Positions 1 to 64,000 of a DNA stretch of 64,000 nucleotides are shown here, piece by piece; position 1 is the stretch's first letter, and every line of letters begins with the position of its first letter. The notes beneath the pieces are model-generated. The model saw nothing but the letters and a program-made list of their open reading frames with translations, was not told the DNA's origin and made no database searches. The DNA is from a virus: IMG/VR virus record IMGVR_UViG_3300010885_018971, positions 26,796 to 90,795 of that record. The stretch is one strand, 5' to 3'. A program made the translations under genes and the position numbers.

Positions 1-2
1 GT

Positions 3-71
3 TTCATTTTCACTGCTCGCCTAAAATGTCCCGCAGTATTTTTTTACTTCAAAAAGGTTGCTAAGGTATGA
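3..71 (+). CDS. C-terminal end of an upstream gene (partial)
   Basis: A reading frame is open from the window edge and stops at TGA 69-71, overlapping the next start codon by ATGA. That junction style is used repeatedly in this region, so this is probably the last 22 codons of a real gene. Nothing can be said about its function, and the assignment rests only on the junction and the open frame. Confidence 0.35.
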   Translation, partial: FIFTARLKCPAVFFYFKKVAKV

Positions 72-289
72 ATTCCATTGAGATTACCATTTCCCGAGGT
101 TTGGACATTAATCTTATCCTACAGCAGATTGTTGATTGGGGTTTAACCCTAGATAATCTTACCATTTGTCGTAGGGACTCCTACATGATTGATCTTGGTA
201 TTTCTTCCAAGTATAACTTTGATCTTTGTTTGTTTGAGGAATTTCTTCAAGAGTTGGAATATGAGCATGATATGAAAGAATTAGCATGA
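68..289 (+). CDS. hypothetical small phage protein (73 aa)
   Basis: The ATG is preceded by an AAGG Shine-Dalgarno-like sequence and overlaps the previous stop. The product is acidic toward its C-terminus, soluble, and has no signal peptide or membrane segment. I do not recognise a family. It opens a run of tightly packed small genes of the kind T4-like phages use for early host takeover. That role is inferred from position only. Confidence 0.6.
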   Translation: MNSIEITISRGLDINLILQQIVDWGLTLDNLTICRRDSYMIDLGISSKYNFDLCLFEEFLQELEYEHDMKELA

Positions 290-387
290 GTCTAGATAGA
301 ATTGCTGGTTTTGCATTTGTAGTGGCATTGGCTGTGTTTGTACACTGGTTCTTTGCGCTATGCTTTTTTATAATCTTTCTATGGTGA
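286..387 (+). CDS. 33-aa single-span membrane peptide
   Basis: The ATG at 286 overlaps the preceding stop (ATGA) and the frame ends at TGA 385-387. The translation is a short polar head (MSLDRIAG) followed by about 24 hydrophobic residues rich in Phe, Val, Leu and Trp, which is a single transmembrane helix. It sits exactly between two tightly spaced genes, so it fills what would otherwise be an odd gap in the operon. No family is recognised. It may be a small inner-membrane effector, but that is a guess. Confidence 0.5.
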   Translation: MSLDRIAGFAFVVALAVFVHWFFALCFFIIFLW

Positions 388-391
388 TACT

Positions 392-733
392 ATGAGTTTA
401 GATGTTGATTTAATGGTGGTTCAGCCTGTATCGATTTACTCTGGGAATATTACTCACAATCTGGGTAAGATGGCTTCCGAGGTTAAGTTGAGTAATGGTA
501 AGACTTTATATGATGTTCTTTGGCGACCTGATGAGCATGGGTTTAAGACTGGTGAGGATATTGCTGAACTTCTAGATGAAGGGTTTAATATTCTGCTCGC
601 TTCTCCCGAAGAGTATAAGAAATATAACCCAGAGAATGGGTGGGGTTCCTATGATGGATTGGTGGATTTTGTTTATAAGTATCGTAACGCATGCTGGGAT
701 AGTCCAGAGGCAGAATTAAGGGTGAGTCGATGA
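392..733 (+). CDS. conserved T4-like phage hypothetical protein (113 aa)
   Basis: The product begins MSLDVDLMVV and contains ITHNLGKMA around residues 20-28, a combination I associate with a small hypothetical family widespread in T4-like and other phages. The rest is mixed alpha/beta with many aromatic residues and no membrane segment. It overlaps the next gene by ATGA at 730-733, so the two are probably translationally coupled. Function is unknown. Confidence 0.65.
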   Translation: MSLDVDLMVVQPVSIYSGNITHNLGKMASEVKLSNGKTLYDVLWRPDEHGFKTGEDIAELLDEGFNILLASPEEYKKYNPENGWGSYDGLVDFVYKYRNACWDSPEAELRVSR

Positions 734-1038
734 GTTATGCACGATGGTCGAATAGTAGTTGGTATGCCTTCTACAATGTAAATGGTAGATTATCGCTTTG
801 GTATGACATGGATCATACCATTGATTGGGAGTATTCGGAACTGCAGGATATCATGTCCAAGGACTCCGAGAAGATTCCGCTATTCTTCATGGCGGTGTAT
901 AAGTGTACTGAGGAAGATGCTCAAGAAGCCATGGGCTATATTCGTTATTACCTGGAGGAATATGATCCCAAGGATAGTGGAGAGTATAACAAAGAAGTGG
1001 CTGAATTCATAAAGAAATGGGAGAGTGAAGGTGAATAA
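730..1038 (+). CDS. hypothetical acidic protein (102 aa)
   Basis: Starts at an ATGA overlap with the preceding gene. The product has a Trp/Tyr-rich N-terminal half and a charged, probably helical C-terminus ending in several Glu residues. There are no signal or membrane features and no recognisable family. Coupling to its neighbours suggests one early operon. Confidence 0.6.
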   Translation: MSYARWSNSSWYAFYNVNGRLSLWYDMDHTIDWEYSELQDIMSKDSEKIPLFFMAVYKCTEEDAQEAMGYIRYYLEEYDPKDSGEYNKEVAEFIKKWESEGE

Positions 1039-1276
1039 GATCTGGAAACTAAAGTATGAGAATGGAACTTGGATAGTTCTGTTCCATCCGAACAATGGTG
1101 AGTTTACTAACCTGTCCCCCGAGGATATGGCATCAGTCTTTAGGACCAAACCCTCTGTTGAGGATCTTAGGACTCAGGTATGGGCAGATGACCTTATTGA
1201 GCGATATCTTGATACCAAGGACTTCTCCGATGCAAAATCCCTGTTACAAAAATATCGCTTGCCTTGCAAGGAATAA
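1031..1276 (+). CDS. hypothetical protein (81 aa), GTG start
   Basis: Two in-frame GTG codons are possible (1025 and 1031). I prefer 1031 because GGGAGAG at 1020-1026 then lies at a normal Shine-Dalgarno distance, giving MNKIWKLKYE at the N-terminus. The frame overlaps the end of the previous gene. The protein is small, soluble and mixed in charge, and its family is not recognised. The next promoter-like sequence overlaps its 3' end. Confidence 0.5.
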   Translation: MNKIWKLKYENGTWIVLFHPNNGEFTNLSPEDMASVFRTKPSVEDLRTQVWADDLIERYLDTKDFSDAKSLLQKYRLPCKE

Positions 1277-1287
1277 TGGAGTATAAT
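1259..1287 (+). promoter_or_regulatory. sigma70-like promoter, TTGCCT-17-TATAAT
   Basis: A -35 box TTGCCT (1259-1264), a 17-base spacer and a -10 box TATAAT (1282-1287) followed by TATG. It is one of a set of sites in this window with the same layout. The GGAG at 1278-1281 also sits at Shine-Dalgarno distance from the ATG at 1289, so part of the element may serve translation instead. Confidence 0.45.
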
Positions 1288-1288
1288 T

Positions 1289-1510
1289 ATGAATGATAAA
1301 GAAATTATTGAAGTGGCACAAAAAGTTGATGATACAATGTATAAACTCATTGAGGAATACGAGATCTCTCCGCTGATCGTTGGAAGCATTGTTCTTGCAC
1401 GATTGATGGTTCTGACTGACATGACTGAAGAAAATAATGATTTTAGAAAGATTCTAAGATCTGCACTGGCCACGCCCAGTAAACCCTTAACTGAAAGGAC
1501 TATACAATGA
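1289..1510 (+). CDS. hypothetical helical protein (73 aa)
   Basis: The ATG follows GGAG by seven bases. The product is predicted mostly helical (MNDKEIIEVAQKVDDTMYKL), with a short hydrophobic stretch near residues 27-42 that is too weak for a clear membrane helix. It overlaps the metallophosphoesterase gene by ATGA, implying co-expression with it. No function can be assigned. Confidence 0.55.
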   Translation: MNDKEIIEVAQKVDDTMYKLIEEYEISPLIVGSIVLARLMVLTDMTEENNDFRKILRSALATPSKPLTERTIQ

Positions 1511-2415
1511 AGATCGCTACCTGCTCTGACATTCACTTGGAATTCGGTGAAATCGAATTAAAGAATCCCAGTGATGTTGAAGTATTGATTTTGTCTGGTG
1601 ACATCTGCGTTGCAGCGGATATCTTACCACTCAATGAAAAAGAATTACCAGGTTTTGCCAATGCAAAGTCTGAAATGATCCATGAGTTCTTTCAGAATTG
1701 CTGCAGAGAATTCAAACATGTGATTTATATTGCTGGTAATCATGAGCACTATCATGGTGACTACATCAAGACCATTCCCAAGTTAAAAGAACTTCTGGGA
1801 TATAACGTCAATCTTCATATTCTTGACAAAGAACGTGTTGAGTTCAATAACGTAGTGTTTCTTGGTGGTACTCTCTGGACCGACATGAACAAAGAAGATC
1901 CTAAAACATTAGCTCAGATTCGTGGTATGATGAATGATTTTAGAACTGTTGAAAAGAGTGATGAAGTGGTTCACTACAAGACTCCGATCTATGCCGTTAA
2001 GGAAGACGGTAGCTATGATTATGATAATGTAGTGAGCATGGAATTTCATACTCGCACAGCAAAGTTTTCCCCGCAGGATGCTGTGGTGGATCACAAAGCC
2101 ATGCTTGAGTTTATTGATTCACAATACAAAGATATTCCTCCATGGAAAACGATTGTAGTTGTTGGTCACCATTCTCCCAGCAAAACATCTACACACCCTC
2201 GTTATAGGAAAGAAGAGTTGATGAATGGTGGATACAGTTCTGATCTTGATAATTTTATCCTAGATCGTCCAGGTATCAAACTTTGGACTCATGGACATAC
2301 TCATGAGGATTTTGACTACATGATTGGTAATTGTCGTATTGTTTGTAATCCTCGTGGTTACATTCACTACGAAGATCGTGCTGATCGTTTTGAATTAAAG
2401 GTGGTTGAAGTATGA
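1507..2415 (+). CDS. calcineurin-like metallophosphoesterase (302 aa)
   Basis: All signature blocks of the metallophosphoesterase superfamily are present in order: SDIH with D8 and H10, SGD with D32, GNHE with N78 and H79, GHH at 220-222, and THGHTH at 261-266. These residues coordinate the two catalytic metals in the family. The length is normal for a single-domain enzyme, and no signal peptide is seen, so it should act in the cytoplasm. The substrate cannot be read from sequence; phage members act on nucleotides, nucleic acids or phosphoproteins. It is translationally coupled to its neighbours by ATGA overlaps at both ends. Confidence 0.85.
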   Translation: MKIATCSDIHLEFGEIELKNPSDVEVLILSGDICVAADILPLNEKELPGFANAKSEMIHEFFQNCCREFKHVIYIAGNHEHYHGDYIKTIPKLKELLGYNVNLHILDKERVEFNNVVFLGGTLWTDMNKEDPKTLAQIRGMMNDFRTVEKSDEVVHYKTPIYAVKEDGSYDYDNVVSMEFHTRTAKFSPQDAVVDHKAMLEFIDSQYKDIPPWKTIVVVGHHSPSKTSTHPRYRKEELMNGGYSSDLDNFILDRPGIKLWTHGHTHEDFDYMIGNCRIVCNPRGYIHYEDRADRFELKVVEV

Positions 2416-2588
2416 GTACATATGTAATTACAGTTGAGGAAGATCCAGAGACTGGAGAATTAGTTCTTCCTTTCTCTGACGAAATGCTTGCTGAAGTTGG
2501 TTGGGCAGCTGGCGATATACTTAATTGGGAAATACAAGATGATGGTTCATGGACATTAAGGAAAAAAGATGGAAACGAACCAGTGTGA
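2412..2588 (+). CDS. small hypothetical protein, AbrB-like fold possible (58 aa)
   Basis: The ATG overlaps the metallophosphoesterase stop (ATGA). The product starts MSTYVITVEEDPETGE and contains LPFSDEMLAEVGWAAGD. The pattern of a strand, a LP..DEML segment and a GD..W strand resembles short AbrB/SpoVT-like or phage conserved proteins. The similarity is by eye only. Function unknown. Confidence 0.55.
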   Translation: MSTYVITVEEDPETGELVLPFSDEMLAEVGWAAGDILNWEIQDDGSWTLRKKDGNEPV

Positions 2589-2706
2589 GTACGCAGACTC
2601 TGCACTTGAGCATTACATGAAGAAGTGCATGCGTTTAGAAGAAGAAAATCGTGAATTGAAAAAACAAATTGAAAAATTACTTTGGATGATAGAGGAGAAA
2701 GATTAA
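2569..2706 (+). CDS. short coiled-coil protein (45 aa)
   Basis: The ATG at 2569 has an AAGGA sequence upstream and the frame overlaps the end of the preceding gene. From about residue 20 onward the sequence is a charged heptad-like helix (LEEENRELKKQIEKLL), which suggests a coiled coil. The N-terminus has a Cys and is otherwise unremarkable. It ends at TAA 2704-2706, overlapping the next start as TAATG. No family is recognised. Confidence 0.5.
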   Translation: METNQCEYADSALEHYMKKCMRLEEENRELKKQIEKLLWMIEEKD

Positions 2707-3002
2707 TGAGCAAATTTACTTTTATGTGTGAAGACGAACCGATGCCTTTTGCAGATGCAGTAACAACCAAAAGAACATTTGAATTCAGTGCAGTATCGTT
2801 GAATGATATTATTCAAGAATTTGAATACTTCTTGAAGGGTGCTGGCTTCTATATTAATGGAACTCTTGATGTTGTTCCTGAAGAAGAATGCGATTATAAC
2901 CCAGATGCAAATTTAGAATTATATGATGCAATGGACTTACCGCAAACAATCCACAGTCATCATTATTATGATACAGAACGTAACAAACCAATAAAGGCTT
3001 AA
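2706..3002 (+). CDS. hypothetical acidic protein (98 aa)
   Basis: I place the start at the ATG 2706 (MSKFTFMCEDE), overlapping the previous stop as TAATG and following GAGGAG. A longer in-frame extension would lack a ribosome binding site. The protein is acidic, has a histidine cluster (HSHHYY) near its end and no membrane segment. Proteins with this layout occur in T4-like marine phages, but I cannot name the family. Confidence 0.6.
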   Translation: MSKFTFMCEDEPMPFADAVTTKRTFEFSAVSLNDIIQEFEYFLKGAGFYINGTLDVVPEEECDYNPDANLELYDAMDLPQTIHSHHYYDTERNKPIKA

Positions 3003-3003
3003 A

Positions 3004-3378
3004 ATGACAAAAGTATTTACAGACGTAAGCGTATTTCTGAGTGCGTGTGGTCAAGAGGTTCCCTCTAAACCATCTGCACCATCTGAACTATCAACCCTAT
3101 ACATGAAGTTAATTCAAGAAGAGTTTATTGAACTCTTCACTGCAATTAAGAATGATAACAACACTGAACAACTAGATGGATGTTTTGATCTAATTTGGGT
3201 GGTTGTTGGGTACATGAAGGCACGTGGCTGGGATTGCGAAGCTGCATGGGATGAAGGCGCAAGATCTAATCTTGCAAAAATTGACCCTGTTACTGGTAAT
3301 GTTATACGTCGCGAAGATGGTAAGATTCTTAAACCAGAGGGCTGGACACCACCTAACTTTGCGAAATTTGTCGCTTGA
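3004..3378 (+). CDS. MazG-like / PRA-PH-like NTP pyrophosphohydrolase (124 aa)
   Basis: The helical core carries the metal-binding pattern of the all-alpha NTP pyrophosphohydrolase superfamily: QEEFIEL with E39, E40 and E43, then LDGCFDLIWV with D58 and D62. A single compact domain of this size matches phage MazG/HisE-like proteins that hydrolyse (d)NTPs or related nucleotides to monophosphate and pyrophosphate. The C-terminal TGNVIRREDGKILKPEGW segment is also common in phage members. It precedes a promoter and a deoxynucleotidase gene, so nucleotide-pool control is the likely theme. The exact substrate is unknown. Confidence 0.75.
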   Translation: MTKVFTDVSVFLSACGQEVPSKPSAPSELSTLYMKLIQEEFIELFTAIKNDNNTEQLDGCFDLIWVVVGYMKARGWDCEAAWDEGARSNLAKIDPVTGNVIRREDGKILKPEGWTPPNFAKFVA

Positions 3379-3412
3379 CTTTAATTGATATTTCAGGTAT
3401 AATTATATTATG
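3375..3412 (+). promoter_or_regulatory. sigma70-like promoter fused to a start codon
   Basis: TTGACT (3375-3380), a 17-base spacer, TATAAT (3398-3403), then TATATT and ATG (3410-3412). Transcription would be expected to begin about seven bases after the -10 box, which is at the ATG itself. The 15-base string TATAATTATATTATG recurs exactly at two other promoters in this window. A leaderless message is therefore likely. Confidence 0.7.
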
Positions 3413-3916
3413 ATTATTACACTATTTTTAGATATGGATGGCGTGCTTTGCAACTTTGACAAAGCATACAGTAAACTCACAGAGATTCGTGAGAAAGATC
3501 ATAAGCAATTTCGTAATGCCGTAATGAACTATAAGATTTTTGAAGATCTTGAGTTCATGCCTGATGCGCAAGAATTGCTGAATCACGTCTCCAAACTAAA
3601 TGGTGTTCAAGTTGAAATTCTAACATCCATGGGTACTTTTGAAACTGATATGGGTAATCAAGCAAAACAACAAAAGATGCGTTGGTTGGATTCTAAAAAC
3701 ATTCCATACAAAGCAAACTTTGTTCGTTCAAAACAAGAGAAGGCTATGTACGCTAATCCGTATACAATATTGATTGATGACTCAACTGGTTGCGTTAAGC
3801 CATTTGAAGTTGCTGGTGGTCATGCAATCCTTCATACAAGTTCCAAACAATCCATTAAAGATTTAAACTCAATTATTCCTCAGATCGGTGCTTTGTCTGC
3901 CGTGAGGTTTATATGA
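3410..3916 (+). CDS. HAD-family 5'(3')-deoxyribonucleotidase-like phosphatase (168 aa)
   Basis: The N-terminal LFLDMDGVLCNFD carries the catalytic HAD aspartates (D8, D10). Motif II is ILTSMG around residue 70, and motif IV is LIDDSTGCVKP with D123 and D124. Domain order and length match the NT5C-type deoxyribonucleotidases that dephosphorylate dNMPs. The start codon coincides with the predicted transcription start of the promoter at 3375-3403, and no Shine-Dalgarno sequence fits, so it may be translated from a leaderless message. It overlaps the next gene by ATGA. Confidence 0.75.
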   Translation: MIITLFLDMDGVLCNFDKAYSKLTEIREKDHKQFRNAVMNYKIFEDLEFMPDAQELLNHVSKLNGVQVEILTSMGTFETDMGNQAKQQKMRWLDSKNIPYKANFVRSKQEKAMYANPYTILIDDSTGCVKPFEVAGGHAILHTSSKQSIKDLNSIIPQIGALSAVRFI

Positions 3917-4203
3917 ATGATTTATTAAAACCAACATTTGATTGGATACGTGATGACTTTAAATCTAACCGAGTTCGCTTTGTTATTGAGTTGCTTGCTT
4001 GGGCTATCAGTGTGGGTTGCTCGATTACTATGGCAGTCACAGTCCCCAACCCTCCGCTTCTTGCTCTTTATCCCATTTGGATCACTGGTTGTGCTTTGTA
4101 TGCTTGGGCTAGTTGGACTAGGAAATCTTTTGGCATGCTCGCTAACTATCTACTGTTAACTACTATTGATACTGTTGGTTTACTTCGAATGCTATGGATA
4201 TAA
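3913..4203 (+). CDS. integral membrane protein, two to three spans (96 aa)
   Basis: After an amphipathic N-terminus, hydrophobic segments lie at about residues 24-43, 48-68 and 75-95, suggesting two or three membrane helices. The gene overlaps its upstream neighbour by ATGA and its downstream neighbour by ten bases. Similar small membrane proteins occur in marine T4-like phages without known function. No transporter motif is visible. Confidence 0.6.
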   Translation: MNDLLKPTFDWIRDDFKSNRVRFVIELLAWAISVGCSITMAVTVPNPPLLALYPIWITGCALYAWASWTRKSFGMLANYLLLTTIDTVGLLRMLWI

Positions 4204-4667
4204 AATTAGTTGAAATAACTTTGCCAGAAACTTTTGTTAATAGTGTTTTAGCATTACGTGGCGTAGCCAAATCTGTTAAAAGAAGTAACAAAGGTGGCTG
4301 GCATAGTCATCGTTGCAATCGTGAAACCTACTCATGGGCATCAGAAGTTGTAGATGATGTACAAAACTCAGTTGGTATTGACGGAGAAATAACTTACTGG
4401 TATAATATTAATACTGGTAGCGATTACAATGAGTGGCATGATCACGATAGGGGTGATACTGATCAGGTGTGTGGTGTCCTCTATCTTCAAGTTCCTGAAA
4501 ATGCTGGCGACTTTGAATATAAAATTAGAAAAGAAACTTTTCGGATTAAACCATATGCTGGATTATTGTTGTCATTTCCTGATGATTTAAAGCATCGTGT
4601 TTTGCCAAACGATGGTAATGGTGAAAGAGTCTCAATGGCTTTTAATTTTTGGAAAATGTTAAAGTGA
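4194..4667 (+). CDS. putative 2OG-Fe(II) oxygenase (157 aa)
   Basis: The central strand YWYNINTGSDYNEWHDHDRGD supplies the proximal iron ligands (H82/H84 with adjacent Asp). LKHRV supplies the distal histidine (H134), and GERVSMAFNF supplies the 2-oxoglutarate-binding arginine (R145). The block GVLYLQVPENAGDF is typical of the short phage oxygenases related to TIGR02466. Such enzymes hydroxylate proteins, nucleotides or small molecules using 2-oxoglutarate and oxygen. The substrate is unknown. Three more enzymes of this superfamily lie at 49.2-51.7 kb. Confidence 0.75.
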   Translation: MDIKLVEITLPETFVNSVLALRGVAKSVKRSNKGGWHSHRCNRETYSWASEVVDDVQNSVGIDGEITYWYNINTGSDYNEWHDHDRGDTDQVCGVLYLQVPENAGDFEYKIRKETFRIKPYAGLLLSFPDDLKHRVLPNDGNGERVSMAFNFWKMLK

Positions 4668-5275
4668 ATATATTTTATCTACACGAAGATACTACAGAAT
4701 GCGCAAAACAGCATCTTGACAAACATGTCGTTAAGATGATTCTAGAATATGCACAACTTCTTTCTACTGCTCATCGTTTACTAGATGGATATGAGTATGA
4801 AGGTAAGTCTATTTCTGGACGTAAAGCCATGAGATGGAAACTAGATGATTCTCGTGAAGATAATTTATACATGGCATCACACATGAAACACCCATCTGGG
4901 ATTTGGTGTCGTGAAACTTCTGCAAACTATACATGGTTATACTCTTTGTGGAGAGATCTTATGAAAGAATATACATTTCGTTACGGTAAACACCATGTTG
5001 CAGAAAGATTAATTCCTTTCCTTGATAATTTACCAACAAACATAAAATTTGGTGATATCACTCCAATGCCGCAATGTATGCCTGAAGACTACAAAGTCCC
5101 AACAGATTCTATCCAAGCATATCATAACTATTACATCAATGACAAACAACCATTTGCTGTTTGGACGAATAGACCAATTCCAAACTGGTTTGTATCTGCT
5201 TGGCGTATTAAAAACCACAAGGCTATTGCTTTAATTACTGAAAATAAAGTAAAGTTCAAAATGATTCCAGCATAA
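4664..5275 (+). CDS. conserved T4-like phage protein of unknown function (203 aa)
   Basis: I choose the GTG at 4664, overlapping the previous stop as GTGA, giving MNIFYLHEDTTECAKQHLD. A TTG further upstream would need a longer overlap. DKHVVKMILEYAQLLSTAHR and a C-terminal WTNRPIPNWF mark a family common in aquatic T4-like phages and usually left as hypothetical. Conserved His, Cys and Trp residues hint at an enzyme, but no catalytic fold is recognised. No membrane segments are seen. Confidence 0.65.
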   Translation: MNIFYLHEDTTECAKQHLDKHVVKMILEYAQLLSTAHRLLDGYEYEGKSISGRKAMRWKLDDSREDNLYMASHMKHPSGIWCRETSANYTWLYSLWRDLMKEYTFRYGKHHVAERLIPFLDNLPTNIKFGDITPMPQCMPEDYKVPTDSIQAYHNYYINDKQPFAVWTNRPIPNWFVSAWRIKNHKAIALITENKVKFKMIPA

Positions 5276-5283
5276 TGATCTAG

Positions 5284-5291
5284 CTAAATAG
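5284..5291 (+). promoter_or_regulatory. late-promoter-like box CTAAATAG
   Basis: CTAAATAG lies 17 bases before the ATG at 5308, followed by the ribosome site AAGGAG. Similar NTAAATA boxes precede many structural genes here and resemble the T4 late promoter TATAAATA. No -35 box is seen. Confidence 0.4.
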
Positions 5292-5307
5292 AAAAGAAGG
5301 AGTTATT

Positions 5308-5553
5308 ATGCCAACATATTTGTTTAAGAATACCGAAACAGGTGAAGTCTTTGAAAAGGTTATGAAAATAGCCGAATTTGATTCATACAAAGAACAAAAC
5401 CCCACCCACGAAAGATACTATGATGGTTTCGCGCCAGCATTTGCGGGAGACCATGTTTCAATTAAAAAGGACACAGGATTTAAGGAGGTGCTACAAAGGG
5501 TACACGAAAAAACACCAGGAAGTCAATTAAATACTTTATCGTCTCAAATCTAA
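5308..5553 (+). CDS. conserved small phage protein, FmdB-like N-terminus (81 aa)
   Basis: The ATG follows AAGGAG at a normal distance. The N-terminus MPTYLFKNTETGEVFEKVM resembles the start of FmdB-type zinc-ribbon proteins, but the zinc-binding cysteines are absent. The C-terminus KKDTGFKEVLQRVHEKTPGS is like a small family found next to phoH in cyanophage-like genomes. It may have a structural or regulatory role. The family link is from memory of sequence pattern only. Confidence 0.55.
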   Translation: MPTYLFKNTETGEVFEKVMKIAEFDSYKEQNPTHERYYDGFAPAFAGDHVSIKKDTGFKEVLQRVHEKTPGSQLNTLSSQI

Positions 5554-5564
5554 GGAAACTCTTA

Positions 5565-6332
5565 ATGGCTCGAACAGCAGCAAAACCAAAACCAATAGAT
5601 AATGTACAAGGTGAGCCAAGATTAAAAGCAGTAAACAATACGCTAAAAATAAGAATTGATGATTTAAAAACTTTTGATCCATTGACGGGAAATCAAAAGT
5701 TATTTTTTGATGCGTATAAACGTGGAGATTACTTTGTTGCACTACATGGTGTTGCTGGAACTGGTAAAACATTTTGTGCTTTGTATAAAGCCATTGAAGA
5801 AGTATTGGAGAAATCAAATCCATTCAACAAGATTATCGTAGTTCGATCTGCGGTTCAATCTCGTGAGATCGGTCATCTTCCAGGTGATGTAAATGAGAAG
5901 ATGGAAATTTATGAACAACCATATCGTCAAATCTGTCAGACACTGTTTGATCGTAAAGACGCCTGGGATAGATTAGAAGAACAAGGTCATATTACTTTTA
6001 TTTCTACATCATTCATTCGTGGTATGTCCTTTGACGATGCTATCATTATTGTTGATGAGATGCAGAATTTGACTTATGAGGAGATTGATACCGTTATGAC
6101 TCGTGTCGGTTATCGATCAAAGATTATTTGGTGTGGTGATTATCGCCAGACTGACTTGAATAAAAGAAAGAACGATGTTACTGGAATTTTAAAATTCTTT
6201 GACATTGCTCAACACATGAGCGCATTCACTCGTATTGAGTTTACTGTTGATGATATTGTTAGATCATCTCTTGTGAAAGATTATATCTTGGCAAAACTCA
6301 GATATGAAGACTTCGAGGATAAAAAGAAATGA
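5565..6332 (+). CDS. phoH: PhoH-like P-loop ATPase (255 aa)
   Basis: The Walker A motif GVAGTGKT is at residues 62-69 and the Walker B IIIVDEMQN has D164 and E165. QSREIGHLPGDVNEKM and the SFIRGMSFDDAI block are characteristic of PhoH-family ATPases. Phage PhoH is nearly universal in marine T4-like phages; its role is unsettled, with RNA metabolism suggested. The length is typical of the single-domain form. It overlaps the endolysin gene by four bases. Confidence 0.9.
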   Translation: MARTAAKPKPIDNVQGEPRLKAVNNTLKIRIDDLKTFDPLTGNQKLFFDAYKRGDYFVALHGVAGTGKTFCALYKAIEEVLEKSNPFNKIIVVRSAVQSREIGHLPGDVNEKMEIYEQPYRQICQTLFDRKDAWDRLEEQGHITFISTSFIRGMSFDDAIIIVDEMQNLTYEEIDTVMTRVGYRSKIIWCGDYRQTDLNKRKNDVTGILKFFDIAQHMSAFTRIEFTVDDIVRSSLVKDYILAKLRYEDFEDKKK

Positions 6333-6949
6333 TAACTGGCGAACAATTCAATCACCTATTCCCACGCAACCCTGATCCAGAGTTGTGGGCAAATTCCATG
6401 GCTGAAGTATTTCCAACTTATGAAATCAATACCCCACGTAGAGTTGCTGCATTCCTTGCTCAGTGTGGCCATGAGTCTGGTGGGTGGACAATATTCCAAG
6501 AAAATCTAAACTACTCTGCGCAGGGTTTGAATAGCATTTTCAAGAAGTACTTTCCAACTATTGAATCGGCACAGCCATATGCTCGTAAACCAGAAATGAT
6601 TGCCAACAAGATCTATGCAAATCGCATGGGTAATGGTGCACCAGAAACTGGTGATGGATGGAAATATCGTGGACGTGGACCAATTCAATTAACTGGTTCT
6701 GCCAACTACAAAGCATTTGCTCAAGAAATGTTTGACGACTGGGAAAATCTTTACAACAATCCAGATTGGGTTACTGAAGATAAGGACTTTGCTTTGATGT
6801 CAGCTATTTGGTTCTGGAATAAAAACAAACTAAATGCTCTTGCTGACATTGAAGATATTAAGACAATGACTAAGCGCATTAATGGTGGTTACCTTGGACT
6901 CGAAGACCGCATTAAACATTATAATGAATGTATCCACTTGTTAGGTTAA
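6329..6949 (+). CDS. GH19-type endolysin (chitinase/lysozyme family, 206 aa)
   Basis: GHESGGW carries the first catalytic acid (E49), and FQENLNYS carries E58 with the flanking Asn and Tyr. WKYRGRGPIQLTGSANY around residues 111-127 is the signature of glycoside hydrolase family 19. In phages this domain cleaves peptidoglycan glycan strands during lysis. There is no signal peptide, so export would rely on a holin such as the one at 18.1 kb. It follows phoH and directly abuts the nuclease gene. Confidence 0.85.
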   Translation: MITGEQFNHLFPRNPDPELWANSMAEVFPTYEINTPRRVAAFLAQCGHESGGWTIFQENLNYSAQGLNSIFKKYFPTIESAQPYARKPEMIANKIYANRMGNGAPETGDGWKYRGRGPIQLTGSANYKAFAQEMFDDWENLYNNPDWVTEDKDFALMSAIWFWNKNKLNALADIEDIKTMTKRINGGYLGLEDRIKHYNECIHLLG

Positions 6950-7603
6950 ATGAAAAACTTTATACACCATGAATTCGATAAACTCCAACGTGAAACCTCT
7001 CCCAATGGTAAAAGAGTTTACAAAACTCCGTCAGGTAGAGCCTATCCTAGCGTCACAACAGTTACAGGACTCCACTCAGCAAAATCAATCGCACAGTGGC
7101 GAGCAAGAGTCGGAGAAGCAGAAGCCAACAGAATCTCAGGTCGCGCAAGTGCACGTGGCACAAGAATCCACAGTCTCTGCGAATCATTCCTCCGCAATGA
7201 AAGATGTGAGCCTGATATCTTCGATAGAGAATTATTTGAAGGAATTTCACCCCACCTTGAAGAAATAGATAATATACATGCGCTTGAAGATCCTCTGTAC
7301 TCAGATCATCTTGAAGTTGCGGGAACTGTTGATTGTATTGCTGAGTTTAGAGGTAAGTTATCGGTTATAGATTTTAAGACTTCTAGTAAAGTAAAAACTC
7401 GTGATAATATTCACAACTACTTTATGCAAACATCTGCATATGCTGTTGCGTTTGAAGAAAGAACTGGTATTCCTGTTGGTAAACTTGTAATTATAATGGG
7501 GATAGATAATGAAGATCCGATAGTGTTTGTTGAGAAACGTGATGATTGGATTGATGGTTTTTGTAAGCTAAGATTAGACTACAAAAATAAATTTGCTTTG
7601 TAA
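6950..7603 (+). CDS. RecB-family PD-(D/E)XK exonuclease (217 aa)
   Basis: The expected core is complete: a histidine in the RGTRIHSLCE helix (H74), GTVDCI with D128, VIDFKTS with D141 and K143, and Q160-TSAY in the following helix. This matches RecB/Cas4-like nucleases without a helicase part. Such enzymes are common in aquatic T4-like phages and probably degrade or process DNA ends during recombination or host DNA breakdown. No FeS-cluster cysteines are seen. The gene starts immediately after the endolysin stop. Confidence 0.75.
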   Translation: MKNFIHHEFDKLQRETSPNGKRVYKTPSGRAYPSVTTVTGLHSAKSIAQWRARVGEAEANRISGRASARGTRIHSLCESFLRNERCEPDIFDRELFEGISPHLEEIDNIHALEDPLYSDHLEVAGTVDCIAEFRGKLSVIDFKTSSKVKTRDNIHNYFMQTSAYAVAFEERTGIPVGKLVIIMGIDNEDPIVFVEKRDDWIDGFCKLRLDYKNKFAL

Positions 7604-7621
7604 ATAAATAAGAGGTATAAT
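7593..7621 (+). promoter_or_regulatory. sigma70-like promoter upstream of the tmRNA
   Basis: TTGCTT (7593-7598), a 17-base spacer and TATAAT (7616-7621) continuing TATGTTATG. This matches the layout of the other promoters of this type. It is the only promoter-like signal between the nuclease gene and the tmRNA, so it probably drives the tmRNA precursor. AGAGG just before the -10 box could also act as a ribosome site for the ATG at 7623. Confidence 0.6.
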
Positions 7622-7622
7622 T

Positions 7623-7790
7623 ATGTTATGTGATAAAGTTGAGATTGGACCCAGTATTATTATTCTAGACAAAGAGGTGACGTTAAGTTCGTTGCCTGGA
7701 TGGGTAGAAGGTGATATGTTCAAATTGATTATTGGTGCAAATGGAAATGTTACATTTATCAAGGTTACCCAACCTGGAGGTGTAATGTAG
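7623..7790 (+). CDS. possible 55-aa protein ahead of the tmRNA
   Basis: The frame starts at ATG 7623, seven bases after AGAGG, and ends at TAG 7788-7790 where the tmRNA acceptor half begins. The translation looks like a small beta-rich protein (GDMFKLIIGANGNVTFIKVT). However, the promoter at 7593-7621 would start transcription after the ATG, so translation would need a longer transcript. It may be a real gene or the 5' leader of the tmRNA precursor. Family not recognised. Confidence 0.4.
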   Translation: MLCDKVEIGPSIIILDKEVTLSSLPGWVEGDMFKLIIGANGNVTFIKVTQPGGVM

Positions 7791-7844
7791 TATTGCTGTA
7801 TGAAATGATGTAAAAGGTGTTCTGGACGGGAGTTCGATTCTCCC

Positions 7845-7894
7845 CACCTCCACCAAAATTCATTATTGTGTAGTAGTGAGTTTTGGTGGGGGTG
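7845..7894 (+). other. tmRNA precursor hairpin containing the excised spacer
   Basis: Positions i and j with i+j=15739 pair from 7845/7894 to 7867/7872, giving 23 consecutive pairs (a few G-T wobbles) and a four-base loop GTGT. The first seven pairs are the mature acceptor stem. The rest joins the encoded CCA end to the 5' end of the coding half and would be removed by RNase processing to give two RNA pieces. Confidence 0.85.
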
Positions 7895-7971
7895 ACTAGG
7901 TTTCGACAGGGCAATAAGTAACTGAGTGGACAGCACGAGACAGATACTCGTAAAAAGTAAATAAAGTAAAC

Positions 7972-8004
7972 GCAAACGACTCACAGTTCGCATTGGCAGC
8001 CTAA
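7972..8004 (+). other. tmRNA tag peptide frame, ANDSQFALAA
   Basis: Codons GCA AAC GAC TCA CAG TTC GCA TTG GCA GCC TAA. Like known tags it begins AND and ends ALAA, the signal recognised by ClpXP and related proteases. The tag resembles beta- and gammaproteobacterial tags more than typical alphaproteobacterial ones. Confidence 0.92.
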
Positions 8005-8172
8005 ACGCTGACTAGGGTTTCGGTAGGTTTCCTCGTAACAGAATAACCTACCACTGTTAGTTAGTCTATGCTTGATGCCAGCAACCGATACCTTAGTATC
8101 TCGTACTGAACACATTGCGACGAATCTGACAAGTTGATAGTATTTTTTAAAACTTTTTCTAAGGAAATTCAA

Positions 8173-8355
8173 ATGAAAACATTGATCGCTACAATTTTGT
8201 CCGCATTCGCATTAACATCTTTCGCTGCTGACGCACCTAAACCTGCTCCAGCTGCACCTGCTGCTGCACCTTCTGCTCCAGCTGCACCAGCAGCTAAAAA
8301 AGTAGAAGAGAAGAAAGTGGAAGCTAAGAAAGAAGAAAAGAAAGCATCTAAGTAA
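8173..8355 (+). CDS. small secreted Ala/Pro/Lys-rich protein (60 aa)
   Basis: I start at ATG 8173, preceded by AAGGAAAT; an upstream in-frame ATG would extend into the tmRNA end. The N-terminus MKTLIATILSAFALTSFA is a signal peptide with probable cleavage before ADAPK. The mature part is an Ala/Pro segment followed by a Lys/Glu-rich tail and has no globular core. Comparable short secreted proteins occur in betaproteobacterial genomes, so transfer from the host is possible. It probably acts in the periplasm. Function unknown. Confidence 0.6.
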   Translation: MKTLIATILSAFALTSFAADAPKPAPAAPAAAPSAPAAPAAKKVEEKKVEAKKEEKKASK

Positions 8356-8871
8356 ATGAGATGTGCCGTACTCTGTAATGGACCAAGTCGTAGTCTTTAC
8401 GTACCATCTACAGAGTACGGATTTGTCATGGGTTGTAATATACCATGGACTACAGTTGATGCAACTATAGTTCTTGATGAAGAGGTAGTTAGGTTGTGGG
8501 CAAAGAAACCAGATCTAATTACAGTTCCAACATATTTTTCAGTTAAAGCATGGCAAGAAACTGATGCAATAAAGAAACGTGATTTCTTTAGACCATTTTT
8601 AGTTAAAACAATAACTCCAAAATATCCATATCATTCTAGTGGACATAATGCTGTTGAACAGGTTATTACCAAAGGTTATACGAACATAGATATATTTGGA
8701 TGTGATTCTTGGTTTAGTAAAGTAGGAAGATCTTATACAAGAACGCATATTAAAGAAGGTGGAATCGTTGATGGAGATATGAGACATATCGAAGGATGGC
8801 GCACCCGATGGAAAGAAATAATGGACAAACATTCAGAAGTAACATTAAATTTTATAGGGGAAACTAAATGA
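8356..8871 (+). CDS. conserved phage protein, possible Rossmann-like fold (171 aa)
   Basis: It begins directly after the preceding stop codon. MRCAVLCNGPSRS at the N-terminus, VMGCNIPW, an ILD-type strand and a later SSGHNAVEQVITKGYTNIDIFGCD suggest an alpha/beta nucleotide- or sugar-binding fold. This is reminiscent of DUF115/MptE-like or glycosyltransferase-associated proteins. I know related sequences as phage hypotheticals. It overlaps the next gene by ATGA and sits between two genes for small secreted proteins. Confidence 0.55.
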   Translation: MRCAVLCNGPSRSLYVPSTEYGFVMGCNIPWTTVDATIVLDEEVVRLWAKKPDLITVPTYFSVKAWQETDAIKKRDFFRPFLVKTITPKYPYHSSGHNAVEQVITKGYTNIDIFGCDSWFSKVGRSYTRTHIKEGGIVDGDMRHIEGWRTRWKEIMDKHSEVTLNFIGETK

Positions 8872-9056
8872 AACATTTACTAGCAATTATAGCAATGGCT
8901 GTTGCTTCTACTGCATTTGCAGCTGAGCCAGCGAAGAAAGAACCAGCGAAGAAAGTTGAGAAGTGCATTCCTAGCAAAGAAGTAGTTTGTCAGGATTCTT
9001 TGAAAGGCAAAGAGCGTCCTACACCAAAGAAGAAAAAAGAAGAAACTACTAAATAA
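8868..9056 (+). CDS. small secreted Lys-rich protein with two cysteines (62 aa)
   Basis: MKHLLAIIAMAVASTAFAAEP is a clear signal peptide, with likely cleavage after AFA. The mature peptide contains two cysteines (KCIPSKEVVCQD) that could form a disulfide in the periplasm, and a strongly basic tail. It resembles the protein encoded at 8173-8355 in its design of signal peptide plus charged low-complexity tail, although the two are not obviously homologous. It overlaps the upstream gene by ATGA. Function unknown. Confidence 0.6.
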   Translation: MKHLLAIIAMAVASTAFAAEPAKKEPAKKVEKCIPSKEVVCQDSLKGKERPTPKKKKEETTK

Positions 9057-9117
9057 TTCGTGGGTTGTAGGTACCCAATAAAACCTTCATTACACAACAC
9101 ACAAAAAGGAGTAAATT

Positions 9118-9393
9118 ATGTCAAATTTGACACCATTCGAGATTCGCCTTGAATTACTAAAAATGGCGAAAGACATGCTTAACGATGAGTATTACGGTAA
9201 GCGTGAAGTAATTAGCAACGACTGGCAAACTAAAGTCGAATCTGCTAAAATCAATGGAGGCACGATTCCTGATCATCCAGGATTCCCTGCTATCCCATCT
9301 GAACACGATATCATTGCTAAGGCGCAAGTCTTAAATGGTTTCGTTTCAAACGTCCCCACAACAATAGAAAAGACTAGCAAGAAGTCTACCTAA
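9118..9393 (+). CDS. conserved T4-like phage protein (91 aa)
   Basis: The ATG follows AAAGGAG. MSNLTPFEIRLELLKMAKDML and DEYYGKREV at the N-terminus are a highly conserved block in cyanophage-like T4 phages, where the protein is annotated only as hypothetical. The N-terminal half is helical and the C-terminal half less ordered, with a Lys/Thr-rich end. A 60-base leader with no evident promoter separates it from the previous gene. Confidence 0.65.
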   Translation: MSNLTPFEIRLELLKMAKDMLNDEYYGKREVISNDWQTKVESAKINGGTIPDHPGFPAIPSEHDIIAKAQVLNGFVSNVPTTIEKTSKKST

Positions 9394-9408
9394 TACGGGA
9401 TTGGGAGG

Positions 9409-9427
9409 ACTTGCTCACGCAAGTTTT
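9409..9427 (+). terminator. short hairpin with T/C tail
   Basis: ACTTGC-TCAC-GCAAGT (9409-9424) followed by TTTCCC. The stem is only six pairs and the T tract is short, so it could be a weak terminator or a processing or stability element between the two flanking genes. Confidence 0.35.
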
Positions 9428-9450
9428 CCCTTAACTAATTAAGGAGAAAT

Positions 9451-9966
9451 ATGCGAGTATATTTAAAAATACTTCTAATAATTACAACGATGGTAGGTGC
9501 CACTGCATATGTGACATCCATACCTCAAGAACAAAAATTATTCAATGTCAGATATAAAGAACTAACATCTGATGTAAGAAAACAAATTGATTGTCTTGCA
9601 GATAACATTTACTTCGAAGCAGGACATGAACCAGAAGAAGGCAAAATTGCAGTTGCCTTGGTTACACTTAATAGAACGCAAGATCCTAGGTTTCCAAAAG
9701 AAATTTGCTCTGTAGTCAAACAGAAGGTAAACTTAGTGTGTCAGTTCTCTTGGATCTGTGAACCCATGAAAGCAATAAAACATAATGATGTATACAGAAA
9801 GTCTCAAGATGTGGCTTTGCATGTATATGCTAATTATGAAATGATTGATGACATTACAAATGGTGCACTTTACTACCATGCAGACTACGTGAATCCAGGA
9901 TGGAAGTTGAAAAAGACTAAAGTCATTGGCCGACATATTTTTTATAAAGAAGGCAGTAAAATCTAA
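9451..9966 (+). CDS. SleB/Hydrolase_2-type cell wall hydrolase (171 aa)
   Basis: An N-terminal hydrophobic segment (about residues 5-22) serves as a signal or signal anchor. It is followed by DCLADNIYFEAGHEPEEGKI, the hallmark of the SleB cell-wall hydrolase family, with the catalytic glutamate at E56. AVALVTLNRTQDPRFP and GALYYHADYVNPGW are further family blocks. Such enzymes act as lytic transglycosylase or amidase-like endolysins. The N-terminal segment would allow export by the host Sec system without a holin. It overlaps the ClpP-like gene at its stop codon. Confidence 0.75.
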   Translation: MRVYLKILLIITTMVGATAYVTSIPQEQKLFNVRYKELTSDVRKQIDCLADNIYFEAGHEPEEGKIAVALVTLNRTQDPRFPKEICSVVKQKVNLVCQFSWICEPMKAIKHNDVYRKSQDVALHVYANYEMIDDITNGALYYHADYVNPGWKLKKTKVIGRHIFYKEGSKI

Positions 9967-10526
9967 TGATGAACAAATTAAACCTCCAGCTGAATGAATC
10001 TTCTGATTCTAGGCATTCGTTTTTTCTATTGATGGAGGAAATTACTCTTGCTACATGTAAGCAAGCAGTTGAGTGGATATTCGAAGCCAACTTTGCTGAA
10101 GAAACACCTGACCGATTAAATATGGTCATAACTTCTCCAGGTGGTGATTTGAATGCCGCATTTGCTTTGGTTGATACCATGCGTGGATCTTCCATTCCAA
10201 TTCGAACAATTGGACTTGGACAGATTGCTTCAGCTGGACTTATGATTTTCATTGCTGGTGAAGCAGGACAGCGTATTCTTACACCGAATACTTCTATCTT
10301 GTCACATCAGTACTCATGGGGTGCTTTTGGTAAGGAGCATGAGTTGTTTGCACAAATTAAAGAATTTGACTTGACAACCAAACGTATGATTGCTCATTAC
10401 AAAAAATGCACTGGATTAAAAGAAGATCAGATTCGTGAATACTTATTGCCACCACAAGATGTTTGGCTGAGTGCTCAAGAAGCTAAAAAATTAGGACTAT
10501 GCGATGACGTTAAAGAACTTAAGTAA
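9966..10526 (+). CDS. ClpP-like serine protease (186 aa)
   Basis: TSPGGDLNAAFALVDTM and GLGQIASAGLMIFIAG match ClpP. The triad is present: S89 in the IASAG motif, H114 in LSHQYS, and D165 in QDVWLSAQEA. Length is close to host ClpP, although the N-terminal axial loops appear different. Phage ClpP-like proteases are common in aquatic T4-like phages and may act in prohead maturation or selective proteolysis. Here it lies under 2 kb from a tmRNA gene whose tag is a degradation signal for Clp proteases. ATG 9969 is an equally possible start. Confidence 0.8.
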   Translation: MMNKLNLQLNESSDSRHSFFLLMEEITLATCKQAVEWIFEANFAEETPDRLNMVITSPGGDLNAAFALVDTMRGSSIPIRTIGLGQIASAGLMIFIAGEAGQRILTPNTSILSHQYSWGAFGKEHELFAQIKEFDLTTKRMIAHYKKCTGLKEDQIREYLLPPQDVWLSAQEAKKLGLCDDVKELK

Positions 10527-10695
10527 ATTTGTTCGTTATTCTGGAATTTGGGTTAGTTTCGTACTTAACCCTTATCATTGGAGACTTGAATTTAAATTCA
10601 TGCATCCAGATGAGTTGAATCCAAACATGCGTGGATTCTTTGTTTCACTTTTACCCTTAACAGTAAGAGTGGTTGTTGATGATGGAACTTGGTAA
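10504..10695 (+). CDS. conserved small phage protein (63 aa)
   Basis: It overlaps the end of the ClpP-like gene by 23 bases. KFVRYSGIWVSFVLNPYHWR and a C-terminal LPLTVRVVVDDGTW form a conserved pattern in small hypotheticals of cyanophage-like T4 phages. It is basic in the N-terminal half and has no clear membrane span. Function unknown. Confidence 0.6.
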   Translation: MTLKNLSKFVRYSGIWVSFVLNPYHWRLEFKFMHPDELNPNMRGFFVSLLPLTVRVVVDDGTW

Positions 10696-10698
10696 ATT

Positions 10699-10920
10699 AT
10701 GGAGAACTCTTTGAATAAAAATCTGTTAACTCTAGTTATTGGGATAGTTATGATTGCAACGACTTTAATCGGTTGTTTGACGTACTATCATTTGAATCAG
10801 TTGCAAGCGATGAAATCCAACATAGAATCTGCAATCGTCAAGGGAATCGACCCAGTTGCAGTTAGGTGTTCGTACGACTCGAATACTACGGTCTGTGCCC
10901 TCTACGCGAGTCGAAAATAA
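10699..10920 (+). CDS. single-span membrane protein (73 aa)
   Basis: A short polar N-terminus is followed by a hydrophobic helix (about residues 9-31) and a small extra-membrane domain with two cysteines (RCSYDSNTTVCALY). This gives the topology of an N-in anchored periplasmic peptide with a possible disulfide. It is the last gene before the promoter at 10,954. It could be a spanin-like or immunity protein, but nothing specific supports that. Confidence 0.5.
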   Translation: MENSLNKNLLTLVIGIVMIATTLIGCLTYYHLNQLQAMKSNIESAIVKGIDPVAVRCSYDSNTTVCALYASRK

Positions 10921-10953
10921 TCCCCCCAGATCCGTAGGGCATCAAAATATCCC

Positions 10954-10991
10954 TTTACTTTAATTCAAAAATAGGGTATAATTATATTATG
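10954..10991 (+). promoter_or_regulatory. sigma70-like promoter, TTTACT-17-TATAAT
   Basis: TTTACT (10954-10959), a 17-base spacer, TATAAT (10977-10982), then TATATTATG identical to the sites at 3,398 and 11,546. The fused ATG at 10989 opens only a 15-codon frame ending at 11036, so here the first well-placed long start is the ATG at 11011. Confidence 0.65.
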
Positions 10992-11010
10992 GGAGTGAAC
11001 TGGAAACACT

Positions 11011-11352
11011 ATGCAAATGATACGTACCTCGTTTAAGAAGCTGAAGCCACGCAAGCCGAATGCAAAGCAACGTGACCTCGATAAGTCTTGGGAAGACCTG
11101 CTTAAGAAATATGAGCCCAAGAAGCCGATGACGAAATCGTCGGATGAGTTCTCATATTCACTTGGAAAATCTGCTCGTCGTGAGACGCCTAAGATTCCAA
11201 GTCTTCCATTCACTGGTGGACCATGCACAAAAGCACCAGACAAAGTTTATACTGGAACTATGATGAAGGGTATTGGTACGATGCATAAGTCAAATGCTGT
11301 TCCAATTTTTAGTGATGAAGAAGCAGTTGCTATTGCAACAATGAGGAGATGA
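11011..11352 (+). CDS. conserved T4-like phage hypothetical protein (113 aa)
   Basis: A very basic N-terminal third (FKKLKPRKPNAKQRD) precedes a more ordered C-terminus with GGPCTKAPDKVYTGTMMKGI, MHKSNAVPIFSDEE and an ending IATMRR. I recognise this end as a widespread phage hypothetical. GGAAA lies just before the ATG. A nucleic-acid-binding role would fit the charge but is a guess. It overlaps the next gene. Confidence 0.6.
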   Translation: MQMIRTSFKKLKPRKPNAKQRDLDKSWEDLLKKYEPKKPMTKSSDEFSYSLGKSARRETPKIPSLPFTGGPCTKAPDKVYTGTMMKGIGTMHKSNAVPIFSDEEAVAIATMRR

Positions 11353-11354
11353 TT

Positions 11355-11543
11355 ATGAAAGAGTTTTGCGTTAACTGTGCTGAGAAAGAAGCCCAACTTG
11401 AAATACTTAACCAAAAGTATGAAAGAGAAATGCAGTGTATGCGTGAACAACTGAACAAAGCAAAAAGTGAAAATGAAGCACTTTCGCTTGATGTTGCTTT
11501 TTATGGTGGCAACATCACAAACTTGTCTTGCAATGGAAAATAA
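11355..11543 (+). CDS. short CxxC coiled-coil protein (62 aa)
   Basis: GAGGAG at 11343-11348 favours the ATG at 11355 over the in-frame ATG at 11349. MKEFCVNCAEKEAQLE has a CxxC pair at the N-terminus, followed by a long heptad-like helix (EILNQKYEREMQCMREQLNK). The single CxxC could bind metal on dimerisation. No family is recognised. The next promoter overlaps its 3' end. Confidence 0.5.
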   Translation: MKEFCVNCAEKEAQLEILNQKYEREMQCMREQLNKAKSENEALSLDVAFYGGNITNLSCNGK

Positions 11544-11560
11544 GGTATAATTATATTATG
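11523..11560 (+). promoter_or_regulatory. sigma70-like promoter fused to a start codon
   Basis: TTGTCT (11523-11528), a 17-base spacer, TATAAT (11546-11551), then TATATT and ATG (11558-11560). The ATG lies at the predicted transcription start, as at 3,375. It would drive the block leading to gp33, gp59 and gp32. Confidence 0.7.
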
Positions 11561-11824
11561 AATCCGAACTACACCAAAATCGTATCCTGTGCCTCTGACC
11601 GTAATCCAGTTGGCATTCAAAACATCTACGTTGAACTCCTCACTGATCGCATGAAGTTAGATAAATTCTTCTCCATGTATCTTGATAAGTTTGAACGTAA
11701 GATGGATCCCGACAAAACTAATACACCTATCTGGGCTCTTTACAAAAAGAAACTCAAAGAATATGGTGACCTACAACAAGCCATTAAAGTGGCTGAATAC
11801 TATCTAAAGAAAAGTTATGTTTAA
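11558..11824 (+). CDS. hypothetical protein at the dsbA position (88 aa)
   Basis: The start MNPNYTKIVS coincides with the expected transcription start, and no Shine-Dalgarno sequence fits. The protein is helical and basic toward the end. In T4 the gene before 33 is dsbA, an 89-residue DNA-binding protein. This product has the same size and position, but I see no sequence similarity to DsbA, so equivalence is only positional. It overlaps gp33 by eight bases. Confidence 0.6.
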   Translation: MNPNYTKIVSCASDRNPVGIQNIYVELLTDRMKLDKFFSMYLDKFERKMDPDKTNTPIWALYKKKLKEYGDLQQAIKVAEYYLKKSYV

Positions 11825-12032
11825 AAATTCAAACGAATTTTCACTTCACATTGAACAGTTAGTCAAAGAGAAACGAATCAATCACATGGACGCTGTACTT
11901 GAATACTGTAAAGATAATTTCCTTGAACCAGGAGATGTTTCAAAACTTATCAATAAGTCTCTTAAGGATAAAATTGAGATGAACTTTCGTGAATTGAATT
12001 ACTTACCCAAACAGGCTCAATTGGATGTTTAA
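11817..12032 (+). CDS. 33: gp33-like late transcription coactivator (71 aa)
   Basis: The pattern of two helices with DAVLEYCKDNFLEPGDVSKLI and a C-terminal KDKIEMNFRELNYLP matches my recollection of the short gp33 proteins of cyanophage-like T4 phages. Its place directly before gene 59 and gene 32 reproduces T4 order. gp33 bridges the phage late sigma factor and the sliding clamp to host RNA polymerase at late promoters. The late-type boxes ahead of structural genes fit its presence. gp55 is not in the window. Confidence 0.65.
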   Translation: MFKNSNEFSLHIEQLVKEKRINHMDAVLEYCKDNFLEPGDVSKLINKSLKDKIEMNFRELNYLPKQAQLDV

Positions 12033-12646
12033 TGGACGGATTTAAGGCATATAAGTATTACATTGCAATTAAACTACACTTCACAAAAGATTCCTTTGAT
12101 GTTTTCAAAAATCGTGGAACAGTCAAAGGTACTCGTGAAGCATTTAACGCAAGAAACGATAGATACATGTTTGAGAAGTTAGCTCGTAAATACCCAGTCG
12201 ATAAAGATCTGATTCAGTTCTATGTTGCAAACTACGCTTATGGTAATGAAAATGTTATATATGCAATTGAAGAAGCTGACTCATACCTTATGGAATGGAA
12301 TAAACGTAAACAATCTATCACCAAGATCTTTGCAGATGATCTAAATAAGATCTTGATGGATGCATACAAACGCAAACTTAAAGAACCATCTATTTTAAAT
12401 TTTACTTTAAATCAATATCCAAGTATACTTAACCTATACCTTGGAAAACAAATTGGGATTGAAACTCTTAGGATCTTAGATGACGTAGCTACTTTAATTC
12501 AACCATGGAAAGAAAATGCTTCCATGACTCTGCTTTGGGAAAATGAAATACGCAGAGTTGAAAAAGCAAAAGGGTTTGTTAAATATGATAAAGAAAAAAC
12601 TGAAAATCTTTATCAAGAGTTCTTGAAAGAAATCAAAGAGTTGTAA
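12032..12646 (+). CDS. 59: gp59-like helicase loader (204 aa)
   Basis: It overlaps gp33 as TAATG. The N-terminal KAYKYYIAIKLHFTKDSFDVFKNRG is followed by RNDRYMFEKLARKY and a long helical C-terminus. Both correspond to T4 gp59, in which similar words (KLYLMIKQH, RRDKYFFQKLSEKY) occur. gp59 binds fork DNA and gp32 and loads the gp41 helicase. Length is close to the 217 residues of T4 gp59, and it sits between 33 and 32 as in T4. Confidence 0.8.
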   Translation: MDGFKAYKYYIAIKLHFTKDSFDVFKNRGTVKGTREAFNARNDRYMFEKLARKYPVDKDLIQFYVANYAYGNENVIYAIEEADSYLMEWNKRKQSITKIFADDLNKILMDAYKRKLKEPSILNFTLNQYPSILNLYLGKQIGIETLRILDDVATLIQPWKENASMTLLWENEIRRVEKAKGFVKYDKEKTENLYQEFLKEIKEL

Positions 12647-12647
12647 A

Positions 12648-12866
12648 ATGGGTAAGACATTTTTAAAGAATCCGAAGCGATTCGATGACGAGATTCCTGG
12701 CCAGCGTTCTGGGAAAAACAGTAAGCATTCCAATGGGAAGAAAACTGGTGGTATGAAAACGCTAAATAGTTATGTTGAAGATTATGATGATCCTTTCGAG
12801 GATGAATTTGAAATTAAAGATGAGATTTTCATAAAACATACTAAACAAAACGACGATACTAATTAA
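12648..12866 (+). CDS. small charged protein between gp59 and gp32 (72 aa)
   Basis: MGKTFLKNPKRFDDE and KHSNGKKTGGMKTLNSYVEDYDD form a basic N-terminal half followed by a strongly acidic C-terminus. It appears largely disordered. Small genes of this type are found at this spot in cyanophage-like genomes. An interaction with replication proteins is possible from position alone. Confidence 0.55.
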   Translation: MGKTFLKNPKRFDDEIPGQRSGKNSKHSNGKKTGGMKTLNSYVEDYDDPFEDEFEIKDEIFIKHTKQNDDTN

Positions 12867-12890
12867 TACTTTTATACAAAGGAAATACAA

Positions 12891-13805
12891 ATGGATATTC
12901 AAACACTCCGCAAAATGCGTTCTTCTGACTTCGGCAAAATCGCTGGAGAATTCGAGAAAATCGCAAATCCCCAAACCCAATCTAAGTCATATGCTGACGA
13001 TCGCTTCTGGAAACTTGAAGGCGACAAAGCAGGTAATGGTACAGCCACCATTCGTTTTCTACCACGTGTAGAAGGTGATGAGTTGCCATGGGTTCGTATC
13101 TTTTCTCATGGTTTCCAAGGACCAACTGGTAAGTGGTACATTGAGAACTCACTAACTACTCTTGGTGAGAATGATCCTGTTGGTGAATTGAACACCAAAC
13201 TTTGGAATTCAGGTTCTGACGCAAACAAGAAAATTGCTCAGGCTCAGAAACGTCGCCTATCTTTCATTGCCAATGTTTTGATCGTATCTGATCCAAAGCA
13301 TCCTGAGAATGAAGGTCAGGTTAAGTTGTTTAAGTTCGGTAAGAAAATCTTTGACAAGATCATGGATAAGGCTCGCCCAACTTATGAAGACGAGACACCT
13401 GTAAATGTGTTTGACTTGTGGGAAGGTGCTAACTTCAAACTGCGCATGCGCAAGAAAGATGGTTACACTAATTATGATGAGTCTTCATTCCAAGATCCTT
13501 CAGCTATCACTGAGGATGAAGAAAAGATGTTGGCTATTGTAAATGCTCAAACTAAATTGTCTGAGTTTACAGATCGCAAGAACTTTAAATCTTATGATGA
13601 GTTGAAGAAAAAACTTGAAGAAGTTCTTTCTGGTGATGCGTTCTCTTCAAAATCTGCTGCTGAGATTGCTGAAGAAGAAGATCGTCCAGTGGCTGCTGCA
13701 CCACAGATTAAATCTGTTCCAGCACCAAAGTCAAAGGAAGTCTCTTTGACTGATGACGATGAAGACGTAATGTCTTACTTTAAGAAAATCGCTCAAGAAA
13801 ATTGA
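12891..13805 (+). CDS. 32: gp32 single-stranded DNA-binding protein (304 aa)
   Basis: FLPRVEGDELPWVRIFSHGF, KWYIENSLTT and NVLIVSDPKHPENEGQVKLF align with the OB-fold core of T4 gp32. The WEGANFKLRMRKKDGYTNYDESSF block follows, and the acidic C-terminal tail (TDDDEDVMSYFKK) is the protein-interaction tail. The T4 zinc ligands C77, C87 and C90 are replaced; no cysteine is visible in the protein, and H73 remains. Cyanophage gp32 is similarly non-zinc, to my knowledge. It coats ssDNA in replication, recombination and repair. It is followed by a strong bidirectional terminator. Confidence 0.92.
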   Translation: MDIQTLRKMRSSDFGKIAGEFEKIANPQTQSKSYADDRFWKLEGDKAGNGTATIRFLPRVEGDELPWVRIFSHGFQGPTGKWYIENSLTTLGENDPVGELNTKLWNSGSDANKKIAQAQKRRLSFIANVLIVSDPKHPENEGQVKLFKFGKKIFDKIMDKARPTYEDETPVNVFDLWEGANFKLRMRKKDGYTNYDESSFQDPSAITEDEEKMLAIVNAQTKLSEFTDRKNFKSYDELKKKLEEVLSGDAFSSKSAAEIAEEEDRPVAAAPQIKSVPAPKSKEVSLTDDDEDVMSYFKKIAQEN

Positions 13806-13821
13806 TTGATTGATGCTTAGC

Positions 13822-13848
13822 AAAAAGCCACCGAAAGGTGGCTTTTTT
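13822..13848. terminator. bidirectional rho-independent terminator
   Basis: AAAAAGCCACC-GAAA-GGTGGCTTTTTT forms an 11-pair stem with a GNRA-type loop and T tracts on both strands. It lies between the converging gp32 and gp29 genes and can end transcription from both sides. Confidence 0.9.
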
Positions 13849-13851
13849 CAT

Positions 13852-16377
13852 TTAGTAGGCTCCGTACCTACTTCCAATATATTTGTTATAAGATCCCTCT
13901 TCATTTCTATATGGAGATTTTATAATATTTGATTGATTGGTTGTATTATTAACCGTAGTTGGTGCATTAACAACAGCAGTTCCACCACCACCTCTGGTTG
14001 TTAAATCTTCTTTAGCTCCACTAACTTCATTTGATTTACCAGCAACAATATTACCAGATGATACTGTTGGAGTTATCGCATTTGCCTTTGTATTAGTTTT
14101 CTGTGCAATAGCCATATCAATCGTGCGAAGTTTCTCTTCATACGATTCAATAGATTGTTGATTCTGAGTTCTTGGTCCAGCAGCAACAGTTTTTTGTCTT
14201 AAATCTTTTAACTGCTCAAGAGTCATGGTGTTTGTAGAACCAGTATCAACCTTTATTGGAGATGCTGCACCTTGTCGTAATGTTCCAGATCCATTACCAT
14301 CTGGTGCAACAGTAGCTGCCTTTTCTTGGGCTCTAGCAATGTCTCGTTGTGCTAACATCTGCTGAGGAGATTGTTGACCGCCTGCGCCTTGCGCTTTTCT
14401 TGCGAGAAATTGTTCTCTGGTCAATGTTGTAGTAGGATTTGCAGTTATGAAGTTATCATAGCTATAATCCATAGTTTCTGCTGCAGTTTTTATTGGAGAT
14501 GTTTTATTATCAACACGTCTAGGATCAGTTGCAGCTGCCTCAGCCGAACCTCTTCCTGCCCCAGCAGTACTATTTCCAGCAGGGATTTGTTTAGTTTCAG
14601 CTTTACCGAATGGATAGAATGGACCAACAGAAACCTTCTGATTAACTACTGGTATTGTAAACCCAATTTCTGGTATGCTAATACTTTGAAGCATACCAAT
14701 AATACTAGCACCCATACCTTTAAAGAAATCAGTAACTGGTTTAAATACTTCACCAATCTTACCAAACGCATCAGTTACAAGACTCCCCAATTGTTTAAGA
14801 CTATCAATTGGATGCATTATTAAATCTTGTATCTTCTGTGGAATAAACAATACCATATCCACAAAATCGCTGAATAGTTTCTCGAACGAGAATGAGTCTA
14901 ACATTTTTTCAATATTTTTAAACCCAAGTGCTCCAGCTACCCAAGACACAGCATCTTTAATTAGATCAGCAAGGCCAAAGATTAAAGAATTAAATAATCC
15001 CTTAATGGCTCCACCAATTGCACCAATTAATCCACCTTTCTCAAAACCTTCGAACGCACCCTTAACTGTATCCCAAACTGTCATGATAACAAACAGTGGG
15101 AAGAATAGTTTCTCAGCAATGACTGCAACCTTACCTATGTATTTACCAAACTTTGATATGTACTCAGAAATGCTACTAAAAATTTTACTTAGGAATTCTG
15201 AACCACCAATCAATCCTTTTACTGCATCATAGGCTGCAACAAATGGTTTGGTTAACTTAGATAAACCATCTTTGAAACCTTCAATGAACTTTCCGAGTTT
15301 AGATTCTTCACCAAAAGAGAATAGACTCTTTACTTTACCACCCATCTCTTCAAAGAACTTTCCAATACCTTGAAATTTTTCACTTATGAATTTCTTCAAT
15401 GACTCTGGAACTAATGTTTCAAAGAATAGTTTAATTGTCTTCACCCATGCGCGAGCAAACCCAATAAGTCCACCAACCAAACCACCGATAAGTAATCCAA
15501 GTGTACCCAGTCCACCTTCTTCTTCTCCAGGTTTGCCAATATCTTTAGCGTCTTTAGGTTTAGTATTATTGGCAATTATTCTTAGTAATTCTGTTTGAGT
15601 TTCTTCTCGTTTAATTGACTCTAGTTCCAATTCATCAGTTTTGATTGCTGGGTTACCACTCTTAATAACAGACATTGGTGTGTTGCCCATGGGCAATTTC
15701 TTTTTAGAATCAACACCCATCTCCTCAACACGATAATCCATCTTTGCTAGTTTTTGCGTACTAGTCTCTCTAGTCTCAAGAAGTTTCTTGCCTTTAGTAG
15801 TATTACGTAGCTGTTCTTCAGAGATACCTAACTTAGTAAAATTCTGAATTTCTTTTTCATTTTTAGATATATGTTTCTGTTGCTCTTTGATATCAACAAG
15901 TTTATTTCTGGCTTCTTGTTCAGTGGTTCCATTTAACTTCATGTCACCTTTAACAAAATTCTTATCAGATTCTCTTCTATTAAGAGCACTATCGATAAAA
16001 CCACCACTACCCTTTTTAACCATGCCCATGGTATCTAGTGTACTTCTTAGACTACCGAATTTATTGGCAAATCCTTCTTTGATTTTTTCAGCAGCAGTCT
16101 TTGGTGTTTTCTCATCAACCATCTTAGCAATGTTCTTAGAAGATTCTTTTGTTAAATCAATTAAATCTTTAATGTTATCGCTAACTTCTTGAGTTGCCTT
16201 CAACTGGTCGTCATTTACAACTTCATCTTCTTTAACTCTATCATCAGCAAGTGCCTTTGATAATTCTGTCAATGCTTTAATTGCAGATAATTGTGTAAGA
16301 GATTGTTGTTGTAGTTCCAGAAGTTTTTTAAACTCACTGGAACTTACGTTAACGACATAGTTTGTGTTTTTTGCCAT
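13852..16377 (-). CDS. 29: gp29-like tail tape measure / hub protein (841 aa)
   Basis: The N-terminal half is charged and helical, with coiled-coil stretches. A hydrophobic, Gly-rich segment starts near residue 290 (LGLLIGGLVGGLIGFARAW), and a second hydrophobic zone lies near residues 400-480. A low-complexity Ala/Thr/Gln tail follows. This layout and its place downstream of gp26 identify the tape measure that sets tail length in T4 (gp29, 590 residues); this one is longer. The ATG begins two bases after the stop of the frameshifted small ORF, so coupling with the chaperone genes is likely. Confidence 0.75.
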   Translation of the reverse strand: MAKNTNYVVNVSSSEFKKLLELQQQSLTQLSAIKALTELSKALADDRVKEDEVVNDDQLKATQEVSDNIKDLIDLTKESSKNIAKMVDEKTPKTAAEKIKEGFANKFGSLRSTLDTMGMVKKGSGGFIDSALNRRESDKNFVKGDMKLNGTTEQEARNKLVDIKEQQKHISKNEKEIQNFTKLGISEEQLRNTTKGKKLLETRETSTQKLAKMDYRVEEMGVDSKKKLPMGNTPMSVIKSGNPAIKTDELELESIKREETQTELLRIIANNTKPKDAKDIGKPGEEEGGLGTLGLLIGGLVGGLIGFARAWVKTIKLFFETLVPESLKKFISEKFQGIGKFFEEMGGKVKSLFSFGEESKLGKFIEGFKDGLSKLTKPFVAAYDAVKGLIGGSEFLSKIFSSISEYISKFGKYIGKVAVIAEKLFFPLFVIMTVWDTVKGAFEGFEKGGLIGAIGGAIKGLFNSLIFGLADLIKDAVSWVAGALGFKNIEKMLDSFSFEKLFSDFVDMVLFIPQKIQDLIMHPIDSLKQLGSLVTDAFGKIGEVFKPVTDFFKGMGASIIGMLQSISIPEIGFTIPVVNQKVSVGPFYPFGKAETKQIPAGNSTAGAGRGSAEAAATDPRRVDNKTSPIKTAAETMDYSYDNFITANPTTTLTREQFLARKAQGAGGQQSPQQMLAQRDIARAQEKAATVAPDGNGSGTLRQGAASPIKVDTGSTNTMTLEQLKDLRQKTVAAGPRTQNQQSIESYEEKLRTIDMAIAQKTNTKANAITPTVSSGNIVAGKSNEVSGAKEDLTTRGGGGTAVVNAPTTVNNTTNQSNIIKSPYRNEEGSYNKYIGSRYGAY

Positions 16378-16378
16378 T

Positions 16379-16522
16379 TTAATTCTTCTTAGATTCTAAG
16401 CGTTGTTTTTCTTCTTCTAGATGTTGAATCAGCATAGTTACATATATCTCTCTCTCAAATGGTATCATTCCTTCTAATTCTGCCAGTGAGTATTTGTGAT
16501 ACTGCATTAAAGCAAAATTCAT
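16379..16522 (-). CDS. gp51-position tail chaperone segment, likely reached by -1 frameshift (47 aa from ATG)
   Basis: From ATG 16522 the frame gives MNFALMQYHKYSLAELEGMI and FEREIYVTMLIQHLEEE, ending just before the tape measure. No Shine-Dalgarno sequence precedes this ATG. Instead the frame is open upstream to the T8 run at the end of gp26: a -1 slip there continues as LINLSHESLFNHYK into this segment. Its position between gp26 and gp29 corresponds to T4 gene 51 (hub assembly). The arrangement mirrors the G/GT tail-assembly-chaperone frameshift found ahead of tape measures in many long-tailed phages. Confidence 0.65.
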   Translation of the reverse strand: MNFALMQYHKYSLAELEGMIPFEREIYVTMLIQHLEEEKQRLESKKN

Positions 16523-16560
16523 TTTATAATGATTAAACAAAGACTCATGTGAGAGATTTA

Positions 16561-16572
16561 TTAAAAAAAACT
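16561..16572 (-). promoter_or_regulatory. T8 slippery site at the end of gp26
   Basis: On the coding strand the last codons of gp26 are AGT TTT TTT TAA. A -1 slip on the eight T residues reads TTA ATA AAT in place of the stop and stays open until 16,379. The heptamer T TTT TTT is a known efficient -1 slippage site. Confidence 0.6.
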
Positions 16573-17274
16573 ATCTAGACCCTCCAGAACTTTGTTATGT
16601 TGCAGAGCGCAAACAGGACAGGTATATTTAACCTCTTGTTGCAATCTAGGCATCGTTTCAAAGAACTTCTGAATCTTCGCGAATTGTTGAGATGTTAGAT
16701 TCTCAAGGAATTCAATAATGTCAGCTTTGGTTTGTTCTTTTGTATAAAAGAGTTCACTACCATTATAGATTGCTTCAATCGATGCGGAGATAACATTAAA
16801 TACCGAATCAATATCAGTTGTATCTACTTTTTCAAGTTGTTTGATAATATTGATTGAAGGATACTTCATGATAACACCAACGTCATCAAAAAGTTCAATT
16901 GTTTTGTTATGACCTTCTGGGAAGGTTACATTAACTTTAGTTAAATCGAATGTAATTTTAACTCTGGCTTTTTCATCTGTGCAAACATCACATGGAAAAA
17001 CTAGATCGACATTTTCTCCAACTGACTTTGCTCTAATTTGAGTGAAGAGATATTCAAGATCAAACGTGGCCAAAGTATCTGCGTTAACTTTGCCATTGGT
17101 ACAAGACTTAACGATTTCTTTTAAGGTATTGACCATGGTCTCAGCATTTTCGCTATGTTGAGCGATTAGAAGTGCCTTTTCTTCTTTGACCAAGAATGGT
17201 CTGTACTTAATGGATTCCTTTGTTGAAGGAATCACTGTAGTATACATTGGTGAGGTATTAATTGGTAAAGCCAT
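16561..17274 (-). CDS. 26: gp26-like baseplate hub assembly protein (237 aa)
   Basis: PINTSPMYTTVIPSTKESIKYRPFLVKEEKALLIA is the typical N-terminus of the T4 gp26 family. PCDVCTDEKARVKI near residue 95 and a C-terminal TCPVCALQH provide two CxxC pairs that could bind zinc. The T4 protein is 208 residues and takes part in hub assembly. The gene ends in AGT TTT TTT TAA on the coding strand, a slippery run discussed under the frameshift. It follows gp16 with a one-base gap. Confidence 0.75.
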   Translation of the reverse strand: MALPINTSPMYTTVIPSTKESIKYRPFLVKEEKALLIAQHSENAETMVNTLKEIVKSCTNGKVNADTLATFDLEYLFTQIRAKSVGENVDLVFPCDVCTDEKARVKITFDLTKVNVTFPEGHNKTIELFDDVGVIMKYPSINIIKQLEKVDTTDIDSVFNVISASIEAIYNGSELFYTKEQTKADIIEFLENLTSQQFAKIQKFFETMPRLQQEVKYTCPVCALQHNKVLEGLDSFF

Positions 17275-17275
17275 T

Positions 17276-17707
17276 TTATGTTTCTCCTTTATTCATATTT
17301 TGGATCATTTTCGCCAGTTCAGAAGTGCTACCAACAAAGATAGCATTATTCGTAACTGACTTCGCTGCCTCTAATTTCTTTGGGGCATCTAATTTTTGTT
17401 TCTGTTGGTGTATATCCAACAGCTGTTGATTCACGTCAGCAAGTTGTTTCATAAGGTTACCCACAACCTCAAAGGCACGTGGGTGTTCAGATTGTTTAGC
17501 TACTTCCAGAGCATGCATTAAAGCATTCTGGCCAGTAGTTAATAATTCACGAAGATTATTACGAGAGATATCGTAATCGTTTTCAATTTTTGATTCACTG
17601 GATTCAATTATTTCTCCAGTAGAAGCGTCAATCGTTTCACCTTCAGCAGAAGTCTTAGTGATCGTCGGAAGATCAAATACTTCTGATAATCTATCATCAA
17701 TTTTCAT
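17276..17707 (-). CDS. 16: gp16-like terminase small subunit (143 aa)
   Basis: FDLPTI near the N-terminus, DYDISRNNLRELLTTGQNALMHALEVAKQSEHPRAFEVVGNLMKQLADVN in the helical centre, and NNAIFVGSTSELAKMI at the C-terminus parallel T4 gp16 (compare NATVFMGSPTELMDEI). gp16 recognises DNA ends or sites and regulates the large terminase gp17 during packaging. gp17 is not in this window, so the small subunit is separated from its usual partner. The stop overlaps the next upstream start by one base. Confidence 0.75.
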   Translation of the reverse strand: MKIDDRLSEVFDLPTITKTSAEGETIDASTGEIIESSESKIENDYDISRNNLRELLTTGQNALMHALEVAKQSEHPRAFEVVGNLMKQLADVNQQLLDIHQQKQKLDAPKKLEAAKSVTNNAIFVGSTSELAKMIQNMNKGET

Positions 17708-18126
17708 TAAAGTTCACCACGTTCCATTAAAATTTTCTTGTTTGCTTGGTGCTCTGTTTGTGTTAAATCTTTGTTTTCACCTTTATATGGAACTGCATAA
17801 TTATTTTTTATTAGCCAGTCATTTACTTGTGTTCCATCTTCCAGAATAAAAACACCAAGGATCCTACCAAACTTATCATCATTATTATCTGACCTTTGGG
17901 TTTCAATAATTTGCCAAGAACCGACAGGAAGTTTTTCTCCCAGTTTCTTTTTAGATAAAAGACCTCTTGGTTTTTCTTCTTTATTCGTAGTTCTAGATTC
18001 AGGTGTATCAATCCCAGCCATGCGAACACGTTGGTTTGCTAATACAATATTAAACCCTAAGTCTAAATCAATATCAACAGTATCACCATCAAGAACTTTA
18101 TTAATTTTACATTTATATTGGTACAT
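17707..18126 (-). CDS. staphylococcal-nuclease-like thermonuclease (139 aa)
   Basis: LDGDTVDID (residues 12-20), RVRMAGIDTPESR with R35, D40, T41 and E43, and DKFGRILG with R88 reproduce the catalytic residues of the SNase family (D21, R35, D40, T41, E43 and R87 in the staphylococcal enzyme). There is no signal peptide, so it works in the cytoplasm or is packaged. It could help in host DNA degradation or in nucleolytic processing near packaging. It is flanked by a holin and the small terminase. Confidence 0.8.
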   Translation of the reverse strand: MYQYKCKINKVLDGDTVDIDLDLGFNIVLANQRVRMAGIDTPESRTTNKEEKPRGLLSKKKLGEKLPVGSWQIIETQRSDNNDDKFGRILGVFILEDGTQVNDWLIKNNYAVPYKGENKDLTQTEHQANKKILMERGEL

Positions 18127-18133
18127 AATATCC

Positions 18134-18538
18134 TCAGTCGTTACGAGTATTTCTAGTTGGTGGATCAGCAGGATCTAAACCACCACTGAATTGTGTAAGA
18201 GTTGGCTTAACTGTTAGTGGTATGCCAGATAATGTAGGTAATGCGGTTTGTGCAACTGGTGCAGGTACATTACTTGCCGCCCCTGCTACCTTTTCTTGCG
18301 TACGACCCCATGCTGCGATACCTAGAACAGCACCCATTGCCAAGTGAAATAAACCAGCACCTTGTAGTGTTAGTGGATTCCATTGAGTTACTGGCTGTTT
18401 TAGAGAGGCTTGCAGGATTGACCATGCGACAGGAAATATGATCATATCACAAAAACAAACAATCATGTACATCCAACCCATGGCTGGGCGCCATTTCTTT
18501 TGCATCCAGTCTTCATCTTTTTTAACTTCTTCTGCCAT
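18134..18538 (-). CDS. holin of the GTA_holin_3TM type (134 aa)
   Basis: After a charged N-terminus, WRPAMGWMYMIVCFCDMIIFPVAWSIL forms the first membrane region (about residues 17-42). TLQGAGLFHLAMGAVLGIAAWGRTQEK forms the second (about 57-77). The WRP...GWxY motif and WNPLTL linker are typical of the three-span holin family known from gene transfer agents and phages. A Pro/Thr-rich cytoplasmic tail follows. It would permeabilise the membrane for release of the GH19 endolysin. Confidence 0.75.
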   Translation of the reverse strand: MAEEVKKDEDWMQKKWRPAMGWMYMIVCFCDMIIFPVAWSILQASLKQPVTQWNPLTLQGAGLFHLAMGAVLGIAAWGRTQEKVAGAASNVPAPVAQTALPTLSGIPLTVKPTLTQFSGGLDPADPPTRNTRND

Positions 18539-18541
18539 TTA

Positions 18542-18883
18542 TTAATCCTTCATTGCGCCAATTTTCTTCGTCATGCCGATTCTATCTTCAAGAATCGCAA
18601 TGTGTTGACGATTTTCCATGATAGCATCACGGTTCTTTTGAATTTCTTTTTCTAAGTCTTGACGTAGTTTTTCACGGGCTAATTCAGCACCACTGTTGCT
18701 GGCTTGCTTGTTGTCTGTGGTTACTACTAGACTTACCTTCTGATTGAGAATAGTTACATCGTGCGATATCGCTCCTAACGCACTGATCAAATATCCTGTT
18801 GAACCAATTAGTAGTGGCAATAGGGCAAACAATAGTTTCTCTATAAATGCACCCTTTTGACTTTCTTTGTTTTCATCTGCCAT
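18542..18883 (-). CDS. single-span membrane protein with coiled coil (113 aa)
   Basis: The start at 18883 (MADENKESQKGAF) follows AAGGAGAATAAC. An in-frame upstream extension would be an artificial Asn run made by an AAY repeat. A hydrophobic helix at about residues 15-35 (FALLPLLIGSTGYLISALGA) precedes a long charged coiled coil ending LEDRIG. It sits immediately before the holin, so it may be a lysis accessory (spanin-like or antiholin-like) protein. No lipobox is seen. Function inferred from position only. Confidence 0.55.
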   Translation of the reverse strand: MADENKESQKGAFIEKLLFALLPLLIGSTGYLISALGAISHDVTILNQKVSLVVTTDNKQASNSGAELAREKLRQDLEKEIQKNRDAIMENRQHIAILEDRIGMTKKIGAMKD

Positions 18884-18911
18884 GTTATTCTCCTTATTGT
18901 TATTATTGTTA

Positions 18912-19646
18912 TTACCAACCATCGCCAAAACCACCTATATCTCCCATAGGATTACCATTGGAAATAATAGTTGAGTCGTTAAAAATTCCATTAATTAAAT
19001 TTACTGCTCGGTTTATTGTAGAACCAGTAGTAAAGTTCTGGGTATCTCCCTGAAGATTTAATTCAGATCTATTAACATAAGCACTCTGTGGAACTAAAGG
19101 TTTGCTAGTTACTTCAGCATCCCAATATTTGTACATCATACTTACAGTAACTTTCATAATATCTTTTTGATCATATCCAATTTGAACTGCACTAACAGTT
19201 TTAGGATATGCTTCATACATTTTGACTATATACATAGCATCGTCATTCATGTTCTCAACCCAGATTGTCATTTCTGGACTAATGTAGTTTTTATAATAAT
19301 TGAAGTTTCTTGTATTTCCCTGTTGAATACTTTTAATCCACTGGTCAAAAATACCTTTAACAATCATATCTCCATCAACATAAAAACTAAATTGAAGAGG
19401 ATCATAGTTAAACTCATAAGGCATTTCGCGAACTTCACCGAATGTTCTAATTTGAGTAGTATTAACATTCAATCCAGGAAGTGATGCTGAGTCACAAAAC
19501 AAATGCATTCTCTGAAAATCATACTCGCTGTAAGTACCGATCGATCTAATTGTTTGCGGAAGAGCCATCTCAATGCTATATCGGTTGGCTTTCGCCATAC
19601 CAGAACTCTTGTGAATCTCTCCGATGAAATCTGCTATGTTGCTCAT
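18912..19646 (-). CDS. 54: gp54-like tail tube initiator, gp19 fold (244 aa)
   Basis: The start is the ATG at 19646, overlapping the preceding stop as ATGA (MSNIADFIGEIHKSSG). CDSASLPGLNVNTTQIRTFG, MPYEFNYDPLQFSFYVDGDM and IFDQWIKSIQ are characteristic of the gp19/gp54 tube family, in which a beta-barrel subunit polymerises. Because gp48 and gp53 follow on the opposite strand, gp54 is more likely than the main tail tube gp19. It would nucleate tube assembly on the baseplate. Confidence 0.65.
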   Translation of the reverse strand: MSNIADFIGEIHKSSGMAKANRYSIEMALPQTIRSIGTYSEYDFQRMHLFCDSASLPGLNVNTTQIRTFGEVREMPYEFNYDPLQFSFYVDGDMIVKGIFDQWIKSIQQGNTRNFNYYKNYISPEMTIWVENMNDDAMYIVKMYEAYPKTVSAVQIGYDQKDIMKVTVSMMYKYWDAEVTSKPLVPQSAYVNRSELNLQGDTQNFTTGSTINRAVNLINGIFNDSTIISNGNPMGDIGGFGDGW

Positions 19647-20248
19647 GAAGTTGCCTGTGCGATAGAATCTTTCCAAACACGTTCTTTATTAGATTTAACA
19701 AAGCGTTCAACAGGAAGCAACATTGCAGTTGCCCAATCAGCCGAATCGACTTTCTTAAATGGAGACTTCACGTGGTCGGTCAAGTAATGTTTGATACATG
19801 GTTCAGCTGCTTTGTATTTTGATACACCAGAGATGAGTGACCATGAGTATTTTAATCGTGTAGTTCCATCCATCTTATCATTGTTCTTGAATGTCATTAG
19901 ACGATCAAGCAGTTGGATTCTAAGTGGGTATGGAAGATAATGCATATTCAATCCCATAAAACCTCCAGGGATTGATGCGTACGGAAACACTAAAGGGAAT
20001 CTATCATAGTACGGTAAAGTTGCTTTCAACTTTGGATCGTAGAAGAACATGTATAAATTACCAGGAATAATTCTAGCCTTTAGGTTAGTAGTATCCCTCA
20101 TTATTCGGTTTGGTGTTATCCCTTGCTTATTTAAAAGCAATACCTGTTGGGCATACCATGCGCGAGACTTCTTCACCGAAGTTTTGAGGTCGTATTTATT
20201 ACGCTCAAAAACATCGAGCATGGATGGATTTTTAGATGTAGTAGCCAT
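19643..20248 (-). CDS. conserved T4-like phage protein next to gp4 (201 aa)
   Basis: The C-terminal region SWSLISGVSKYKAAEPCIKHYLTDHV and the block LYMFFYDPKLKATLPYYDRFPLVFP are strongly conserved in marine T4-like phages. Annotations vary; I have a weak recollection of DNA end protector (gp2), which in T4 adjoins gene 4, but I cannot confirm it. It is probably a virion or DNA-packaging protein by position. It overlaps gp54 by ATGA. Confidence 0.55.
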   Translation of the reverse strand: MATTSKNPSMLDVFERNKYDLKTSVKKSRAWYAQQVLLLNKQGITPNRIMRDTTNLKARIIPGNLYMFFYDPKLKATLPYYDRFPLVFPYASIPGGFMGLNMHYLPYPLRIQLLDRLMTFKNNDKMDGTTRLKYSWSLISGVSKYKAAEPCIKHYLTDHVKSPFKKVDSADWATAMLLPVERFVKSNKERVWKDSIAQATS

Positions 20249-20262
20249 ATTACTTATTTAGG

Positions 20263-20700
20263 TCATTTAAGACCAAGTTCATGCTCAGTTATTATCTTAA
20301 ATTCCCAGCCACGATCCTTTGAATACTCGGTGGCAGCCTTCCATTTTGCTTGATTCTTTATAAAGGCAAGAGACTCTGTCAGGTATCTCTGGGTTTGTTT
20401 TCCAGGATAGACTGGGGGTTGGGTTTGAGAAGCTGGTTTTACCTCGATCAAGAAGGTTTTAAGTAAACCATCTTTGTTCCTAATTTGTATTTGGAAGTCT
20501 ACGAAATAACGATGAATCTTATCATCAGTTGGGCAACGATACGGTATTATTGTTTCTTCTGATTTCCATTTAACGACTGATGGATTCTTGTCACACCATG
20601 AGGCAAACCTAGTCTCCCAGGAACTTCTCATAATTATACAAGTTGGATCCCCAGAGTATTTTTCTGGAAAAACAGGCACAAATCTTCTTTTATGGAACAT
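20263..20700 (-). CDS. 4: gp4-like head completion protein (145 aa)
   Basis: FPEKYSGDPTCIIMRSSWETRFASWCDKNPSVVKWKSEE parallels T4 gp4 (the KYIGN, FRSSWE, WCDMNPQVVKW words). YRCPTDDKIHRYFVDFQIQI and FLIEVKP give an endonuclease-like D...E-x-K pattern. Known gp4 homologues have this fold and complete the head before tail joining. The gene is the first of the minus-strand operon, downstream of a late-type box at 20,729. Confidence 0.85.
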   Translation of the reverse strand: MFHKRRFVPVFPEKYSGDPTCIIMRSSWETRFASWCDKNPSVVKWKSEETIIPYRCPTDDKIHRYFVDFQIQIRNKDGLLKTFLIEVKPASQTQPPVYPGKQTQRYLTESLAFIKNQAKWKAATEYSKDRGWEFKIITEHELGLK

Positions 20701-20728
20701 AAATATTATAAGGAATAAATAACCACTT

Positions 20729-20736
20729 TTATTTAG
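20729..20736 (-). promoter_or_regulatory. late-promoter-like box CTAAATAA (minus strand)
   Basis: On the minus strand CTAAATAA lies about 28 bases before the gp4 start at 20700. It is paired with an identical box on the plus strand 15 bases away, so the 86-base spacer is a divergent late promoter region. Confidence 0.5.
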
Positions 20737-20751
20737 ACTACTGCTCGTAAC

Positions 20752-20759
20752 CTAAATAA
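20752..20759 (+). promoter_or_regulatory. late-promoter-like box CTAAATAA (plus strand)
   Basis: CTAAATAA lies 27 bases before the gp48 start at 20787. The box resembles the T4 late -10 element and has no -35 box, as expected for gp55/gp33-dependent promoters. Confidence 0.5.
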
Positions 20760-20786
20760 TGATATAGCCAACTAAAAGAGAAACCA

Positions 20787-21893
20787 ATGGCACTACAAAA
20801 CCTTACACCTGCAAATCGTTTATATGCAGCCACATCTTTTGAGGCTGGAAAATACGACATTCAAAGCACTCAGTACCCTGATGATCTTTATAGTAACACT
20901 CGTGAATATGGTGGAAACTACGCTTTATTCTATATTAATATTGTTCAAGAATCTAAACTTAACACACAATATAGCCAAACTACTTTAGTTGACGACGTAC
21001 CAGTGGGTTTACGAGGAGATCTCGTGGGTCTTAATTTAAGTAAGAATGAATCAATTAGCGCATCTGCATTAGCTGGATTTTTTGGTGGTGCTCTTGCTGG
21101 TGGAGCATTAAATGTTGGTTCTATTAAAACTGGAATTAAGGCTGGTGCTGCTGGCGCAGTTTATGGTTCTTTAGCAACCCAAGCAATACCACTATCAACT
21201 AATGCTGAGACGTTGTCTCGTAGTCAACAGAAACGAACAAAACATGCTATCGCTTTACACATCCCAAACCAGTTAAACATTAATTATAGCGTTGACTGGC
21301 AGACTGATGAAACTTTTGCCTTTCAGGCAGCTGCAGTTGCCAACAGAGAATTAGCAAAAGCTATTTCTACGGGAGCCAAGAAAAATTCCGATAAAGCAGA
21401 TGAAGTCCAAACTGCTCAAATGGGTTCTATCGCACAAGCTATTGCTTTAAGAACAGCACCTGGGATTGGTGGTGCATTATCCGCTGCAACAGGAAACTCT
21501 GCTAATCCAAAGAAAGAACAAATATTTAAGAGCGTAAATTTTCGAGAGTTTACTTTAGATTATACATTCTCTCCAAGAGATGCTGCAGAAGCACAGGCTG
21601 TACGAAATATCATTTATCTATTCAAATTACATATGCACCCAGAGTACAAAGATGAGAATGGATTCATATTCGTGTATCCTTCTGAATTTGATATTACATA
21701 TTATCAGGGTGGCAAAGAAAACTTAAATTTACATAGACACCCTTCTTGCGTACTAAAAGGTATGTCGGTAAACTATACACCTAATGGCGCATTTAATACG
21801 TTTGAGGATGGCATGCCAACTCAAATTAACATACAATTACAATTCTTAGAATTGGCTATCCTTACTAAAGAAACTATTCAGGCTAACTACTAA
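20787..21893 (+). CDS. 48: gp48-like baseplate tail-tube junction protein (368 aa)
   Basis: YDIQSTQYPDDLYSNTREYGGNYALFYINIVQESKL at the N-terminus, a Gly/Ala-rich helical stretch (about residues 100-135) and a C-terminal FREFTLDYTFSPRDAAEAQAVRNII match gp48 of T4-like phages. Length is almost the same as T4 gp48 (364). It caps the hub and, with gp54, starts the tube. It is the first gene of the plus-strand structural operon. Confidence 0.8.
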   Translation: MALQNLTPANRLYAATSFEAGKYDIQSTQYPDDLYSNTREYGGNYALFYINIVQESKLNTQYSQTTLVDDVPVGLRGDLVGLNLSKNESISASALAGFFGGALAGGALNVGSIKTGIKAGAAGAVYGSLATQAIPLSTNAETLSRSQQKRTKHAIALHIPNQLNINYSVDWQTDETFAFQAAAVANRELAKAISTGAKKNSDKADEVQTAQMGSIAQAIALRTAPGIGGALSAATGNSANPKKEQIFKSVNFREFTLDYTFSPRDAAEAQAVRNIIYLFKLHMHPEYKDENGFIFVYPSEFDITYYQGGKENLNLHRHPSCVLKGMSVNYTPNGAFNTFEDGMPTQINIQLQFLELAILTKETIQANY

Positions 21894-22405
21894 TGGCTTA
21901 CTTCAATAAACTTCCAGAGATGCTCTACAATTTCCAAATTGGAGATAAAGAGAGAATGGTTATCGTACGAGATATTACTGCCAACGTAAGAATTGTCAAA
22001 GCAGTTTTAGATTCAATCACGTTATATGATGAGTATGATGTTGTTGATGGCGAAACACCAGAAATTGTTTCAGAGAAAATATACGGCTCTCCAGAATACC
22101 ATTGGGCAATCATGATTGCAAATCTTCGTTTCGATTATCTAAATGATTGGGTAATGCCTTACGATAGATTAGTTCAATACTGTACGGATAAGTATGGTGA
22201 AGGTGAAACTGGTAGTATTCATCACTATGAAGATGAAAATGGATATGTTGTTAATGACGACTATCCTTTGGCAACACCAATCGATAATATAACTTATGAG
22301 AGTCGTATTAATGAATCAAAACGCAGAATTAAAATTGTTTCAAAACCAATTATTCAGCAAATGGTGAATGAATTTGATACATTAATGAACCCAAATGGCA
22401 TCTAA
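21893..22405 (+). CDS. 53: gp53-like baseplate wedge protein (170 aa)
   Basis: VKAVLDSITLYDEYDVVDGETPEIVSEKIYGSPEYHWAIMIANL is the gp53 wedge signature (a strand-helix pair followed by YGS..YHW). T4 gp53 is 196 residues. It bridges neighbouring wedges and the hub. It shares one base with gp48 and overlaps the following hub gene by eleven bases. Confidence 0.8.
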   Translation: MAYFNKLPEMLYNFQIGDKERMVIVRDITANVRIVKAVLDSITLYDEYDVVDGETPEIVSEKIYGSPEYHWAIMIANLRFDYLNDWVMPYDRLVQYCTDKYGEGETGSIHHYEDENGYVVNDDYPLATPIDNITYESRINESKRRIKIVSKPIIQQMVNEFDTLMNPNGI

Positions 22406-23726
22406 TACAAGTTCCAATGTTGTAAGATTTGCTGGCGATATAAACGTCAGTAAAATCACGATCAGTTCTTTAATTACAAATAAAAAATTTAATGTAAAGA
22501 ACCAGCTTTTAACTATTCAAGTTTTTGAAGACATATTTTCACCATTTATTACAGGCAATTTAATCTTTAGAGAATCAGTAGATTTTGCCAGCAATTTTCC
22601 ATTCGTTGGTGAAGAAGTTGTAGATATAGAATTATTTACACCATCATTAAATGAGTCCAATCCACAAGAAGGTGTTATTAAAGGTAGATTCTATATCTAC
22701 AAAATGGCAGATCGTGAAGAACTGGCAAATAGGAATACTGTTTATCAGTTACACTTTATTTCAATAGAAGCTATCACTGATCTTAATGTAAAAATCTCAA
22801 AGGGATTTAGTGGTAAGATATCTGATATCGCAAAAGAACTTCTTGCGAATGAAGGCACACTGTCTACCAAGAAAAAACTTAATATTGAAGAAACGACCAA
22901 TAAAACAAAATATGTTTCTAACTTCTGGTCGCCAATTAAAAACATTAATTTTATTTTAAATACTGCGCAAAACATAAGTAAGTCGCCTACATACATTTTC
23001 TATGAAAGTAGATATGGATTTAATTTTGTTTCATTGGATACATTAAATGAGCAGTCATCGTTTCAAACATTCCAACAATATGATATTAAACAAATTCCAA
23101 ATGCATCTGGTGGATCGGATAGAGATTTAAATTTAGATTATAGAAAAATATCAGATTTAAGTATTCCAGTTAGCCATGACTACATGGATAAAGTCACTTC
23201 TGGTGTATATGGATCTACACTTCTGTTTGTTGATATTGCATCTAAACAATACTTTAATTTGAAAAACTCCATGTTTGATAACTGGGGTAAAGATACTGAT
23301 GAATCGCGTTTAAATCAATATCCAATTTCTTCAAGAAAAATACTATCAACTTATCGATCAACGATGTATAATGATACCATTGAAGTAGGACTATTCAGTG
23401 ATTATGAAGATGTTTCAAATGCAAGAGTTCGTCAAAAACGTATCTCGAGATTAAAACAGGCTGAGGCGCATAAAATACATATTACAGTTCCTGGAAGAAC
23501 TGATTATACTTGCGGTCAAGTTGTGACAGTCATCAAGTATAAAGCAGAGCCAATAGCAAAAGACAAAAGTGACTCTAAAGAAATTTTAGATGGTATCATT
23601 AGCGGAAGATATTTAATAGCTTCGATTAACCATGTAATAGATATAGAAAAACATGAGTGCCACATGACATTAATTAAAGACTCAATGATCATTGATTTGA
23701 ACAGAGGTACGACAACTTATGAATAA
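22395..23726 (+). CDS. 27: baseplate hub protein, gp27-like (443 aa)
   Basis: An N-terminal barrel with NQLLTIQVFEDIFSPFITGNLIF and VGEEVVDIELFTP, followed by a long mid-region and VPGRTDYTCGQVVTVI, gives the organisation of the gp27-type hub that holds the gp5 spike. T4 gp27 has 391 residues. The gene lies directly before gp5 and overlaps it by eight bases, which supports the pairing. Assignment to gp27 is by pattern and context, not close similarity. Confidence 0.65.
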   Translation: MASNTSSNVVRFAGDINVSKITISSLITNKKFNVKNQLLTIQVFEDIFSPFITGNLIFRESVDFASNFPFVGEEVVDIELFTPSLNESNPQEGVIKGRFYIYKMADREELANRNTVYQLHFISIEAITDLNVKISKGFSGKISDIAKELLANEGTLSTKKKLNIEETTNKTKYVSNFWSPIKNINFILNTAQNISKSPTYIFYESRYGFNFVSLDTLNEQSSFQTFQQYDIKQIPNASGGSDRDLNLDYRKISDLSIPVSHDYMDKVTSGVYGSTLLFVDIASKQYFNLKNSMFDNWGKDTDESRLNQYPISSRKILSTYRSTMYNDTIEVGLFSDYEDVSNARVRQKRISRLKQAEAHKIHITVPGRTDYTCGQVVTVIKYKAEPIAKDKSDSKEILDGIISGRYLIASINHVIDIEKHECHMTLIKDSMIIDLNRGTTTYE

Positions 23727-26700
23727 ATTTTACACAGGTTGCGTAGAAGATAGAAACGATCCATTAAAGTTGGGTCGTTGTCAAGTACGTATTGTTGGTT
23801 TACACACTGAAGACAAAACAGTACTACCAACTAAAGATTTGCCATGGGCATTTCCAGTAACACCTATTACTTCTGCTGGTATTTCAGGTATTGGAACAGC
23901 ACCACTTGGACCAGTGGAAGGTTCATGGGTTCTAATTATGTTCATGGATCCAGACGAGCAGATGCCAATTATGATGGGTACTCTCGGTGGGATCACACAG
24001 ATTCCAAATGCTAAAGATGATCCAGCAAGACTTCAAATCGATAAAGTTGATGCTGATGGTTATATAAACCAATCTGCTGGAGATCCAACTGCAAGTGGCG
24101 GTAATGCCGCAGAAAATCTTCAAGACGGTAAAGTATATACAGATCCAAATGATATTATTGGACCACTGGCTAAACTTATTGCTCAAGGAGAATCAGGGAA
24201 TGCTGGTTATGACGCATTTAATCGTGGCAGTGGAGCACCGAAGGGCACTGGGTCAGTAGGTGGCCAGAAGTTATCAATCTCTGAGATGACAATCAAAGAG
24301 ATTATGGAAAGACAGGCACTCCAACCTGGAATGCCAGACAGATTATTTGCAGTTGGTAAATATCAGTGTATTCCTACGACACTTAAAGATGCTTGTCAGA
24401 AACTTAACATCGATGTAGAACAGACTTTCTCTCCAAACATTCAAGACATTATTTGTCAAGAATATTTGGTTGCACGTAAGCGTTCACGATTGATGGCGTA
24501 TTATAGAAACCCTGATAAGAATAATGAGACTTTCTTAAAAGAAGCTGGTAGGTCTCTTGCTGCTGAATTTGCATCACTTGAAGATCCAAACTTTCCTGGG
24601 TTTCCATATGGTGGCGAGCAGGGAACATATTATAAAAACAAAAATAAAGTAAAAACCAGTTGGTCAACTGTTAAAGAAACTTTAATTCAAGAATGGGAAT
24701 TTAGGAATGACCCTAAAATTCCTTCACCAACTGTAACTGTAGCTGCTGGTGATAAAATTGAACAAGGTACAGACTACACTGGTGTTCAGAAATTAGTTCC
24801 CAAAGATGATTCAAAGTTATCTCCTCCAACACCTTCTGCTGGTGATAGTTTTGTAGGTGGTCTTATTGGAGCAGCACTACCTGACATTGCTGGTGGTGGG
24901 TTTGGTGATTTATTGGGTGATTTTGGAGATTTAGGCGATTTCGGTCTTGGAGATTTAGCATCACTTGGTGATTTAGAATCTCTTGGTTTAGATTTTCAAG
25001 GAATTGCTGATCTTGGTCTTGGAAGTTTAGCTGATTTGGGATTAGGAGATCTTGGTAGTCTTGGAGATCTTGGTGGGTTACTTGGAGATATGGGTCTAGG
25101 TGGACTGGCCAATCTTAATACAGATTTAATTAGTTCTGTAACTTCTTTAACAACACAGTTCTCTGAATTAACAAGTTCATTCAATTTAGATGGTCCACTT
25201 ACCAATATTTTAGCCAGCACAGGTAATGGTGGGTTCAATTTAAATTCATTAGTTGGAAATGCAACAGGTTTAAATGTTAATGGTGTAGACATAAATGGTT
25301 TAGTATCAAAAGCCACTGGTATTAATGTTAATAATTTGGTAAGTCAAGCCACCAATGGTTTGAATGTTAATAATATTATCGGTCAAGCCACCAATGGTTT
25401 GAATGTTAACAATCTAATCAACCAAGCAACTAGTGGATTGAATGTTGGTGGATTTAATGTGGCCAATTTAGCCAATCAGGTAACTGGTGGCACTGGACTT
25501 AATCTTAATAATATAGTTGGAAACGTAACAAATGGTTTAACTGGCGGTACATTTAATCTCAATAATGTAGTTGGACAGTTTACTAATGGTTTGAATGTTA
25601 ATAACATTATTAGTCAGTCGACTGGGTTAAATCCAAATACTCTACTTAATCAATTTGGCGGTTCAATAAATCAGATTGCATCAAACCTTGGTATTCCAAA
25701 TATATCTGGTTCTGTTACTGGTCTTATTGCAAAACTTGGGTTGGTGAATCCAAATGCAAATTCATTAGTTGCAGAACTTACTAGAATTGCTGGATCATCT
25801 ACTGGTCAAGCGACTTCAATATTAACTAGGTTAGAACAAGAACCAACTATTCAGCTTCCAGAAGTTATTGGTGAGACTAAACCAGACGGCACTATTAGCA
25901 CAGGAAGTAACGTAGATCCAAATCTTGGATTCCAAGATCCAAATGGTCAGTATCCAAGATATAAGAATGAGCAAGATACAAATCGTTTGGCTCATGGTAA
26001 CAATCTTGGAAGAACAATTGTCATGGAGAAAGAAGCTGCGCAGAAATTAGATGTGCGCATTGCTAATGGTGGTACATGGGATCAATCACCAATTCCTTAT
26101 AATGCGGTATATCCATACAATAAAGTTACTCAAACCGAATCTGGACATGTAGTTGAATTTGATGATACTCCAGGTTCAGAACGTATTCACTTCTATCATA
26201 GATCTGGTTCGTTTACAGAAACTGATGCTAATGGCACACGAGTTAATCGAATAGTTGGTGATGGATACGAAATTCTAGAACGTAATGGTTACGTTTACGT
26301 CAAAGGTGCATTGAATGTATCTGTTGATGGAGCATTAAATCTTCGTACAGATAACATTTTTAACTTAGAAGTCTCTGGTGCTGCAAACATTAATATTTAC
26401 AACGATGCTAATGTTAATGTTAGTGGTAACACTAATATGGCTGTTGGTGGAACATTCAATCTAAAAGCCAACAAAATTAATATGGAGTCAGAAGGTCAAT
26501 TTAATATTAAAGCTGGAACTGGTTTAAATATGCAATCTGGTAAAGATATGAATATCTATTCTGAAGGATCTGTATTCGTTGAAGCCGACAGTGATATTCA
26601 TAATAAAGCAACTGGTGGTATATTTACTGAAAGCGATGAAGATATAAATGTTAAGTCTGGTGGGTTGATTAACCTTGATAGCGATTCAAGTACTAATATT

Positions 26701-27765
26701 AGTTCTGGAATGAAGGTTAACGTACAAGCAACTACTAACTTGAACTTAAAAGCAAATGTATATGCTACATTGAGTTCATTGGCTGCTGTTGATATTAAAG
26801 CCACTGGTTTGGTTAATATTGATGGTACACTTATTAACTTGAATAATGGTATTGCTACTGGCGCTGGTTCAGCCACTGCAGGTAGAGGTGCTAAGCCAGC
26901 TGGATATGCTGGACAGGCAGATATTGAAATTCCAATTGAAACTCGTGGAACTTCTGGTGTTGTTTCATTACCACAATTAAGTGTTCCTACCCGTGGATCA
27001 GAAACTGCATTCGAAACTAATGATAAGAGTGTTGGACGTGATGATCTTGCAACTTATCGTGCAAATAGAATAGCAAAGAATGAAACATCTGCAGTTGATA
27101 TTACATCAGATACTTTCGCTAAAGATGTTGCTAAACCATCTGGAACTTCTTCTGGTGCAGTAATTGTTAATGTTTCAACTATTAAGAATATGTCTCCAGA
27201 TGCATTTAATGCAGGTATGAGATTATCAAAGAATTGGACACTCGGTGAGTTGACTAAAGGTGGAACTAGAATTCCAAAGATGACTTATATTGTTCCTTCC
27301 TCTAAAGGTGGACCAAGAGATACTAGCCTTACTCCGCAAGATATTGTTGCTAACTTAAAAATCTTGTGTGATAATATTCTTGAACCAATTACTGAAGAGT
27401 ATGGTAAGAATTCATTCACTATTACTAGTTGCTTCAGAAGATGTTCCAATGGACCAAATGATCCAGGAGATCTAGGATTGCGAGATTCAAGTGGGAACTT
27501 TATTCCAGAGCATGGTGATCATGTGAAGGGAAGTGCTGTTGATATTACGTTCAAAGAAGGTAAGGCTAAAACTTATTCTGTATGTAAAGAATTACCAACT
27601 GTATTGACAAGTTGGAATCAGTTGATCATGGAATATGACAGAGGTGGTTCAGCTTATTGGATCCATGCTTCTATCAAACAGAATGGAAATAATGGCCACT
27701 GCTTCAGTATGAATAATCATAAGATGTGTGTGGCTTCTGTCAACTCAGGATTTGTGTTAGTATAA
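23719..27765 (+). CDS. 5: gp5-like hub spike with two cell-wall enzyme domains (1348 aa)
   Basis: Residues 1-95 form the gp5 OB-fold (YTGCVEDRNDPLKLGRCQVR, EGSWVLIMFMDPDEQMP). About 146-330 is a lysozyme/transglycosylase-like domain (LIAQGESGNAGYDAFNRG, FAVGKYQCIPTTL). About 392-463 is Gly/Asp/Leu-rich and 510-640 is an Asn-rich repeat (GLNVNNI). About 860-1045 is a repeated beta-helix needle (GxxNINxxxDxNVxVxG). From about 1170 to the end is an M15-type peptidase-like domain with HGDHVKGSAVDI near 1264 and YWIHAS near 1313. T4 gp5 has 575 residues and one enzyme. The spike pierces the outer membrane and cuts peptidoglycan during infection. Confidence 0.85.
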   Translation: MNKFYTGCVEDRNDPLKLGRCQVRIVGLHTEDKTVLPTKDLPWAFPVTPITSAGISGIGTAPLGPVEGSWVLIMFMDPDEQMPIMMGTLGGITQIPNAKDDPARLQIDKVDADGYINQSAGDPTASGGNAAENLQDGKVYTDPNDIIGPLAKLIAQGESGNAGYDAFNRGSGAPKGTGSVGGQKLSISEMTIKEIMERQALQPGMPDRLFAVGKYQCIPTTLKDACQKLNIDVEQTFSPNIQDIICQEYLVARKRSRLMAYYRNPDKNNETFLKEAGRSLAAEFASLEDPNFPGFPYGGEQGTYYKNKNKVKTSWSTVKETLIQEWEFRNDPKIPSPTVTVAAGDKIEQGTDYTGVQKLVPKDDSKLSPPTPSAGDSFVGGLIGAALPDIAGGGFGDLLGDFGDLGDFGLGDLASLGDLESLGLDFQGIADLGLGSLADLGLGDLGSLGDLGGLLGDMGLGGLANLNTDLISSVTSLTTQFSELTSSFNLDGPLTNILASTGNGGFNLNSLVGNATGLNVNGVDINGLVSKATGINVNNLVSQATNGLNVNNIIGQATNGLNVNNLINQATSGLNVGGFNVANLANQVTGGTGLNLNNIVGNVTNGLTGGTFNLNNVVGQFTNGLNVNNIISQSTGLNPNTLLNQFGGSINQIASNLGIPNISGSVTGLIAKLGLVNPNANSLVAELTRIAGSSTGQATSILTRLEQEPTIQLPEVIGETKPDGTISTGSNVDPNLGFQDPNGQYPRYKNEQDTNRLAHGNNLGRTIVMEKEAAQKLDVRIANGGTWDQSPIPYNAVYPYNKVTQTESGHVVEFDDTPGSERIHFYHRSGSFTETDANGTRVNRIVGDGYEILERNGYVYVKGALNVSVDGALNLRTDNIFNLEVSGAANINIYNDANVNVSGNTNMAVGGTFNLKANKINMESEGQFNIKAGTGLNMQSGKDMNIYSEGSVFVEADSDIHNKATGGIFTESDEDINVKSGGLINLDSDSSTNISSGMKVNVQATTNLNLKANVYATLSSLAAVDIKATGLVNIDGTLINLNNGIATGAGSATAGRGAKPAGYAGQADIEIPIETRGTSGVVSLPQLSVPTRGSETAFETNDKSVGRDDLATYRANRIAKNETSAVDITSDTFAKDVAKPSGTSSGAVIVNVSTIKNMSPDAFNAGMRLSKNWTLGELTKGGTRIPKMTYIVPSSKGGPRDTSLTPQDIVANLKILCDNILEPITEEYGKNSFTITSCFRRCSNGPNDPGDLGLRDSSGNFIPEHGDHVKGSAVDITFKEGKAKTYSVCKELPTVLTSWNQLIMEYDRGGSAYWIHASIKQNGNNGHCFSMNNHKMCVASVNSGFVLV

Positions 27766-27766
27766 A

Positions 27767-28396
27767 ATGGCACTAAAAATAACTCAGTCTAATCTTGTTG
27801 GGTTTGAGGTAATCCCAGGAGACGAACTAGATGTAATTAGAGCAGGAACTGGTGGAGAGGATGGCTCTGGTGGTACAATACCTCAGACTTATTTACCAAC
27901 AGTTTACGAATCAATGCCGTATTCTATTGATTTAACATTCGAGGGATTATATGCAACACCAACTGAACCACCAACTTATACAACTTTACCAGCAACTCTG
28001 GTAACTACTACCTTTAATTGGGCTTCTGTTGGATTAATATACACACCATTAACTGTTAATAGTATTAGGATATCTGGTGCATCATCTTACGACTTCAATA
28101 CTCAATATTATAATTTTGTTAAACCAGATTACAATACTCAAACATTACCACCACCAACATCGCCTCCATTTAATTTGATATATGAATATAGTCTACCAAC
28201 TAATAAATCACAAAAACTTACATATGCTAGTATTTTTGTTACAATTCCCCCAGATCCACTTGACTCAATTCCTATAGGTATTATAACAGTTGATATGGAA
28301 CAATGGATTCATTGGTCATTCGCAAGTGCTAGAGCGAAAGTTTTATTCTTAAAAGCAAATGGTAGTATTCCAACTAACCTACCACCAAAAGTATAA
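27767..28396 (+). CDS. baseplate-associated hypothetical protein (209 aa)
   Basis: It begins one base after the gp5 stop. The product is Pro/Thr/Tyr-rich and probably beta-structured (FVTIPPDPLDSIPIGIITVDMEQWIHW), with no signal or membrane segment. It lies between the spike and the PAAR-like tip gene, so it is likely a small hub or spike component. No family is recognised. Confidence 0.6.
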   Translation: MALKITQSNLVGFEVIPGDELDVIRAGTGGEDGSGGTIPQTYLPTVYESMPYSIDLTFEGLYATPTEPPTYTTLPATLVTTTFNWASVGLIYTPLTVNSIRISGASSYDFNTQYYNFVKPDYNTQTLPPPTSPPFNLIYEYSLPTNKSQKLTYASIFVTIPPDPLDSIPIGIITVDMEQWIHWSFASARAKVLFLKANGSIPTNLPPKV

Positions 28397-28408
28397 AGGA
28401 TTTTAATA

Positions 28409-28732
28409 ATGTTTGCAGTTTCAAGAGTTACGGATACAGTTGCTTCTCCGACTGGCACAGGTTGGAAATGCCTAATGCCAACTACAACATCAATTATTGG
28501 TCCAGGAGTTCCAACTGTATTGGTGAACTATTTGCCAATTTGTGTTTCAGGAGATGCAGTAATGCCTCATCTGGGTGCTTTTTGTAAACCAGACATATCA
28601 TTTGTAATTGGCACTAGTCTTACAGTGCTTTCTGGAGGGTTTAGACCAGTTGCAAGTATTGGCGATGAGGCATTTGGATCGGATTTACCAAACTTTATAA
28701 TTAGAGGTTCTTTCAATGTTCTTGTTGGTTAA
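28409..28732 (+). CDS. PAAR-like spike-tip protein (107 aa)
   Basis: VSRVTDTVASPTGTGW at the N-terminus, YLPICVSGDAVMPHLGAFC in the middle and a repeated Gly/Ser/Val pattern with FIIRGSFNVLVG at the end match PAAR-type tips. Cys and His residues around 46-60 could bind metal. In T4 the equivalent is gp5.4, which sharpens the gp5 needle. Location next to gp5 and gp25 supports the call. Confidence 0.7.
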   Translation: MFAVSRVTDTVASPTGTGWKCLMPTTTSIIGPGVPTVLVNYLPICVSGDAVMPHLGAFCKPDISFVIGTSLTVLSGGFRPVASIGDEAFGSDLPNFIIRGSFNVLVG

Positions 28733-28735
28733 TTA

Positions 28736-28743
28736 CTAAATAA
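28736..28743 (+). promoter_or_regulatory. NTAAATA-type box before gp25
   Basis: CTAAATAA lies just after the PAAR-like stop and only four bases before the gp25 ATG. The spacing is too short for a normal leader, so it may be a chance match or give a leaderless message. Confidence 0.25.
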
Positions 28744-28747
28744 GTAT

Positions 28748-29140
28748 ATGGCAAGAAATACAAGAACATTCACCGATCTAGATCTAAATTTTCTGGCTCA
28801 TCCAGTCACTAAAGACGTGACTGCCAAAACAGATGAACAGGCAGTTAAGGCGTCAATACGTAATTTGATTTTAACATCAAACTACGAAAAACCATTTCAC
28901 CCAGAGATTGGCTCTCCAATTAAGTCATTATTATTCGAACCAGCAACTCCTCTGTTGCCAGTTCTTATTAAAAAGGCTATCAGACAGACTATTGAGAACT
29001 TCGAGCCGAGAGCTAGATTGACTGACATAATTGCAAATTTAAGCGCAGACAATAATGATGTTTATGTAACCGTAGAATTCACCCTAATTAATACTACAAC
29101 TCCAATTAGTGTTAATTTGGTACTTAACAGAACGAGATAA
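28748..29140 (+). CDS. 25: gp25-like baseplate wedge protein (130 aa)
   Basis: FTDLDLNFLAHPVTKDVTAKTDEQAVKASIRNLILT and the following KPFHPEIGSPIKSLLFEP are the signature of the gp25/GPW family. T4 gp25 has 132 residues. It nucleates sheath assembly at the baseplate wedge. It is followed after three bases by gp6, as in other T4-like phages. Confidence 0.9.
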   Translation: MARNTRTFTDLDLNFLAHPVTKDVTAKTDEQAVKASIRNLILTSNYEKPFHPEIGSPIKSLLFEPATPLLPVLIKKAIRQTIENFEPRARLTDIIANLSADNNDVYVTVEFTLINTTTPISVNLVLNRTR

Positions 29141-29143
29141 GAT

Positions 29144-30994
29144 ATGGCAATCGAAAGCAAAAGAATCCAAGTTAGTGAGCTAGACTTCGATCAGATTAAA
29201 ACTAACCTAAAGAATTTTCTTAAAGGTCAAAATCAGTTTTCTGACTATGATTTTGAAGGTTCTGGCCTTTCAGTTCTTCTTGATGTTTTAGCGTACAACA
29301 CGCATTATAATGCACTTTACACAAACTTGGCTGTCAATGAGATGTTTCTTGACTCAGCCAGTAAACGTGCCAGTGTAGTTTCGATTGCTAAGTCTTTGGG
29401 CTATACCCCACAATCAGCTACATCAGCTAGAGCAATTGTTAATATGGAAGTTACCAATCCAGGATCTACTCCATATTCTTTAACGCTTCCACAATATTCT
29501 CCATTCACAACTGTTATTGATGGAAAATCTTATATCTTTTATAACACTTCTGAAGTAACAATTATTCCTCCAAATAATATCTATACGTTTGCTGATTTAG
29601 AATTAGTTGAAGGAACACCAATAACCTTTAAATATACAGTTGCTGATGGACAGCAATATATTATTCCAAATACTAATGCGGATATGTCTACTTTAAAAGT
29701 TCGTGTTCAAGAGTCTTCAAACTCAGACATGTTCACTACATTTTATCCAGCAACTTCTTTAGTGCAACTTGCATCAGACAGTAATGTATATTTCTCTAAA
29801 GAAATCGATAATGGTTTATATGAAATTGTTTTTGGTGATGGTGTAGTATCCTCTGCTCTGACAAATGGTAATATAGTTCACTTAGATTATTTTATCACAA
29901 AAGGATCTGTTGCTAATGGTGCACGACAATTCTTATATGCTGGAACAACCCTAATCGGTGGTGTTCCTGTAATTACAACTACAAGTCCAGCTTCTGGTGG
30001 AACTGAGTCTGAAAGTATTGACAGTATTAAATATAATGCACCAAGATTATATGCTGCGCAGAATCGTGCAGTTACGCCTGATGATTATAAAGCATTAATA
30101 TATGGGGCATTTCCTTATATTAAATCTGTATCAGTTTGGGGTGGCGAGGACAATAATCCTCCAGTTTACGGTAGAACTTATATCTGCGCTAAACCAACCA
30201 ATGCCATCAAATTAACAAACCAACAAAAGTCTGATATCACAACTACGTTGCTTTCTTCTAGGAGTGTAGTTTCAATAACACCTGTTATTGTTGATCCAGA
30301 ATATATTAATATTTCTCTAGATGTTACAGTTTACTATAACGATAGAAAAACTACAAAAACTGTTTCTCAAATCTCTGCATTAGTTATTGATACTATTTTT
30401 GCTTACGATGATACAAATCTACAGAAATTTGATGGAGTATTTAGATACTCTCAATTGAGCCGTTTGATTGATTTGGCTGAACCTTCTATTGTAAGTAATA
30501 TCACAACAGTTCTACTCCGTAGAAAAGTATCACCTCGTTATAATGTTTCTGCTGAATATACAATCAATTTAGTTAACCCAATTTTCTCAGCTGGTGTTCC
30601 TGAAGGTGCAGTAACTTCAACAGGTTTTTATATTAAAGGTAGTGAAGAAATTCACTATCTACAAGATGATGGTGTTGGTAATATTCAACTATATTATATT
30701 ATTGCATCAAACGCAGCCACGACTGGTACAACTAAACTTATCGTAAATCCAAAAATTGGAACTGTTGATTATGCTGGTGGTATTCTAAATATTAAGAATT
30801 TAAATATTACTGCATTGGGAGATATAGATTTTGAGATTTCATTTAAACCCCAATCAAACGATGTTGTTTCTGCTTATACACAAATTGCTGAAATTGCACG
30901 AGATCATTTAACTGTTACTGCCATTGCCGATAAAACATCAAATGGTGATCTACGTGGCGGAAAGAATTATACATTTACTTCTAGCAGAAACTAA
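29144..30994 (+). CDS. 6: gp6-like baseplate wedge protein (616 aa)
   Basis: QIKTNLKNFLKGQNQFSDYDFEGSGLSVLLDVLAYNTHYNA at the N-terminus is diagnostic of gp6. NRAVTPDDYKALIYGAFPYIKSVSVWGG in the centre is the conserved Baseplate_J-like block. Length is close to T4 gp6 (660). Pairs of gp6 form the inner ring of the baseplate. The stop codon overlaps the next start codon. Confidence 0.9.
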   Translation: MAIESKRIQVSELDFDQIKTNLKNFLKGQNQFSDYDFEGSGLSVLLDVLAYNTHYNALYTNLAVNEMFLDSASKRASVVSIAKSLGYTPQSATSARAIVNMEVTNPGSTPYSLTLPQYSPFTTVIDGKSYIFYNTSEVTIIPPNNIYTFADLELVEGTPITFKYTVADGQQYIIPNTNADMSTLKVRVQESSNSDMFTTFYPATSLVQLASDSNVYFSKEIDNGLYEIVFGDGVVSSALTNGNIVHLDYFITKGSVANGARQFLYAGTTLIGGVPVITTTSPASGGTESESIDSIKYNAPRLYAAQNRAVTPDDYKALIYGAFPYIKSVSVWGGEDNNPPVYGRTYICAKPTNAIKLTNQQKSDITTTLLSSRSVVSITPVIVDPEYINISLDVTVYYNDRKTTKTVSQISALVIDTIFAYDDTNLQKFDGVFRYSQLSRLIDLAEPSIVSNITTVLLRRKVSPRYNVSAEYTINLVNPIFSAGVPEGAVTSTGFYIKGSEEIHYLQDDGVGNIQLYYIIASNAATTGTTKLIVNPKIGTVDYAGGILNIKNLNITALGDIDFEISFKPQSNDVVSAYTQIAEIARDHLTVTAIADKTSNGDLRGGKNYTFTSSRN

Positions 30995-33492
30995 TGATTA
31001 CCAGACCTAAAGTATCTTCCCTGTTACCATCACAGGTTCCTGAGTTTGTCAGGGAAGACTACACAACATTCGTTGAATTCCTAAAAGCGTATTATGAATT
31101 CTTAGATCAAAATTATGATACGAATTTCACTACACTTAGAGATTTAGATAAAACTCTAGACTCATTTATTGATCAGTTTAAAAACGAACTTGCAATAAAT
31201 TTACCATATAGTGTTGTAAATGAAAGATTTTTATTAGAAAAAATTAAAGATCAGTACCTCGCTAAAGGTTCTGAGGCATCTTTTAAGTTATTATTTAAAA
31301 TTTTATTTGATAAAAAAGTAACTGTAGAATATCCATCAAAACAAATTCTTCGTGCATCTGATGGTAAGTGGAATCAAGACGTTGGTGTTTTTGCCAGAGT
31401 TAATGCTGGCAGTCCAGATGATATTGTTGGTAAGATTGTTGATGTAGTTACTCCAACTAAAATTCTAAGAGTTCAAGTTGATAAAAGGCAGTATGTTGAG
31501 GTTGAGGTTGATAATGTAACTCAGATTTCTGGTGATATCTATGAATTTTATATCGATCGTAGATTCTTTGGTAGTATCAATATTGGAGATTCTCTCCGCT
31601 ATGCAGATACTTTTGAAGCAACCATAGTACCAACAACAGCAAAAATTGAAATACAAAAACCTGGAAAGAAGTTTAAAGTAGGTGATTTATATCCTATTAA
31701 AAATGGTAATGGTAATGGTAGTATATTAAAAATATCTAGAGTTAGTGCTACTGGTGGCATTGAAGCTGCTGAATTTGTTAGATATGGCATTGGTTATGAA
31801 ACAGATTTTACTGCAAACATAATTCCAATATCTGGGACATCTGCCAACTCAAATTTATCTAGTAGTTTAACAATCTCTGGTGTTAGTCCAAATTATAGCA
31901 TTGGGTTCAATGAATCTACCGATGGATTTTTTGAACAGGGTATTATCAATATAACAGATTATACTGAAACTGGTGAATACTGGGATGGTACATATTCTGG
32001 GCAAATTATTCGTGAGTTCTTTGTTGATAACAAATACTCAGTTCTAGATCCAGATGAACCTGCATATGTTAAGATTAATCTTGGTGCATTAGCAAAATAT
32101 CCAGGATACTATACTACTAATGATGGTTTCTTGGATGATGCTATTTTTATTCAAGATAGTCGTTATTATCAGGCATTCGCCTATGTTCTTAAGATTGATG
32201 AGAGATTAGATACATATCGTTCTGCAGTTAAAACTTTAGTTCACCCAGCTGGTATGGCTTTGTTTGGTGAGTTTGATATCCGAAACGAATTTGATGCTGG
32301 AACATCTTTAGAATTTGCATTAAGATACCTTTTTGTTGCATTTCAAGATGAGCAGTTTATTGCAGACAATATATCTACAAAATTCTTAAATAAGACTCTA
32401 ATATCAGGGCATTTAATAAATGATAATGCAACACCAGAGCAAGAAGAAGCAATTCCTACTGATGTAAATTTCATTGAAACATCTAAGTTAATAAACAACA
32501 CAACTAGTAATTATGATGATGATGTAGAACCGAATGAAGTCTTCCCAGTAGAATCTCAATATTTAAATGCAGATGGACTAACATATAGAGATGGTATTAG
32601 CATAATTGATTTTAGTAAGCATGTTCAATCTGCTTACTTAAATGATGGAGTTACGTTAGATACCAATTTGGTAACAATGTTGGAAGATCCAGCAATAACT
32701 TTATCAAAACCTCTGCAGGATTCTTTCTCTATGGCGGAGACTATTTCGGCAATAGATATGTCGAAACTGCTATCATCTGGGCATTTAATAAATGATAATG
32801 CAACTACAGATTCTGAATCAGTAACTCCAACAGAGAGTTACGTAAGTTTACTATCTAAGCCGTTGGGCTCTCAATTACTTTACGATGAAATTACCACAGA
32901 AGATAGTAATGTTTCTATGGATACTATTCCAGACGCTTCTACTATTCTATTCAGTAAACTAGTGAATGATACTTTACTTTATGATGGTGTTACACTAGAT
33001 GACAATACATTCACTGTAACTGAAGATGACTATTTAAATGCAGATGGATTAACTTACCGAAAAGGTATTAGCACATTCGCTATTACTAAGGTATTTAATT
33101 CGCCTATTTACGACCACTATTTGTATGATGGTGCAGTTTTAGATACGGATACAGTTGCGCCATCTGAATCTATTTCAGCAATAGATATGTCTAAATCGCT
33201 ATCTACACATTATTTGTATGATGGTGTAACGAACGATAATAACGAAGTACCTATTTCAGACACTACTGGAACAGATTCAGCACGAACTGTTCCATATATT
33301 GTCCTAAATAAGTCTATTACTAACATAACCACGAATTACGATGGTGACTTAGATGATGAAACAATTACTGTGACTGGTGGAGGAGGAAATATATGGTTCA
33401 ACCCATATTCTGAACCTTATCCTGTTGCACAATCATACTTTTTAAACGATAGCGGAAACTATGTTGAAGGTGAATCCGCTTTTACTGGATAA
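30994..33492 (+). CDS. 7: gp7-like baseplate wedge protein with C-terminal repeats (832 aa)
   Basis: PSQVPEFVREDYTTFVEFLKAYYEFLDQ and GSEASFKLLFKILFDKKV at the N-terminus are conserved in wedge proteins that follow gp6 in cyanophage-like phages. From about residue 440 the sequence becomes repetitive: units such as GHLINDNAT, YLNDGVTLDTN, YLYDGV and YLNADGLTYR recur. T4 gp7 has 1032 residues and lies in the same relative position. The gp7 call is by context, since similarity to T4 gp7 is not evident. Confidence 0.6.
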   Translation: MITRPKVSSLLPSQVPEFVREDYTTFVEFLKAYYEFLDQNYDTNFTTLRDLDKTLDSFIDQFKNELAINLPYSVVNERFLLEKIKDQYLAKGSEASFKLLFKILFDKKVTVEYPSKQILRASDGKWNQDVGVFARVNAGSPDDIVGKIVDVVTPTKILRVQVDKRQYVEVEVDNVTQISGDIYEFYIDRRFFGSINIGDSLRYADTFEATIVPTTAKIEIQKPGKKFKVGDLYPIKNGNGNGSILKISRVSATGGIEAAEFVRYGIGYETDFTANIIPISGTSANSNLSSSLTISGVSPNYSIGFNESTDGFFEQGIINITDYTETGEYWDGTYSGQIIREFFVDNKYSVLDPDEPAYVKINLGALAKYPGYYTTNDGFLDDAIFIQDSRYYQAFAYVLKIDERLDTYRSAVKTLVHPAGMALFGEFDIRNEFDAGTSLEFALRYLFVAFQDEQFIADNISTKFLNKTLISGHLINDNATPEQEEAIPTDVNFIETSKLINNTTSNYDDDVEPNEVFPVESQYLNADGLTYRDGISIIDFSKHVQSAYLNDGVTLDTNLVTMLEDPAITLSKPLQDSFSMAETISAIDMSKLLSSGHLINDNATTDSESVTPTESYVSLLSKPLGSQLLYDEITTEDSNVSMDTIPDASTILFSKLVNDTLLYDGVTLDDNTFTVTEDDYLNADGLTYRKGISTFAITKVFNSPIYDHYLYDGAVLDTDTVAPSESISAIDMSKSLSTHYLYDGVTNDNNEVPISDTTGTDSARTVPYIVLNKSITNITTNYDGDLDDETITVTGGGGNIWFNPYSEPYPVAQSYFLNDSGNYVEGESAFTG

Positions 33493-33511
33493 TTACCACA
33501 AGGAGAATCTT

Positions 33512-33955
33512 ATGAACTTAAAAGAAAATTTAAAAGCTACTGGTGAACTTACAATTTCTGTTTTCACCCAAGACGGAAAATTAAAAGAATCCAAGAAAGT
33601 TCCAAACTTAGTTGTTACCGTTGGTAAAAACTATATTGCTAGTCGTATGGCTGGGACTGCTTCTACTGTTATGTCTCACATGGCAATTGGAACTGGAACT
33701 GGAACTCCAAGCGTAGGAAACACTACTCTAGGAACTGAAGCTGGTCGTGTTTCATTGGCATCATTTACTGCTTCCACAAATACTGTTACTGCAACAGCAA
33801 CATTCCCAGCTGCCACTGCTACTGGTGCTATCACTGAAGCTGCAATCTTTAATGATGGATCATCTGGTACTATGCTTTGCCGCACAACATTCCCTGTTGT
33901 TAATAAAGCTGCAGGTGATTCTATCGCTATCACTTGGGTTGTTACTGTAAGTTAA
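33512..33955 (+). CDS. small tail structural protein (147 aa)
   Basis: AAGGAG precedes the ATG at 33512, so the in-frame upstream extension is not used. The product has LKATGELTISVFTQDGKLKES and VGKNYIASRMAG at the N-terminus and a Thr/Ala-rich beta region with AITEAAIFNDGSSGTML. This pattern is common in small phage tail or baseplate proteins that decorate the wedge. The exact role is unknown. Confidence 0.65.
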   Translation: MNLKENLKATGELTISVFTQDGKLKESKKVPNLVVTVGKNYIASRMAGTASTVMSHMAIGTGTGTPSVGNTTLGTEAGRVSLASFTASTNTVTATATFPAATATGAITEAAIFNDGSSGTMLCRTTFPVVNKAAGDSIAITWVVTVS

Positions 33956-33971
33956 TTAAAAGAAAACACAA

Positions 33972-36899
33972 ATGGCTACATCTTCTTTAATGAAGACCTC
34001 TCTGCATAATTCTATTGCAGATGGTTTATATACTGAGATTATAACAAACTATTCAAGATATTATTATTTCTTGGGGAGAACTCTCACGTGGGAAGATGAG
34101 CTAACACCTCCAGAGCCAGTAGATAGTTATGCTTATGATTTACAAACTCGTAATGAAATTATCACAATGAAAGCGATTAAAGCTACTGACGTAGCTTATG
34201 TTGTTAATCGTATTGATTGGACTAGTGGAACAGTTTATGATCATTTTGACGATCAGTATTCAACTGAAGTCCAAGGTGTTAATTTAACTGATGGTGGATT
34301 TAGTTATGGTTCTGCGCCAAATGTTTACATTGGTTCAGAAGGTGCTGTACTTTGGGTTCCAAATACTGCATATGTTTATGGAGATATGATTAAAGTTTTA
34401 GCCAGTGGTAAAGTTTACATAGTTACTAATACAGGAATTACTGGATCTACTGCTCCAAGTCATACCACAGGATCTCAATTAAATGGAACGGCATCTTTAG
34501 ATTATGTAAATCATAATGATGCTGGTGGATCTGGTGCAACGGCAGAATCTACTGTTCTTGATGGTTCTGTTATTGACATTAGCTTAACCAATCGTGGTAG
34601 AGGATATATTTCCAATCCATCAATTACAATTATTGGTGGTGGCGGTGGTGGCGCAATTGCAACTGGTGTAGTTACAATTGCTGCTTCTGGAACGCAGAAA
34701 GTGGAAAATTCTCAATTTTATGTTGTCACTGATGAATTCAATGTGTATCAATGTATTGATAATAATGATGGAACTCCATCAGTGATAAAACCAACTGGAA
34801 CTTCTATTGATGTAGTCAAAACTAGCGATGACTATATTTGGAAATTTCTTTACAATATACCGATCGCTTTAAGAAATAAATTTTTTACAGATTCTTACAT
34901 GCCAGTTCTAACTGCATTAAGAGATCAATTTTATTCTTCTGGAACTTTAAAAACTATCCGTATTAATCAAGCAGGAAGTGGATATAGTTATGGAACTATT
35001 ACGATACAGGGGGATGGTAATTCTTCTGGAGAAGCATTATATTTAACTGATCATTCTTTCACTGCTGGTGGTTCTGGTTATTCAACACCAACTATTTCTA
35101 TTGATCCTCCATTCAATGGGGTATCTCCATGGCTTTCTCAACAATCTCCTATTGTTGGTCAGTATTTAAGTTATGGTAATAATATATACCTAGTTTCAGT
35201 TGGTGGAACTACATCAACAGTTGGTCCAATTCATCGTTTTGGTACAGTAGAAAATGGAACAACTGCATTAACATATGCTGGCACTACAGTTACAGCAGAA
35301 GCTGTTGTAGAAGATGGCGAGATTACTGATCTTATTGTATATGGTATGTTAAGAGACATACAAATTCTTAGTGGTGGCTCAGGATACACTCAAGCACCAA
35401 CAGTTTATTTTGATGGTGGTGGCGGTTCAGCTGCCTCAGCAACAGCAGTATTACAAAATGGATCAATAATTCGTGTAATCATCACAGATCCAGGATATGA
35501 TTATATAACTGCTCCAGATATTACATTCGGTACTTCATGGGCACCATCAACAAGTGTTAGTATTGGTGATCAGATTTATTATTCAACTAGACTTTATACT
35601 GTTACTGGTTCAGGAACTACTGGTGTTACTGCACCAGTACACTTGTCTGGATCAGCATCAAATGGTACTGCAACCCTAGATTATGCTGGAGCTCAGGCAA
35701 CTGCAAGTACTTTGATTAAATATGGGGCTGGTTACTCAGATATTCCAACAATTACTATTACAGAAGAACTTGGTGAAGGCGCAGCATTTTATTTCACTGG
35801 CATAAAATCAGAAGCTAAATTAATACCAATTTTTGCAGCAGATACTTTGGGACAAGAGTGGCAAGATAGCACCACATATACCTTAGGGTTAAAAGTTTGG
35901 TATAGTAATAGATTATATACAGTAATAACTGGTGGTATCAGTGGGGTTGTTGAGCCAACTCATACAGCAGGTTCAATAACTAATGGTACTTGCACGTTTA
36001 GATTTGAAGGTTATTTTGGTCAATTGATTGGTGTGCAAGTTGATGATCCAGGAGTCGGATACACTTATGCCAATTTGAGTATCACTGGCGATGGCGAAGA
36101 TGCAGAAGTTGTTGCAGACTTATCTCCAGGTGATGTTAATACTCTTCAAGCAAATATTGAATTACTAACTGTAGATGGTAAAATATTAAACTGTCCAATT
36201 ATTTCAAGTGGTTATGGTTATGGCTTTGCCACAGTTACAATCACTGGAGACGGCACTGGTGCTGTAGCAGAAGCTATTATTAGTAATGGTGCAATTGAAC
36301 GTATTAATATTACTAGCAGTGGATCTGGATATCGTAAGGCAACTGTTACCATTACTGGTACAGGATTTGGTGCACAGGCAAGAGCAATTATTGGTCCATA
36401 TGGTGGATATGGAAAAGAAGCGCTAAATAATTTATACGCTCGCACATTAATGTTCTATAGTAATATTTCTCAAGATAGGAATCAGGGATTTAATGTAAAT
36501 AATGACTATCGTCAGATTGGTATTATTAAGGGACCAAGGCAATATTCAAACACTCAACCATTGACTCTTATTTTAGCGTCGGCATGCTGGGTTATTTCTG
36601 GTGTAGCAAACCCTACCCTCTTCCCAATAGATTCTATCATTTATAAAACTAGTGATTCTACTAGATTTAGAATTGTTACTAATACGGGATCATCATTGCT
36701 ACTTCAATCCATGGACAACGCATTAATTACAACTGGAGATGCATTTACTAATGATAACTCAGATTTATTCGCATCAACTTCAGTGACTCCTCCAAACGTA
36801 GATAAATATTCTGGAGACTTACTGTTTATCGACAATAAACAAGCGTTTACGCCTACAAATGATGAAGCAGTTACCCTTAGAACTGTTATTAGGTTCTAA
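33972..36899 (+). CDS. 8: gp8-like baseplate wedge protein with repeated inserts (975 aa)
   Basis: NYSRYYYFLGRTLTWEDELTPPEPVDS at the N-terminus, DDYIWKFLYNIP in the middle and NDYRQIGIIKGPRQY near residue 855 are gp8 signatures. T4 gp8 is only 334 residues. The extra length comes from about four copies of a module with GxxxYxVT..G.TG.TAP.H..G...NGTA.L and from GSGY...TITG.G repeats. gp8 links wedges and long tail fibres. The inserted modules may be exposed decorations. Confidence 0.75.
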   Translation: MATSSLMKTSLHNSIADGLYTEIITNYSRYYYFLGRTLTWEDELTPPEPVDSYAYDLQTRNEIITMKAIKATDVAYVVNRIDWTSGTVYDHFDDQYSTEVQGVNLTDGGFSYGSAPNVYIGSEGAVLWVPNTAYVYGDMIKVLASGKVYIVTNTGITGSTAPSHTTGSQLNGTASLDYVNHNDAGGSGATAESTVLDGSVIDISLTNRGRGYISNPSITIIGGGGGGAIATGVVTIAASGTQKVENSQFYVVTDEFNVYQCIDNNDGTPSVIKPTGTSIDVVKTSDDYIWKFLYNIPIALRNKFFTDSYMPVLTALRDQFYSSGTLKTIRINQAGSGYSYGTITIQGDGNSSGEALYLTDHSFTAGGSGYSTPTISIDPPFNGVSPWLSQQSPIVGQYLSYGNNIYLVSVGGTTSTVGPIHRFGTVENGTTALTYAGTTVTAEAVVEDGEITDLIVYGMLRDIQILSGGSGYTQAPTVYFDGGGGSAASATAVLQNGSIIRVIITDPGYDYITAPDITFGTSWAPSTSVSIGDQIYYSTRLYTVTGSGTTGVTAPVHLSGSASNGTATLDYAGAQATASTLIKYGAGYSDIPTITITEELGEGAAFYFTGIKSEAKLIPIFAADTLGQEWQDSTTYTLGLKVWYSNRLYTVITGGISGVVEPTHTAGSITNGTCTFRFEGYFGQLIGVQVDDPGVGYTYANLSITGDGEDAEVVADLSPGDVNTLQANIELLTVDGKILNCPIISSGYGYGFATVTITGDGTGAVAEAIISNGAIERINITSSGSGYRKATVTITGTGFGAQARAIIGPYGGYGKEALNNLYARTLMFYSNISQDRNQGFNVNNDYRQIGIIKGPRQYSNTQPLTLILASACWVISGVANPTLFPIDSIIYKTSDSTRFRIVTNTGSSLLLQSMDNALITTGDAFTNDNSDLFASTSVTPPNVDKYSGDLLFIDNKQAFTPTNDEAVTLRTVIRF

Positions 36900-36905
36900 T
36901 AAATA
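36898..36905 (+). promoter_or_regulatory. late-promoter-like box AATAAATA
   Basis: AATAAATA begins within the gp8 stop region and lies 31 bases before the ATG at 36937. It matches the NTAAATA class seen at other structural genes. Confidence 0.35.
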
Positions 36906-36936
36906 TAAAAGATTACTTACAGGATAGAGATCAACA

Positions 36937-39900
36937 ATGTTAGATTTTAACACCGAACCGTATAATGATGACTTTGATGAAAACAATAAATTCTACAGAA
37001 TTTTGTTTCGTCCAAGTTTTGCTGTTCAAGCCAGAGAATTAACTCAGCTACAAACAATTCTACAAAATCAAATTTCCCGTCAGGGTGACCACCTCTTTAA
37101 AGAAGGTGCTATGGTCATTCCAGGACAGATCTCTCTTGACACAAAATATAATTATGTTAAATTGCAGGTATTTAACTCTGCTGGTGATGTAACTGAAACA
37201 TTCGTTTCTAATTTGCAAGATAAAACTTTGGTTGGAACATCTGGCATTACTGCCCAAGTATTAAATGTTGTAAGTGCAGAAGGCGCAGACCCAACTACGA
37301 TTTACGTTCGTTATACATCCACTGGAGATGATAATACTACAAAGGTTTTTGCTAATGGTGAGATATTAACCGCAACAGATGACAGTTATACTGTAACTGC
37401 TTATGCCTCAGGTGCTACTGGGGTTGGTTCTGCTGCAACTGTACAACGTGGTGTTTACTATGTTAATGGTTTCTTTGTTCTTTGTGACACGCAAACAATT
37501 CTTCTGGACAAATATACTAATAATCCTTCTTATCGTATTGGTCTAAATGTTATTGAATCTAAATTAACTCCAGAAGATACTGGATATGAGATGCTTCTGG
37601 ACAATGCTCAGAATAGTTTTAACTATGCTGCTCCAGGTGCTCATCGTTACTTTATTGATTTAATTCTAACTAAACTTGCTGAAGATTCAGAAGAAGATGA
37701 TGGTTTTATTGAACTCTTATCGACGACTGAAGGACAAGTTAAACGTGAAGTTACTAAAACTGCTTATGCAGAAATTGAAAAAACACTGGCTCGTCGTACA
37801 TATGATGAGTCTGGTAATTATACAATTAAACCTTTTGCACTCGATGTTCGCGAGCATCGTAGCAATGAACGTGGTCAGTGGTTAGAGAATACTGCTTATT
37901 TAATTGGCGACGTAGTTACTAATGGTGGAATCACGTACGCTGCTAAGAATTCTGCAACTTCAGTTAATATTCCTCCAACACATACTAGTGGAACATCTTA
38001 TGATGGAACATCTTCTAGTGGTGTAAATTGGGAATATAATTTAAAACCAACATATAATCGTGGTATCTATACCCCAGAAAATGGTGGGGATGAAGCTAAA
38101 TTAGCTATCGGTATGGAGCCAGGAAAGGCATACGTTCAGGGATATGAGATCGAAAAGATCGCAACTGAATATGTTACTGTTGATAAAGCAAGAACATCAG
38201 TTCAAGTTACTGATAGTTATCTAAATACTCCACTTGGTAATTTTGTTTACGTAACAAATATTAACTCATTACCGCCATTCGATTCAACGACTGGCTGCCC
38301 AAAGATTATAATCTATAATAGATTCACTTCTTCTGTTGGTGTTGCTCCAACAAGTGCAACCGCAATTGGTACTGCTCGTGTTCGTGGTATTGAATGGCAC
38401 AGTGGCACTATTGGCCAGCAAACAGCAGTATACAAATTATATCTATTTGATGTAAGTATTACTTCTGGTTATGATTTTGACCGCGACGCAAAGGCATTCT
38501 ATTATAGTCGTTCAGATACTAATTTAAACTTTACTGCTAATGTTAATGCAGTAACTTTAAATTTAGTGGGTTCAGCAACAACTTATAGCAGCTATCCAAC
38601 TAAAGGTGCTTCTACTTCATTGACTGGTATTGGCTCAGCATGGTCGGGTGGCACACTAACAAGCCCAGCACTTAAAGTTGGTGACTATATTTACGTAGGT
38701 TCTTCAGCAAATATCCGTAGAGTAGTAACAGTTACTAGTAATGGAGTTATCGTTGTAGATTCTTCAGTTACTGTTGATGGTGGAATTATTAGTTTAGTTA
38801 AAACTAAAATGCAAGAGCCAACAAACAATACTCTTATCTTCCCACTACCAAACTACGCTATTAAATCTGTTCGTGATGCAAGTTCCGCAAAACAGATTAT
38901 TTACTATGGTATGCAATACCTTAGTGGGACTACTGGTTCTGGTTCTGGTGGTTCTTGTACTCTAACTATTAATACTACTGCTGGTGTATTTGCAGAATCT
39001 ACAGAACCAGATAACTATATTGTTGTTTGGTATGATGCAAGTGCAGGCGGTGTAGTTGTTTTACCAACTTCTATTAGTGCAGGTGGTTCTTCATCTATTA
39101 CATTCACTCTTCCAGATACTTACGCTTCTTCTAACTTTATTGTAATGGCAACAATTAAGAAGATTGGTTCTGATGGTGGTGAAAAAACTAAAACTCTACA
39201 AACAACTACTCAAACATATACTACTCAAGCAACAGCTACGAAGGCTATCTTGTCATTGGGTAAAGCTGACGTATTTCGAATTAAATCCATTATGATGGAT
39301 ACTGGAAATTTCACTAGTCCGAGTGGTACTTATGGTATTAGCATCTATGATCGTTACGACTTCGATAATGGTCAACGTGATGAATACTATGATGTAGGTA
39401 GATTGTTCCTAAAGCATTCTTATTCAGCACCTACTGCTCCAATCTCTGTTGAGTTTGAGTATTTCTCTCATTCATCTGGCGATTACTTTACAATCAATTC
39501 ATATCCAGGAACAGTTCGTGTAAACGATATTCCTTCATATAATGGCATTTCATTGCGTGATGTATTAGATTTCCGCCCTAGAATTGGTGACGCTGGAACA
39601 ATATTCTCTGGTTCTGGTTCATCATTCTCAATGCCACCTAAACGTGGTCAAGATATTACGGTAGATTATTCATACTACCTATCTCGTAAGGATAAAATTG
39701 CAATTAGTCGAGATGGTTCATTCTTTAATGTTGCGGGTGTTCCTGCCTTAGTTCCAGGTGAACCATTAGATCCTGCAATTGGTATGGTTCTTTATAAACT
39801 GTCACTTGAGCCATATACTTTTGGCACATCAAACGCTAATATTATTGTTGATCAGGTTGACAATAAGCGTTATACCATGCGTGATATTGGTAAACTAGAA

Positions 39901-42900
39901 AAACGTATTGATAATTTAGAGTACTACACATCTTTGTCTTTACTAGAACAAGAAACTAAAGGGTTGTCAATCACTGATGCCAATGGACTTGAGAGATTCA
40001 AGAATGGTTTTATTGTTGATTCGTTTACTGGACATAACGTAGGTAATGTACTATCCCCAGACTATCTCTGCTCTGTTGATATGCAGAATGGCGAATTACG
40101 TCCATTCTATAATATTAATAATGTAAATTTGATTGAAAGCATCTCAAACGATAATGATCGTACCACTGCTGGTTATAAAGTTTATGGAGATCTTATTACG
40201 CTTCCTGTTACTGATCATATTCCTTTGGTTAAGCAACAATATGCTTCTCGTATAGAGAACATTAATCCATTCGCAATCTTTACTTTCTTGGGTGATATTA
40301 AACTTAACCCATCATCTGATGATTGGTTTGAAACACAACGTGCTCCAGATATTGTTCGTAACGTAGAAGGTAACTTCAATACTATTGCAGCACTTGCAAC
40401 TCAGGCTGGTATTCTTGGAACTATCTGGAACGCATGGCAAGTTAACTGGATAGGTCAATCAGTTCCAGTTGGTGGAGCATTGATTCAATATACAACAGGC
40501 GATAACTGGGCGTCACGTGGGTACATGGGTGATACTACTGGATCTAATGTTGGATCTGGTGCAGCAGTCTATCTTGATGTAAATGAATTTAATAATCGTT
40601 TTGGTGGTGGCGGAAGTGGTCCAGCACGTCAGGTTTTTGTCTCGACTACTGCACAAACTATTTCTAGATCTAGACAAGGTGTTAAATCTACACTTGCAGT
40701 TCAGATGGAACGTCAAGTTGTTGACGACAAAATAATTTCAACTACGTTAATTCCTTACATTCGTAGACGTAACGTGTTGGTTCAGGTTAAGAAATTAAAA
40801 CCAAATACAAGATTTTATCCTTATTTCGATGATATTTCCGTAAGTGCATATTGCACCCCATCTTCTTATATTACATATACACTGCCGTCTTTAACATCAA
40901 CAGATTTTGAAACATCAAAGAATTCAGGTAGCCTAGCTTCTGAAACAGCACGTACTATTGATACTAATTCTGGTGCGTTTACTGCTGATGCTGCAGGTAA
41001 TACTTGTTTGAATATTGGTGATGTTATTACTGGTGCATCTTCTGCTGCAACTGCTGTAGTTGTTGGCAGAGAATATGATTCAGATACTGGAATTAGAAGA
41101 CTTCACGTAATGAACATAAAGGGAACTTTTACTGTAAGTGAAACAATCTCTGGTTCTATTTCTGGTGCTGTTGGTACTGTTACTGCTCGCGAAAGTAATA
41201 AAACTCAAGGTGGTAATTTAATTACTAACGGTAGTGGTGAACTAAACTTTGTATTCTTTATTCCAGATAATGATAATATTAAGTTCCGTACTGGTACTCG
41301 TGAGTTCAAACTTCTAGATGTTAGCACTGTTAATGGTCAACAATCATCTTCTGCTAAAGTTCAATACGAAGCAAAAGGTATCCTAGAAACTAAACAACAG
41401 ACTGTTCTTTCTATCCGTAACGCACACATTATTCAAGAAATTGTTAACGAGAATGATACTGTTACTAAAACCATTGAACGTGTTGCCCGTGATACTGGTT
41501 GGTATGACCCATTGGCTCAGACTTTCTTGGTTCAATCCAAGGGTGGCGCTTTCTTAAGTAAAGTAGATATCTTTTTTGCAACTAAGGATAGTAAACTTCC
41601 AGTAACATTGCAAATTCGCGATGTTGTAAATGGATATCCAGGTAAACGTATTCTACCATTCTCTGAAGTCACATTGAAATCAGAGCAGGTAAATATCTCT
41701 AGCACTACTGTTGCAATGACAGATGGTTCTGGAACAAACTATCCTAAGTATGACACTCCAACTACGTTCACGTTTCCATCTCCTGTATATGTTCAGGATG
41801 GAGGTGAGTACTGTATTGTATTGGCTTCTGATTCAAGCAACTATAAAGTTTGGATTAGTCAGATGGGTGATCAGATCCCAGATTCTTCAAGAACTATTTC
41901 TGAACAACCTTATGCTGGCGTTCTATTCAAATCACAAAATGCTTCCACTTGGACAGCAAACCAAGATCAAGATTTGAAGTTTACTGTTTATCGTGCTAAA
42001 TTTGATATTCTTGCACAGGGTAGCGTTGTATTTACAAACGATGTTCTACCAATGAAAGTTATTGACCTAGATCCTTTCCAAACTGTATCTGGAACTAACA
42101 AGGTTCGTGTTTGGCATCGTGATCATGGATTATTTGTTAACTCTAAAGTTACTTTAGATAATCTAGATACTACAGTTTATGCTGGAACTACTTCTTCTGG
42201 TGGAACTATTACTTGCTCAACATCAAGTACTACAGTTACTGGTATTGGTACATTGTTTATTGATGACTTCACTGCTTCTGGTGCCGCACTATTCCGTGCA
42301 TCTGATGGTAAGTGTATCGGTATCGTTGATCATGTGACTAATGATACTACTTTAGTATTGAAAGCAACTGCTTCAGTTACAATAAGTTCTGGAGTTGCAT
42401 ACAAATATGCTCTTCCAGTAAATGGAATTCCAGTAACAGAATTGTATAAAGATGTTCTTGGCGCAACGATTACGCATAACATTACTGATGTTGATTTAGA
42501 TTCTTACGTAATTGAAGTTACAAGTAATGCAGATACTACTGGCTACACAGGTGGAGAAACTGTTCGTGCTGGACATAACGTAGTCTATGATATCGTTCAA
42601 CCAAGCGTTCAGGCACAAAACTTCTCAGATACACGTTGTGACTTTACGCTGAAGACTACTTCTGGTAAATCAGTTGATGGTTCAGAATCTCCTTATGTTG
42701 TTGGAGATTATTATGGTGTCATCCCGAATGATAGTAACTATCTCTATGCACCAGCTGTTGTTGCTTCAACTGTTAACGAAGATGCATTTGTAAGTCAGAA
42801 ATCTGTTTACTTGCAAGCTGCAATTTCAACCACAAATGATGCTCTATCTCCTATCATTGATACGCATAGAACTTCATTGATTGCAATTTCTAATAAGTTA

Positions 42901-43593
42901 AACAAACCACGTGAAGATAATATCAATGTGGCTGAACTTGATAACGTAACTTTATTCACTGGTGCAACTGGTGCTTATAGTTTCGCAGGTTCAACAATCA
43001 CTACTAGCAATGCTACAGTTGCGGCACTGATTCAAACTGTTTCTGTTGGTAAGTATATTACAGTATCAAGCGCAACTACTGCGGGTAACAATGGTACTTA
43101 TCTAGTTACTGGCGTAGCTGGTGATGGTGCATCTACTGGGACTATTACTATTAGTGGAACTTTCGCAAATAATGAATCCGCAGCTTCTGGTACTAAAGTT
43201 CAGTTGAGAAACTTATTCGTTGATGAAATTGCTCCAAAGGGTAGTTCTTCTATTAACAAGTATATATCCAAAGCAATTAAATTGGCAAACCCTTCTAACT
43301 TCTTTAGAATTCGTTTGGCAACTAACTGCCCGAATGAAGCTGATGTATTGGTCTATTATAAGACAAATCCAGTTGGCACTACTCGTGACCTAGAGACAGT
43401 TAACTGGACTTTAACTAGCCCAGATACACCCATTAAGAAGGTTCAAAATGGTGGTGGTATTTTCTATGATGTAGATTATTCTGAAGATGGTTTAGTTCCT
43501 TTCGATGCAATTGCAGTCAAGATTGTAATGCAGTCTACAAATAGTTCTGCTGCGCCAAGGATTAGAGATCTAAGAATTATTGCTTGCGTATAA
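36937..43593 (+). CDS. giant DUF4815-type tail/baseplate protein (2218 aa)
   Basis: DFNTEPYNDDFDENNKFYRILFRPSFAVQARELTQLQTILQNQI and the following HLFKEGAMVIPGQI define the DUF4815 N-terminal domain found in large structural proteins of aquatic T4-like phages. Further on are a module resembling the gp8 inserts (GQWLENTAYLIGDVV), many beta-rich stretches and a C-terminal RIRDLRII. It likely forms outer baseplate or long-fibre parts. It is one of the largest genes here and is followed by a small coiled-coil gene. Confidence 0.75.
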   Translation: MLDFNTEPYNDDFDENNKFYRILFRPSFAVQARELTQLQTILQNQISRQGDHLFKEGAMVIPGQISLDTKYNYVKLQVFNSAGDVTETFVSNLQDKTLVGTSGITAQVLNVVSAEGADPTTIYVRYTSTGDDNTTKVFANGEILTATDDSYTVTAYASGATGVGSAATVQRGVYYVNGFFVLCDTQTILLDKYTNNPSYRIGLNVIESKLTPEDTGYEMLLDNAQNSFNYAAPGAHRYFIDLILTKLAEDSEEDDGFIELLSTTEGQVKREVTKTAYAEIEKTLARRTYDESGNYTIKPFALDVREHRSNERGQWLENTAYLIGDVVTNGGITYAAKNSATSVNIPPTHTSGTSYDGTSSSGVNWEYNLKPTYNRGIYTPENGGDEAKLAIGMEPGKAYVQGYEIEKIATEYVTVDKARTSVQVTDSYLNTPLGNFVYVTNINSLPPFDSTTGCPKIIIYNRFTSSVGVAPTSATAIGTARVRGIEWHSGTIGQQTAVYKLYLFDVSITSGYDFDRDAKAFYYSRSDTNLNFTANVNAVTLNLVGSATTYSSYPTKGASTSLTGIGSAWSGGTLTSPALKVGDYIYVGSSANIRRVVTVTSNGVIVVDSSVTVDGGIISLVKTKMQEPTNNTLIFPLPNYAIKSVRDASSAKQIIYYGMQYLSGTTGSGSGGSCTLTINTTAGVFAESTEPDNYIVVWYDASAGGVVVLPTSISAGGSSSITFTLPDTYASSNFIVMATIKKIGSDGGEKTKTLQTTTQTYTTQATATKAILSLGKADVFRIKSIMMDTGNFTSPSGTYGISIYDRYDFDNGQRDEYYDVGRLFLKHSYSAPTAPISVEFEYFSHSSGDYFTINSYPGTVRVNDIPSYNGISLRDVLDFRPRIGDAGTIFSGSGSSFSMPPKRGQDITVDYSYYLSRKDKIAISRDGSFFNVAGVPALVPGEPLDPAIGMVLYKLSLEPYTFGTSNANIIVDQVDNKRYTMRDIGKLEKRIDNLEYYTSLSLLEQETKGLSITDANGLERFKNGFIVDSFTGHNVGNVLSPDYLCSVDMQNGELRPFYNINNVNLIESISNDNDRTTAGYKVYGDLITLPVTDHIPLVKQQYASRIENINPFAIFTFLGDIKLNPSSDDWFETQRAPDIVRNVEGNFNTIAALATQAGILGTIWNAWQVNWIGQSVPVGGALIQYTTGDNWASRGYMGDTTGSNVGSGAAVYLDVNEFNNRFGGGGSGPARQVFVSTTAQTISRSRQGVKSTLAVQMERQVVDDKIISTTLIPYIRRRNVLVQVKKLKPNTRFYPYFDDISVSAYCTPSSYITYTLPSLTSTDFETSKNSGSLASETARTIDTNSGAFTADAAGNTCLNIGDVITGASSAATAVVVGREYDSDTGIRRLHVMNIKGTFTVSETISGSISGAVGTVTARESNKTQGGNLITNGSGELNFVFFIPDNDNIKFRTGTREFKLLDVSTVNGQQSSSAKVQYEAKGILETKQQTVLSIRNAHIIQEIVNENDTVTKTIERVARDTGWYDPLAQTFLVQSKGGAFLSKVDIFFATKDSKLPVTLQIRDVVNGYPGKRILPFSEVTLKSEQVNISSTTVAMTDGSGTNYPKYDTPTTFTFPSPVYVQDGGEYCIVLASDSSNYKVWISQMGDQIPDSSRTISEQPYAGVLFKSQNASTWTANQDQDLKFTVYRAKFDILAQGSVVFTNDVLPMKVIDLDPFQTVSGTNKVRVWHRDHGLFVNSKVTLDNLDTTVYAGTTSSGGTITCSTSSTTVTGIGTLFIDDFTASGAALFRASDGKCIGIVDHVTNDTTLVLKATASVTISSGVAYKYALPVNGIPVTELYKDVLGATITHNITDVDLDSYVIEVTSNADTTGYTGGETVRAGHNVVYDIVQPSVQAQNFSDTRCDFTLKTTSGKSVDGSESPYVVGDYYGVIPNDSNYLYAPAVVASTVNEDAFVSQKSVYLQAAISTTNDALSPIIDTHRTSLIAISNKLNKPREDNINVAELDNVTLFTGATGAYSFAGSTITTSNATVAALIQTVSVGKYITVSSATTAGNNGTYLVTGVAGDGASTGTITISGTFANNESAASGTKVQLRNLFVDEIAPKGSSSINKYISKAIKLANPSNFFRIRLATNCPNEADVLVYYKTNPVGTTRDLETVNWTLTSPDTPIKKVQNGGGIFYDVDYSEDGLVPFDAIAVKIVMQSTNSSAAPRIRDLRIIACV

Positions 43594-43594
43594 T

Positions 43595-43831
43595 ATGACA
43601 AAATTTTTGAAAGTTGAGGGAAATGCTGGATTAGTCAGGGATACTGACACTCTAGCAATCCTAAATACTAATAGTTCTGAGTATGAAAAATACGTCGCCC
43701 AGAGAGAATCTCTAAGATTAAGACAAGATGAGATGAATCGTCAGGCTTCCGAGATAAATAACATAAAAGAAGATTTGAGTGAAATCAAACAAATGCTTAC
43801 AGCATTAATTAAAGATCGTATAAAAGGATAA
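43595..43831 (+). CDS. small conserved structural protein with coiled coil (78 aa)
   Basis: The ATG at 43595 begins MTKFLKVEGNAGLVRDTDT. ILNTNSSEYEKYVAQRE and a C-terminal heptad helix (EINNIKEDLSEIKQMLTALI) follow. Proteins with this N-terminus lie after DUF4815 genes in cyanophage-like genomes. It may act as a fibre or baseplate oligomerisation factor. An extension to 43580 would use TTG without a ribosome site. Confidence 0.65.
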   Translation: MTKFLKVEGNAGLVRDTDTLAILNTNSSEYEKYVAQRESLRLRQDEMNRQASEINNIKEDLSEIKQMLTALIKDRIKG

Positions 43832-43837
43832 GGAAAC

Positions 43838-45202
43838 ATGTCAACTATAACCTTAAGAGCGACTAAAGGGTCTCCACTTACCAATACGGAAGTGGACAAT
43901 AACTTTAGTAATCTAAACACTGATAAAATTGAATCCACGTATAGTGGGGCACTGAATAGCCTTACTGGTGGTTCAGCTATCACTACAGTTAGCTCTACCA
44001 CTGGTATTACTACAGGTGCATGGAAAGCAACGACAATTAGCCCACTTTATGGTGGTACTGGTGTTGCTCAGGCTAGTGCCTCAAGTACTTTAACGATCTC
44101 TGGTGCGTACGGAACTACACTTACTGTAAGCGGGACTACTTCTCTTACACTACCAACAAGTGGTACTCTAGCTACCCTAGCTGGTACTGAAACTCTTACA
44201 AATAAAACATTAACCTTTCCTTCGATCGATAACACTAAATTAGGTTATAGTACTACTGCTACTGCAGCTGGTACAACTACCCTATCTTCTACGAGCAATA
44301 ACCAGCAATTCTTTACTGGATCTACTACACAAACTGTTCACTTACCAGATACTTCTACCTTAGTAGCTGGCGTATCTTATACGATCGTAAACCAAAGTTC
44401 TGGTGTTGTTACTGTTAGAACCACAAGTGGTACTAACCTTGTTTTTGCAGTTCCTGCTTCTACACAGGCTACATTCACTTGTATTAGTACAGCTAGTAAT
44501 GCTGCTGCTTCATGGTACTATAATGCTGGTGCATCTGCTGGATCAACTAGTATTATTACTCTAGGTACTATTACTACTGGTACTTGGAATGCTACAGGTA
44601 TTACAGTACCATATGGTGGTACTGGTTTATCATCTGCAACTGCTTATGCTGTTCTTTGCGGTGGAACTACTTCTACTGGTGCTTTCCAATCAATCGCTTC
44701 TGTAGGTGCATCAGGTACGGTATTGACAAGTAATGGTGCTGGTGCACTTCCTACTTTCCAAACAGCTGGTGGTGGTGTTACAGTTTCAGATGATACTTCA
44801 ACTAATAGTAATTCAAGATATCCTCTATTTACATCAGCTACTTCTGGCTCTGTAAGCACAACAAACGTATCCAGCACTAAATTATACTATAACCCAAGTA
44901 CTGGTACTCTAAATGCAACAAACTTTAACTCTCTATCTGACGAGACATTAAAGTCAAATATTACACCTATCGTAAATGCTACAGCTATTGTTCGTGCATT
45001 GAATGGTGTTGAATTTGATTGGACAGATACTGGCGATAAATCTTCTGGTGTTATCGCTCAGCAATTAGAAACTGTTTTACCGCACTTAGTTAATACAAAT
45101 GAAGATGGTATTAAGTCTGTTAACTATCAGGGTATCACTGCTTATCTTATCGAAGCATTCAAAGAATTTGATCAAAGACTACAAAACTTAGAAGCAAAAT
45201 AA
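43838..45202 (+). CDS. tail fibre with C-terminal S74 intramolecular chaperone (454 aa)
   Basis: TLRATKGSPLTNTEVDNNFSNLN is a typical fibre N-terminus. The middle is Thr/Ser/Gly-rich with repeats such as TGTWNATGITVPYGGTGL. From about residue 366, LSDETLKSNI...GVIAQQLETVLPHLV matches the Peptidase_S74 chaperone, which folds trimeric fibres and then cleaves itself off next to the conserved serine. The coiled-coil end FKEFDQRLQNLEAK fits. It heads the adhesin region, directly before the first six-repeat protein. Confidence 0.85.
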   Translation: MSTITLRATKGSPLTNTEVDNNFSNLNTDKIESTYSGALNSLTGGSAITTVSSTTGITTGAWKATTISPLYGGTGVAQASASSTLTISGAYGTTLTVSGTTSLTLPTSGTLATLAGTETLTNKTLTFPSIDNTKLGYSTTATAAGTTTLSSTSNNQQFFTGSTTQTVHLPDTSTLVAGVSYTIVNQSSGVVTVRTTSGTNLVFAVPASTQATFTCISTASNAAASWYYNAGASAGSTSIITLGTITTGTWNATGITVPYGGTGLSSATAYAVLCGGTTSTGAFQSIASVGASGTVLTSNGAGALPTFQTAGGGVTVSDDTSTNSNSRYPLFTSATSGSVSTTNVSSTKLYYNPSTGTLNATNFNSLSDETLKSNITPIVNATAIVRALNGVEFDWTDTGDKSSGVIAQQLETVLPHLVNTNEDGIKSVNYQGITAYLIEAFKEFDQRLQNLEAK

Positions 45203-45203
45203 A

Positions 45204-46217
45204 ATGGCTTTCACAGAAAACGGCACTACCTTAATTAATGATTCAGGTGCATTATCACTAACTGGTTTAACACTTACCAGTACTGATAGGCTTAATGTGG
45301 GGATAACCGCAAAACTTCCAACAGCTACATTTCAAGGTGTTACTGCAGGATTTACGTCAGGTGGTTATGTTGGTCCAAAAAGTGCAGTTATTGATAAATT
45401 TACATTCGCTGCTGATAATACATCAACTAACGTAGGTAGTATTAGTCAGGCAAGATATAACATTGGTGGTAACTCTTCGGCGACGTTTGGGTATACTACT
45501 GGTGGTATTAATCCTTCTGATTCACAAAATACTACAACTATTGATAAATATCCTTTTTCAATATCAAGTGGAACTGGAACATCAGTAGGTGCATTAAGCA
45601 CTGGTAGACAAGGTCTAGTTGGACAATCATCTATTCCATACGGATATGGTTGGAGTACAGGTGGTCAAACAGGAAGCGTAATTGATAAATTTGCATTCGC
45701 TTCAGATGGAAATGCTACTTCAGTTGGCACTATAACTGTTGCTAGATATACTGCAGCAGGACAATCATCGGCAACATATGGATATACCTCTGGTGGTGTT
45801 TCACAAGATAATTCCACTTACTATAGTACGATTGATAAATTCCCATTCGCTTCAAGTACAAACGCTACTTCAGTTGGATCTTTAGCAGTTAGTAGAAGGT
45901 ATGGTAGTGGATTATCTTCCACTATTAGTGGTTATACTGCTAGTGGACAAATTGCATCAGCAACTTACAATACTATTGATAAATTTCCATTCGCAACAGA
46001 TACAAACGCCACGGGAGTTGCTTCATTAGCTATTTCTAAATCTGGTGCTGCTGGTGTTTCATCAACAGATTATGGATATTCTGTTGGTGCATATCTTATT
46101 CCATCAACAACTGTTACATCACAAATAGATAGATTTGGTTTTGCTGCAGATACTTCTGGAATAATTTCTGGCGCATTATCACAGAAACGATACGCTTCAT
46201 CAGGTCAACAGGTATAA
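45204..46217 (+). CDS. six-repeat propeller-like adhesin A1 (337 aa)
   Basis: After a 40-residue N-terminal part there are six repeats of about 50 residues. Each has the form GYxxGG...IDKFPFAxxTNATxVGxLxxxR..xxGxSSxxxGY. The repeat cores are IDKFTFAAD, IDKYPFSIS, IDKFAFASD, IDKFPFASS, IDKFPFATD and IDRFGFAAD. Six such kelch-like units suggest a six-bladed beta-propeller. Five paralogs lie within 10 kb. A role as receptor-binding or fibre-tip protein is inferred from location after the S74 fibre. Confidence 0.75.
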   Translation: MAFTENGTTLINDSGALSLTGLTLTSTDRLNVGITAKLPTATFQGVTAGFTSGGYVGPKSAVIDKFTFAADNTSTNVGSISQARYNIGGNSSATFGYTTGGINPSDSQNTTTIDKYPFSISSGTGTSVGALSTGRQGLVGQSSIPYGYGWSTGGQTGSVIDKFAFASDGNATSVGTITVARYTAAGQSSATYGYTSGGVSQDNSTYYSTIDKFPFASSTNATSVGSLAVSRRYGSGLSSTISGYTASGQIASATYNTIDKFPFATDTNATGVASLAISKSGAAGVSSTDYGYSVGAYLIPSTTVTSQIDRFGFAADTSGIISGALSQKRYASSGQQV

Positions 46218-46220
46218 AAA

Positions 46221-47282
46221 ATGGCATTTACACTAACAACTCCAGTAACATCTATTGCTGATACTGAACCAGCAAGCTATTTTGATACTATCACCATAAC
46301 TGGTGGTGCGCTTCAGATGACGCATACTGATCAGTTTCAGGGTACAAATTTTGGATATAATGCTCAGGGTAATACACGTTCTGGTGCTCCAGAACTAAAC
46401 AACTATAAAATAATTGAACGATTTCCATTCGCCACGGATACAAACGCAACTACAGTTGGATCAACTTCTGAAAACAGCGCATATCGTGGATCTGGATGGT
46501 CGGCACCATCTTGTGGTTTCCATAGCCCTGGATATATTGGATTTATTGAAAAAGTACCATTCGCAACTAATTCACCTGTCATGGGTCAGTGGGCAGGAAT
46601 TTGGCGTTTGACTACAAACACTCAACATTACGCAACTCCTAATTCCTCATTATCTCATGGTTATCTGAGTGGTGGAAGAAATCCAGGAAACTCAGGCACC
46701 GTGACTGATATGCAAAGATATCCATTCGCATGCGATTATAGTGCTATTTCTACTGGAGCATTAAACTATAATAGAGAATTTGGTGCTTCTGCGCAAAATA
46801 CAACTAATGGATTTATCATGGGAGGTGGAATTGATAATACTGCTTCTAGGGTTACAACAGTAACATCATTCCCATTCGCAGCATCAACACCAACTAGCAA
46901 TGTTGGTAATCTTGCTAATACTGTTAGTATTAGTACTGGGAATTCTTCAACTACTCATGGTTATTCTTCTGGTGGTAATGCTCCTCCTGGACCATCAGTT
47001 TCCACAATTACAAAGTTTCCATTCTCAGCATCTCCAGCTACTGGAACTACAGTTGGTAATTTGTCTGATACTGCATGGGGAAATCAAATTGGCATAAGTA
47101 GCACTCTGTACGGATATCACATGTTGGGTATCGGAAAAACCAATCCAAATCCGCCAACTACATCACCATTCAGTCAATGGTCTACTCAATACGAAAAATA
47201 CTCGTTTTCAACAGATGGAAATGCTACTTCAGTTGGAAACTTAACAATGGGTAAGTACGGGTTTGCTAGTTGGCAAGATTAA
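46221..47282 (+). CDS. six-repeat propeller-like adhesin A2 (353 aa)
   Basis: Six repeat cores are visible: IERFPFATD, IEKVPFATN, MQRYPFACD, VTSFPFAAS, ITKFPFSAS and YEKYSFSTD. The linkers are more divergent than in A1, and the N-terminal 45 residues (MAFTLTTPVTSIADTE) begin like A1 (MAFTENGTTLIND). It starts three bases after A1. The same predicted six-bladed fold and adhesin role apply, but loops between repeats differ strongly, which would change the binding surface. Confidence 0.72.
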   Translation: MAFTLTTPVTSIADTEPASYFDTITITGGALQMTHTDQFQGTNFGYNAQGNTRSGAPELNNYKIIERFPFATDTNATTVGSTSENSAYRGSGWSAPSCGFHSPGYIGFIEKVPFATNSPVMGQWAGIWRLTTNTQHYATPNSSLSHGYLSGGRNPGNSGTVTDMQRYPFACDYSAISTGALNYNREFGASAQNTTNGFIMGGGIDNTASRVTTVTSFPFAASTPTSNVGNLANTVSISTGNSSTTHGYSSGGNAPPGPSVSTITKFPFSASPATGTTVGNLSDTAWGNQIGISSTLYGYHMLGIGKTNPNPPTTSPFSQWSTQYEKYSFSTDGNATSVGNLTMGKYGFASWQD

Positions 47283-47297
47283 TTAGAGAAAACTAAA

Positions 47298-48338
47298 ATG
47301 ACATTCAAAAGATCAGGTACAGACATTTTTGACTCTAACAGAGTAATGTCAGCTGCAACACTTAATTTAATATCAAATACAGGAACAATTGAAGTTACTA
47401 ATGCACCACCAGCACTGGGTACAGTTGCTGGGTATATTGCTGGTGGTAATGGTGCTTCAAATGTTATTGCTAGATTTCCATTCGCATCAGATACAAATGC
47501 TACTTCAGTTGGAGTTTTAACTGTTGCTAGATCAGATTCTGCAAATACATCATCTCAAGTTGCTACTTATAGTTCTGGTGGGTATACTAGCGGTGCTACA
47601 GAACTTCAAACTATAGAAAGACTGACATTCGCAAGTGCAACTCCATCAGTGACATACATAACTGGACTAATTAATGATTATTATGTTTCACCATCTTATA
47701 GAAGAGGCCACACTGGGGTATCTTCTCCAGTTAGTGGTTATTTTGTAGGTGGAACTTCTCTTGGTACTTCACAGGCTATTATTGATAAATTTTCTTTTGC
47801 GACTCAGAGTTCATCTAGTATGCAATTCGTTGGTAATGTAACAAATGCCAGATATTATATGTCTGGACAAAATTCTGATACAAGTGGATACGTAACTGGT
47901 GGTATCTTAACTAATACTGCGCACACAGATGAGTCCGCAAAGTTTCCATTCGCAACAGACACCAATGCCACCAATGTTCTTACTTTAACTCAAGCTAAAG
48001 CATTTAGTACTGGCATTTCAAATGCAACATATGGTTATCAGGTTGGTGGTCAGATAACTCCACCAACTCTTGTAAATACTGACACGATCAATAGATTTCC
48101 ATTCGCATCAAATGTAAATGCTACAAATGTGGCATCACTGAATACCGTGCGTTCTAATTCAGCTGGATTTAGTTCAACAGCTAGCGGATATGTTGCTCAG
48201 GGATATAATGCAGCTAATCCAACACCGAGTGGGAACAACATATCAAAATTCTCGTTTGCTTCTGAATCTACAAGTTCTTCTGTTGGAACAGTTTCATACA
48301 ATTCAAATAGACAAAGCAACGCTGGATCTCAAGATTAA
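47298..48338 (+). CDS. six-repeat propeller-like adhesin A3 (346 aa)
   Basis: Repeat cores are IARFPFASD, IERLTFASA, IDKFSFATQ, SAKFPFATD, INRFPFASN and ISKFSFASE, again exactly six. The N-terminus MTFKRSGTDIFDSNRVMS is of the A type. It is the last gene before a tandem hairpin terminator, so the A cluster (S74 fibre, A1, A2, A3) forms one transcription unit. Confidence 0.72.
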   Translation: MTFKRSGTDIFDSNRVMSAATLNLISNTGTIEVTNAPPALGTVAGYIAGGNGASNVIARFPFASDTNATSVGVLTVARSDSANTSSQVATYSSGGYTSGATELQTIERLTFASATPSVTYITGLINDYYVSPSYRRGHTGVSSPVSGYFVGGTSLGTSQAIIDKFSFATQSSSSMQFVGNVTNARYYMSGQNSDTSGYVTGGILTNTAHTDESAKFPFATDTNATNVLTLTQAKAFSTGISNATYGYQVGGQITPPTLVNTDTINRFPFASNVNATNVASLNTVRSNSAGFSSTASGYVAQGYNAANPTPSGNNISKFSFASESTSSSVGTVSYNSNRQSNAGSQD

Positions 48339-48343
48339 TTAAT

Positions 48344-48369
48344 AAAAGGTTAATCTAGATTAACCTTTT
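48344..48369 (+). terminator. perfect 26-base palindrome hairpin
   Basis: AAAAGGTTAATCT followed by its exact complement AGATTAACCTTTT forms a 26-base perfect palindrome ending in a T tract. It lies right after A3 and may terminate on either strand. Confidence 0.6.
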
Positions 48370-48370
48370 T

Positions 48371-48388
48371 CCACTTCGGTGGTTTTTT
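48371..48388 (+). terminator. UUCG-tetraloop rho-independent terminator
   Basis: CCAC-TTCG-GTGG followed by six T residues. This is a compact stable terminator directly behind the palindrome at 48344, separating the A adhesin cluster from the sulfotransferase cassette. Confidence 0.75.
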
Positions 48389-48397
48389 CGTTAGATA

Positions 48398-48412
48398 TAT
48401 AATTATATGATG
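48398..48412 (+). promoter_or_regulatory. possible early-type -10 element before the modification cassette
   Basis: TATAATTATATGATG differs by one base from the shared TATAATTATATTATG string of the early-type promoters. The -35 position (TTCGGT) is poor and lies in the terminator stem, so promoter activity is uncertain. Confidence 0.35.
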
Positions 48413-48431
48413 AATTAAATATGGAGTTATA

Positions 48432-49259
48432 ATGAATCAATTGCATTTTTGCGGTGGGCTTCCAAGATCAGGAAGTACCATCTTGATGAATATTTTACAG
48501 CAAAATCCCAAAGTCTTTACTACAGGTACATGCGCTCTGCATGGCTTAGTGCAAGATGCTATGCTTGTTAAATCAAGATTCAGGGAACAGTTCCAAGCAA
48601 TGTCCGTAGAACAAGCCGATAAGGCTATGTATGGAGCAGTGCATGGCGCAACAAAAGGATGGTTTGAAGCACTGACGAATAAACCAATTATTATATCTAA
48701 AAATCGTTCATGGTCTGATGTATTTCATATTTACCCAGAATCTAAGTATATTTGCATGGTTCGAGATATACGAGATGTTGTTGAGAGTTTTGAAAAAGTT
48801 AATCATAGAACTTTAGCTCTGCATTCTTTTGGAGAATCCTTGACATTATCTGCAGGAATGCATGAAGCCGAAAAATATAAATTTTATTTGGGTGAATCGA
48901 ATTCATTGACCGCATCGTTGACTCTTGAACTTCCAAGATTAATGGAAACTTTTAAGAAAACTCAAAATAAAGTTTTGTTTATTCGTTATGAAGATTTTAC
49001 AACAGATCCTGTTACATCATTAAAACAATTGTATAATTTTATTGGGCAAGAGTATTACGAGCATGATTTAAATAATATTTCTCAATCTGAACTTATTGAG
49101 CATGATAATGCTTACTTCAGAGAACGAACTGATCACACTACACATCCAAAATTTCAATATTATACCGAACCAAATAGATCATTGTCTACAACTTTCCATG
49201 GAAATGTTTTGAATGAATTTAAATGGTTTTATGAAGGATTTTACCCAAATGTTAAATAA
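48432..49259 (+). CDS. PAPS-dependent sulfotransferase (275 aa)
   Basis: GLPRSGST (residues 9-16) is the 5'-phosphosulfate-binding loop, and VRDIRDVVES (110-119) is the 3'-phosphate-binding motif of sulfotransferases. RYEDF near residue 190 is a further family feature. The enzyme transfers sulfate from PAPS to a hydroxyl or amine of an acceptor. The acceptor cannot be deduced. The gene stands behind a terminator pair, is followed by three 2OG oxygenases, and lies between two adhesin clusters. An APS-kinase-like gene at 56,504 could supply PAPS. Confidence 0.82.
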   Translation: MNQLHFCGGLPRSGSTILMNILQQNPKVFTTGTCALHGLVQDAMLVKSRFREQFQAMSVEQADKAMYGAVHGATKGWFEALTNKPIIISKNRSWSDVFHIYPESKYICMVRDIRDVVESFEKVNHRTLALHSFGESLTLSAGMHEAEKYKFYLGESNSLTASLTLELPRLMETFKKTQNKVLFIRYEDFTTDPVTSLKQLYNFIGQEYYEHDLNNISQSELIEHDNAYFRERTDHTTHPKFQYYTEPNRSLSTTFHGNVLNEFKWFYEGFYPNVK

Positions 49260-49848
49260 TATACAACCGATTGAAATTAATGGTCTTACTACATTTATTA
49301 CACAAAGTGTAGTATCAGATAAGGCAGTTGAACAGGCTATAGCAGCAATGCAAGTTTTACGTCCACGTGAAGGTAAGACAGGAACTGGTATTGATAAATC
49401 TAAAAAAGATTCTTTAGATTTAACTTTACCACCAAATCATTGTATGCTTATACAAAATGAGATATTGGAAATTGGAGCACAATATGTAGAGTATTATAAT
49501 CTACATGGTATTGTGCCTCCATTGGCAGTCACTGAACATTTTAATGTTCAAAAATATCCACTCAAAGGTGCTTTTCACAGAATTCATGCAGATCGAGGAT
49601 ATGGTCCGCATGAACATAGTTTAAGAGAACTTGTTTGGATGACTTATTTAAATGATGTTCATACTGGTGGTGAAACTGAGTTTATGTTTTATAAATTAAA
49701 GATTAAACCACAGAGAGGTTTAACATTATTGTGGCCAGCTGGATGGACTCATTTACATCGTGGACTACCATCAGCAACTACGGAGAAAATGATTATTACT
49801 GGATGGTTAACTCCAATTCCAATCGAGACACCTTTGGAGTCAAGATGA
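49249..49848 (+). CDS. prolyl-4-hydroxylase-like 2OG-Fe(II) oxygenase (199 aa)
   Basis: I start at the ATG 49249, which overlaps the sulfotransferase end and has GAAGGA upstream. FHRIHADRGYGP gives the iron ligands H113 and D115. GGETEF and PQRGLTLLWPAGWTHLHRG give the distal histidine (H168 or H170), and K180 would bind 2-oxoglutarate. The arrangement is that of P4H-type hydroxylases common in cyanophages. Protein or small-molecule hydroxylation is expected. Substrate unknown. Confidence 0.8.
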   Translation: MLNNIQPIEINGLTTFITQSVVSDKAVEQAIAAMQVLRPREGKTGTGIDKSKKDSLDLTLPPNHCMLIQNEILEIGAQYVEYYNLHGIVPPLAVTEHFNVQKYPLKGAFHRIHADRGYGPHEHSLRELVWMTYLNDVHTGGETEFMFYKLKIKPQRGLTLLWPAGWTHLHRGLPSATTEKMIITGWLTPIPIETPLESR

Positions 49849-50438
49849 ACAATATAAAAGAATATAGTCACCATTTATTTGCAGTTCCCATATGGGGTTT
49901 TTATTTAAACACAGAGCAATATCATGCAGCAGATTATATCTCTAAAATTTTAGAGATGAAAAAAAATGAAGAAAGTGTTAAAAAAAGTAATTTTGGTGGG
50001 TGGCAATCTAGAGATGACCTAAATACAACAGAGGGTATCTTTAAAGAATTTGTAGGGATTTTAAATAATCTTTCTAAGGAAATAGGCAACGAATATTTTA
50101 AAGGTGATTTGGCAGGTAATATTGAAGTCCAGGAAATGTGGGCAAATGTTAATTATAAATACTCTTACAATGCAGGACATACCCACAGTGGTATTCTTTC
50201 TGGTGCTTTTTATTTACAGGTTCCACCAAATTCTGGGGATTTAATTTTAATGAATCCTGCAGTTAGAAGTGATACTAGTGTATTACGAACTAAGGATTAT
50301 AATATAAAACCAGAAAAGTTACTTTGTGTACTTTTTCCAAGTTGGCTCGAGCATTATGTTGAGCAAAGTTTGAGTGATGAAGAAAGAATTAGTATTAGTT
50401 TTAATATAGGAATAAAGGGTGAAAATGCAATCTATTGA
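49845..50438 (+). CDS. TIGR02466-like 2OG-Fe(II) oxygenase (197 aa)
   Basis: The start at 49845 overlaps the previous stop (ATGA) and gives LFAVPIWGFYL at the N-terminus, a known feature of this subfamily. GHTHSGILSGAFYLQVPPNSGDL carries H112 and H114, EHYVE carries the distal H170, and ERISISFNI carries R181. It is the second of three consecutive oxygenases. It overlaps the next gene by fourteen bases, so all are co-translated. Substrate unknown. Confidence 0.78.
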   Translation: MNNIKEYSHHLFAVPIWGFYLNTEQYHAADYISKILEMKKNEESVKKSNFGGWQSRDDLNTTEGIFKEFVGILNNLSKEIGNEYFKGDLAGNIEVQEMWANVNYKYSYNAGHTHSGILSGAFYLQVPPNSGDLILMNPAVRSDTSVLRTKDYNIKPEKLLCVLFPSWLEHYVEQSLSDEERISISFNIGIKGENAIY

Positions 50439-51741
50439 CTTTTTTAATAAAAATGGTTACGTTGTTCTTACAGATGTTTTAACCAAAGATCAATGTAAAG
50501 AGTTAACTCAACACATGTTTAATTTACATGAACAGGGTAAACTAATAAAAGACGACCAGTGTCCAACATCTGATGCTGTTTATGGTGATCCAGTATTTGA
50601 TAAAATTCTTCAAGATTTTGCTGAACCTGTTGGGAAACAAGTTGGTAAAAGATTATTACCAACATATACATATGCAAGAATATATCGTCCAGGAGAAATT
50701 CTTAAGAAACACACTGATCGTCCTGCATGTGAGATTAGTACAACATTAACATTAGGATATGAAGGACCAACATGTTGGCCAATTATATTTGATGAAAAGA
50801 AATGTATTCCAGTTTTGCTAGAACCTGGAGAGATGGCAGTATACAAAGGATGCGATGTAGTACACTGGAGAACTGAGTTCAAAGGTAAATGGCATGTCCA
50901 AGTATTCTTCCATTATGTAGATGCAGATGGTCCACATAAAAATGAGTATAAAGATAGACGTGCAGATTTTGGACTTAATAAAACAAGTAATGACGCACAA
51001 CAACAAGCAGATATAGATAAGTACCTTAGAAATTCTATTCCTTCCGTTGCTGCTTATAATAAAGCAGATACTGGTGTAAGACATTTAGACCCAAATCAGA
51101 AGTTTACATTACCAGTTTTGAATGGCGTAATTATTCCCAGTAATGATGAGCACTTCCCTGGATATGCTGTGTTTGATAGTAAAACTCTTCCAGAGATTAC
51201 ATTCACTAAAGAAGAATGTGATAAAATTACTAGTATGGTAAAGAACTATTATCCGACGACTGCGAGTGTAGGTGGTACTGAAGAAAGTAGTAGAGTTAAT
51301 GATAAGATTCGTTCTGCTGACATTTATATCTTAGATAATGATGCAGATAATGCTTGGATTCATAGAAAAATTGGTCAAATTGTTTCTGTTGCAAACAAGT
51401 TACACTTTGACTATGACATAGCTGGTATTACTCATGGTATTCAATTGATTCATTATAAATCAAATGGAGAGGTTCCTGGTCACTATGACTGGCATGTTGA
51501 TTCTGGTCCAGGACAACCAGCCACTAGAAAAATATCATTTACTGCACAATTAACTGACCCGAATGAATATCAGGGCTGCGAATTGATTATAAATAATCAT
51601 GGAGAGACAGTAGTCGCATCTAAGGAACAGGGATCTGTCCATCTGTTCCCTAGTTATATGTCGCATAAAGTTAACCCGATTACAAAAGGTGAACGATTTG
51701 CATTAGTAATTTGGATACATGGATCAAGGAGATTTAGATAA
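50425..51741 (+). CDS. two-domain 2OG-Fe(II) oxygenase (438 aa)
   Basis: The start is the ATG 50425, five bases after AAAGGG. The N-domain (about 1-175) has RIYRPGEILKKHTDRP with H96 and D98 and a distal histidine H147. The C-domain (about 230-438) has PGHYDWHVDSGPG with H357 and D359, H414 in MSHKV and R424 in GERFALV. The second domain resembles PKHD-type hydroxylases. Two complete iron sites in one polypeptide suggest sequential or dual-substrate hydroxylation. It follows two single-domain oxygenases in the same operon. Confidence 0.78.
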   Translation: MQSIDFFNKNGYVVLTDVLTKDQCKELTQHMFNLHEQGKLIKDDQCPTSDAVYGDPVFDKILQDFAEPVGKQVGKRLLPTYTYARIYRPGEILKKHTDRPACEISTTLTLGYEGPTCWPIIFDEKKCIPVLLEPGEMAVYKGCDVVHWRTEFKGKWHVQVFFHYVDADGPHKNEYKDRRADFGLNKTSNDAQQQADIDKYLRNSIPSVAAYNKADTGVRHLDPNQKFTLPVLNGVIIPSNDEHFPGYAVFDSKTLPEITFTKEECDKITSMVKNYYPTTASVGGTEESSRVNDKIRSADIYILDNDADNAWIHRKIGQIVSVANKLHFDYDIAGITHGIQLIHYKSNGEVPGHYDWHVDSGPGQPATRKISFTAQLTDPNEYQGCELIINNHGETVVASKEQGSVHLFPSYMSHKVNPITKGERFALVIWIHGSRRFR

Positions 51742-52692
51742 ATGAATGATAATAATGAAAAACTGAAAACTACAGACTTAGCGATTTTTGAAGAAATTCG
51801 CAGAGACTTAGCACTTACATCAACTTTGAATGTGCCGATGAGCTACGTTTTTGGACGTGGTATTGTTGGCAATAAAGAAAGTTTTGGTGGCGCAACTCTA
51901 AACGAAAATACGGTTAAAGTTGATCATGCGCTGGCTAATGTTCAAGAACTACAAAATATCTGGAACCATAGCCATACTCAATGGACTTGGAGACACTTAA
52001 ATCTGTCTTACCATTCTCCTATTAGAAATATGCGTCAAATTTCAGCTGAAATGGCTGCTAAAAAATCCGCTCTAAATGAGGCTAAGTGGAAGCATGTTGA
52101 GAATGAGATGAAAATGCGTAAGATCGAGGAAGAACTTACGAGGGGTATGGAAGACGGGACTATTGATTACTGGCGTGAAGTTGAATTAAAGGTAAGATTG
52201 GCCAAGATGAAAGAAGGTCTTGAGGCAGGAACTACCTATATCGAAGGCGCAATGAAAGATGTATTAACGCTAAATAGTCTTTATGAGCAATTAAAAGAGC
52301 AGGTTTCTTCGTTCTCTGAAGCTGACGTTGAAAAGGAAGAGACAAAATCTCACCTTAAAAGATCATTGGTTCAGTGTATTCGTGATGTAAGGGAACGTGG
52401 GGCTATCTCCAAAGGCGAGCAAGAATACAACGAGCAGATTGGTGTTAATCCAATGAAGTTACAAGGTTTGCTACAAAAATATGTAGCATCTGAGGCTGCA
52501 GAAGATAATTGGAGTTGCAGTGGATTGTATGAGTTTGTTGATAAATTAACAGACGAATTGGCTGATGTTTATAAAGTTGATCATGTACGTATGGGACTTT
52601 CTGGATTTAATCCAGATGTTCTACCAGACTACTCTTATACAAATAAGGTAGCTTTGTTAACTAGTAACAAAAAACCAGAAGAGGAAAACTAA
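51742..52692 (+). CDS. hypothetical coiled-coil protein in the cassette (316 aa)
   Basis: It begins directly after the oxygenase stop. Charged helices dominate from about residue 95 to 220 (EMAAKKSALNEAKWKHVENE), with Trp/His-rich segments before (NIWNHSHTQWTWRHLNL). No catalytic motif or membrane span is visible. Related hypotheticals occur near tail-fibre genes of aquatic T4-like phages. It could be a fibre connector or chaperone. Not recognised. Confidence 0.6.
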   Translation: MNDNNEKLKTTDLAIFEEIRRDLALTSTLNVPMSYVFGRGIVGNKESFGGATLNENTVKVDHALANVQELQNIWNHSHTQWTWRHLNLSYHSPIRNMRQISAEMAAKKSALNEAKWKHVENEMKMRKIEEELTRGMEDGTIDYWREVELKVRLAKMKEGLEAGTTYIEGAMKDVLTLNSLYEQLKEQVSSFSEADVEKEETKSHLKRSLVQCIRDVRERGAISKGEQEYNEQIGVNPMKLQGLLQKYVASEAAEDNWSCSGLYEFVDKLTDELADVYKVDHVRMGLSGFNPDVLPDYSYTNKVALLTSNKKPEEEN

Positions 52693-52693
52693 A

Positions 52694-53038
52694 ATGGCAG
52701 TAATAGAATACATGATGGTCAAGGATGGACCACGCAGACAAGTTCCTGAATTCGTAGGAGACAGAGGACATTGGTATAGCCCTATCGATAGCACTTATAT
52801 CGGATGGGTTGATGACAGCAGAGATTACTATGTCCCTGACACAGTATTAACTTTGACTAAAGCGCAACTTGTTGCTAGACAGCTTCTGGTGCATGCAGAA
52901 TATCCAATGAGAAAACCTGAAACTGTGGAACATATGCAAAATAATACAAAACCAGATGTAATGACTGAGGCTGAAGTAACAGCTCAAGTTGAAGAATGGT
53001 ATGATGCATTTGTAACGTCAAACACTACAAACGGATAA
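52694..53038 (+). CDS. hypothetical protein (114 aa)
   Basis: It begins one base after the previous stop. The N-terminal MAVIEYMMVKDGPRRQVPEFV and the WYSPIDSTYIGWVDD block suggest a small beta domain. The C-terminal half is helical, with LTKAQLVARQLLVHAEYPM. It belongs to the same transcription unit as the sulfotransferase cassette. Function unknown, perhaps structural. Confidence 0.6.
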   Translation: MAVIEYMMVKDGPRRQVPEFVGDRGHWYSPIDSTYIGWVDDSRDYYVPDTVLTLTKAQLVARQLLVHAEYPMRKPETVEHMQNNTKPDVMTEAEVTAQVEEWYDAFVTSNTTNG

Positions 53039-53041
53039 ATA
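53034..53041 (+). promoter_or_regulatory. late-promoter-like box GATAAATA
   Basis: GATAAATA overlaps the preceding stop codon. It lies three bases before the ATG at 53045, but could serve the B adhesin cluster starting at 53167. Confidence 0.3.
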
Positions 53042-53044
53042 ATT

Positions 53045-53167
53045 ATGCCTCCTGAAATACTCGCACATAGATTAATAGAGTTAGATAGTAATGAATTAAT
53101 AGAATTACTAAAAAATTTAGATCCTGAGGCATATGGCGCAATCTTAGACAAACTAGAAGAACTATAA
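53045..53167 (+). CDS. 40-aa helical peptide ahead of adhesin B1
   Basis: MPPEILAHRLIELDSNELIE followed by a Leu-rich amphipathic helix, ending at TAA 53165-53167, which overlaps the B1 start as TAATG. There is no Shine-Dalgarno sequence. Its precise coupling to B1 supports it as a real gene, possibly an assembly factor. Not recognised. Confidence 0.45.
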   Translation: MPPEILAHRLIELDSNELIELLKNLDPEAYGAILDKLEEL

Positions 53168-54270
53168 TGACAATCCGTATCAAAAAAGATAAAATCGAAT
53201 TTGTTGATGATGCAAGTGGGAATACATTTACATTAAAAGAAACAGGCACAGGTTTTACCTTTGATGGTACGATTGCATCGTGGGAAGTACGACCAAATAC
53301 ATATACTGGAACGGCATCGGGGTATCATGCTGGTGGGTTTACAATTCCTGGTACTGCCATAACAACAATTGATAAGATGTCACTTGTATCTGATGGCAAT
53401 TCATCTGCAACTGGTAATTTAACACAGGCAAGAGGTTCCCAGCAGGGTATGTCTTCTTTAACGCATGGTTATTCTGCTGGTGGCTACTGGGGACCAGTAG
53501 GTACTGTAGCTACATTTGAAAAATATCCATTCGCTTCCAATAGTAATTCTACTTCGATTCCATCGTTGCCTGTGGCTAGACGCTTTGAGGCAAATAGTGG
53601 GGTTGTTTATACTGGTGGGCAGGTTGGGTGGATCTGTGGTGGAAATCCAGGATACACAACAATGACAAAAATTTCATTCAATCAAGATGGATCTAACTCA
53701 AACAGTGGTGGTTATCTTGCTGACGGAGGAAGAAATTCTTATACTGCAATTAGCTCTACAACGCATGGATTTTTTGCAACTGGAAGTACTCAACAGCCAG
53801 CGCCAGGATATTCAACTGATAAAATTTTACGATTCCCATTCGCTGCAGGTGGATCGAATCCCATAGCAGGCATCAATTCTCAACTTGCTGCAATTCAGGT
53901 AAGTCCAACTTCAGTTACACCAATTGCTCGCCTTTATAGTCATGGGCATCAATCAAGTACTTCTGGTTATATTTACGGTGGCCAAAGTCCAGCTGGTCCA
54001 GGCACTGATCAGTACGTCATGAGGTTCCCATTTGCTGCAGACAATATTGTCACTAATATTGGTGGACTTGGTTCATCATCTGTTGCAGTTGGATATAATG
54101 GTGGTGCTGCTGTTTCATCACCACAGTTTGGATTTATAGTTGGTGGAACAAATGGTGGATATATGCCTGGAGTAAGAATATTAAAATATCCATTCGCCAG
54201 TGAATTAAATGTAACTTCTGTTGGTTCTTTAACCACTTCCCATGGTCAAGGTTCTCCAGGTCAAGTATAA
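53167..54270 (+). CDS. six-repeat propeller-like adhesin B1 (367 aa)
   Basis: The N-terminus MTIRIKKDKIEFVDD resembles those of B2 and B3 (I.SDRIEIG type) and differs from the A genes. Six repeat cores follow: IDKMSLVSD, FEKYPFASN, MTKISFNQD, ILRFPFAAG, VMRFPFAAD and ILKYPFASE. Long Gly-rich loops (SAGGYWGPVG, FIVGGTNGG) connect them. The same predicted six-bladed propeller as A1-A3 is expected. The B-type N-terminus suggests attachment to a different fibre or baseplate site. Confidence 0.72.
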   Translation: MTIRIKKDKIEFVDDASGNTFTLKETGTGFTFDGTIASWEVRPNTYTGTASGYHAGGFTIPGTAITTIDKMSLVSDGNSSATGNLTQARGSQQGMSSLTHGYSAGGYWGPVGTVATFEKYPFASNSNSTSIPSLPVARRFEANSGVVYTGGQVGWICGGNPGYTTMTKISFNQDGSNSNSGGYLADGGRNSYTAISSTTHGFFATGSTQQPAPGYSTDKILRFPFAAGGSNPIAGINSQLAAIQVSPTSVTPIARLYSHGHQSSTSGYIYGGQSPAGPGTDQYVMRFPFAADNIVTNIGGLGSSSVAVGYNGGAAVSSPQFGFIVGGTNGGYMPGVRILKYPFASELNVTSVGSLTTSHGQGSPGQV

Positions 54271-54279
54271 GAGTAAAAA

Positions 54280-55374
54280 ATGGCAATAACAATAAACTCA
54301 GATAGAATTAATATTGGCGATACCGTAGTCCAGATAACTCCGACTGGAATTCAGGTAGTCAATGGGCACTTTAGAGCACAGGCTATAGCACCATCTACAA
54401 CAACTGGTGCTATGGGAAGTAACTATGGATATGCTACTGGAGGTCGAACTGGTGTTCCTGGACTTAACGATCAAACAAATATTGAAAAAATAGAAAGATG
54501 GTCATTAACATCAGATGGTAATTCAGCTTCCGTTGGGGCTTTGAGTGGTGCAGGTGGTGGTATCGGAATGTTTAATAATTCATCAATTACTTCTGCATAT
54601 GCATCTGGTGGATATGCTGGTCCACCGTATTTTTCACCTCCAGGGGCTGGAAATAGAAGATCTGGTATTAATAAATTTCCATTTGCATCTTCAGCAAATT
54701 CAACAAGTATTGGCGCACTTTCAACAAATATTGGCAATCCTAGCACTGGTAGAAGTGATGGTGCCAGTTTGACTTCTGAGGCTTCTGGTTATCAAGCCTC
54801 AGGTCAAGATGGTGCTGACTACAGAGTAACAGTTAGTAAGTTTCCATTCGCAACAGATACAAACGCCACCACTGTTTCTCAAGTTAATCAACAAAGATCT
54901 GGTTCTACTGGCGCATCATCTTCAAGCTATGGATACGTAATTGCTGGTAATCAAAATCCAACTACCAATGTGGAAAAAGTTTCATTTGCAACGGATAGTA
55001 ATGCAGTTAGTATAGGCCAGTTATTGGGGGTAGGAAGATCATCGCAGGCATCACAGAATTCTCTTACTTCCGCATATGTAAGTGGTGGATATCCAGATCC
55101 AGGTGGATCACCTGCAGTTATAAGCAGTATTGAACGATTTCCATTCGCCAGTGATGTTCCAGCAACATCAGTTGGTTCAATAACACAGGCCAGACGAGGT
55201 GGTCCAGCTGGTGTTTCTTCAACAACATCTGGTTATACTGCTGGTGGATACGCTGCTGCTTCATGGTCTTCAGTCATTGATAAATTCCCATTCGCCACAG
55301 ATACAAATGCAGTTTCTACTGGATCTTTGTTATCTGGTAAAGGATTTTTCGGTGGCCACGGTAACGTATACTAA
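54280..55374 (+). CDS. six-repeat propeller-like adhesin B2 (364 aa)
   Basis: MAITINSDRINIGDTVVQI is the B-type N-terminus. Repeat cores are IERWSLTSD, INKFPFASS, VSKFPFATD, VEKVSFATD, IERFPFASD and IDKFPFATD. The later repeats keep the GYTAGGY...FPFATDTNA core well, while the first is most divergent. It follows B1 after nine bases with no promoter. Adhesin role inferred. Confidence 0.72.
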   Translation: MAITINSDRINIGDTVVQITPTGIQVVNGHFRAQAIAPSTTTGAMGSNYGYATGGRTGVPGLNDQTNIEKIERWSLTSDGNSASVGALSGAGGGIGMFNNSSITSAYASGGYAGPPYFSPPGAGNRRSGINKFPFASSANSTSIGALSTNIGNPSTGRSDGASLTSEASGYQASGQDGADYRVTVSKFPFATDTNATTVSQVNQQRSGSTGASSSSYGYVIAGNQNPTTNVEKVSFATDSNAVSIGQLLGVGRSSQASQNSLTSAYVSGGYPDPGGSPAVISSIERFPFASDVPATSVGSITQARRGGPAGVSSTTSGYTAGGYAAASWSSVIDKFPFATDTNAVSTGSLLSGKGFFGGHGNVY

Positions 55375-55386
55375 AAAGAGAACAAC

Positions 55387-56454
55387 ATGGCAATTAAACT
55401 TTACTCAGATCGCATAGAAATCGGCAATTTTACATTGGCCAACGATGGTAATGGAATTAACTTCTCTGGAGTGGCTGAGGCAAATGCTTTCTCATCATCA
55501 TACATTGGCGGAAAACAGGCAGCGTATAGATCTGGTGGTTATCAAGATAATCGAATTTACAAATATAATTTTGCATCATCTTCAAGTTCAGAAACTGTAG
55601 GTGAGCAAGGTCCAGCATATCCACTATGGAATCCTGGTCAGCCTTCAACGATGTTACGTTGGAGATATGGTGGTGGCGGTTCAGCTTCAAAAACTCATGG
55701 TTATGTATTCGGTGGTACTGGTGCAGGTGCTTCCAACGCTTCCAGCATAATTGTTAAATTCCCGTTTGCTGTTCCTTCAGTACCACAGACTGCAGTTGGA
55801 AATTTACCATATGCTGGAGGATGTCCAGAACATGCTCGCAATGGTGAGAATACATTTGCAGCAGTGACTCAATCTCCTAGTCCTGTTGCTCCACAGGGTT
55901 ACTGGACTAAATTCTCATTACAGTCAGACAATCAATCAATGACTGCAACTAATGCTAGAATGGGAGGAAATTCTGGTGGAGTAAATTCATCATCAACTCA
56001 TGGATACATGGCTGGTCAATATGCAGGTAGCGATGTTATTGGTATGTTCCCGTTCGCGAACAGTTTACCATCAGTAACATCTGGAAAACTAAACAATCAA
56101 AGATATGATTGTCGGGCGCATTCTTCTAAAACTCATGCATACGCATATGGTGGATTTACATATAGTATTCCTGGAGGAGCCAATGTTTTATCACAAGAAA
56201 GATGGCCATTTGCCAATAATGGACCAGCAACTACAACAGGTACATTAGCTCCAGGTAATGCCCGACAAGGAGCCATGTCGCATGAAGATGAATCGTATGG
56301 ATACATGGCTGGAACATCAGTTGGTGGTGGCACTTTTACTGCACCATATACGTCACTGACAAGATTTAACTTTTCTACCGATAATTTTGTTTTAGATAAT
56401 GTAGGCACTTTTACGTCTGAAGGCCAATCTAATAACAGTCATATTCAAGTATAA
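55387..56454 (+). CDS. six-repeat propeller-like adhesin B3 (355 aa)
   Basis: MAIKLYSDRIEIGNFTLANDG is the B-type N-terminus. Six cores are present but the most diverged of the set: IYKYNFASS, IVKFPFAVP, WTKFSLQSD, IGMFPFANS, QERWPFANN and LTRFNFSTD. HGYVFGGTGAG and HGYMAGQYAG keep the blade-forming GY..GG motif. The last of the B cluster, it precedes a late-type promoter. Confidence 0.7.
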   Translation: MAIKLYSDRIEIGNFTLANDGNGINFSGVAEANAFSSSYIGGKQAAYRSGGYQDNRIYKYNFASSSSSETVGEQGPAYPLWNPGQPSTMLRWRYGGGGSASKTHGYVFGGTGAGASNASSIIVKFPFAVPSVPQTAVGNLPYAGGCPEHARNGENTFAAVTQSPSPVAPQGYWTKFSLQSDNQSMTATNARMGGNSGGVNSSSTHGYMAGQYAGSDVIGMFPFANSLPSVTSGKLNNQRYDCRAHSSKTHAYAYGGFTYSIPGGANVLSQERWPFANNGPATTTGTLAPGNARQGAMSHEDESYGYMAGTSVGGGTFTAPYTSLTRFNFSTDNFVLDNVGTFTSEGQSNNSHIQV

Positions 56455-56468
56455 AGGTTTTTAGGTGG

Positions 56469-56476
56469 TATAAATA
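56469..56476 (+). promoter_or_regulatory. T4-consensus late promoter TATAAATA
   Basis: An exact T4 late -10 box, 27 bases before the ATG at 56504, with GGAGG as the ribosome site. It is the best late promoter match in the window. Confidence 0.6.
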
Positions 56477-56503
56477 GATTTATGATTTAACAATGGAGGT
56501 ATT

Positions 56504-57364
56504 ATGGCACAGCGAATTTTAGTGATGGGACTACCAGGATCTGGTAAAACTTATTTTTCGGATCGTCTTAAAACATATCTGGAAACTCATGGGGATATTT
56601 ACAAAGTTAATCCCCAACGAATAATGAATTATGAGGGTATTCCATCTAGGAATTTCCTTCAGGTAGGTGTTGACTGGTTCAACGCTGATGAGATAAGAAA
56701 GAAATATAATGATTGGGATTTTTCTAAAGAAGGAAGAATTCGTCAATCATTGCGTATGTTTCAGTTTGCATTTGAGTGTACTGGTGACTATGTAATTTGT
56801 GACTTTGTTGCGCCACTCGTTGAGATGCGTAATAACTTCAAAGCTGATTGGGTTATCTGGATGGATACCATTGATGCTGGTCGTTATGAAGATACAAACA
56901 AAGCATTTACTCCGCCAGATGTCTATGACTTTAGAATCACTGAGCAAAACGCAGAGAAGTGGGTTGAGTTTGTTGGTTCTCATATTTTAGAAAATCGTCG
57001 CAGACCAAAGTTTGACTGGCAAAAAGAAACAGTTCAAATGCTCGGAAGATGGCAGCCATGGCATGCTGGACATCGTGCTTTATTTGAACGTGCCATTGCC
57101 AAGACAGGACAGGTTGTAATTCAGATTAGAGACTGTCAGGGGTGGCAGGGTTCCAATCCTTTTGCAATTGAGCAGGTAAAGAGTTATATTAAACGTGATC
57201 TAGATACACTATACCAAGGACAATATGAGATTCAGGTTGTTCCGAATATCGTGAATATTACGTATGGACGTGACGTTGGTTATAAGATTGAACAAGAATC
57301 TTTTGATAAATCTGTAACAGATATCTCAGCCACCAAGATCCGCAAGGAAATGGGAATTGAGTGA
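56504..57364 (+). CDS. APS-kinase-like / HxGH nucleotidyltransferase fusion (286 aa)
   Basis: Residues 9-16 GLPGSGKT are the P-loop. FNADEIRKKYNDWDFSKEGRIRQSLRMFQFA and CDFVAPLVEMRNNF resemble the substrate region of adenylylsulfate kinases. From about residue 176, GRWQPWHAGHRALFERAI (HxGH at 187-190) and ISATKIRKEMG form a small nucleotidyltransferase domain of the NMN/cytidylyltransferase type. It could form PAPS for the sulfotransferase at 48,432. The C-domain might act on NMN or supply APS, but it is much smaller than a normal ATP sulfurylase. Confidence 0.75.
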   Translation: MAQRILVMGLPGSGKTYFSDRLKTYLETHGDIYKVNPQRIMNYEGIPSRNFLQVGVDWFNADEIRKKYNDWDFSKEGRIRQSLRMFQFAFECTGDYVICDFVAPLVEMRNNFKADWVIWMDTIDAGRYEDTNKAFTPPDVYDFRITEQNAEKWVEFVGSHILENRRRPKFDWQKETVQMLGRWQPWHAGHRALFERAIAKTGQVVIQIRDCQGWQGSNPFAIEQVKSYIKRDLDTLYQGQYEIQVVPNIVNITYGRDVGYKIEQESFDKSVTDISATKIRKEMGIE

Positions 57365-57563
57365 TACTCCAGTTCGCAGTCTGGCAAAGGCTGTTAGCTG
57401 GCGAGTTACAGGGACTATTGATACGTTTCTTATTAGTTGGCTAATAACAGGGCAGGTGTTACTTGCTTCAGGTATTGCTCTTACTGAAATTATGACTAAG
57501 ATTGTTTTATTTTGGCTGCATGAAAGAGTTTGGAATAAAGTAAACTGGGGTAAATCCCAGTAA
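57357..57563 (+). CDS. DUF2061-like membrane protein (68 aa)
   Basis: Start TTG at 57357 overlaps the preceding gene end. VRSLAKAVSWRVTGTIDTFLISWLITG and EIMTKIVLFWLHERVW match the DUF2061 family of small two-span membrane proteins. The family is sometimes found near sulfur-assimilation genes in bacteria, to my recollection. If right, this strengthens the sulfate-transfer theme. A strong terminator follows. Confidence 0.6.
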   Translation: MSDTPVRSLAKAVSWRVTGTIDTFLISWLITGQVLLASGIALTEIMTKIVLFWLHERVWNKVNWGKSQ

Positions 57564-57568
57564 AAAAT

Positions 57569-57598
57569 AAACCCCACTTTATGTGGGGTTTTTGTTTT
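57569..57598 (+). terminator. rho-independent terminator
   Basis: AAACCCCAC-TTTAT-GTGGGGTTT with a T-rich tail (TTTGTTTTT). A nine-pair stem just after the DUF2061-like gene ends the B transcription unit. Confidence 0.85.
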
Positions 57599-57613
57599 TG
57601 CAGTTATGAAAAC

Positions 57614-57621
57614 GATAAATA
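57614..57621 (+). promoter_or_regulatory. late-promoter-like box GATAAATA
   Basis: GATAAATA lies 23 bases before the GTG start at 57645, immediately after the terminator at 57569. It restarts late transcription into the fibre genes. Confidence 0.45.
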
Positions 57622-57644
57622 AAGAGTAGATTAGGAGAATTTCA

Positions 57645-57980
57645 GTGGCAGTTATAACAAATATATTCATAGACCAAGGGGCGAGCTATAGTAATATCCT
57701 TACTGTGGCTAGTTCTACTGGGGCTATAAATTTAACTACTTATACTATAAAGTCACAACTAAGAAAATCTTACGGGTCTTCAACTTATTATGATTTTACT
57801 GCCACCATTTACGATGCACTAACAGGAAAAGTAAGACTACAGTTATCTTCGGAACAGAGTTCTGCTATTCCTGCTGGAAAATATCTTTATGATGTTGAAT
57901 TGACAAATACTACTAATGGTCTTAAAGTTAGATTAGTTGAAGGAGTTGTTATTATAAACCCAGAAATAACAAAGACATAA
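57645..57980 (+). CDS. small tail structural protein (111 aa), GTG start
   Basis: GTG at 57645 follows TTAGGAG. The product MAVITNIFIDQGASYSNIL and LTTYTIKSQLRKSYGSS, with a C-terminal KYLYDVELTNTTNG, reads as a beta-sandwich domain typical of small proteins adjoining fibres in cyanophage-like genomes. It is the first gene after the terminator. The next gene starts one base later. Confidence 0.6.
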   Translation: MAVITNIFIDQGASYSNILTVASSTGAINLTTYTIKSQLRKSYGSSTYYDFTATIYDALTGKVRLQLSSEQSSAIPAGKYLYDVELTNTTNGLKVRLVEGVVIINPEITKT

Positions 57981-57981
57981 A

Positions 57982-58206
57982 ATGGCTGATACGATAATTA
58001 TAGACGATACTGGTTTAGGCATAGATTTTTTTATAGCCGACTCCATGGTGGGCAACCCAACAACAGTAGCAAAAGTTACTGATATATTAGATGTTGATTC
58101 AACATCTCTAAATAACGGATCGTTGTTGGTATACAAAACAACAACGCAGAAATGGACTTCAACGACTACGCTAGAAGCGCAGAATTTAGAAGGTGGTTTT
58201 TACTAA
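57982..58206 (+). CDS. hypothetical structural protein (74 aa)
   Basis: MADTIIIDDTGLGIDFFIAD and LNNGSLLVYKTTTQKWTSTT resemble linker domains that recur at the N-termini of phage tail fibres. No membrane or signal segment. Likely a fibre connector by position, between two structural genes of the same operon. Confidence 0.55.
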   Translation: MADTIIIDDTGLGIDFFIADSMVGNPTTVAKVTDILDVDSTSLNNGSLLVYKTTTQKWTSTTTLEAQNLEGGFY

Positions 58207-58232
58207 ACTAAAGGTAACTAAAAGGAAAGAAA

Positions 58233-60566
58233 ATGGCAGATAAATCAACAATAAAAATTAAAAGAAGTAGTACCACAAACGCACCAAGTACGTTAAATAC
58301 TGGTGAATTGGCCTATTCCTTTGGCGCAGGTGCACAAAACGACAATGGTGGTAGACTATTTGTTGGTGGAATGGGTGTAGGCTCAGATCTAAACTCAGCA
58401 ACTGGTGCTCCAATTATTATCGGTGGTAAATACTTCACTGACATGATGGATCACGTAACTGGCACATTAACTGCTAGTTCTGCTGTTCTAGTCGACTCAA
58501 ATAAGAAAATTGATGAGTGGTTAGTTGATAACCTATCGTTAAATGGCAATACATTAAGTTCAACTGATACCAATGGTAATATTCTAATTACTCCGAATGG
58601 TACTGGTAAAACTGTTATTACAGCACCATACATTGGTGATACATCAACTACTCTTGCTGAATACATCTATGATACAGTTGGTGGTGCAATCACTCAAGGT
58701 ACTGGTATCAGCGTAACGAATGATGATGCTGGGAATACTTCCACTATCGCTCTTGCTTCTGGTGTTGCAACTCCTGGAACATATGGCACTTCTTCAGCAG
58801 TTCCTGCAATAACAATTGACACATATGGTCGTGTTACTAGCATAACTACTAACAGTATTGCATCTTCTGCTCTAACTGTTGCAGCTGATAGTGGAACTGC
58901 TGACGTTGTTACACTTGGTACTGATACCTTGACGTTTGAGGGTGGTACTGGTATTGATACAACAGTATCTAATAACAAAATTAAAGTTGATATTGATTCA
59001 ACTGTTGCTACTTCTGGTAAGAAACTTTCTTTCTTCTCCGCAACTTCTTCTTCAGAATTAGCTGGTGTTATTTCTGATGAAACAGGCACTGGTGTTCTAG
59101 TATTCGGTACTTCTCCAACAATCACTACTAGCATCGTTGCTGGCAGTGCTTCAATGGACATCTTTAATACTACTGCAACTGCTGTTAATGCTTTCGGTGC
59201 TGCGGCAACATTGAGTATTGGTGCTGCTAGTGGTACAACTACAGTTAACAATGATCTAAACCTAGCTTCTGGTAAAGTACTAAAGATTAATAGTACTGAA
59301 GTTCTAAGTGGCACTACTCTTGGTTCTGGTGTTACTGGATCTAGTTTAACAAGCGTTGGTACTATCGGTACTGGTGTTTGGCAAGGTACTGCTGTTGCAG
59401 TTGGTTATGGTGGTACAGGAACAAATACAGGTTCTATCACTGGTACTGGTGCATTAACTTTCACTGCTGGTGGTTCAGATACTAATGTTAACCTTGCTCC
59501 ACAAGGAACTGGTACTGTTGATGTTGGATCTAAGAGAATTACTTCTGTTGCTACTCCAACTCAGGCAACTGATGCTGCAAATAAGGGTTACGTTGATGCC
59601 GTTAAACAGGCACTAGATGTTAAAGATTCAGTTCGTATTGCAACTACTGCAAACTTAAACGTAACTGCTTCTGGCACTGGTGCAGGTAAAACACTTACTA
59701 ATGCTGGCACACAGGCTGCAATTACTATTGATAGCATTCCTCTATCATCTGGTGATCGTGTTTTAGTTAAAAATCAAACTGCTTCTGAAGACAATGGTAT
59801 CTATACGGTTACCACTGTTGGTACTATTTCAACAAACTGGGTATTGACTCGTGCAACTGATGCTGATGGTTCTCCAGCTGCAGAAGTTACTTCTGGAATG
59901 TTTACTTTCGTTGAAGAAGGTACAGTAAATGCTGATTCTGGTTGGGTTCTATCAACTAATGGCGCAATCACTGTTGATACTACTGGATTAACATTCACTC
60001 AGTTCTCTGGTGCTGGTCAAATTACTGCTGGTAATGGTCTAACTAAGACTGGTAATACAATTGATGCTGTTGGTACTACTGACCGTATTTCTGTTAGCAC
60101 TGATGCTATCGATATCGCTTCTACATATGTTGGTCAGATTTCTATCACTACGCTTGGTACTATCGGTACTGGTACTTGGGCTGGCACTGCAGTTGCTGGT
60201 CAATATGGTGGTACTGGTGTAGCAAACACTGGTAAGACAATTACTCTTGGTGGTAATCTTACTACTTCTGGCGCATATGCTACTACACTAACAGTAACTA
60301 ATGATACTAACGTAACTCTACCAACTACTGGTACTCTTGCTGCCACTACAAATACTACATTCAGTACTGGTTCTACTTGGAACGGTAATACAATTGGATC
60401 TGGTTATGGTGGTACTGGATTCAGTACTTATGCAAAGGGTGATTTAGTTTACGCTTCTGCTGTAGATACACTAAGCAAATTAACTGCTGGCGCTGATGGC
60501 ACAATCCTACAAGTTAACTCTTCTGGTGCTTTGGTGTGGGGTGGTATTGATGGTGGAACATACTAA
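58233..60566 (+). CDS. long repetitive tail fibre (777 aa)
   Basis: The N-terminal TIKIKRSSTTNAPSTLNTGELAYS is a common fibre attachment motif. The body is rich in Thr, Gly, Ser and Ala with repeats such as GTGTWAGTAVAGQYGGTG and TLTVTNDTNVTLPTTG. A central segment with QATDAANKGYVDAVKQ and DSVRIATTANLN resembles a conserved fibre domain. It ends with the local motif GADGTILQVNSSGALVWGG. It is expected to be a trimeric beta fibre. Confidence 0.75.
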   Translation: MADKSTIKIKRSSTTNAPSTLNTGELAYSFGAGAQNDNGGRLFVGGMGVGSDLNSATGAPIIIGGKYFTDMMDHVTGTLTASSAVLVDSNKKIDEWLVDNLSLNGNTLSSTDTNGNILITPNGTGKTVITAPYIGDTSTTLAEYIYDTVGGAITQGTGISVTNDDAGNTSTIALASGVATPGTYGTSSAVPAITIDTYGRVTSITTNSIASSALTVAADSGTADVVTLGTDTLTFEGGTGIDTTVSNNKIKVDIDSTVATSGKKLSFFSATSSSELAGVISDETGTGVLVFGTSPTITTSIVAGSASMDIFNTTATAVNAFGAAATLSIGAASGTTTVNNDLNLASGKVLKINSTEVLSGTTLGSGVTGSSLTSVGTIGTGVWQGTAVAVGYGGTGTNTGSITGTGALTFTAGGSDTNVNLAPQGTGTVDVGSKRITSVATPTQATDAANKGYVDAVKQALDVKDSVRIATTANLNVTASGTGAGKTLTNAGTQAAITIDSIPLSSGDRVLVKNQTASEDNGIYTVTTVGTISTNWVLTRATDADGSPAAEVTSGMFTFVEEGTVNADSGWVLSTNGAITVDTTGLTFTQFSGAGQITAGNGLTKTGNTIDAVGTTDRISVSTDAIDIASTYVGQISITTLGTIGTGTWAGTAVAGQYGGTGVANTGKTITLGGNLTTSGAYATTLTVTNDTNVTLPTTGTLAATTNTTFSTGSTWNGNTIGSGYGGTGFSTYAKGDLVYASAVDTLSKLTAGADGTILQVNSSGALVWGGIDGGTY

Positions 60567-60570
60567 ATAA
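60563..60570 (+). promoter_or_regulatory. NTAAATA-type box CTAAATAA
   Basis: CTAAATAA overlaps the stop codon of the long fibre and lies inside a small inverted repeat (TACTAA/TTAGTA). It is 61 bases from the next start, further than other such boxes. Confidence 0.25.
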
Positions 60571-60582
60571 CTTAGTATACAG

Positions 60583-60602
60583 AGGGGAGTTTTTACTCCC
60601 CT
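60583..60602 (+). terminator. hairpin after the fibre gene
   Basis: AGGGGAGT-TTTT-ACTCCCCT is an eight-pair stem with a TTTT loop. A T tract (CCTTTTTT) follows only about 12 bases later, so it may be a partial terminator or a regulatory hairpin. Confidence 0.5.
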
Positions 60603-60631
60603 GTTCCAGTTTCCTTTTTTAAGGGTTGAGT

Positions 60632-61117
60632 ATGGCGAATAAGATTCTTCTTAAGAAATCTTCAACTGCAGCAAAAGTTCCTGTAGTTGGAGACTTAGAA
60701 TATGGTGAGTTAGCAATTAACTACACCGATGGCAAACTGCATTATAAAACTAATGCTAATGAGATTGATGCATTTTCTTCAAATACAGCAACTGCCACAT
60801 TAAGCAATAAAACCCTTTCATATACGACTTTAGCTGGATCATTAACAGCCTCTGGTTCAACAGGATCATCTGGTCAAGTTTTAACATCATCTGGTGCTGG
60901 TGTTACATGGACAGATGTTACATCACTTGGTTTTGTTGGAGGATATAATAATTCCTCAGCAACATCATTCCCATCGGGAGATTTCCAAGGTACAGATGCA
61001 TATGTCGGTGTAGGTGGTATTGCTTTCGATAGTTTCGGAACTTCACTTGTACCATCTTTCACTTGTATGGATCCAGTTGGATCTTTACAAAGTCAAGATC
61101 TGGGCGCATTAACATAA
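60632..61117 (+). CDS. short tail fibre protein (161 aa)
   Basis: The ATG at 60632 follows AAGGG, preferable to a TTG six bases upstream. NKILLKKSSTAAKVPVVGDLEYGELAINY is a fibre N-terminus similar to that of the gene at 58233 (GELAYS). SSGQVLTSSGAGVTWTDV resembles its end. The C-terminus has TSLVPSFTCMDP. Compared with the neighbouring long fibres it lacks most of the repetitive body, so it may be a short or truncated paralog. Confidence 0.65.
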   Translation: MANKILLKKSSTAAKVPVVGDLEYGELAINYTDGKLHYKTNANEIDAFSSNTATATLSNKTLSYTTLAGSLTASGSTGSSGQVLTSSGAGVTWTDVTSLGFVGGYNNSSATSFPSGDFQGTDAYVGVGGIAFDSFGTSLVPSFTCMDPVGSLQSQDLGALT

Positions 61118-61118
61118 A

Positions 61119-61126
61119 GATAAATA
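61119..61126 (+). promoter_or_regulatory. late-promoter-like box GATAAATA
   Basis: GATAAATA lies 19 bases before the ATG at 61146, with GAAGGAA as the ribosome site between them. Confidence 0.45.
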
Positions 61127-61145
61127 AGATTTGAAGGAATAATAA

Positions 61146-64000
61146 ATGCCAACACAAGTACAGTTTAGACGAGGTAATACAGCCCAGAACGATGCATTCA
61201 CTGGTGCATCTGGAGAACTCTCGGTTGATACGCAAATACAAACTTTAAGAGTTCATAATGGTTCTACCGCAGGAGGTATGCCATTAGTTACTCTTACTAG
61301 TAGTCAAACCCTAACGAATAAAACACTTACTAGCCCAACTTTAAATAGTCCAACGCTAACAACTCCTACTCTTGGTGCTGCAACAGCAACAAGTATTAAT
61401 AAAGTAGCGATTACTGCTCCAGCAACTAGTGCCACATTAACAATTGCAGATGGTAAAGCATTAACAGTAAATAATAATTTAACATTCACTGGTACAGATT
61501 CTTCATCAGTTGCCTTCGGTGCTGGTGGTACTGTTGCTTATACTGGTGGAAGTTTAGGAACTAGTCCCTCAGTTTCAACATCATTAACTACTCCAAGTTC
61601 TTCTTTTGATCTTATCAATACGACTGCAACTACAGTAAATTTTGCCAAAGCAGCAACTACTCTTTCTATTGGTGCAACAACTGGTACTACAACAGTTAAT
61701 AATAATCTAACTGTTACTGGTAATCTTACAGTTTCTGGTACAACTACAACAGTTAATTCAACAACAGTTAATATTCAAAATGCCTTCGTGTTTGAAGGTG
61801 CAACTGATGATGCATATGAAACTACATTAACAACAGTTGATCCAACTGCAGATAGAAGTATTTCTCTTCCAGATGCTAGCGGTACTATCGTTCTTAAAGA
61901 TACTACTGATACCTTAACTAATAAAACCTACGATACTGCAGGTACTGGTAACGTATTTAAAATTAATACTACTGCAATTTCTGATATTACTGGTACTGGT
62001 AAAGTTGTTTTAGATACAAGTCCAACATTGACTACTCCAACTATCGGAGTAGCAACAGCTACATCTATTAACAAGATGGCAATCACTGCTCCAGCAACTG
62101 GTTCTACCCTCGCTGTTGCTGATGGCAAAACCCTTACTGCAAGTAATACTCTAACATTCACTGGTACTGATAGTTCTTCTGTTGCCTTTGGTGCTGGTGG
62201 TACTGTTCTTTATTCTGGTGGTGCTCTTGGAACTCCATCTTCTGCTACTCTTACTAATGCTACTGGTCTACCTGTAAGTGGTATTACTGCTTCTACTTCA
62301 ACTGCGATTGGTGTAGGTAGTATTGAATTAGGACATGCCACTGATACAACTATCGCTAGATCTTCGGCTGGAGTTATTTCTGTTGAGGGTGTAGTTGTTC
62401 CAACTGTATCTTCAACTGACACATTAACGAACAAAACTATCGCTGCTGGTTCAAACACAATCAGTGGTTTAACTAATAGTAACTTGAGTGGTACTGCTGG
62501 TATTTCTAATGCAAACTTAGCAAACAGTTCTATTACAGTTAATGGTAGTGCAGTAAGTTTAGGTGGATCGATTACAGTTGCAGCTACTGCTTCTAATGCT
62601 TTAACTATTGGCACTGGTTTATCAGGCACCTCTTATAATGGATCTACCGCAGTTACTATTGCAATCGATTCAACTGTTGCTACTTTAACTGGCACTCAGA
62701 CTTTAACAAATAAAACTCTAACTCTCCCAACTATTGGTGGAACAGGTGCTTCATTTAGTGGGTCAACTTCTGGAACAACTACTGTTGTTGCTACAGCAAT
62801 AGCTGGTACAACCACTTTAACTTTACCTGCTGCAACAGATACGCTAGTAGGTAAAGCAACCACTGATACATTAACTAATAAAACTATCGCTGCTGGTTCT
62901 AATACAATTTCTGGTCTTACTAATAGTAATCTATCTGGTACTGCTGGTATTTCTAATGCTAACTTAGCTAACAGTTCTATTACTGTTGGTACTACGGCTA
63001 TCTCATTAGGTGCTTCTAGCACTACTATTGCTGGTTTGACTTCTATTGATGCTACATCTGGAGCAACTTCTTTCTTTGCCACACCTACAGCGCCAGCATT
63101 GTTTGCTGCAGGTACTGCTGTTACTATTGGTGCCACTACTGGTACTACAACTGTTAGAAATGGATTAGTTGTTACTGGTGATTTAACTGTTAATGGTACG
63201 ACAACTACTATTAATGCTACTACTATTACTGTTGATGATATTAATATTGAACTAGGCTCTGTAGCTTCTCCAACTGACGTTACTGCAGCTGGTGGTGGTA
63301 TCACTCTTAAAGGTACTACTGATAAAACAATCAGCTGGTCATCTATTGGTTGGACTTCTTCTGAAGACTTTAACCTTGTTACTGGAAAAGCATATGAGAT
63401 TAATGGAACATCAGTTCTTTCTTCTACTACACTTGGTTCTGGAGTTACTGGTTCTTCATTAACTTCTGTTGGTACTATTGGAACTGGTGTTTGGCAGGGA
63501 ACTCTTGTTGGTGCTACTTATGGTGGTACTGGTGTAAATAATGGATCAAACACATTAACTCTGGCAGGTAATGTGTCACATGCTGGTGCATTTACGCAAA
63601 CCTTTACAGCTACTGGAACTACTTCTGTAACATTACCAACTTCTGGCACTCTTGCTACGTTAGCTGGTTCTGAAACACTAACAAATAAAACTATCGCTGC
63701 TGGTTCTAATACAATTTCTGGTCTTACTAATAGTAATCTATCTGGTACTGCTGGTATTTCCAATGCCAACTTGGCGAATAGTTCTGTTACTATTGGTTCT
63801 ACTTCAATATCACTTGGTGCAACTTCTACTTCTCTTGCTGGCATAACATCGATTACGTATGCTGGTTCTACTTCTGGAACTACTCAGATTATTTCTGGCG
63901 CAATTGCTGGTACTAGCGTACTAACATTACCAGTCGCTACAGATACTTTGGTTGGTAAAGCAACTACTGATACACTAACTAATAAATCATTAACAAGTCC
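61146..64000 (+). CDS. large repetitive tail fibre, truncated by the window edge (over 951 aa)
   Basis: MPTQVQFRRGNTAQNDAFTG and GELSVDTQIQTLRVHNGS form the conserved N-terminal fibre domain. The body repeats TLTNKTLTSPTLNSPTLTTPT, TLTIADGKALT, and a block with NKTIAAGSNTISGLTNSNLSGTAGISNANLANSS that occurs three times. The frame is open to the end of the window, so the C-terminal tip and any S74-type chaperone are not visible. It is expected to be a long trimeric fibre. Confidence 0.78.
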   Translation, partial: MPTQVQFRRGNTAQNDAFTGASGELSVDTQIQTLRVHNGSTAGGMPLVTLTSSQTLTNKTLTSPTLNSPTLTTPTLGAATATSINKVAITAPATSATLTIADGKALTVNNNLTFTGTDSSSVAFGAGGTVAYTGGSLGTSPSVSTSLTTPSSSFDLINTTATTVNFAKAATTLSIGATTGTTTVNNNLTVTGNLTVSGTTTTVNSTTVNIQNAFVFEGATDDAYETTLTTVDPTADRSISLPDASGTIVLKDTTDTLTNKTYDTAGTGNVFKINTTAISDITGTGKVVLDTSPTLTTPTIGVATATSINKMAITAPATGSTLAVADGKTLTASNTLTFTGTDSSSVAFGAGGTVLYSGGALGTPSSATLTNATGLPVSGITASTSTAIGVGSIELGHATDTTIARSSAGVISVEGVVVPTVSSTDTLTNKTIAAGSNTISGLTNSNLSGTAGISNANLANSSITVNGSAVSLGGSITVAATASNALTIGTGLSGTSYNGSTAVTIAIDSTVATLTGTQTLTNKTLTLPTIGGTGASFSGSTSGTTTVVATAIAGTTTLTLPAATDTLVGKATTDTLTNKTIAAGSNTISGLTNSNLSGTAGISNANLANSSITVGTTAISLGASSTTIAGLTSIDATSGATSFFATPTAPALFAAGTAVTIGATTGTTTVRNGLVVTGDLTVNGTTTTINATTITVDDINIELGSVASPTDVTAAGGGITLKGTTDKTISWSSIGWTSSEDFNLVTGKAYEINGTSVLSSTTLGSGVTGSSLTSVGTIGTGVWQGTLVGATYGGTGVNNGSNTLTLAGNVSHAGAFTQTFTATGTTSVTLPTSGTLATLAGSETLTNKTIAAGSNTISGLTNSNLSGTAGISNANLANSSVTIGSTSISLGATSTSLAGITSITYAGSTSGTTQIISGAIAGTSVLTLPVATDTLVGKATTDTLTNKSLTS
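62425..63797 (+). repeat. three direct repeats of about 115-124 bases in the fibre gene
   Basis: Copies at about 62425-62540, 62866-62989 and 63674-63797 encode the same TLTNKTIAAGSNTISG...NANLANSS block. The second and third are nearly identical at DNA level, and the first differs mainly at third codon positions. They could support recombination that changes fibre length. Confidence 0.75.

Follow-up and report, generated by a model that had tools for sequence, protein, structure and literature searches.

A permuted two-piece tmRNA gene of the betaproteobacterial type in an uncultured lineage of T4-like phages

Ribosomes that have become stuck are released by tmRNA, an RNA that also marks unfinished proteins for destruction. 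A stretch of viral DNA of 64,000 nucleotides (hereafter the window), part of a 90,795-base IMG/VR virus record, holds a candidate tmRNA gene in which the acceptor half lies before the coding half. This locus raises the question of whether such a permuted gene is an established part of the phage genome and, if so, which role it could serve during infection.

Structure and tag of the tmRNA gene

A single RNA gene is called in the window by ARAGORN, a permuted tmRNA at 7763-8095 (+) with the tag ANDSQFALAA. Two Rfam models match the same region above their gathering cut-offs: beta_tmRNA (RF01850) at 7718-8063 with 136.9 bits (gathering 84, E 1.2e-41) and tmRNA_permuted (RF04321) at 7794-8004 with 129.4 bits (gathering 47). 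The original prediction had described a circularly permuted two-piece tmRNA and had named a covariance-model search as its check; these scores bear it out. When the alpha, beta and cyano models were compared at full model length, RF01850 was the best of its clan, which assigns the gene to the betaproteobacterial type. A degenerate permuted-tmRNA motif gave one match in the window and none in 100 shuffles.

The order of the parts is that of a two-piece tmRNA, with the acceptor half followed by an intervening segment and then by the coding half. The acceptor half (7794..7855, +) was delimited by the RF04321 and RF01850 alignments and by covariation in 59 relatives, and its coordinates were verified. 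It comprises, all on the plus strand, the 5' side of the P2 helix (7794-7824), the T arm (7828-7844), the 3' acceptor strand CACCUCC (7845-7851), A73 (7852) and an encoded CCA (7853-7855). The intervening segment (7856..7887, +) spans 32 nt, holds no ORF and is predicted to be removed on maturation; this spacer is the shortest among 59 distinct relatives. The coding half (7888..8063, or to 8095 by ARAGORN; +) was identified by ARAGORN, Rfam and covariation. Its 5' acceptor strand GGGGGUG, with G1 at position 7888, contributes G3:U70, and the half further contains the D-loop analogue, the 3' side of P2, the PK1 stem (7936-7950, +), the tag and downstream structure. The tag frame found by ARAGORN, ANDSQFALAA*, reads from the resume codon GCA at 7972 to UAA (7972..8004, +). 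The positions first given for the T arm through CCA (7828-7855), for G1 and for the tag all proved exact. The same is true of the predicted 23-pair hairpin with a four-base loop: 23 uninterrupted pairs run inward from 7845/7894, and the 16 pairs that the intervening segment adds to the acceptor stem are capped by a GUGU loop. The fold of this region has z = -5.0, and 0/200 shuffles were equally stable.

Across 59 distinct relatives every sequence pairs in the acceptor stem, T arm, P2a, P2b and P2d (100%), and double changes occur in each of these helices; slid controls for them were 3-92% paired. The mid-P2 segment P2c of the Rfam model was 27% paired in the 59 relatives, no better than when slid, and is unsupported here. 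The alanine identity elements G3:U70 and A73 were invariant (59/59). Within the tag, the resume codon and the stop were fixed in 56/56 relatives, codons 2, 3, 7, 8, 9 and 10 showed synonymous variation, positions 4-6 varied, and the end ALAA was kept in nearly all relatives. These patterns of substitution indicate that the tag and the stems are under selection.

A promoter-like site belonging to the gene itself had also been proposed. This part of the original prediction was not upheld, as the stretch 7500-8400 contains 3 sigma-70-like sites where 2.4 +/- 1.7 are expected, a number no higher than chance. No T4 late promoter (TATAAATA) was present near the tmRNA gene, and the count of this motif in the window was below chance. 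Two minus-strand ORFs, at 7683-7856 (...GRIELPSRTPF...) and 7765-7914 (...GGGENRTPVQ...), overlap the tmRNA antisense. Both frames are probably spurious and do not merit annotation as proteins.

The tmRNA locus in its phage lineage

Genes around the tmRNA are arranged in the order PhoH (5565-6332), GH19-type endolysin, exonuclease, 55-aa ORF, tmRNA, small secreted-type ORFs, SleB-type cell wall hydrolase, ClpP, gp59 and gp32. The upstream neighbour and locus marker is a PD-(D/E)XK exonuclease (6950..7603, +; phrog_298 233.7 bits; PF12705), which is separated from the tmRNA by the 55-aa ORF (7623..7790, +), a frame without family match. Downstream lie the ClpP-type serine protease (9966..10526, +; PF00574 106.3 bits) and, as the right-hand border of the slot, T4-type gp59 (12032-12646, +; PF08993) together with gp32 (12891-13805, +; PF08804). 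In 25/64 relatives only 17-57 nt separate the exonuclease stop codon from the first paired base of the tmRNA, a spacing that points to co-transcription of the tmRNA with the exonuclease. The short ORFs at 8173-8355 and 8868-9056 have signal-peptide-like starts followed by Ala/Pro/Lys-rich tails; the 171-aa protein between them had no PHROG or Pfam match. Elsewhere in the window, the first half of an ORF at 50419-51741 matches ferrochelatase-labelled phage families and its second half a 2OG-Fe(II) oxygenase.

T4 hallmarks within the window are gp59, gp32 and the baseplate wedge. The window's own partial contig does not include gp23, which was found at ~450-470 bits in 8/8 full-size relatives (160-171 kb). 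The gp23 of one of these is closest among isolates to those of P-TIM40 (64%) and Melnitz (63%). The window phage is a T4-like aquatic phage of a large uncultured lineage. These hallmark genes and the conservation of the locus in relatives agree with the claim that the tmRNA is encoded by a T4-like phage. Naming a host from the tmRNA type was rejected as unreliable, because the alpha-type tmRNA of Melnitz sits in a phage whose host belongs to another branch.

Conservation was examined in metagenomic contigs. When 2.9 million viral contigs were scanned for the motif, with a spacer of 12-42 nt allowed, at least 45 loci were obtained, of which 44 were permuted tmRNAs by ARAGORN; the remaining locus scored 103.6 bits with RF04321 (L029). 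Since the pattern scans demand CCA and one fixed acceptor motif, their counts are lower bounds. One locus (L038) represents the same virus as the window on an independent contig, with 99.94% identity over 12 kb. Among the 80 closest exonuclease relatives in IMG/VR, the fetched stretch contained a same-strand permuted tmRNA in 64, mostly just downstream, and a one-piece tmRNA in none (0/80). A further 79 PhoH-linked loci, with shorter flanks, yielded 38 permuted tmRNAs. When at least 4.5 kb of downstream sequence was available, the tmRNA was not detected in 8/68 relatives. Each of the 8/8 full-size relatives carried exactly one permuted tmRNA. The relatives sharing the slot come from many samples. 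Judged by these contigs, the permuted tmRNA is a phage gene that this uncultured T4-like lineage has conserved as a regular part of its genome.

Bacterial permuted tmRNAs were compared as well. In the sampled bacterial order they exceeded the cut-off in 17/300 genomes, a minority there, and in 3 of those 17 ARAGORN reported a one-piece gene at the same place. Of the phage genes, 56/59 encode the CCA, as against 12/68 of the bacterial ones. A tree of 156 sequences from a short alignment separates the phage tmRNAs of the lineage from the bacterial ones sampled (support 0.82).

Proposed function and alternative roles

Gene order, structure, covariation, selection on the tag and conservation at one locus are the observations on which a functional reading can be built. 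From them, the window gene is very probably a phage ssrA that is complete and functional and belongs to the permuted betaproteobacterial type. The tmRNA would be transcribed together with the upstream exonuclease operon, and in the precursor RNA the long hairpin would form. Cleavage 5' of G7888 would fall to host RNase P, and exposure of the CCA at 7855 to the host's 3' processing enzymes, so that 7856-7887 would be removed and two RNAs would result, joined by the acceptor stem and P2. G3:U70 would allow charging by the host alanyl-tRNA synthetase, a fit with the host enzyme being assumed. With host SmpB, again on the assumption of a fit, the tmRNA would enter ribosomes stalled on broken mRNAs, and such stalling should be common in infected cells. 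The tag (A)ANDSQFALAA would then be added to the nascent chain, and the tagged products would be degraded by ClpXP-type proteases, possibly with the phage's own ClpP. The expected benefit is a bigger supply of free ribosomes and amino acids in infection. Uses of phage tmRNA in infection have been suggested before (PMC9004378). Host SmpB must serve, because no SmpB was found in 8/8 full-size relatives; SspB was likewise not found in these 8.

A phage ClpP has been mentioned as a partner in this scheme. Its gene starts 1.9 kb after the tmRNA in the window and 1.06-3.4 kb downstream across relatives, and one ClpP is present in each of the 8 full-size relatives. The triad residues Ser, His and Asp align with those of a ClpP of solved structure, and the best-covered isolate matches are from Synechococcus phage BUCT-ZZ01 (55%) and Sinorhizobium phage Phosso (52%). 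Among loci with 4.5 kb or more of downstream sequence, ClpP was present in 55/60 that carry the tmRNA versus 1/8 without tmRNA, a linkage whose Fisher p of 6e-6 ignores relatedness and which is confounded by phylogeny. Sequence and linkage make the phage ClpP a possible partner in degrading tagged proteins.

The same linkage, together with the variable tag positions 4-6, could be read as a re-tagging device, in which the phage tag would direct proteins to the phage ClpP in place of host proteases and controlled degradation would take precedence over ribosome rescue. However, the tags end in the standard AND...ALAA manner, and ssrA tag ends of this type are already recognised by host ClpXP. Unlike the window, Melnitz gave no ClpP match when 61 kb around its tmRNA were checked, and the phylogenetic confounding also weighs against this reading, which is considered improbable.

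By analogy with mycobacteriophage DS6A, the RNA might alternatively interfere with host trans-translation, as a decoy or an inhibitor that titrates SmpB. The DS6A tmRNA consists of the tRNA-like domain only (PMC4131195), and phage RNA of that kind has been reported to inhibit tmRNA (PMC4131195; PMC11915505). The phages bring no SmpB, and a phage tmRNA must therefore compete for this protein with the tmRNA of the host. A decoy would nevertheless need neither a full-length tag, nor an ALAA end in nearly all relatives, nor synonymous conservation; because the tag appears to be under selection, a decoy role is quite unlikely. A captured or fragmentary host ssrA without phage function (an attachment-site remnant, a transduced piece or an assembly chimera) is the least credible and highly improbable, for although host ssrA is a phage integration site and ssrA fragments are known in prophages (PMC9004378), the window gene is complete by Rfam, an independent contig is nearly identical, the phage sequences stand apart from the sampled bacterial ones, the stems and tag seem to be under selection, and synteny in 64/80 related contigs from many samples already largely refutes capture.

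If the gene is a functional phage ssrA, a ribosome-rescue RNA has been kept at one genomic address by a virus lineage, which would mean that stalled ribosomes matter in infection. The importance of stalled ribosomes is testable, because the cultured phage Melnitz has the same slot occupied.

Nested small genes and comparison with known tmRNAs

The bare hairpin of the window is one form of the intervening segment. The sampled bacterial permuted tmRNAs have spacers of 26-46 nt, a range that includes the window's 32 nt and partly reflects the limited gap allowed in the scan supplying most of them, and the spacers of phage relatives reach 180 nt. From three further scans came 51 distinct spacers with a length of 95 nt or more; 21 of them contain an ORF exceeding the length usually reached in shuffles (p < 0.05 each). 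The start codon lies 12-17 nt into the spacer in 26/27 listed ORFs, and an ATG in the 11-18 nt interval is found in 17/22 spacers of at least 130 nt versus 3/37 shorter ones. These nested ORFs have roughly 30-60 codons, start ~12-22 nt past A73 and end near or beyond G1. At the threshold used they form 17 sequence clusters, Melnitz included, and probably 16 families; the count is inexact, as two membrane-protein groups are linked by weak similarity, and L352 and L349 were kept as separate clusters though apparently homologous (44% identity). Loci with nested small genes include L348, L361, L370 (= L170), L365, L367, L366, L368, L324 and L326; more are L154, L176, L189, L144, L308 and others, and many unrelated kinds are represented. 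In PHROGs and Pfam, one nested protein matched phrog_4098, two weak matches were obtained for others, and otherwise nothing was found.

All 11 homologous pairs of nested ORFs had pN/pS of 0.07-0.50, and over seven pairs the differences by codon position were 77, 57 and 130 (p 9e-8). These ratios indicate that the nested small protein genes are under purifying selection. The annotated tmRNA of Melnitz (MZ577097 45984-46436; L388 11985-12437) also contains an unannotated ORF (MFKWLSKTRLVVITRDYF...) that starts in the intervening segment. The spacer part of the Melnitz-type ORF is covered by 18 IMG/VR loci, whose pN/pS of 0-0.6 indicates that purifying selection acts on it in related contigs as well. 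In this phage superfamily the intervening segment is very probably a slot that receives nested genes for small proteins, and the window phage is a member with a bare hairpin. In 11 folded examples the ribosome-binding region lay in the helix that prolongs the acceptor stem and was paired with a probability of 0.85-1.0. Because the ribosome-binding region is inside this helix, translation of the nested ORF and tmRNA processing may be mutually exclusive, and a single transcript could serve for a small protein or, alternatively, for a two-piece tmRNA. It is from these folds that we infer a shared-transcript switch. Spacers with a tRNA gene and a repetitive element have been mentioned, with no protein gene (PMC11915505), and no description of protein genes in tmRNA spacers was found in the open-access literature. 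If true, the nested genes would be the first protein genes in a tmRNA gene besides group I intron homing endonucleases, as far as found, and would raise the question of how translation and RNA processing share one transcript.

Among known systems, the permuted tmRNA of betaproteobacteria (RF01850; Rhodocyclaceae, Herbaspirillum) provides the best-scoring model and has the gene order of the window. Phage-encoded tmRNAs are likewise present in mycobacteriophages Bxz1, Wildcat and DS6A and in Bacillus phage G, all of which we take to have the ordinary one-piece order. Permuted tmRNA signals were also observed in other phages. Achromobacter phage JWDelta (Schitoviridae, non-T4; L111 1488-1872) has an unannotated permuted tmRNA with a long spacer (RF04321 95.8 bits). 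Maribacter phage Panino, of a Bacteroidota host, gave 62.2 bits with the permuted-tmRNA model (cut-off 47) amid many tRNA genes (L113 1443-1775); its ARAGORN tag is unusual.

Of 133 distinct phage tmRNAs, 53 have been described as two-piece, mostly from aquatic sources (PMC9004378), and 79 phage tmRNA sequences and three gene forms have been listed (PMC11915505). The original prediction knew of no permuted tmRNA in a T4-like phage; two such cases exist. In Synechococcus phage S-CAM3 the permuted gene (L112 2446-2760) is unannotated as tmRNA, its site being partly labelled as a hypothetical protein. It differs from that of the window in its cyano type (RF01851 127.2 bits), its tag and its place beside tRNA genes. 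The two-piece tmRNA of the T4-like Methylophilales myophage Melnitz was described in 2022 (PMC9004378). Like the window phage, Melnitz (MZ577097) is a T4-like phage with a permuted gene and a full tag ending in ALAA. Its gene order is PhoH, nuclease, tmRNA, gp33 and gp59, with small ORFs between, and because the flanking gene orders agree, the tmRNA slot is common to both phages. Cyanophage ACG-2014d has PhoH, 2OG oxygenase, exonuclease, gp33 and gp59, with no tmRNA annotated between. The Melnitz tmRNA is of the alpha type (RF01849 106.7 bits) as against the beta type of the window, its spacer exceeds 100 nt and carries the nested ORF, and, unlike in the window, a glutamine riboswitch lies on its 3' side. 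The window gene is not new as a phage gene type, because Melnitz (PMC9004378), the listed phage tmRNAs (PMC11915505) and S-CAM3 cover it. Permuted tmRNA in T4-like phages is already known, and the window gene adds a beta-type case.
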